Assembly: GCA_019746355.1 (NCBI GenBank)
Contig: JAIESC010000241.1
Coordinates: 1 to 24,577, forward strand
Length of the DNA: 24,577 bases
Direction of reading: 5' to 3'
DNA from: Xanthobacteraceae bacterium
Lineage (GTDB): Bacteria > Pseudomonadota > Alphaproteobacteria > Rhizobiales > Xanthobacteraceae
Shown here: one piece after another, positions 1 through 24,577 of the stretch
Numbering within the stretch: the stretch's first letter is position 1
Layout of the letters: every line of letters starts with the position of its first letter
Made by a program: the position numbers and the translations under genes
Notes under the pieces: model-generated
Seen by the model: the letters and a program-made list of their open reading frames with translations, nothing else
What the model was told of the DNA's origin: nothing
Database searches by the model: none

Positions 1-288
1 GCGTCGAGCTGTCCGGCCGCCGAAGCCTGGGGCCGCGCCGCCGTCCGTCTCAATGCCGCGGCCAGCGCCCGCGGCTCACCCGCCTGACCGTGCGCTGCCG
101 CAGCGCGTGACAGCCGCGGCATCATCCCAGGCCCACCGAGACCCGTTCTTCGCTGCGCCCCGCAGCCCAGCAAAATCCCAGCGCCGCTTGCGTCCTCCTG
201 ACGCCACGAGCCAACATGTCCCCGAAAATGCCAGAAAAACGTCGCGCACCGCTGCCAGACCCCGCAAGGATAGTGTGAGATATCCGGG
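1..288. other. Left-edge stretch without a supported gene
   Basis: I see no convincing gene here. A 79-codon plus-strand open frame covers 53-292, but it is rich in Arg, Pro and Ala and has no recognisable motif or ribosome-binding site. A plus-strand frame open from base 1 to a TGA at 85-87 could be the last 28 codons of a gene outside the window, but this is too short to judge. The stretch lies downstream of the minus-strand pdeM gene, so it may be simple intergenic DNA. No clear terminator hairpin was found. Confidence 0.4.
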
Positions 289-1017
289 CTAGTCCGGCAG
301 GCAGTGCCTCGCGGCAACCGGATAGACCCGCTCGACACCCAACATGTGCGCGGTAAACCCCAGCGTCGGAAACACGTTGGCGAAGGCGCGATCGCGCACG
401 TTGAGCCCGCCGGTGTAGGCGCCGAATGACGGCATCACCAGCCGCACGCCGTCGCTGGCGAAGCAGCGGCGGCTCACCGCGCGGCCGCGCCGCGCGACGC
501 GGGCGACCGGGTGCAGGTGACCGGCGATCTCGCCCTCGTCCTCCCCGCTCGGCTCGTGGCGGAACGTGAGCGCACCAACCTTCAGCACGTCGAGAAACCG
601 GCCGCCGATGTTCTCTGCCGGCTCCGGATCGTGATTGCCGGTGATCCAGACCCAGTCGCGGCCCTTCTGCATCGATTTCAGCGTGGCGCGGTCGGTGTCG
701 GCGAGCCGCGCCGGCCCCCGCCCGTCGTGAAAGCTGTCGCCCAGCGCCACCACCATGCGCGGCGCATAGCGCGCGATCAGCGCGCCAAGCCGTGAAAGCG
801 TCGCCGCCGTGTCGTAGGGCGGCAGCAGCACGCCGCGCTCGGCGAAGCTCGAGCCCTTTTCCAGATGCAGGTCGGCGACGGCGAGCAACCCCTGCTCGGG
901 CCAGAACACCACGCCGGCGATGTCGGCGTGCAGGTCAACGGCTGCGACGGCCAACGTGCTGTCGGCTCCCGGCGAACCGGTCTGCAGAGCGGGCTTTGCG
1001 GCCGGGGCTGCCGTCAC
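289..1017 (-). CDS. pdeM: Ligase-associated DNA damage response metallophosphoesterase PdeM
   Basis: This 242-residue protein is a calcineurin-like metallophosphoesterase of the type found with bacterial ATP-dependent DNA ligases, where it is thought to act as a nuclease or phosphatase in DNA end processing. The metal-binding blocks are visible in order: ADLHLEKG near residue 48, GDSFHD, GNHDPEP, and GHLHPV near residue 165. The start is a GTG, 13 bases after the META-protein stop, with only a weak GGGA ribosome-binding site, which suggests translational coupling. It is the last gene of the minus-strand series helicase, META protein, PdeM. Length and motif order fit the family, so the identification is firm. 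The exact substrate cannot be read from the sequence. Confidence 0.9.
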   Translation of the reverse strand: MTAAPAAKPALQTGSPGADSTLAVAAVDLHADIAGVVFWPEQGLLAVADLHLEKGSSFAERGVLLPPYDTAATLSRLGALIARYAPRMVVALGDSFHDGRGPARLADTDRATLKSMQKGRDWVWITGNHDPEPAENIGGRFLDVLKVGALTFRHEPSGEDEGEIAGHLHPVARVARRGRAVSRRCFASDGVRLVMPSFGAYTGGLNVRDRAFANVFPTLGFTAHMLGVERVYPVAARHCLPD

Positions 1018-1030
1018 GCGATCGTCCCGC

Positions 1031-1456
1031 TTACTTCTTGGCTGCCGTCAGCAACAGCCGCGCGGCCTCGCCCTCGATGATCAGGCGGTTCTTGTCGTCG
1101 AACCGCCAGCGCTGCGCGGTACGGAGCGAATTGGTGAAGGCCTCTTCGGCGGTCATGCGGCCCTTGTCGCACATTTTCTTGGTGGTCGCGATGGTGGTGA
1201 AGTCGATCTGGTCCTCCCGCAGCATGACGCCCGCGGTCCAGCTGTTGCAACCGGCGCTTCCGGAGCCGCGAAAGCCGTCGCCGCTTTTGGTCACCGTCAG
1301 CGTCAGATCCATCTTCTGCACGTCGAAGCCCGAGATCGAGATCGCCTTGTAGGTTGTGTTCATCGGAAATTCGCGCGGTCCCTGCGCGCCGGAGGAAATC
1401 GGCAGCAGCAGAAATGGAAACAGGCAAACGATAAATTTCATGGCCGTCTTCGTCAT
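1031..1456 (-). CDS. META-domain (HslJ-like) secreted protein
   Basis: This 141-residue protein starts with a signal peptide (MTKTAMKFIVCLFPFLLLP, then a likely cut after SSGA) and has no lipobox Cys. The mature part looks like a META/HslJ domain: the GCNSW block near the middle and a second Cys in TKKMCDKG are typical of that fold. I chose the ATG at 1454-1456 because AAGGAG lies six bases upstream; an upstream TTG in the same frame would put charged residues before the signal peptide and lacks such a site. The gene sits 26 bases after the helicase stop and 13 before the pdeM start, so it is probably co-transcribed with both. A periplasmic protein inside a DNA repair operon is odd, and its role is unknown. 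Confidence 0.75.
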   Translation of the reverse strand: MTKTAMKFIVCLFPFLLLPISSGAQGPREFPMNTTYKAISISGFDVQKMDLTLTVTKSGDGFRGSGSAGCNSWTAGVMLREDQIDFTTIATTKKMCDKGRMTAEEAFTNSLRTAQRWRFDDKNRLIIEGEAARLLLTAAKK

Positions 1457-1482
1457 GACATGCTCCTTCAAGCCATGCTCCC

Positions 1483-4185
1483 TCAAGACATGGCCTCCTT
1501 GATCAAGTCGTCGGCGGCCTCGGCCAGAACGGCCTCGGACGCCTCGCCATAGACCGGCTCGCGGCCGATCTCCAGCATGACCGGCACCGCCAGCGGCGAA
1601 ACCCGATCGAGTGGTTTATGGACGATTCGCCCCCGGATGCGCGAGAGCATTTCACCGAGCCGCTTGATGTCGAGGAGGCCGGTGGCAGCATCGGCCCGCG
1701 CCGCGCGCAGCAGAACGTGGTCGGCCTGGTGCTTGCGCAGCACGTCGTACACCAGATCGGTCGAGATCGTGACCTGCCGCCGCGATTTCTCCTCGCCCGG
1801 AAAGCGGCGCTCGATCAGGCCGGCGATGATCGCACAATTGCGGAACGTTCGTTTCATAAGAGACGATTCCGCGAGCCAGGCTTCGAGGTCGTCGCCCAGC
1901 ATGTCCTCGTCGTACAGCGCCGGCAGCGACAGTTCGCCGCGCGAGATCCGCAGCGCCACGTCGCCGAGCCCCCAGACCGCCAGCGCATATTCATTGGCGA
2001 CGAACCCCAGGGGTTTCAGCCGGGCGCGTTCGAGCCTGCGCGTCAGCAGCATCCCCAGCGTCTGGTGTGCAAGGCGTCCCTCGAACGGATAACAAACGAG
2101 ATAAAATTTATCGGCGCGCGGGAAGGTCTCGACCAAGAGGTCGTTCTGCCGCGGCACCAGCGAGCGCCATTGCTGGATGCGCAGCCATTCGCGCACCGGC
2201 TCGGGCAGCTGCGGCCATTGCGCGGGCTCGGCCAGCATGCGCCGGACGCGTTCCGCGAGGTAGGTCGAGAGCGGAAACTTGCCGCCCTCGTAGGCCGGCA
2301 CCTTGGGGTCCTTGGCGTTGCTGCGCGAGACATAGACCTCGTCCTCGACCAGGGCTTCGTATTTCAGGATCTCGCCGGCAAAGACGAAGGTGTCGCCCGG
2401 CACCATCATCTCGACGAAATACTCCTCGACCTCGCCGAGCAGCCGTCCGCCGCGGGCGATCGGCCCGGTATGGCCCGCCCCGCCCGCGCGCGAACGGACC
2501 AGCCGCACCTTTAGCATGTCGGCCTCGACGATGGTGCCGATGTTCATGCGGTAGCGCTGCGCCACCATCGGATTGGCGACGCGCCAGCGGCCGTCCCTGG
2601 TCTGCCGGATCTTGGCGAAACGCTCATAGGCCTTGAGCGCGTAGCCGCCGCTCGCGACGAAATCGAGCACGGCATCGAAGTCGGCGCGGCTGAGCCCGCT
2701 ATAGGGCGCGGCCGCCTTCACCTCGACGAACAGCTCGTCGGCGACGAACGGCTCGCCGCAGGCACGGCCGAGCACATGCTGCGCCAGCACGTCGAGCGCG
2801 CCGGTGCGAAGCGGCGGCGTGTCCTGGGCGTGCTCGGCGACCGCGCCGATCGCCGCCTCGCACTCCAGCACCTCGAAACGGTTGGCCGGCACCAGAATGC
2901 CGCGTGACGGCTCGTCGAGCCGGTGGTTGGCGCGGCCGATGCGCTGCAGGAGCCGCGACGAGCCCTTGGGCGCGCCGACATTGATGACGAGATCGATGTC
3001 GCCCCAATCGATGCCGAGGTCGAGCGAGGAGGTGCAGACCACGGCGCGGAGCCGGCTTGCCGTCATCGCCTCCTCGACCTTGCGGCGCTGCGCCACGTCG
3101 AGCGAGCCATGATGCAGCGCGATCGGCAGCGAGTCGTCGTTGATCTGCCACAGCGCGTTGAAGATCATCTCGGCCTGGCTGCGGGTGTTGACGAACACCA
3201 GCGTCATCTTGTGGCGCTTGATCAGCTCATAGATCTGCGGGAACGCGTGCCGCGCCGAATGCCCGGCCCAGGGCAGCAGTTCGCCAGGCTCGAGCATGGT
3301 GACGTTCGGCTCCGCGCCGCCCTGGGCGATGACAAGGTCGGCGAGGTGCGTGCCGTGCCGCGGCTGCGGCATCAGAAAGCGGCAGAGATCGTCGGGCTCC
3401 GCGACCGTCGCCGACAGCCCGGTCATGGCGAGGTCCGGTGCGATCTTCCAAAGCCGGGCAAGGCCGAGCGAGAGAAGGTCGCCGCGCTTGGAGGTGACCA
3501 GCGCGTGCAATTCGTCGAGCACGACGCGCTTGAGGTCGCCGAACAGGTAGGGCGCATCGGCGCTGGCGAGCAGCAGCGCGAGCTGCTCCGGCGTGGTCAG
3601 CAGGATGTCGGGAGGATCGCGGCGCTGACGCTGGCGCTTGGAGGCCGGTGTGTCGCCGGTGCGGGTCTCGATCCGGACCGGCAGGCCCATCTCGCGCACC
3701 GGCGTTTCGAGGTTGCGTGCAATGTCGACGGCGAGCGCCTTCAGCGGCGAGATATAGAGCGTGTGCAGGCCGCCGGCGCGGCGGACGTCGCGGCCAGTTG
3801 AGATAAGTTTCTTCGATGGTGCCGCGGACTCGCTCTGCTCCCCTCCCCCCATTTGCGCAGCAAATGGCGGGGAGGGGTCGGGGGTGGGGGGAGCATCCGT
3901 ATCAGCAGAACCGCCCCCCACCCCTGCCCTCCCCACCGCTTCGCGGGGGGAGGGAGCCGACCGCCCGCGTCGCGCTTGTTCGCTCAACTCCACGAGTGTC
4001 GGCAGAAACCCCGCCAGCGTCTTGCCGCCGCCGGTCGGTGCAATCAGCAGCACGGACTTCCCGTCGCGGGCGCGCTTGAGCAATTCGAGCTGGTGCGCGC
4101 GCGGCGCCCAACCCCGCGACGCAAACCACCGGGAAAAAACCTCCGGCAGCAGCGTGGCGGGCTCGGGCTTGGTCGCGACGTTCAT
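1483..4185 (-). CDS. Ligase-associated DNA damage response DEXH-box helicase (Lhr-like)
   Basis: This 900-residue protein is an Lhr-type superfamily 2 helicase of the kind linked to the bacterial ATP-dependent ligase and exonuclease. Motif I is APTGGGKT (49-56), motif Ia YISPLKALA (144-152), motif II DELH (224-227), motif III GLSAT, and motif VI QRIGRANHR. The C-terminal half resembles the DEAD/H-associated and winged-helix parts of Lhr. It is longer than I expect for this family because residues 71 to about 138 form a low-complexity Pro/Gly/Ser-rich insertion encoded by a GC-rich palindromic repeat. The gene starts 11 bases after the solute-binding protein stop and has a weak ribosome-binding site, so it may be read from the promoter of that gene. 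The frame stays open through the insertion, so the protein may still work. Confidence 0.9.
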   Translation of the reverse strand: MNVATKPEPATLLPEVFSRWFASRGWAPRAHQLELLKRARDGKSVLLIAPTGGGKTLAGFLPTLVELSEQARRGRSAPSPREAVGRAGVGGGSADTDAPPTPDPSPPFAAQMGGGEQSESAAPSKKLISTGRDVRRAGGLHTLYISPLKALAVDIARNLETPVREMGLPVRIETRTGDTPASKRQRQRRDPPDILLTTPEQLALLLASADAPYLFGDLKRVVLDELHALVTSKRGDLLSLGLARLWKIAPDLAMTGLSATVAEPDDLCRFLMPQPRHGTHLADLVIAQGGAEPNVTMLEPGELLPWAGHSARHAFPQIYELIKRHKMTLVFVNTRSQAEMIFNALWQINDDSLPIALHHGSLDVAQRRKVEEAMTASRLRAVVCTSSLDLGIDWGDIDLVINVGAPKGSSRLLQRIGRANHRLDEPSRGILVPANRFEVLECEAAIGAVAEHAQDTPPLRTGALDVLAQHVLGRACGEPFVADELFVEVKAAAPYSGLSRADFDAVLDFVASGGYALKAYERFAKIRQTRDGRWRVANPMVAQRYRMNIGTIVEADMLKVRLVRSRAGGAGHTGPIARGGRLLGEVEEYFVEMMVPGDTFVFAGEILKYEALVEDEVYVSRSNAKDPKVPAYEGGKFPLSTYLAERVRRMLAEPAQWPQLPEPVREWLRIQQWRSLVPRQNDLLVETFPRADKFYLVCYPFEGRLAHQTLGMLLTRRLERARLKPLGFVANEYALAVWGLGDVALRISRGELSLPALYDEDMLGDDLEAWLAESSLMKRTFRNCAIIAGLIERRFPGEEKSRRQVTISTDLVYDVLRKHQADHVLLRAARADAATGLLDIKRLGEMLSRIRGRIVHKPLDRVSPLAVPVMLEIGREPVYGEASEAVLAEAADDLIKEAMS
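3841..3954. repeat. GC-rich palindromic repeat inserted in the helicase coding frame
   Basis: Two hairpins lie inside the helicase gene. The first (3841-3877) pairs CCCTCCCC with GGGGAGGG around an ATTTGC/GCAAAT inner stem. The second (3927-3954) pairs CCCTCCCCACCGC with the G-rich arm after a TTCG loop. Between them, a G-rich arm (about 3876-3891) can pair with a C-rich arm (about 3911-3927), giving a cruciform-like set. In the helicase frame it reads as PPTPDPSPPFAAQMGGGE, the kind of peptide such intergenic repeats give in many alphaproteobacteria. I infer that an intergenic repeat jumped into the gene in frame. Confidence 0.75.
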
Positions 4186-4196
4186 AAGATCCGATG

Positions 4197-5210
4197 CTAT
4201 TTCCCGGCGAGTGCCTTCTTCACGAAGCTGTCGTTGTAGGTCTTGCCAAGATCGATGGTCGCGCCGGCCACCGCGGGATCGAACACCTTGAGCACCGCAT
4301 GCGCAGTCTCGACCGCGCCCGGCTCGAAATGACCGTCCGGCGAATACATCGGCTTCGACACTGACAGGGCCTTGATATAGATCGGCAGGTTGCCCAGCGC
4401 ATATTCCTCCGGCATCAGCTTGGCGATGTCCTCGGCCGAGTGGCTCGCAATCCAGCGCAGGCCCCGCACGAAGGCCTCGACCACCTTCTGCACGGCCTGC
4501 GGGTTCTTCTCGATATAGGCCGGCGTCGCGTAAATCACACCGCCCGGATACGGGCCGCCATAGACCGCGCGCGTGCCTTCGGCGGTGCGTGTGTCGGCGA
4601 CGACCTTCACGAGCTTATCGGTTTCCATCAGCGTCATCATCGGATCGGAGCTGACGATGGCGTCGATCTCGGCGCGGCGGGCAGCGGCGACCGCGGTCGA
4701 GGTGGTGCCGGTGCCGACGAACGAGGCGTCGTCGGCCTTGAGCCCGTTGCGCACCATCATATAGGCCGCCATGAAATGCGTGCTGGAGCCCGGCGAGGTC
4801 ACGCCGATCTTCAGGCCCTTGAGGTCCGCCGGCGATTTATAGCGGTCGGCCTTGCCGGCCATCATCGCCAGCACGAAGCCCGGATAGCGGCCGTATTGCA
4901 CGAGCGCGACCACCGGCTGATTCTTGGCCTGCATCTGGATGGTGTGGTCGAAGGTGCCGATGCCGATCTCGGCGCTGCCGCCGATGATCGATTGCAGGGT
5001 GCGGCCGCCGCTCGCCACGTCGGCGATCTCGACGTCGAGGCCGGCATCCTTGAAGTAGCCGAGCCGCTCGGTCACCGACAGCGGCAGATAGAACACCGCC
5101 GACTTGCCGCCGACCGCGAACCGCACCTTCTCCTTCTCCTTCTCCTGCGCCAGCCCGGGCGCCGCGAACCAGCACGCCAGCGCCAGCACCATCCCGATCT
5201 GTCTTTTCAT
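4197..5210 (-). CDS. ABC transporter solute-binding protein (NMT1/TauA/SsuA-like)
   Basis: This 337-residue protein is a periplasmic binding protein of the NMT1/THI5, TauA and SsuA group, whose members bind sulfonates, nitrate, pyrimidine precursors or similar small ligands. The signal peptide is MKRQIGMVLALACWFAAPGLA. It is followed by a KEKEKEK run and a typical first lobe with FYLPLSVTERLGYFKDAGL and the GGRTLQSIIGGSAEIG block. The ATG at 5208-5210 is preceded by GGGAGGAAACC, a good ribosome-binding site. The same frame is open upstream through the 54-bp tandem repeats, but that extension has no signal peptide logic and I reject it. No permease or ATPase gene is nearby, so its transporter partner must be elsewhere. 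The ligand is not known. It lies 11 bases ahead of the helicase gene. Confidence 0.85.
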   Translation of the reverse strand: MKRQIGMVLALACWFAAPGLAQEKEKEKVRFAVGGKSAVFYLPLSVTERLGYFKDAGLDVEIADVASGGRTLQSIIGGSAEIGIGTFDHTIQMQAKNQPVVALVQYGRYPGFVLAMMAGKADRYKSPADLKGLKIGVTSPGSSTHFMAAYMMVRNGLKADDASFVGTGTTSTAVAAARRAEIDAIVSSDPMMTLMETDKLVKVVADTRTAEGTRAVYGGPYPGGVIYATPAYIEKNPQAVQKVVEAFVRGLRWIASHSAEDIAKLMPEEYALGNLPIYIKALSVSKPMYSPDGHFEPGAVETAHAVLKVFDPAVAGATIDLGKTYNDSFVKKALAGK

Positions 5211-5286
5211 TGGTTTCCTCCCGCAAGCCTGCTTTGCCAGGGTCTGATTCAGCTTCGTTGAATCAGACCCGTCGCCCTTTCTTCTG

Positions 5287-5448
5287 TTGGGCATGATCTT
5301 TTCCGAAAACCGCTTCACACTTTTCGGGATCATGGCCTGTTTGGGCATGATCTTTTCCGAAAACCGCTTCACACTTTTCGGGATCATGGCCTGTTTGGGC
5401 ATGATCTTTTCCGAAAACCGCTTCACACTTTTCGGGATCATGGCCTAT
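5287..5448. repeat. Three tandem copies of a 54-bp palindromic unit
   Basis: Units at 5287-5340, 5341-5394 and 5395-5448 are nearly identical; the only difference I see is one base near the end of the third. Each unit is itself an imperfect palindrome with CATGATC near one end and GATCATG near the other, and TTTTCCGAAAA and CTTTTCGGG inside. The unit resembles a dispersed intergenic repeat that I recall from Bradyrhizobium and relatives. It sits between the divergent starts of the solute-binding protein and the DHODH-like gene, so it lies in the shared upstream region. Because 54 is a multiple of three, it creates repeated 18-residue open frames on both strands, which I take as artefacts. Confidence 0.9.
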
Positions 5449-5491
5449 TTTGCACCATCAAGCTTTCGAAGTCGCCGCAGGGTCCCGCCGC

Positions 5492-6589
5492 ATGGGCCTT
5501 TATACGAGCATCGTCCGGCCGCTGGCGTTTCGCCTCGAGGCGGAGCGCGCCCATCATCTCGCGATCAGGCTGGGCGGCAGCGTGGCCTGGGCGGCAAAGA
5601 CGCTGCACGCGCTGCTCGATGCATCCGATCCGCGGCTCGAGACACGCGTTGCCGGCTTGCGGTTCCCGAATCCGGTCGGGCTTGCGGCCGGCTATGACAA
5701 AAGCGCGCAGTCGGCCGCAACGCTGGCGGCGCTCGGCTTCGGCAGCGTCGAAGTCGGCTCGGTGTCGATCGATCCCTCGGACGGCAATCCCAAGCCGCGG
5801 CTCTGGCGGCTGCCGCAGGACCGCGCACTGCTGGTGCACTACGGCATGCAGAACGACGGCGCCCATGCCGTCGCCGAGCGCGTCAGGCACCTGCAACTGC
5901 CGGTGCCGCTCGGCATCAACATTGCGGTGACCAACCGCGGGATGGGCGCCCCGCCGCTCGATGCGGACCACATCATCGCTGAATATGTCGAGGCCGCGCG
6001 CGTGCTCGCGCCGCACGCCGACTATCTGATGCTCAACCTGAGCTGTCCGAACACCGCCGACGGCCGCGATTTCTTTCTCGACGGCGCCAACATGACAAAT
6101 TGCATGGCTGGGCTCGCCACGCTCGGGCTGAAGCTGCCGGTGTTCATGAAGACATCGTCCGCAGGCGGCATCGAGGCGGTCGAGCGCGTGCTGGCGGCAG
6201 CCGACGGCCACGCCTTCATCGCGGGCTTCATGTTCAACCAGGTTCCGGGCAAACCGGAAAAACTGAACACGCCTGATGCGCAGTGGCGATCCTTGCCCGG
6301 AACGGTCGCCGGACCGCCGATCGTCTATCGCGCGCCGATGGCCGCCACTGCGGAGTGCTACCGGCGGATGGACCGCAAGCGCCATGTGCTGATCTCGGCC
6401 GGCGCGGTGACGACCGCCGAGGATGCCTACGCCAAGATCAGGAACGGCGCGTCGCTGGTGCAGCTTTTCACGGCGATGGTGTACGAGGGCCCGCTGCTGG
6501 CGCGGCGGCTGGTGCGCGGGCTGTCGCAACTGCTGGAGCGCGACGGTTTCAAATCGGCGAGCGAAGCCGTCGGTGTTGACGTGCGCTGA
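5492..6589 (+). CDS. Dihydroorotate dehydrogenase-like FMN oxidoreductase, atypical paralogue
   Basis: This 365-residue protein has the DHODH TIM-barrel layout. Its N-terminal helices (GLYTSIVRPLAFRLEAERA) and the FPNPVGLAAGYDK block match class 2, membrane-linked enzymes. However, the catalytic loop reads LNLSCPNTADG with Cys185, where class 2 enzymes have Ser (SSPNTPGLR); Cys is the class 1 choice. The later block FNQVPGKPEKL replaces the usual NTT substrate-binding segment, while the phosphate-binding SAGAVTTAEDAYAKIRNGA and LVQLFTAMVYEGP are kept. The true class 2 PyrD is also in this window (17085-18179), so this paralogue may act on another substrate. I chose ATG 5492; the ribosome-binding site is weak (CAGGG). 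A further in-frame TTG at 5450 lies next to the repeats and is less likely. Confidence 0.8.
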   Translation: MGLYTSIVRPLAFRLEAERAHHLAIRLGGSVAWAAKTLHALLDASDPRLETRVAGLRFPNPVGLAAGYDKSAQSAATLAALGFGSVEVGSVSIDPSDGNPKPRLWRLPQDRALLVHYGMQNDGAHAVAERVRHLQLPVPLGINIAVTNRGMGAPPLDADHIIAEYVEAARVLAPHADYLMLNLSCPNTADGRDFFLDGANMTNCMAGLATLGLKLPVFMKTSSAGGIEAVERVLAAADGHAFIAGFMFNQVPGKPEKLNTPDAQWRSLPGTVAGPPIVYRAPMAATAECYRRMDRKRHVLISAGAVTTAEDAYAKIRNGASLVQLFTAMVYEGPLLARRLVRGLSQLLERDGFKSASEAVGVDVR

Positions 6590-6601
6590 ACGTCCTCCAC
6601 G

Positions 6602-6710
6602 GTCATTCCGGGGCGCTCGCTAAGCGAGCGAGCCCGGAATCCAGACAAGCAGGGATTTTTGCTGCAACTGGATTCCGGGCTCGCGTGCTGCGCACGCGCC
6701 CCGGAATGAC
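6602..6710. repeat. Double-hairpin GC-rich intergenic repeat
   Basis: The outer arms GTCATTCCGGGGCG (6602-6615) and CGCCCCGGAATGAC (6697-6710) are exact inverted repeats. Each half also folds alone, with ATTCCGGG and CCCGGAAT arms around CTCGCT/AGCGAG and CGCGTG/CACGCG stems. It lies between two convergent genes, where it could act as a two-way terminator. A related copy is at 15333-15441. Confidence 0.85.
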
Positions 6711-6733
6711 GCCGGAGGACTATTGCACGCCAC

Positions 6734-7654
6734 CTATTTCTGCGCGACGGCGATCAATCCCCGCACCGGCTCGCCTTTCTCCGACCGGGTTGAAGCGTCT
6801 GTGAGCTGCAGCAGCTTCAGTCCCGCCGCTGCGATGGCATCGCGCACATGACCGGCGCTGTGCGCGTAACGCAACGTCTCCTGCAATCGCACGCCCTGCT
6901 GATCACCGGTCTCGACCGAGAATGCAAATAGCCCTCCGGACGCGAGCACCTTCGCAACTCCCGCCGCGATCGGCGCAATGTCGCTGCAATAGACGAACAC
7001 GTCGGCGGCCAGCACCAGATGGTTCTGCGCATCCGCTTCGCTTGCAAGGAACTCCAGCAGGTCGGCCACGGCGAGGCGGTCGTAGAGGCCCTTGGCGCGC
7101 GCCTGCTCGACCATACCGGGCGAGATATCGACGCCGGTCAGCCGGTCGCAGAACGGCCGGAACGCCGCGCCGCCCAGGCCCGTGCCGCAGCCGAGATCGA
7201 GCACCGAGCCGAGCCGCAACAGCGCCGTCGCATGCGGCCGAACCGCCTCGAGCAGCAGCGCCGGACCGACGTAATCCAGCCGCTCGACCAGCGCCTGGTC
7301 GAACTCCGGCGCGTGCTGGTCGAACAACCGCCGCACATAAACGCCGGTCATCGCCGGGGTCGCCTCGCCGACGCCAAGCCTTGCGAGATGCAGCCGCGCG
7401 CCGTGATAGTCCTCGCGGTCGGCGTCACGCGCGGCCGTGAAGGCGGCAATGGCGCCAGCGCGGTCGCCGAGCCGCTCGCGGATCGAGGCGAGCGCAAACC
7501 AGGCGGTGGCGAACTTCGGCGCGGTCTCGACCACCTGGCCGAGGATGTCGGCTGCGGCCGCGGCGTCGCCGCGCTTGAGGTAATCCAACGCCCACTGGTA
7601 GCGGCGGTCGGCGACCAGGTCGCCGGATGACACGAAAAGCGGCTGCGAGGGCAT
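6734..7654 (-). CDS. TPR-containing class I SAM-dependent methyltransferase
   Basis: This 306-residue protein begins with TPR-like helices (residues about 10-85: YQWALDYLKRGDAAAAADIL and FATAWFALASIRERLGDR). A class I methyltransferase domain follows, with the SAM-binding motif VLDLGCGTGLGG near residue 155, TGVDISPGMVEQA, and a VLASGGLFAFSVE strand. The substrate is unknown; the fold is shared by small-molecule and protein methyltransferases. I chose the ATG at 7652-7654. A further ATG at 7694-7696 in the same frame would overlap the start of the divergent exonuclease gene. With the chosen starts only 35 bases separate the two genes, so their promoters must overlap neighbouring coding DNA or be very compact. 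Confidence 0.8.
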   Translation of the reverse strand: MPSQPLFVSSGDLVADRRYQWALDYLKRGDAAAAADILGQVVETAPKFATAWFALASIRERLGDRAGAIAAFTAARDADREDYHGARLHLARLGVGEATPAMTGVYVRRLFDQHAPEFDQALVERLDYVGPALLLEAVRPHATALLRLGSVLDLGCGTGLGGAAFRPFCDRLTGVDISPGMVEQARAKGLYDRLAVADLLEFLASEADAQNHLVLAADVFVYCSDIAPIAAGVAKVLASGGLFAFSVETGDQQGVRLQETLRYAHSAGHVRDAIAAAGLKLLQLTDASTRSEKGEPVRGLIAVAQK

Positions 7655-7689
7655 GCGGGTCGGTTCGCCGGTCTGTTCTTTGCGCCGAT

Positions 7690-8763
7690 ATGGCATATCT
7701 CAGGGCGATGCGTCCCGAAGAACTGCTGACGCCGACGCCGTCGGGCGTCTGCTGCCCGGCCGGCGGCTTCCATATCGACCCGACGCGGCCGGTGGACAAG
7801 GCCGTGATCACCCACGGCCATTCCGACCATGCGCGGCCCGGCCACGGCGCGGTGCTGGCGACGCAGGAGACGCTCGACCTGATGCGGCTGCGCTACGGCG
7901 ACAATTTTGCCGGCACCACGCAGGTGGCGAAGCCCGGCGAGACGCTGAAGCTCGGCGGCGCGGAGGTCACGTTCCATCCGGCGGGGCACGTGCTCGGCTC
8001 CGCGCAGGTGGCGGTGGAGAGCAACGGCTGCCGGATCGTCGCCTCGGGCGACTACAAGGACGTGGCCGATCCCACCTGTGCGCCGTTCGAGCTCGTGCCC
8101 TGCGACGTGTTCATCACCGAGGCGACGTTCGGCCTGCCAGTGTTCCGCCACGGCGATCCGCGAGGCGAGATCGCGCGGCTCCTGCATTCGGCGTCGGTGT
8201 TTCCCGAGCGCGCGCACCTCGTCGGCGCCTATTCGCTCGGCAAGGCACAGCGGGTCATCGCGCTCATCCGTGGCGCGGGCTACGACAAGCCGATCTATCT
8301 GCACGGCGCGCTGGAGAAGATCACGCACTACTACGTCAGCCGCGGCGTCGACCTGGGCGAGCTCCGCCCGGTGCGCGACGCCGACAAGGCGGAGCTCGCC
8401 GGCGCGGTCGCGCTCTGCCCGCCCTCCTCGCTCCAGGATATCTGGACGCGGCGCTTTCCCGACCCGGTGCCGTGCTTCGCCTCCGGCTGGATGCGGGTGC
8501 GGGCGCGCGCGCGGCAGCGCGGGGTGGAATTGCCGCTGGTGATCTCCGACCATGCGGACTGGGACGGGCTCACCAAAACCATCGCCGCGACCGGCGCGTC
8601 CGAAATCTGGGTGACGCACGGCCAGGAGGACGCGCTGGTGCATTGGAGCCGGTCGCGCGGCCTGAAGGCGCGGCCGCTCGCCATCGTCGGCTATGGCGAC
8701 GAGGACGAAACCGACGGCACCACCGATGGCGTGACCGGCGAGGCTCCAGTAAGCCCGCCATGA
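7690..8763 (+). CDS. Ligase-associated DNA exonuclease (MBL-fold, SNM1-like)
   Basis: This protein of 357 residues (352 from the next ATG at 7705) is a metallo-beta-lactamase-fold nuclease of the type encoded next to bacterial ATP-dependent DNA ligases. The metal-binding signature HGHSDHARPGH is near residue 40. Later metal or catalytic blocks include HPAGHVLGSAQV, ASGDYKD, TEATFGLPV, and SDHADWDGL. It probably trims DNA ends before ligation. Either ATG 7690 or 7705 may be the start: 7705 has CAGGG close upstream, and 7690 has no clear site. The stop overlaps the ligase start as ATGA, which points to translational coupling. Confidence 0.88.
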   Translation: MAYLRAMRPEELLTPTPSGVCCPAGGFHIDPTRPVDKAVITHGHSDHARPGHGAVLATQETLDLMRLRYGDNFAGTTQVAKPGETLKLGGAEVTFHPAGHVLGSAQVAVESNGCRIVASGDYKDVADPTCAPFELVPCDVFITEATFGLPVFRHGDPRGEIARLLHSASVFPERAHLVGAYSLGKAQRVIALIRGAGYDKPIYLHGALEKITHYYVSRGVDLGELRPVRDADKAELAGAVALCPPSSLQDIWTRRFPDPVPCFASGWMRVRARARQRGVELPLVISDHADWDGLTKTIAATGASEIWVTHGQEDALVHWSRSRGLKARPLAIVGYGDEDETDGTTDGVTGEAPVSPP

Positions 8764-10466
8764 ACAAATTCGCCGAGCTTCTCGACCGCCTCGCCTACGA
8801 GCCAAGCCGCAACAACAAGCTGCGGCTCATGGCGGATTATCTGCGGACCACGCCGGATCCCGAGCGCGGCTATGCGCTGGCGGCGCTGACCGGCGCGCTG
8901 TCGTTTCAGCACGCCAAGCCCGGTGTGATCCGCGCGCTGATCGCCGAGCGGGCCGATCCGGTGCTGTTCGAATTGTCCTACGACTATGTCGGCGATCTCT
9001 CTGAGACTGTTGCGCTGATGTGGCCGGCCGACCCGTCGCAGAAGCCCAACGCCACGCCGAGCTTGTCCGAAGTCATCGAAACACTGTCCACGCTCGGCAA
9101 GACGCAGCTGCCGAAGCAGCTTTCGCAGTGGCTCGACGGGCTCGACGAGAACGGCCGCTGGGCGCTGCTCAAGCTCGTCACCGGCGCACTCCGCATCGGC
9201 GTCTCCGCGCGGCTCGCCAAGACCGCCGCGGCCTCGCTCGGCGGCAAGGAGCCGAACGAGATCGAGATTCTGTGGCCGGGAGTCGCGCCGCCCTACATCG
9301 AGCTGTTTGCATGGCTCGAAGGCCGTGCAGAAAAGCCCGAGACGCGCGACCTCGCGCCGTTCCGGCCGGCGATGCTGGCGCATGCGATCGAGGAGACCGA
9401 TTTCTCCGCGCTCGAGCCGAAGGACTTCATCGCCGAGTGGAAATGGGATGGCATCCGCGTGCAGGCCGCCGCGGCAGGCGGCGGCGAAGACAGGATAGCG
9501 CGGCTCTATTCGCGCACCGGCGAGGACATCTCAAAAAGCTTCCCCGACCTCACCGAGGCGCTGCGCCTGCCCGGCTCGCTCGACGGCGAGCTGCTGATCG
9601 TGCGCGACGGCCGCGTGCAGTCGTTCAACGTGCTGCAGCAGCGGCTCAACCGCAAGGCCGTCACGCCGAAGATGCTCACGGAGTTTCCGGCGCACCTGCG
9701 CGCCTACGACCTGCTGGTCGACGGCGAGGAAGACCTGCGCGACCGGCCGTTCGCCGAACGGCGCGAGCGGCTGGCCGCGTTCGTGGCGAAGCTGAACGAT
9801 CCGCGGATCGATCTCTCGCCGGCCATCGCCTTCGACACCTGGGAGGCGCTGACCGCGGCGCGCGCCGATCCCGCACAGGCCGGCGCGGGCGCCGATGCCG
9901 AAGCGGTCGAAGGCGTGATGCTCAAGCGCCGCGACTCGACCTATGTTCCCGGTCGGCCGAAAGGCCCATGGTGGAAGTGGAAGCGCGATCCGTTCACGGT
10001 CGACGCGGTGCTGATGTACGCCCAACGCGGCCACGGCAAGCGCTCGTCGTACTATTCCGACTACACGTTCGGCGTCTGGAAGAACGGCGAGAGCGGCGAT
10101 GAGCTGGTGCCGGTCGGCACGGCCTATTTCGGCTTCACCGACGAGGAATTGTTGCAGATCGACCGCTTCATCCGCAACAACACCATCGAGCGGTTCGGCC
10201 CGGTGCGCGAGGTCACGCATGAGGCGGAAAAAGGTCTGGTGTTCGAGGTGGCGTTCGAGGGCCTGCAGCGCTCGACGCGGCATAAATCCGGCGTCGCCAT
10301 GCGCTTTCCCCGCATCAGCCGGCTGCGCTGGGACAAGCCGCCGCGCGAGGCCGACCGGATCGATACGCTGGAAGCCATGCTGTCCAAGATCGAAAGCGGA
10401 CGCGGCGTTTCCCCGATACCTCCAAAGGCTGCGAAGAACGCAAGGAACGCCTATCTCCGCGGATAG
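8760..10466 (+). CDS. ATP-dependent DNA ligase, cisplatin-damage-response type
   Basis: This 568-residue protein is a bacterial ATP-dependent DNA ligase. The N-terminal DNA-binding domain spans about residues 1-190. The adenylation motif is EWKWDGIR with Lys228 as the nucleotidyl acceptor. Further motifs are YSRTGEDIS (III region), EGVMLKRRDS (IV) and WWKWKRDPF (V). The OB-fold part ends near FPRISRLRWDKPPREADRI. The start ATG overlaps the exonuclease stop. The last about 27 residues, after MLSKIE, look like a non-conserved tail that ends YLRG and then TAG. That TAG lies in the inferred 3' end of an antisense group II intron, so the native C-terminus may have been different. Together with the exonuclease, helicase and PdeM it completes the known four-part repair set. 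Confidence 0.92.
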   Translation: MNKFAELLDRLAYEPSRNNKLRLMADYLRTTPDPERGYALAALTGALSFQHAKPGVIRALIAERADPVLFELSYDYVGDLSETVALMWPADPSQKPNATPSLSEVIETLSTLGKTQLPKQLSQWLDGLDENGRWALLKLVTGALRIGVSARLAKTAAASLGGKEPNEIEILWPGVAPPYIELFAWLEGRAEKPETRDLAPFRPAMLAHAIEETDFSALEPKDFIAEWKWDGIRVQAAAAGGGEDRIARLYSRTGEDISKSFPDLTEALRLPGSLDGELLIVRDGRVQSFNVLQQRLNRKAVTPKMLTEFPAHLRAYDLLVDGEEDLRDRPFAERRERLAAFVAKLNDPRIDLSPAIAFDTWEALTAARADPAQAGAGADAEAVEGVMLKRRDSTYVPGRPKGPWWKWKRDPFTVDAVLMYAQRGHGKRSSYYSDYTFGVWKNGESGDELVPVGTAYFGFTDEELLQIDRFIRNNTIERFGPVREVTHEAEKGLVFEVAFEGLQRSTRHKSGVAMRFPRISRLRWDKPPREADRIDTLEAMLSKIESGRGVSPIPPKAAKNARNAYLRG

Positions 10467-10570
10467 GGGTCGGGAAGGCGTTAGCCTCCCCGCCCTCCGA
10501 ACCGTGCTCTCCAGTTGGTGGTTTCTTCACCGAGACTGTCTCGCTGTTTGCCAGGCTGCATGTAGGGCGA
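10463..10570 (-). mobile_element. 3' remnant of a group II intron (damaged domain V and domain VI)
   Basis: Read on the minus strand, the end of domain V (ACGGTTC, 10505-10499) is followed by a domain VI hairpin: stem GGGGAGGC, loop TAAC, and GCCTTCCC. A bulged A at 10470 lies seven bases from a CCCCTAT end at 10463, which fits the branch-point A and the AY 3' terminus of group II introns. Upstream is a GAAGAAACCACCAACTGG stretch of the kind that precedes domain V. The 5' strand of domain V is almost absent: GAGAGC runs directly into ACGGTTC, so the core hairpin appears deleted and the ribozyme should be dead. The left edge is fairly firm; the right edge is approximate. Confidence 0.7.
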
Positions 10571-10867
10571 ACAACCCGGCATCCGCGAAGTCGGTACTAG
10601 CTAGTTCGGCCGCTGAGCGGGCCGACAGAGACAGCTTTTCAGTGTTCTCGCCTATCGCCCGACAGGCGGGTGGTCAATCCCGGGACACATTCCGCATACG
10701 CGCGCGTGGAAGAATGCAATTATGAGAAGGAGAGCTGTTGCCCTTCCAAAGGCCAATGTTCCCAACGTAGGACGTAGATTGCTTCGATCGATTGAGCGCT
10801 GCGCCCTAGGCTCATCTTTGATGATCTGGCGCAATGCATAAGTTGGAAGCGTTGCCGCTATTGGGGC
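10571..10867. other. Gene-free stretch between intron remnant and LysR gene
   Basis: I see no supported gene. Short minus-strand frames exist (for example 10652-10834), but they have no motif or ribosome-binding site. Part of this DNA could be remnant domain IV of the intron, and part could be the downstream flank of the cassette. I could not place the boundary. I searched for remains of the reverse transcriptase C-terminus by reading and found none. Confidence 0.4.
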
Positions 10868-11812
10868 TCACCGACGCTGTCTCGTTGTCGCGGTTCCGTT
10901 GCGATAGGCAGCGGCGGATACCCGCACTTCCTCAACCAGAATTCGGATGGCGTCAGAGGATGTGTGATCGGCCCGTTGTGTGATGCCGACAGGTCCGCAA
11001 GTCGTTTTGGTATCGATGTTGAGCCGGACAAGCGAGCCGCATCTGATATCTCGTGCGACGACGCCAAGCGGCACACACCAGACGGCACTGCTTTTCAGAA
11101 CAAGAGCGCGCCCGAAAGACGAGTCGATCGTTTCGATCACTGGGTCGGCCAGGGCAAGCCCGGAAGACAAGAAAAACTCGTCCGCAATGGCCCGAATCCG
11201 CGTTCCCGCGTCCGGCAGGACAAGTGGCAGCCCGCGGAGATCTGTCAGTGAAGGATTTGCTGCGTGTAGCGGGTGCCCCGGGCGCGCAACGAAAATCAGA
11301 GATTCCGTGTAGAGTTGCTCGAACGTCAGGCATTGCATGTCGCTCGGCTCTCCCAGACGCCCTATTACGAGATCAAGAACTCCCTGCCGCAAACTCGCCA
11401 GAAGAAAAGCGTTGCTGCCCGCTTGAATCCTAAGCCGTGCCATCGGAAAAGCCGTAACAAAACGACGTACAGCGGATGGCAACACGGTTGCGCCGACATT
11501 AGGCAAGGCACCGACGACAATAACCGGCGCGTCCGCCCGTTGCATCCGGGCGATGCTGTCCAACCCTTCCTGAATCGTACGCATGCTGCTTGTGGCGTAG
11601 CGCAGCAGAATCTGTCCCGAAGCGGTCAGCAGAATGCCTTGGCGCGTGCGTTCGACCAACTGTTGGCCGATGATCGTTTCCATCTCGGCCAGAATCTTGG
11701 TGACAGCCGGCTGGGTCACCCCGAGTTTGCCGGCGGCGCGCACGAGGCTCCCACCCTCTGCGATGGCGAGCAGCGTTTGTAAATGGCGCAGCTTGAGACG
11801 GTCAGATCGCAT
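10868..11812 (-). CDS. LysR-family transcriptional regulator
   Basis: This 314-residue protein has the LysR winged helix-turn-helix at its N-terminus (HLQTLLAIAEGGSLVRAAGK then LGVTQPAVTKILAEME, residues about 10-50) and an effector-binding domain after it. The ATG at 11810-11812 gives the usual LysR spacing to the helix-turn-helix; a GTG at 11837-11839 would add nine residues. Neither has a strong ribosome-binding site. It is the last of three co-directional genes behind the dioxygenase and the solute-binding protein, with 55 bases to the TctC stop. It probably controls that cassette in response to the substrate or a product. Base composition is visibly less GC-rich than in the flanking chromosome. 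Confidence 0.85.
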   Translation of the reverse strand: MRSDRLKLRHLQTLLAIAEGGSLVRAAGKLGVTQPAVTKILAEMETIIGQQLVERTRQGILLTASGQILLRYATSSMRTIQEGLDSIARMQRADAPVIVVGALPNVGATVLPSAVRRFVTAFPMARLRIQAGSNAFLLASLRQGVLDLVIGRLGEPSDMQCLTFEQLYTESLIFVARPGHPLHAANPSLTDLRGLPLVLPDAGTRIRAIADEFFLSSGLALADPVIETIDSSFGRALVLKSSAVWCVPLGVVARDIRCGSLVRLNIDTKTTCGPVGITQRADHTSSDAIRILVEEVRVSAAAYRNGTATTRQRR

Positions 11813-11867
11813 GGACTCGACTAACTTAGCCCAATGCACGGCAAACGCGAAGGCTCGGGCGCCAGCG

Positions 11868-12845
11868 CTATTCTACCTTGAGACCCGCTTTCCGGATCAC
11901 CTGACCCCATCGCCCGACTTCGTGGCGAATGAGACCTCCGAAATCCGCAGGCGAGCCGATGTCGACCGTCATGCCCTGTTTTGAAAGCTTCGCGGCGATA
12001 CTAGGATCGCGAAGGATCGTCGAAACCACCTGATTGACGCGGGCCACGATCGCTGCAGGCGTGCCGGCTCGTGCGACAAGGCCGAACCACGGTGCAACGT
12101 CGACGGCGGGCCAGCCAAGCTCTGCGACGGTTGGTATGTCCGGCAACGCTGGGAGACGATGCGTGTTCGGCGTTGCAAGGGCGCGGAGCCGACCATCTGC
12201 AACCTGGGCCTGCGCGGAAGGCAACTGCATGAACATCGCGTCCACATTGCCGCTGAGCAGGTCCACCAGAGCGGGGGCGACACCGCGATATGGGACGTGC
12301 GTCATGTCCACGCCGGCACTCTGCCGGAACAGTTCGAAGGCCATGTGCGCCCCTGTGCCGACGCCGCCCGATGCAAAGCGAATGGCGCCAGGTTTCGTCC
12401 GCGCAAGTGCGACAAGGTCGGCGAGGGTCTGCGCCGGAACCGAGGGATGGATCACGAGAACAGTCGGAGACCAAGCCAGGAATGATACGGGTGCGAAATC
12501 GCGCAGCGCATCGTAATTGGTGCGGCCGCCCAGCAGCGTCTGGTTCACGGATAGGTCGATCGCCACAATGAGGAAGGTGTAGCCGTCGGCGGGAGCATTC
12601 GCGACCATTCCCGTTCCGATCGAACTCGCACCACCGGGACGGTTTTCGACAACGATTTGCTGACCAACGATCGGACCCATACGGTCGGCGATGAGCCGAC
12701 CGAGGAAATCTGTCACGCTGCCCGGTGGATAAGGGACGACAATGCGGATCAGCCGCGTCGGCCAGTCATCCTGAGCATATGCGAGACGCGCCGCACCCGG
12801 CAACGCGCCTAAGGCGAAGCAAAGGGCGGTGCGCCGGCAGATCAT
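11868..12845 (-). CDS. Bug/TctC-family tripartite tricarboxylate transporter solute-binding protein
   Basis: This 325-residue protein is a periplasmic binding protein of the Bug/TctC family, which collects carboxylates and aromatic acids for TctAB-type transporters. It has a signal peptide (LCFALGALPGAARLAYA) and the family pattern WPTRLIRIVVPYPPGSVTD, ENRPGGASSIGTGMVA and GRLRALATPNTHRLPALPD. The start ATG is preceded by GAGGGACACC. It begins nine bases after the dioxygenase stop, so the two are co-transcribed. No TctA or TctB membrane gene is present in the window, so it is an orphan, as Bug proteins commonly are. It likely delivers the dioxygenase substrate, but the ligand is unknown. Confidence 0.85.
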   Translation of the reverse strand: MICRRTALCFALGALPGAARLAYAQDDWPTRLIRIVVPYPPGSVTDFLGRLIADRMGPIVGQQIVVENRPGGASSIGTGMVANAPADGYTFLIVAIDLSVNQTLLGGRTNYDALRDFAPVSFLAWSPTVLVIHPSVPAQTLADLVALARTKPGAIRFASGGVGTGAHMAFELFRQSAGVDMTHVPYRGVAPALVDLLSGNVDAMFMQLPSAQAQVADGRLRALATPNTHRLPALPDIPTVAELGWPAVDVAPWFGLVARAGTPAAIVARVNQVVSTILRDPSIAAKLSKQGMTVDIGSPADFGGLIRHEVGRWGQVIRKAGLKVE

Positions 12846-12854
12846 GGTGTCCCT

Positions 12855-13838
12855 CTAGGCCTGATGCTGACGCCGTGCGCTTGTTTCCCGGAATTTGCTG
12901 ATAGGGGGCATCAGATAACGGCGCAGATCCGCTTCATCCGCTGCAGGCCCATCCGAGATCGGCGACGTACCGGCGACCGTGACACGTAACAGGTGCCGAC
13001 GCTGCGGATAGTAATCATGCAACGCCGAGTGCTGTGTCGATCGGTTGTCCCAAACGACCAGCATATTTGGCTGCCAGCGATGGCGGTACTGGTATTCATG
13101 TGTCGTGGTTTTGCGGAATAACATGTCGAGGACGGTACGGCTTTCGTCGTCCGCCATTCCTTTAATGCGAAGGGTGAACTGCGGATTGACAAAGAGCACC
13201 TTGCATCCAGTCTCGGGATGGACTGTTACGACAGGATGCGTCACGGGAGGATACATCTCTTCATAACGACGAAGGCTCTCTACGCCCTGGCGGTCTTTGC
13301 CGAATAGGTCACGAAACGGCTTGAAGTCATGTATCGCCTCTAAACCTGAAAGAAAACGCTGCATGCGATCCGACAGCCCTGCGTAAACGGCGCTCATGCT
13401 GCAAAACGCGGTATCTCCTCCCACGTCGGGCATGATTTTCGAAAGCAGGCAGGTTGCAAAAGGCGGTGCCGCACGGAACGTTTCATCGGAGTGCCAGATA
13501 TCGGTTGCGGCCGGCGGATTGCCTTCCTTGTTGTCAAAGACAATCAGCTCAGGATCGGTTGCAGAATTGGTGGAGAAAGGATGTACGCTCAATGGTCCAA
13601 GATAACGGCCGAAGCGCTTCAGGTCTTCCGCTTCTAAGTTTTGGTCCGGAAAGGCCAGCACGGCATGTTCGGCGAGCGTGCGTCGCAAGGCGTCAACGGT
13701 CGAGTCATTGAGATCTTGTCTGAGATCGATTCCGGTCACCTCGGCGCCGAGAAATGCCCCCAAGCGTCGGACTCTAAACGCTGCGGGCGTCACTTTGGCT
13801 GATGAAACCCTGGCATCCAAAGACACACCCATCGCCAT
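12855..13838 (-). CDS. TauD/TfdA-family Fe(II)/2-oxoglutarate-dependent dioxygenase
   Basis: This 327-residue protein belongs to the TauD/TfdA family, which oxidises sulfonates, phenoxyacetates and related compounds with 2-oxoglutarate and oxygen. The facial triad is visible: His116 and Asp118 in DIWHSDETF, and His270 in DNRSTQHSALHDYY. The following Arg-rich QRRHLLRV would bind 2-oxoglutarate. The start ATG has a strong ribosome-binding site, AGGAGGAATAGTC. It leads the cassette with the Bug protein and LysR regulator. Wobble positions are much richer in A and T than in the flanking genes (one 60-base line in this gene counts 33 G+C, one in the MATE gene counts 39), which fits horizontal transfer. 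The true substrate cannot be told from sequence. Confidence 0.88.
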   Translation of the reverse strand: MAMGVSLDARVSSAKVTPAAFRVRRLGAFLGAEVTGIDLRQDLNDSTVDALRRTLAEHAVLAFPDQNLEAEDLKRFGRYLGPLSVHPFSTNSATDPELIVFDNKEGNPPAATDIWHSDETFRAAPPFATCLLSKIMPDVGGDTAFCSMSAVYAGLSDRMQRFLSGLEAIHDFKPFRDLFGKDRQGVESLRRYEEMYPPVTHPVVTVHPETGCKVLFVNPQFTLRIKGMADDESRTVLDMLFRKTTTHEYQYRHRWQPNMLVVWDNRSTQHSALHDYYPQRRHLLRVTVAGTSPISDGPAADEADLRRYLMPPISKFRETSARRQHQA

Positions 13839-14101
13839 GACTATTCCTCCTGACGGATCCTGGCAAAAGTTGTTTGACTGTCGCTATTGTGATCGTTAGC
13901 AGGATCGGATTGCGCCAGAAATTGAAATCTCGTCAGGCTCGTATTCCAACTAGTTATATGGGCGCCGAGGCTCTAGATTTTGAGCTGATCGAGTTTTTCA
14001 AAATCCCATTCAAAGGCGATAGGTCGCCCCGCCCTCTTCCGAGCGGTTCGAAAGCGAGCGCTCTAGCGCGTTCGGCTTACTGCGGTTGCCTCGCGGTTGC
14101 G
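13839..14101. other. Leader and right flank of the TauD cassette
   Basis: This AT-richer stretch lies upstream of the dioxygenase and must hold the cassette promoter and any LysR operator, though I could not assign a confident -35/-10 pair. Near 14030-14100 it becomes GC-rich and runs into the IS66 fragment. I see no gene in it. Confidence 0.4.
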
Positions 14102-14185
14102 ATCAGCCTGCATTGTCTCACGGACCAACGCTGCCAAGCCCTCGGCTCCTTTACGGAAGTCGACCGGCTTGGTTGCGACGAGCCT
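14102..14185 (-). pseudogene. IS66-family TnpB (Orf2) fragment
   Basis: About 28 codons on the minus strand read RLVATKPVDFRKGAEGLAAL followed by VRETMQAD. This is the N-terminal block of the IS66 accessory protein TnpB, whose family pattern is VATRPVDFRKGAEGLAALV followed by a DPFSG block. The fragment lacks the first residues and stops matching right after QAD. It is joined to the reverse-transcriptase fragment at about 14183-14186, where both sequences share AAGGC or a similar short stretch. It is a relic of an insertion sequence and cannot function. Confidence 0.75.
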
Positions 14186-14906
14186 TCCACCGGCGTCCAT
14201 CTGTCCAGACCTTGCGGGATGTCGGCCTTCAACCAGTCCTGGATGAGGTCGAGCACGCGGCCATCGCTGATCCGCTCTTCGACCTGCGCCATCAGCCGCC
14301 CGTGCGGGATCGTATCGAAGTACGACCGTAGGTCGCATCCACCACATGGGTGTAACCTTCCTTGAGCAGCCGATCGACCTCGCGCAGTGCATCGTGACAC
14401 CCGCGTTCCGGACGGAAGCCATAGCTGCCGTCGCAGAACCCGTTCTCAAAGATCGGTTCAATCACCAGCCGGACCGCCTGCTGGACGATGCGGTCCTTGA
14501 CCGTGGGGATCCCCAGCGGCCTCGTCCGACCATCGCCCTTCGGGATCTCGACCCATCTGACCGCTTGCGGGCGGTAGCTGCCCTCCCGCAGCGCCGTCGA
14601 AAGCTCCAGCAGATACACGTCTGCCTTCGCCGCGAACCGATCCACGCTCTGCCCGTCCACGCCTGCCGCGCCTTTGTTCGCCCGGACCTTCGTCCAGGCG
14701 AGCTCCAGCGTGGCCGGCGCGTACACCTCGTCGATCAGCGAGTACCACTTGCCGCCTTTGACGCCGTTCTCCAGCGCCGACAGCATACGTTCCGTCCACA
14801 CCGCGGCTTCGACCCGCGCCCAGTTGCGACTGGCGGTTGGCATCTCTGCACCTTGCTTAGCCTCGTCGACACTGCCGGTGCTGCTCTGCTCTGGCATGGT
14901 CGTCAC
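14183..14906 (-). pseudogene. ltrA: Group II intron reverse transcriptase/maturase, frameshifted and truncated
   Basis: The minus strand encodes the N-terminal part of a group II intron reverse transcriptase: KVRANKGAAGVDGQSVDRF, EIPKGDGRTRPLGIPTVKDR, VIEPIFENGFCDGSYGFRPE. The frame breaks near 14333-14335, where a single G appears to be missing (GATGCGACC where GATGCGGACC would keep frame). It continues in the next frame as LRSYFDTIPHGRLM, then QGLDRWTPVEG. The match then ends and IS66 sequence follows. The catalytic YADD block, thumb and maturase domain are gone. I took the GTG at 14904-14906 as start because AGGAAGG lies upstream; an ATG at 14895-14897 is also possible. It is certainly non-functional. 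Confidence 0.88.
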
Positions 14907-15293
14907 GCATCCACCTTCCTGCCCGCCTTCCCTCGGCACGGCTTTGCTAGCCGTGCTTTCCGCGGCTCATCGCCGCTGCAGTACTATGCGGGCTCTGACT
15001 CCTGCCGCGCTTCGCCCGCGCGACAGGTCTCTCCGTTCCATCAGACCGGCCGTCCGGACATCCCGCCCCCAACCACGTCGTGCAGCCCGAACGTCACGTG
15101 CCTATCACCTCGTGCGCTCGGTCGAGGCCACTCCGCCCCAGGCTTCGCTATGAATGAGCAAGCTCGCCGCCCACACACCGCCGAAACGGGTTCGTCATCC
15201 TGCGGGCTATCCGTTCGCCTCCGGCTGCTTCCCACCCCGCCTCGCGGCGACGCAGTTGCCTTCGGCTACATGTGCGGTGACTTCACATGGCAC
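14907..15293 (-). mobile_element. 5' ribozyme part of a group II intron
   Basis: This GC-rich stretch upstream of the reverse transcriptase start holds no gene. On the minus strand it has several hairpins and the block CAGGAGTCAGAGCCCGCATA followed by GTACTG, which resembles the ribozyme domain I-IV leader of bacterial group II introns. GCACGGCTTTGCTAGCCGTGC just before the reverse transcriptase is a perfect-looking hairpin. A possible 5' end is GTGCC at 15293, which only partly fits the GTGYG consensus. The outer limit is therefore approximate. Confidence 0.6.
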
Positions 15294-15332
15294 AGACTCC
15301 CACTATGCTGACCAGCAGACTGACGGACGCAC

Positions 15333-15441
15333 TCATTCCGGGACGCCGCGAAGCGGCGGGCCCGGAATCCAGAGCCAAGCTGAGATATCCACTGTGGCTC
15401 CGGATTGCGGACTCACGCGCTTCGCGGCGCCCCGGAATGAC
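15333..15441. repeat. Second copy of the GC-rich double-hairpin repeat
   Basis: The left half pairs ATTCCGGGACGCCGC with GCGGCGGGCCCGGAAT around a short loop. The right half pairs imperfectly around ACGCGCTTCGCG and ends CCCCGGAATGAC. Ends and layout match the repeat at 6602-6710. It lies upstream of the DUF6460 gene, just outside the intron. Confidence 0.8.
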
Positions 15442-15480
15442 AGCGTGTGTGCTACAAGTGTTCTGGCTCTGGAGAATCGC

Positions 15481-15753
15481 ATGGCTGAAGGTCTCAATCG
15501 TTTCCTCGGCGGGTCGCCGCTCGCGGTCGCAGTCAAGCTGGTGCTGCTGTCGGTCCTGATCGGCGTGGTGCTGTCGGCGCTCGGGCTCGATCCGCGGGAC
15601 ATCTTCCAGAGCCTGCGGCGGTTCATCCAGAACATCTGGGACATGGGCTTCGATGCGATCCGCTGGCTCTGGCAGTATTTCCTGCTCGGCGCCGTGCTGG
15701 TGATCCCGATCTGGTTCATCATGCGTCTGATCAACGCGCCGAAGGGCCGCTAA
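15481..15753 (+). CDS. DUF6460 small membrane protein
   Basis: This 90-residue protein has two hydrophobic segments (about residues 14-34, VAVKLVLLSVLIGVVLSALG, and 66-85, YFLLGAVLVIPIWFIMRLI) flanking an amphipathic middle with DPRDIFQSLRRFIQNIWDMG. I recognise it as the DUF6460 type found in Bradyrhizobium and relatives, of unknown function. The ATG is preceded by TGGAG with seven bases of spacing. It is followed after 17 bases by the MATE gene, and the two are probably co-transcribed. Confidence 0.8.
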   Translation: MAEGLNRFLGGSPLAVAVKLVLLSVLIGVVLSALGLDPRDIFQSLRRFIQNIWDMGFDAIRWLWQYFLLGAVLVIPIWFIMRLINAPKGR

Positions 15754-15770
15754 CCCCTCCATTCGCGGCT

Positions 15771-17084
15771 ATGCCGGCTTTCGAGGTCACGCACGCGCGG
15801 GTGTTCGCCATCGCGGGCCCGGCGATGCTCGCGAACCTCACGACGCCGCTGCTTGGCATCGTCGGCACCGCGGTGATCGGCCGGCTCGGCGAGGCGCACC
15901 TGCTTGGCGCCGTCGCCATGTCGGCGCTGGTGTTCGACTGCGTGTTCTGGGTGTTCGGCTTTCTGCGCATGGGCACGGTGGCGCTGACCGCCCAGGCGCT
16001 CGGTGCCAACGACACGGTTGAGCAGCGCGCGGTGCTCGGGCGGGCGCTGCTGATCGCCGCGGTCATCGGCATCGCGTTGATCGTGGTGCAAACTCCGCTC
16101 GCTGCGGTCACCTACGCGCTGATGGGCGGCAGCGATGCGGTGACGGAGGCGGCGAAGGCCTATTTCTTGGTCCGCATCTGGTCGGCGCCGTTTGCGCTCG
16201 CAAGCTATGCGGTGCTGGGCTGGCTGGTCGGACTGGCCCGGACCGGCCTGGCGCTCGCCCTGCAGATCGCCGTCAACCTGATCAACATGGCCGCGACCGC
16301 CTGGCTGGTGCTCCATGCCGGTCTCGGCGTCGAAGGCGCGGCGCTCGGCTCGGTGATCGCGGAAGTCGCAGGCTTTGCCGCAAGCCTCGCCGTCGCCGTC
16401 GTGCTGCTGCGCGGCCGGGCCGGCTTCCGCTGGGCCGACGTGCTGGATCGGGCCAGGCTGCTGCGGATGCTCGCGATCAATCGCGACATCATGATCCGCA
16501 CCTTTGCGCTGATCGCGGCCTTTGCGTTCTTTACCGCCCAGGGCGCACGTGCCGGCGACACGCTGCTCGCGGCGAACGCCGTGCTGCACAACTTCACGCT
16601 GATCGGCAGCTTCTTCCTCGACGGCTTTGCCACCGCCGCGCAGCAGCTTTGCGGACAGGCGACCGGCGCGCGCGACCGCACCGCCTTTGACCGATCGGTG
16701 CGTCTGATCCTCGGATGGGGCTTTGGCTTCGGCGTCGCAACGACGCTGCTGTTTCTGATATCCGGCAACGCGCTGATCGACGTGATGACGGCAAGTCCCG
16801 AGGTGCGCAGCGCGGCTCGCGATTTCATGATCCTCGCGGCGCTCGCGCCGGCCGCGGGCGTTCTCGCCTATGCCTATGACGGCATCTACATCGGCGCGAC
16901 CTGGGCGCGCGACATGCGCAATCTGATGGTCGCGGCGCTGGCGGTGTACTTTGCCGCGTGGTGGACGCTGACGCCGTTCGGCAACGCCGGGCTGTGGTGG
17001 GCGCTGCTGATGTTCCTCCTGGCGCGCGGCGTCTTGCAGGGCGCGCGATATCCGGCGCTGCTGCGCATGACTTTCAAGGGGTGA
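15771..17084 (+). CDS. MATE-family multidrug exporter (DinF-like)
   Basis: This 437-residue protein is an inner membrane transporter of the MATE family, DinF branch, which exports drugs or metabolites in exchange for H+ or Na+. About 12 hydrophobic helices can be seen. The family pattern near the N-terminus is AIAGPAMLANLTTPLLGIVG, then TAVIGRLGEAHLLGAVAM, and the second half has FLDGFATAAQQLCGQATGAR. Its length is normal. The stop at 17082-17084 touches the end of the convergent pyrD gene with no space, so transcription from either side may run into the other gene. Confidence 0.9.
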   Translation: MPAFEVTHARVFAIAGPAMLANLTTPLLGIVGTAVIGRLGEAHLLGAVAMSALVFDCVFWVFGFLRMGTVALTAQALGANDTVEQRAVLGRALLIAAVIGIALIVVQTPLAAVTYALMGGSDAVTEAAKAYFLVRIWSAPFALASYAVLGWLVGLARTGLALALQIAVNLINMAATAWLVLHAGLGVEGAALGSVIAEVAGFAASLAVAVVLLRGRAGFRWADVLDRARLLRMLAINRDIMIRTFALIAAFAFFTAQGARAGDTLLAANAVLHNFTLIGSFFLDGFATAAQQLCGQATGARDRTAFDRSVRLILGWGFGFGVATTLLFLISGNALIDVMTASPEVRSAARDFMILAALAPAAGVLAYAYDGIYIGATWARDMRNLMVAALAVYFAAWWTLTPFGNAGLWWALLMFLLARGVLQGARYPALLRMTFKG

Positions 17085-18179
17085 TCAGGCCGGCCAGTTT
17101 TCCGCCGTCACCGCGGCGGCATCCATGCCGACCAGATCGGAAAGCTTGGCAGCGCCATCACGCTCGAGCTCCGCGGTGAGCGCGGCCTTGATCTCCGAGA
17201 CGAGGCTCAAGCCGCGGAACACCAGCGCACTGTAAAGCTGCAGCAGGTCCGCGCCGGCGCGGATCTTGGCGAGCGCCGCCTCGCCCGAATCGATGCCGCC
17301 GACGCCGATCAGCGGGAATGCGCCCTCGACCCGCACGTAAGTTTCCGCGAGCATCCGCGTCGCCAGCGGATAGAGCGGCTTGCCGGAGAGCCCGCCCGCC
17401 TCTCTTGCGATGGCCGCGTCGCGCAGGCCCGGCGGCCGGCTGATGGTGGTGTTGCCGACGATCATGCCGTCGATCTTGCGCAACCGCGCCACGCCGACGA
17501 TGTCGTCGAGGTCGGTCAGCGACAGATCGGGCGCGATCTTGAGCAGCACCGGCGTCGGACCTGCATTGCGCGCGACGCGGTCGCGGGTCTCGACGATGCG
17601 GGCGAGCAGATCGTCGAGCGCCGACGCCCGCTGCAACTCGCGCAGGCCCGGCGTGTTGGGCGAGGAGATGTTGACGGTGACGTAGCTTGCGACCGGCGCG
17701 ACCTGCTCGATCATGCGGATGTAGTCGGCGGCGCGGTCGGCCGAGTCCTTGTTGGCGCCGACATTGACGCCGACGATGCCGCCGCGCCCGACCCGGGCGG
17801 CAAGCCGCGGCAACACGATACCGGCGCCGACGCTGTTGAAACCGAGGCGGTTGATGACCGCCTGATCCTGGTTCAGGCGGAACACCCGCGGCCGCGGGTT
17901 GCCGGGCTGCGGCAGCGGCGTCACCGTGCCGATCTCGACAAAGCCGAAGCCGAGCCGCAGCAGGGCGTCCGGCACCTCGGCATGCTTGTCGAAGCCGGGG
18001 GCGAGCCCCACCGGATTGGGGAAATTGAGGCCGAAGGCCCGCACTGCGAGCCGTGCATCGTCCGGCCGCGACGGCGGCAGCGGAACGGCCCTCAGGGCCT
18101 TGATGACCAGCGAATGAGCGTCTTCAGGATCGAAGGCACGCAGCAATGGCCGGGCCAACCGGTCGAACAAGCCAATCAC
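17085..18179 (-). CDS. pyrD: Dihydroorotate dehydrogenase (quinone), class 2
   Basis: This 364-residue enzyme oxidises dihydroorotate to orotate in pyrimidine synthesis and passes electrons to quinone at the inner membrane. The N-terminal membrane-contact helices (IGLFDRLARPLLRAFDPEDA) precede the barrel. FPNPVGLAPGFDK, VTVNISSPNTPGLR with catalytic Ser173, VGNTTISRPPGL, GGLSGKPL and VGGIDSGEAALAKI are all present, so it is a complete class 2 enzyme. The start is a GTG at 18177-18179. It is divergent from the S24 repressor gene, whose promoter region it shares. The atypical paralogue at 5492-6589 lacks several of these blocks. Confidence 0.95.
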   Translation of the reverse strand: MIGLFDRLARPLLRAFDPEDAHSLVIKALRAVPLPPSRPDDARLAVRAFGLNFPNPVGLAPGFDKHAEVPDALLRLGFGFVEIGTVTPLPQPGNPRPRVFRLNQDQAVINRLGFNSVGAGIVLPRLAARVGRGGIVGVNVGANKDSADRAADYIRMIEQVAPVASYVTVNISSPNTPGLRELQRASALDDLLARIVETRDRVARNAGPTPVLLKIAPDLSLTDLDDIVGVARLRKIDGMIVGNTTISRPPGLRDAAIAREAGGLSGKPLYPLATRMLAETYVRVEGAFPLIGVGGIDSGEAALAKIRAGADLLQLYSALVFRGLSLVSEIKAALTAELERDGAAKLSDLVGMDAAAVTAENWPA

Positions 18180-18253
18180 GAGCGCCCCGGGATGAAAGTG
18201 GCGCGGACCCTATCGGCCAGTCCCGCGTTGTTCAAGGGTCGTCGGAGAAGGAC

Positions 18254-18280
18254 TCGACACCTTGCGTATCGGGCTATAAT
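18254..18280 (+). promoter_or_regulatory. Sigma-70-like promoter of the S24 regulator gene
   Basis: A consensus TATAAT lies at 18275-18280, with TCGACA (18254-18259) 15 bases upstream as a possible -35. The start codon of the regulator follows 33 bases downstream. A perfect -10 is uncommon in such a GC-rich genome. No GTTC-N7-GTTC LexA box of the alphaproteobacterial type was seen. Confidence 0.5.
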
Positions 18281-18313
18281 TCCTACCTGTGGACAGAAGT
18301 CTCGCTTTTGGGG

Positions 18314-18958
18314 ATGCCCATGCCTGCCGCCCAGCTGACGCACAATCAAATCTGGACCGCCCTGGATCGTCTGGCCGCCCGCGCCGACCTGTCGCCGTCG
18401 GGGCTGGCCAAGAAGTCAGGTCTCGACCCGACCACCTTCAACAAGTCGAAGCGCATCACCCCTGACGGTCGGGCGCGCTGGCCCTCGACCGAATCGGTTG
18501 CCAAGGCGCTGGCCGCCACCGGCGTGAGCGTCGGCACGTTCGTGACCCTGATCACCGATGCGGCGGGCTCCACCAAATCGGTGCCGCTGATCGGCCTCAC
18601 CCAGGCCGGCTCCGGCGGCTACTTCGACGACGGCGGCTATCCGATCGGCAAGGGCTGGGACGAGATCGCCTTCCCGCAGGTGACCGACGATCACGCCTAT
18701 GCGCTGGAAATCGCCGGCGATTCCATGCTGCCGGCCTATCGCGACGGCGACGTGATCGTCGTATCGCCGGCCGCTCCGGTGCGCCGCGGCGACCGCGTGG
18801 TGGTCAAGACCAGGAAGGGCGAGGTGATGGTCAAGGAGCTGAAGCGCCAGACCGCGAAGCAGGTGGAGCTGAAATCGCTCAATCCCGCCCATGCCGAGCG
18901 CACGCTCGCCAACAGCGACGTGGTCTGGATTGCGCGCGTCGTCTGGGCGAGCCAGTAG
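18314..18958 (+). CDS. LexA/CI-like helix-turn-helix regulator with S24 peptidase domain
   Basis: This 214-residue protein has an N-terminal helix-turn-helix (about residues 12-70: SGLAKKSGLDPTTFNKSKRI) and a C-terminal S24 self-cleavage domain. The catalytic dyad is visible as Ser137 in AGDSMLP and Lys174 in EVMVKELKR. A possible cleavage site is Ala98-Gly99 in TQAGSGG. Such proteins are phage-repressor-like or LexA-like regulators that may cleave themselves under RecA activation. It starts at ATG 18314 or 18320, both without a strong ribosome-binding site. It is divergent from pyrD, with 134 bases between. No phage genes are nearby, so it is probably a resident chromosomal regulator. Its targets are unknown. 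Confidence 0.85.
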   Translation: MPMPAAQLTHNQIWTALDRLAARADLSPSGLAKKSGLDPTTFNKSKRITPDGRARWPSTESVAKALAATGVSVGTFVTLITDAAGSTKSVPLIGLTQAGSGGYFDDGGYPIGKGWDEIAFPQVTDDHAYALEIAGDSMLPAYRDGDVIVVSPAAPVRRGDRVVVKTRKGEVMVKELKRQTAKQVELKSLNPAHAERTLANSDVVWIARVVWASQ

Positions 18959-19024
18959 CGGCGACACCGCATTTGGTGGTATCCGGTTCCCATCGTGATT
19001 TTCAGTTGGCAATGGGGAGCCGTC

Positions 19025-19585
19025 ATGACATTCCGGACTGACCTTTCCGCGACATGCCCGTGCTGCGGCGACCTGCTTCGAGGCCAGTTCAGCCGCCGCC
19101 GTTTCATGCAAGGCGCAGCGGCGGCGGGCGCCGTGCTGGCGATGCCGTCACCCATGGCGCTTGCGGCAAGCGGAAACTACGAGGCCATGGTGCTGAGCTG
19201 CATCGACCCGCGGCTTCAGGAGCCGGTCCGCCGCTACACCGCCCGGCGCGGACTGACCGGCAAATACAGCCAGTTCGTCATTGCCGGCGCAGCGGTCGGT
19301 GTCGTCGCAGACGCGTTCAAGGACTGGCACAAGGCGTTCTGGGACAACCTCGCCGCCTCCGTGGAGCTGCACAACATCAAGCGCGTGATCGCGATCGACC
19401 ATCGCGATTGCGGTGCCGCCAAGATCGCTTACGGCGCTGATAAGGTTGCCAATCCAAAGATCGAGACGGAAACCCATCGCGCCGCGCTGGACGAGTTCCG
19501 CAAGCAGATGGCGGCGCGCCAGCCGGCGTTGAAGGTGGAAACCGGCCTGATGGCGATCAACGGCCGGTTTCAAACGCTCACCTGA
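19025..19585 (+). CDS. Tat-exported beta-carbonic-anhydrase-like protein
   Basis: This 186-residue protein carries a twin-arginine signal (SRRRFMQGAAAAGAVLAMPS, about residues 23-42) behind an unusual N-terminus with the Cys block CPCC (11-14). The mature part has the beta-carbonic anhydrase zinc and dyad pattern: Cys59-x-Asp61-x-Arg63 in SCIDPR, and His126-x-x-Cys129 in DHRDCG. All four key positions are kept, so it may bind zinc and be active on CO2 in the periplasm. The part after the HxxC block is short, about 57 residues. The ATG is preceded by GGGAG with a fair spacing. It is convergent with the TauE/SafE gene. Confidence 0.75.
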   Translation: MTFRTDLSATCPCCGDLLRGQFSRRRFMQGAAAAGAVLAMPSPMALAASGNYEAMVLSCIDPRLQEPVRRYTARRGLTGKYSQFVIAGAAVGVVADAFKDWHKAFWDNLAASVELHNIKRVIAIDHRDCGAAKIAYGADKVANPKIETETHRAALDEFRKQMAARQPALKVETGLMAINGRFQTLT

Positions 19586-19624
19586 CGCGACGGACGTGGA
19601 CGGCGCGTTCGACTACGCGGCCGG

Positions 19625-20368
19625 TCACGTCCCTTGCCATAGCAACAGCCCGCCGCGCACCAGATAGACCACGGCCAGCGTGTAGATGATCACGCGGGTC
19701 CACTGGCGGAAGCCGTGGTCGGTCATGCGCTCGAGCACGTAGGGCGCGAGCACCGCGCCCACCAGCGCCAGCGCAATGCCCGGCCCCCAGTGCTCGACCT
19801 TGAGATCGCCGATGCCGGCGAGCGAGCCGAAATAGGCTGCGCGCAGCACGTGGCTGAACGTCTGGGTGATCGCCTTGGTGGCGTTGGTGGTCTTGCGGTC
19901 GAGCTTGCTTCGGTTGAAGAAAATATCGAGGAACAGCCCGCCGACGCCGGCCATGAACTGCAGCACCGTGGTGAAGATGCCGGTGAAGAACGGAACGCCG
20001 CGCCACTCGATGTTCGGCCGCATCGATTGCGGCAGTACGTCCACCGAGAACGGCATCAGGCCGAGCAGGATGTAGACGATCGCCTTGTCCGGCACGTAGG
20101 CGAGATAGCGCATCACCGCGAACGCGATCATCGCGCCGCCGACATAGCCGTAAAAAATCGGCCACAGCACGTAATGGCGCCAGTGCAGCGCGCGCCAGCC
20201 GTTGGCAACCAGCTGGATGATCGAGAACAGCAGCATGCCGGTCGCGACGTCGAAGTAGATCAGCAGCACGCCGAGCAGAATCATGCCGCCGGCCATGCCG
20301 AACACGCCGGAGATGAACGACGACAGGACGATCGTAGAGCCGATGATGGCGAGCGAAGCGGGAGTCAT
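19625..20368 (-). CDS. TauE/SafE (TSUP) family membrane transporter
   Basis: This 247-residue protein is a membrane protein of the TauE/SafE family, with about seven or eight hydrophobic helices and the two similar halves typical of the family. The first half begins SFISGVFGMAGGMILLGVLL and the second has TVLQFMAGVGGLFLDIFFNR. Family members export sulfite, sulfoacetate or other small organic anions; the substrate here is unknown. The start ATG at 20366-20368 has GGGAG within the preceding bases of the minus strand (coding strand begins ATGACTCCCGCT). It lies downstream of lysK, beyond a hairpin, so it probably has its own promoter. Confidence 0.85.
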   Translation of the reverse strand: MTPASLAIIGSTIVLSSFISGVFGMAGGMILLGVLLIYFDVATGMLLFSIIQLVANGWRALHWRHYVLWPIFYGYVGGAMIAFAVMRYLAYVPDKAIVYILLGLMPFSVDVLPQSMRPNIEWRGVPFFTGIFTTVLQFMAGVGGLFLDIFFNRSKLDRKTTNATKAITQTFSHVLRAAYFGSLAGIGDLKVEHWGPGIALALVGAVLAPYVLERMTDHGFRQWTRVIIYTLAVVYLVRGGLLLWQGT

Positions 20369-20400
20369 TCAAATGGAATGTTAGAGCAAATCGCGGTCTT

Positions 20401-20442
20401 GTGTCCCGGGCGCAGCGCAGTGCTGCGCCGCATCCGGGACAC
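20401..20442. terminator. Palindromic hairpin between lysK and the TauE/SafE gene
   Basis: GTGTCCCGG at the left end and CCGGGACAC at the right end pair, with inner GCGCAGC/GCTGCGC arms around a short loop. It starts six bases past the lysK stop on the minus strand. It could end lysK transcription, although no run of T follows on that strand. Its arms resemble the other GC-rich intergenic palindromes in the window. Confidence 0.55.
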
Positions 20443-20448
20443 GAGCAA

Positions 20449-22080
20449 CTAAGCCGACCTCGCCAGCGCGCCGTCGATCATGTCGACGGTGTTCTTCAGG
20501 CCGTAGACCGCGACGAACGAGCCGAAGCGCGGGCCTTTCTCCTGGCCGAGCAGCACCTGGTAGAGCATGTTGAACCAGTCGAGCGAGACGCCGGGCTTGC
20601 CGTCCTTGGCCTTCTTCTTCTCGTCGAGAAACGGCGGACGCCGGCCGACGTCATAGAGCACGTCCTGAACCTCTTCGGCGGTCGAATCCGCGCGCAGGTT
20701 GGACAGCGCGTCGCGCAGGTCGAGCAGCGCCTTGCGCTCCTCCGTCGTGGGCTGGCGGAACTTCTTCTCGGGCAGGACGAAGTCGCGGTAGTAGTTGATC
20801 GCGTAGCCCACCATGGCATCGAGCTTCGGATGGGTCTGCGGCGTCACGCCCGGCCGGTAGCGGCCGATGAAGCCCCACAGCGTGCCGGCGTTCTCGGCGT
20901 TCGACGACGACACCAGCGTCAGCAGCATCGAGAACGAGATCGGCATGTCGGCCTTGGGCGGCCTGCCGGAATGGATGTGCCAGACCGGATTGCCCAACCG
21001 CTGCTTGCCGTCCTGCCGGTCGTAGCCGTCGAGGAACTGCTGGTAGTCGTCGACGTTGCGCGGGATGACGTCGAAGTAGAGCCGCTTCGCCGCCTTCGGC
21101 TCGCGATACATGAACAGCGACAGGCTCTCGGGGCTGGCGTAGCGCAACCACTCCTCGATGGTGAGGCCGTTGCCCTTGGACTTGGAGATCTTCTGGCCTT
21201 TTTCGTCCAAGAAGAGCTCGTAGTTGAAGCCTTCCGGCGGCGCGCCGCCGAGCGCGCGGCAGATCTCGCCTGAAAGCTTGACCGAATCGATCAGGTCCTT
21301 GCCGGCCATCTCGTAATCGACGCCGAGCGCGACCCAGCGCATCGCCCAGTCGGGCTTCCATTGCAGCTTGCAGCGGCCGCCGGTGACCGGAACGGTGAAG
21401 CGCTCCTGGGTCTCGGGCTCCTCATAGGTGATGGTGCCGCGGCCCGCGTCATGCGCCAGCACCGGCACCTGCAGCACCACGCCGGTGCGCAGGTCGATCG
21501 GCAGGAACGGCGAATAGGTCTGCGCCCGCTCCTCGCGCAGCGACGGCAGCATGATGTTCATCACCGCGTCGAAGTTCTCGAGCAGCTTCAAGAGCGTCGC
21601 GTCGAACCGGCCGGACTTGTAGCACTGCGTCGACGAATAGAACTCGTAGTCGAAGCCGAAGGTGTCGAGGAAGGCGCGCAGCCGCGCATTGTTGTGCTCG
21701 CCGAACGACGGGTGCGTGCCGAACGGGTCGCGCACCTTGGTCAGCGGCTTGCCGAGGTCCTCGGCCAGCATCTCCTTGTTCGGCACGTTGTCGGGCACCT
21801 TGCGCAGCCCGTCCATGTCGTCGGAGAAGGCGATCAGCCGGGTCTTGACCTTGTCGTCGGTCAGCACGCGGAAGGCGTGGCGCACCATGGTGGTGCGCGC
21901 CACCTCGCCGAAGGTGCCGATGTGCGGCAGGCCCGAGGGGCCGTAGCCGGTCTCGAAGATCACCTCGTCCTTGGGCTTCTTCTTCAGGCGCGCAACGATC
22001 TTGCGGGCTTCCTCGAACGGCCAGGCGTTCGACTGCTCGGCCAGCTCACGCAGGGAGGCTGCGGTTTCAATCACAGACAT
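20449..22080 (-). CDS. lysK: Lysyl-tRNA synthetase, class I
   Basis: This 543-residue enzyme charges tRNA-Lys with lysine. It is of class I, the archaeal type also kept in many alphaproteobacteria, not the usual class II LysS. The HIGH-like motif is PHIGT (residues 52-56) in [13 protein letters not shown], and the KMSKS-like motif is KISKS (297-301). The C-terminal helical domain continues to residue 543 with no break. The ATG at 22078-22080 has GGAG with six bases of spacing; a neighbouring ATG at 22081-22083 is possible. A TTG at 22131 in the same frame would overlap the upstream gene and is unlikely. It is co-directional with the SGNH and OpgC genes. Confidence 0.95.
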
Positions 22081-22127
22081 CATCGGCTCCGGAACGGCCA
22101 CTTCATTAAGTGGCGGCTCCGATGGCG

Positions 22128-23003
22128 TCAATTGCGCGGCGGGTTGTTTTGCTGCGGCGGCTGGGGGGCCTGAACCGGCGCGCCCACGGATTGCAGTTTT
22201 TTGCCGAATATGCCGAGCGTAATGGCCCGCGCCATGTACTGGGACAGGCAGACATAGCCCGCCTCGCTGCGCTGAAACTCGTCGGGAACGAGGCCGCCGC
22301 CGCCGCTTTCGGCGCGCGCCAGGAACTGCTGCGCCTCGTAGCGGCGCACGATCATGACGTTCTCCTTGGCAGCGATCTTGCGGAGCGCGTCACGCACCGC
22401 GCGGTAGTTGTCGTCCACCTTCATCCGATCGACGTATTGCAGCCCGACCAGGACGACGTCGACCTTGTGCTCCTTGAGCCAGGTGAGCGTATCCATGACC
22501 GTCTGCTCGAACTCCTCGAGCGGGACATAGGCCAGCGCGTCATTGGTGCCGACCTGCCACAGCACCAGGTCCGGCTCGGTGAGCGCGACCTCGTTCTTGA
22601 TGCGCTGGGCCGCCTGCGCCGACAGTTCGCCGGACACGCCGCGGTTGATCATGACGACGTCGAGGCCTTTGACCGCCTGCTTCAGCAGGCGGCTCACGGT
22701 GTCGCCGTGGCTGCCATACATGCGGCGGCTGAGCACCGGCGAAGCGCCGATCGCGAGAATTTTGATCTGCTTGCGGTTTTGCAGCGCAGCCGCGACATGC
22801 GGCAGCGGCGACTCCTCGACGATGGCGGTGCTGCCGATCTGGCAGTCCTGCGAGAACGGCGCGGGAACCGGCGGCGGCACAGGCTGCGCCGCAGCCTGGC
22901 CGTAAGCCGGACCGTGGAGGCTCGCTGCGAGCAGGCTCAGGGCGAGGATGCGACAGATGCTCTCGAACCGGCCTTGATGTCTTCGCGCAGTTCCGGAAGC
23001 CAT
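22128..23003 (-). CDS. SGNH/GDSL-family hydrolase, exported
   Basis: This 291-residue protein has a signal peptide ([20 protein letters not shown]) and a Pro-rich linker before the hydrolase domain. Blocks consistent with the SGNH fold are visible: [20 protein letters not shown] (block I region with Ser), MINRGVSGE (Gly block), and [13 protein letters not shown] (the Asn block). The last block, near YMARAI, has no clear DxxH, so the catalytic His is not obvious. Its start at 23003 lies 67 bases inside the upstream opgC gene, in another frame. A pairing of an SGNH domain with an acyltransferase-3 partner is known from O-antigen and glucan modifying proteins, so a joint role in glucan acylation or deacylation is plausible. 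Confidence 0.75.
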
Positions 23004-24052
23004 GCCGTAACAGCCATGATGGCGACACCCAAGATTAACACGGCGGTGTCGCTGTAGATATTACCCTGGTAGAGGTAGCGCACGATCTGGCCGGCCAGAC
23101 TCAGCACCGAGCCGACGCAGAACACATAAAGCGAATTGCGCCCCAGCATCGACAGAAACTCGACCAATCCGGACGCCCACCGCTTGATATAAGGATAGGT
23201 TATCGAGAACAAAGCGATCAACGCCAGGAACTGAATGACGCGGGGCGGGCTGTTGAAAGGCTTGCTGATCAGGAAGAACAGCTTGGGATTCGGCAGCTTG
23301 GTCGGGTCGAACCACCACCAGTCGTTATAGGCCACAACGGCCCCGCAGATCACGATCGGCACCGCGATGATGCGGAGCGGCACGATATGCTGCCGTGCAA
23401 AACCGCCGATGCCGTCCTGGCGCGCCAGCACGAAACCCAGCACGAAAATGAGCTGCCAGGCGAGCGGGTTAAAGAACCACTCGCCCTCGACCGGCCAGGT
23501 CGGGACCCCGATGTTGAAGGCGAGCGTCACCAGATAGATCGCAAGCGAGACCGGCAGCACGAGATGGGGCGCAAAGCGGTCGATCAGCACGAACAGCGGC
23601 GCCATGAACATCAGCACCACGTAAAGCGGCAGGATGTTGAAGTAGCCGAGCTGATGGGTGAGCAGCGCGAGCCCGACATGGGTCGGTATCGGCTCCTGAA
23701 ACACCGCGGCGGCGTTGTGCCATTCGAGCAGCAGCGGGTTGTCGCTCAGCACCGCGGCCGCGGCGAGCATCGCGATCGCGATCATGGTGATCAGGATCTG
23801 CGCCGCATAAAGCGTCAGCGCGCGGCCGCCGAGCCGCAGCACGAGGTACCACAGCGCGTGCTGGCGCCCCGGCGTGCCGACCACGTAGCGCAGCGCCCAG
23901 CCCGCAAGGAAGACGAACAGGTCGGCTGAGTCCGACAACGAATAGTTCGCGTGGGTGAAGCGCGTGTAGTAGATGCCCGGAATGTGATTGATGAAAATCG
24001 AGATCAGCGCGAAGCCGCGCCAGAAATCGATTGCATTGGCTTGGCGGGTCAT
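22937..24052 (-). CDS. opgC: OpgC-family succinyl transferase for periplasmic glucans
   Basis: This 371-residue protein is a multi-helix membrane protein of the OpgC family, related to acyltransferase-3, which adds succinyl groups to osmoregulated periplasmic glucans. The N-terminus has the family block NAIDFWRGFALISIFINHIP followed by a SDSADLFVFLAGWALRYVVG segment. About ten hydrophobic helices follow. Its length is normal. Its end overlaps the SGNH gene by 67 bases, so the two are tightly linked. The ribosome-binding site upstream of the ATG is weak. No opgG or opgH gene is in the window. Confidence 0.88.
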   Translation of the reverse strand: MTRQANAIDFWRGFALISIFINHIPGIYYTRFTHANYSLSDSADLFVFLAGWALRYVVGTPGRQHALWYLVLRLGGRALTLYAAQILITMIAIAMLAAAAVLSDNPLLLEWHNAAAVFQEPIPTHVGLALLTHQLGYFNILPLYVVLMFMAPLFVLIDRFAPHLVLPVSLAIYLVTLAFNIGVPTWPVEGEWFFNPLAWQLIFVLGFVLARQDGIGGFARQHIVPLRIIAVPIVICGAVVAYNDWWWFDPTKLPNPKLFFLISKPFNSPPRVIQFLALIALFSITYPYIKRWASGLVEFLSMLGRNSLYVFCVGSVLSLAGQIVRYLYQGNIYSDTAVLILGVAIMAVTAWLPELREDIKAGSRASVASSP

Positions 24053-24142
24053 TCGCTATCCGAGCCAGAAACTCGCAAACAAAGCTAGCGCGCTGCATCG
24101 GCCGCGTCATCAAACAGCATCGTGATCAAACACTCGTCCAGC

Positions 24143-24577
24143 CTAGAACGGACTGATCGGAAAATAGCGCAACCAAAGATCGCTGAAACGCCCCCGCTCC
24201 CACAATCTGAACAACGCCCAGTTCAATGCCAACCGCAGCGTGTCGTTGCCGCGCTTTACAGCGATGCCGATGCCCTCGCCGAAGTAACGGCTCTCGACGA
24301 ACGGCCCGCCGCGGAAGACACAGCAGCTCTGCGAGTCGGTGCCGTTCAGCCAGAACGCAAGCGAAATGGCGTCGCCGAACAGCAGGTCGACGTCGCCGCG
24401 GCGCAGCGCCTCGCGGGCCTGCTCGTTGGTCGGATAGCTGCGGAGATCGGCTTCGGTGAACAGGCTCCTGAGAAACGCCTCGTGGGCGGTGCCCGCCACC
24501 ACGGCGATCTCCTTGCCTTCGAGGCGCTCGGGCCGCACGTCGCTCATGGGCGCGTCGCGCCGCGTCACGAAGCGCGC
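24143..24577 (-). CDS. Extracellular solute-binding protein family 3, C-terminal part
   Basis: The minus strand is open from the right window edge to a stop at 24143-24145, giving at least 144 residues. The sequence reads like the second half of a family 3 periplasmic amino-acid-type binding protein: LEGKEIAVVAGTAHEAFL, NEQAREALRRGDVDLLFGDA, GIGIAVKRGNDTLRLALNWA and WLRYFPISPF. The N-terminal half lies beyond the edge. A GTG at 24566-24568 could look like a start, but the frame continues upstream with no stop, so the gene is partial. The ligand is unknown, and no permease is visible. Confidence 0.8.
   Translation of the reverse strand, partial: ARFVTRRDAPMSDVRPERLEGKEIAVVAGTAHEAFLRSLFTEADLRSYPTNEQAREALRRGDVDLLFGDAISLAFWLNGTDSQSCCVFRGGPFVESRYFGEGIGIAVKRGNDTLRLALNWALFRLWERGRFSDLWLRYFPISPF

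Follow-up and report, generated by a model that had tools for sequence, protein, structure and literature searches.

The apparent remains of a single group II intron beside a palindrome enclose a TauD-Bug-LysR gene block in a Xanthobacteraceae contig

Organization of the locus

The window, meaning the whole stretch of DNA analysed here, comprises 24,577 nucleotides of contig JAIESC010000241.1 from a Xanthobacteraceae bacterium (GenBank assembly GCA_019746355.1). Within it, an ATP-dependent DNA ligase gene, whose true start would lie near 8763 judging from the extent of the model match, runs into the 3' end of a group II intron on the opposite strand, and the ligase stop codon (10464-10466) falls in the antisense of that intron end. 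Three genes, a transposon gene fragment, the 5' part of an intron and a palindromic repeat follow (Table 1). The initial annotation described this region as one group II intron interrupted by a lower-GC cassette.

Table 1. Features of the ligase-intron locus (positions in the window)
Feature	Position	Strand	Evidence and remarks
ATP-dependent DNA ligase	8613..10466	+	TIGR04120, 835 bits, residues 51-590; ORF end
Intron 3' part	10463..10600	-	Last IEP codons, domain V minus 22 nt, domain VI, CCCTAT end
Stretch between LysR and intron 3' part	10601..10867	-	Plasmid and IS66-region searches
LysR-type regulator gene, PcaQ-like	10868..11839	-	PF00126 + PF03466; TIGR02424 PcaQ 322.8 bits, cutoff 303.8
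Bug (TctC-type) solute-binding protein gene	11868..12845	-	PF03401 3-274/274
TauD/TfdA-family dioxygenase gene	12855..13838	-	PF02668 2-267/267
IS66-family tnpB internal fragment	14101..14179	-	79 bp, 84.8% to annotated tnpB of Methylocystis sp. MJC1
Intron 5' part	14173..15332	-	GTGCG start, ribozyme 5' domains, N-terminal IEP (RT), frameshift ~14337; RVT_1 match
Interspersed palindromic repeat	15333..15441	.	Inverted arms 15327-15355/15418-15446, 90% complementary

The three cassette genes point in the same direction, and their Pfam models are covered almost end to end. TauD scored below the NCBIfam cutoff for taurine dioxygenase (251 vs 313 bits), and Bug had no NCBIfam match. Their lower GC, which had been noted from the sequence, was confirmed and is clearest at third codon positions, where GC3 is 0.60-0.69 in the cassette genes vs 0.83-0.88 in six flanking ORFs; total GC is 0.56-0.63 vs 0.62-0.70 in the flanks, with Bug (0.631) overlapping one flanking ORF (0.623).

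Intron identity and borders

An Rfam scan of the window returned no family at the gathering score, both intron parts remaining below threshold; the group II models reached only 18.1 and 17.6 bits, the former against a cutoff of 40. Because the window alone gave nothing at these thresholds, the identity of the intron was established through its relatives. All six relatives scanned pass one Rfam group II model: L085, L086, L084 and L082 pass RF00029 (domain V/VI) at 40.7-54.9 bits with a cutoff of 40, and L081 and L083 pass RF02001 (D1-D4) at 41.8 and 34.4 bits with a cutoff of 32. The introns L081-L083, which carry an annotated ltrA, come from Paraburkholderia and Cupriavidus and were among at least 120 plasmid matches; the closer copies, L084 (82%) and L085 (75%), came from a search of 296 genomes of the family. 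In that search the intron 5' part had matches in 21 of the 296 genomes, mostly short and partial, and seven of the 30 loci listed were compared in detail (L084, L085, L086, L087, L090, L105 and L106). The intron 5' end gave four short, weak matches in 397 genomes of the order, and the intron 3' end was found in none of the genomes of 12 relatives in which it was sought.

An alignment of 5' ends with 10 relatives placed the intron start at 15332, where the window reads GTGCG; the betaproteobacterial copies start with GTGTA rather than GTGCG. Upstream of this point the sequences diverge, except for a TGA common to several and about 20 nt of 5' exon common to the three betaproteobacterial copies. 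The 3' terminus, aligned with relatives on the minus strand, is CCCTAT at 10463. The locus thus combines a GUGYG-type 5' end with a domain V/VI that carries the consensus end, as in group II introns. The domain V/VI-like end that had been proposed at about 10463-10570 is real and reaches about 10600, since the 3' part also carries the last ~24 IEP codons; in local alignments a gappy match to relatives may stretch it to 10627-10660. The ribozyme 5' part and reverse transcriptase (RT) proposed at 14183-15293 of the minus strand are likewise real, but the aligned relatives give borders of 15332-14173, and both the 10-relative alignment and the empty site described below place 15293 at 39 nt short of the GTGCG start.

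The two parts match the same introns

In L084 and L085, whole introns of 1872 and 1845 nt lie between the aligned ends, whose open frames, 511 and 486 codons long, hold RVT_1 and GIIM. Both window parts match these continuous introns. Local matches to L084 cover 15290-14173 at 81.5% and 10600-10506 at 85.3%, and those to L085 cover 15339-14173 at 74.7% and 10590-10454 at 68.9%. The two ends lie on the minus strand in the correct order. In the multiple alignment, identity of the 5' part was highest to L084 (82.0%, 1154 aligned columns), followed by L085, L081 and L083 at 74.7, 63.0 and 62.7%. The 3' part gave the corresponding values of 85.7, 77.5, 69.3 and 66.4%, the L084 value covering 98 of 138 columns, as the L084 slice ended before its intron end, and the L085 value covering 138 columns. 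The ranking L084 > L085 > L081 > L083 is therefore the same on both sides.

Searches with the L081 IEP located residues 30-186 at 14807-14334, residues 186-240 at 14337-14173 in a different frame, and residues 422-445 at 10589-10518 (E 0.011). The surviving IEP pieces, residues 30-240 and 422-445 in L081 numbering, are collinear and non-overlapping. Two different intron types were rejected as an explanation, given that the same introns of relatives match both ends.

An empty site in a close relative

A syntenic contig from a Xanthobacteraceae metagenome-assembled genome (L001, in genome G001) is about 90-95% identical to the window in the main DNA blocks, with a ligase 94% identical. Its site is empty: joining the window flanks at 15333 and 10462 reproduces the relative's sequence as GGAATGA-CC with a score of 410, whereas a one-base shift on the 3' side scored 405 and a join at 15294 scored 325. 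The expectation that a relative would join 10462 directly to 15294 was thus borne out for the existence of the site and for 10462, with 15333 replacing 15294 as the best outer position. The empty site comes from this single close relative, whose palindrome beside the junction differs from that of the window by several indels and which has 4 extra bases a few positions past the junction. Its ligase stops 4 codons earlier than in the window, and neither the 5' part nor the 3' end of the intron has a match in the relative's genome (G001).

The arrangement was also compared across 80 ligase loci. In 55 of them, matches to the ligase 3' end and to the following gene share a strand at a distance of 77-400 bp; in 12 they are elsewhere or inverted, and in 13 one of the two sides is absent. 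At E <= 1e-3, neither the cassette nor either part of the intron had a match in the locus DNA compared at any of the 80.

Taken together, the shared matches and the empty site argue against the alternative of two unrelated intron remnants, and comparison with relatives supports reading the minus-strand DNA from 15332 to 10463 as a single group II intron with corrected outer borders. The claim that one intron was interrupted by an acquired cassette, with loss of its middle, is supported by three lines: the same introns matched at both ends, a collinear IEP and the empty site in L001. A subtler possibility is a pair of insertions of one intron type that met or lay to either side of the cassette, after which deletions spared the 5' part in one copy and the 3' part in the other. 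Such introns can recur in one genome, as in G080 and G124, each with two places, and one surviving end per copy would suffice for deletion to give the same map. We nevertheless consider this improbable: what survives of the IEP is in collinear order without overlap, the empty site is recovered when the outer flanks are joined, and four relatives rank identically by both parts. That the contig is an assembly chimera joining unrelated repeats is more doubtful still; the intron and IS66 are repeated sequences, but the outer borders agree with the empty site in L001, and the TauD protein is recorded (P0001) on a contig of 365,233 bp.

Target palindrome and intron class

The 34 nt closest to the intron (ATTCCGGG...CCCGGAAT, read on the minus strand) fold into a hairpin that ends 2 nt before the intron 5' end, so that the window copy directly follows a stem-loop. 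The terminal hairpin has a folding energy of -23.4 kcal/mol; in an anchored-hairpin test, 0.35% of 2000 random positions attained this value. When this test was applied to 11 5' exons including that of the window, five were at <=5% and six below 8%, counts in which L106 and L087 share one hairpin; L085 (19%), L086 (31%) and the three betaproteobacterial copies (41-51%) were not above chance. A cruder 45-nt energy test placed three of the 11 exons at <=5%, the window among them at 1.2%, and a cruder stem-length test placed four of the 11 there, the window, at 7.3%, not being one of them. Related copies of the palindrome occur in L001, L007, L019, L027 and L070, and again at 6618-6715 of the window.

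The insertion 2 nt past a strong palindrome hairpin fits a IIC-like intron. IIC introns and neighbouring IEP types are described as inserting after hairpins (PMC7923331, PMC8919778, PMC4424553), and the window copy resembles group IIC (bacterial class C) in this respect. All three relatives whose RT-maturase was scanned have RVT_1 and GIIM and no other Pfam match, hence no endonuclease domain in Pfam, which would be compatible with an IEP of class C. The whole introns of relatives, at 1845-1872 nt, also resemble that group. The GsI-IIC RT was the best solved-structure match for both the window RT piece and the L084 IEP. Domain V, in contrast, reads GAGAGC, that is, an AGC triad by our own placement, and AGAGC stands at the triad position in six relatives, L082 included, as well as in the window. 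Since PMC7923331 gives the group IIC triad as CGC, and the triad here reads AGC, we keep the label IIC-like. Unlike the terminators or attC sites known as IIC targets in the sources consulted, the hairpin here belongs to an interspersed palindrome.

Damage to the intron

Alignment with six relatives demonstrated that domain V of the window copy lacks 22 nt, corresponding to the distal part of its hairpin, and the catalytic domain is accordingly not intact. The RT is also incomplete. It is frameshifted at about 14337, and what is left of it corresponds to L081 IEP residues 30-240 and 422-445 only, with residues ~240 to ~421 gone. The lost part includes the GIIM domain (341-412) and, as placed by eye, the YADD motif, and it corresponds to roughly 500-530 bp: about 530 bp in L084 coordinates (2636 to about 3166), slightly fewer if the gappy alignment to 10627-10660 is trusted. 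The initial remark that the RT C-terminus is missing from the 5' part therefore holds for the C-terminal half, and the last IEP codons sit in the 3' part. Those codons, the frameshift and the IS66 fragment are additions to the initial annotation. With 22 nt missing from domain V and a frameshift in the RT, this copy would be expected neither to splice nor to move, even in trans, and it is probably an inert, inactive remnant of the group II family.

The block that replaces the intron middle

In place of the IEP middle stands a block of about 3.57 kb, with the IS66 tnpB scar next to the RT, followed by TauD, Bug and LysR. The tnpB fragment overlaps the RT homology, which ends at 14173, by 7 nt, or by 11 nt according to L147, whose match starts at 14183; so short an overlap would be expected of illegitimate joining. 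Among the 23 family-genome matches listed, seven spanned the whole fragment. On the other side, the stretch 10601-10867 had no plasmid match at E <= 1, and comparison with one IS66 region gave nothing better than E >= 0.12, so that no mobile remnant was found there. Since the junction near 10600 shows no identifiable mobile remnant, any account of the mode of transfer draws on the RT side.

The cassette had some match in 129 of the 296 family genomes, and its plasmid search gave one 123-bp match; neither set contained its source. Among the TauD protein matches listed, the nearest other relative was 82% identical. Of the at least 120 matches, the four listed with an organism name were all Betaproteobacteria at 70-73%, Pigmentiphaga among them.

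These results bear on whether the intron ever carried the genes. One could suppose that the cassette replaced the IEP in domain IV while the ribozyme still worked, that an IEP acting in trans could move the intron, and that domain V was lost later. The insert does occupy the place of the IEP and is oriented in sense, one long match to L084 covers the preserved 5' ribozyme region, and in L086 an intron is seen with most of the IEP deleted and domain V intact. If true, hairpin-targeting group II introns would be vehicles for metabolic genes. The evidence points the other way: domain V is now broken, leaving no ribozyme that would be predicted to splice; some 210 codons of the RT are still present, as is a C-terminal stub; and the IS66 scar lies at the junction. 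Moreover, no second copy was found in the 296 family genomes, where the ten best cassette matches were TauD alone at 65-70% DNA identity, and six family loci with TauD matches, inspected over 6-12 kb each, had no Bug or LysR homologue beside TauD. We therefore judge it very unlikely that an IEP-for-cassette replacement occurred in a working ribozyme, and just as far-fetched that this copy is the fossil of a trans-mobilised, hairpin-targeting intron that formerly carried TauD-Bug-LysR in its domain IV. An intron with metabolic cargo is, in short, an unlikely reading, and the suggestion of an intron-borne cassette found no support. Given a broken domain V, the loss of much of the RT and an IS66 scar at one junction, the cassette would instead be a late arrival in a decaying intron, buried rather than carried.

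Discussion

The locus is very probably explained by one IIC-like retrointron that inserted after a palindrome, antisense to the ligase gene, decayed, and had its middle replaced by a foreign block bearing an IS66 scar. Comparison with relatives, including the empty site, shows one intron with its borders, the loss of its middle, the inserted block, and the damage to domain V and the RT. The history that would connect them begins with a hairpin-targeting IIC-like retrointron landing directly after the palindrome, with the exon junction ..GGAATGA | CCGCGGAGA.., and continues with decay of the inserted copy. Illegitimate recombination may have joined the RT gene to a fragment of IS66 tnpB, and recombination would have brought in, or left behind, the ~3.57 kb with TauD-Bug-LysR, while roughly 500-530 bp of IEP sequence were lost. 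The three genes are presumably expressed from their own promoter as a small catabolic unit, while the intron would remain inert.

With the empty site in L001 for comparison, the locus illustrates how a palindrome-adjacent retrointron can become a harmless settling place for foreign genes. The analysis also corrects the tempting view of the intron as carrier of a metabolic cassette, and offers an instance of broken mobile elements being buried within a genome. Among the open-licence papers listed, judged by title and opening lines of the abstract, none described a bacterial intron with a metabolic cassette in it. Decayed introns as such are already known from rhizobia (PMC5894124), and the window copy appears to be a clear but ordinary case. 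FRE652 of Sinorhizobium meliloti is described as a fragmented group II intron that keeps only DI-DIII and part of DIV (PMC5894124). Like FRE652, the present copy is a truncated intron that persists in an alphaproteobacterium without most of its IEP; unlike FRE652, it retains both ends, with a gene block in the gap. One case of a group II intron divided by a transposase is mentioned in PMC8919778. The two cases are alike in that a single intron appears to have been split by later mobile DNA, and they differ in that the window copy holds metabolic genes and an IS66 scar and has lost intron sequence.

Ligase gene end, palindromic repeat and riboswitch-like match

At the 3' border of the intron, the ATP-dependent DNA ligase gene lacks the stop codon seen in L001, a syntenic relative with an empty intron site and the sole relative compared, where the protein ends in NA and the stop. 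The ligase reading frame is four codons longer and closes at a TAG, which is contributed by the antisense strand of the intron 3' end. An interspersed palindromic repeat also occurs in the window, and its family is common to the relatives L001, L007, L019, L027 and L070; introns of this kind may use the family as a general target. Rfam gave a weak match to the Guanidine-III riboswitch (19.8 bits, cutoff 36) on the strand opposite the beginning of the Bug gene, and this match was put down to chance.

Coordinates of the features described in the window and in related intron loci
Feature	Position	Strand
Palindromic repeat copy	6618-6715	
Ligase reading-frame extension and its stop	10455-10466	+
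Guanidine-III riboswitch match (weak, put down to chance)	12782-12820	+
Palindromic repeat copy	15333-15441	
Cupriavidus sp. P-10 plasmid pMTS3 region with the intron relative between Bug and LysR genes	L083:112-5752	
Shortened related intron	L086:509-1304	

Related introns

The plasmid pMTS3 relative carries an annotated ltrA and is flanked by Bug and LysR genes. Because its Bug proteins share just 28-41% identity with the window Bug, this neighbourhood is probably a chance association.

Two contigs of one genome, L087 (G124:C55) and L106 (G124:C49), each begin approximately 110 nt within the same intron, as expected for an assembly broken by repeated introns. An identical hairpin adjoins the intron in both; the flanks differ.

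The L086 intron spans approximately 796 nt, with most of the intron-encoded reverse transcriptase/maturase deleted, and its domain V scores 54.5 bits in Rfam, above the cutoff of 40. An A-run at its junction may indicate an assembly problem; a possible reading of L086 is an ORF-less intron moved in trans.
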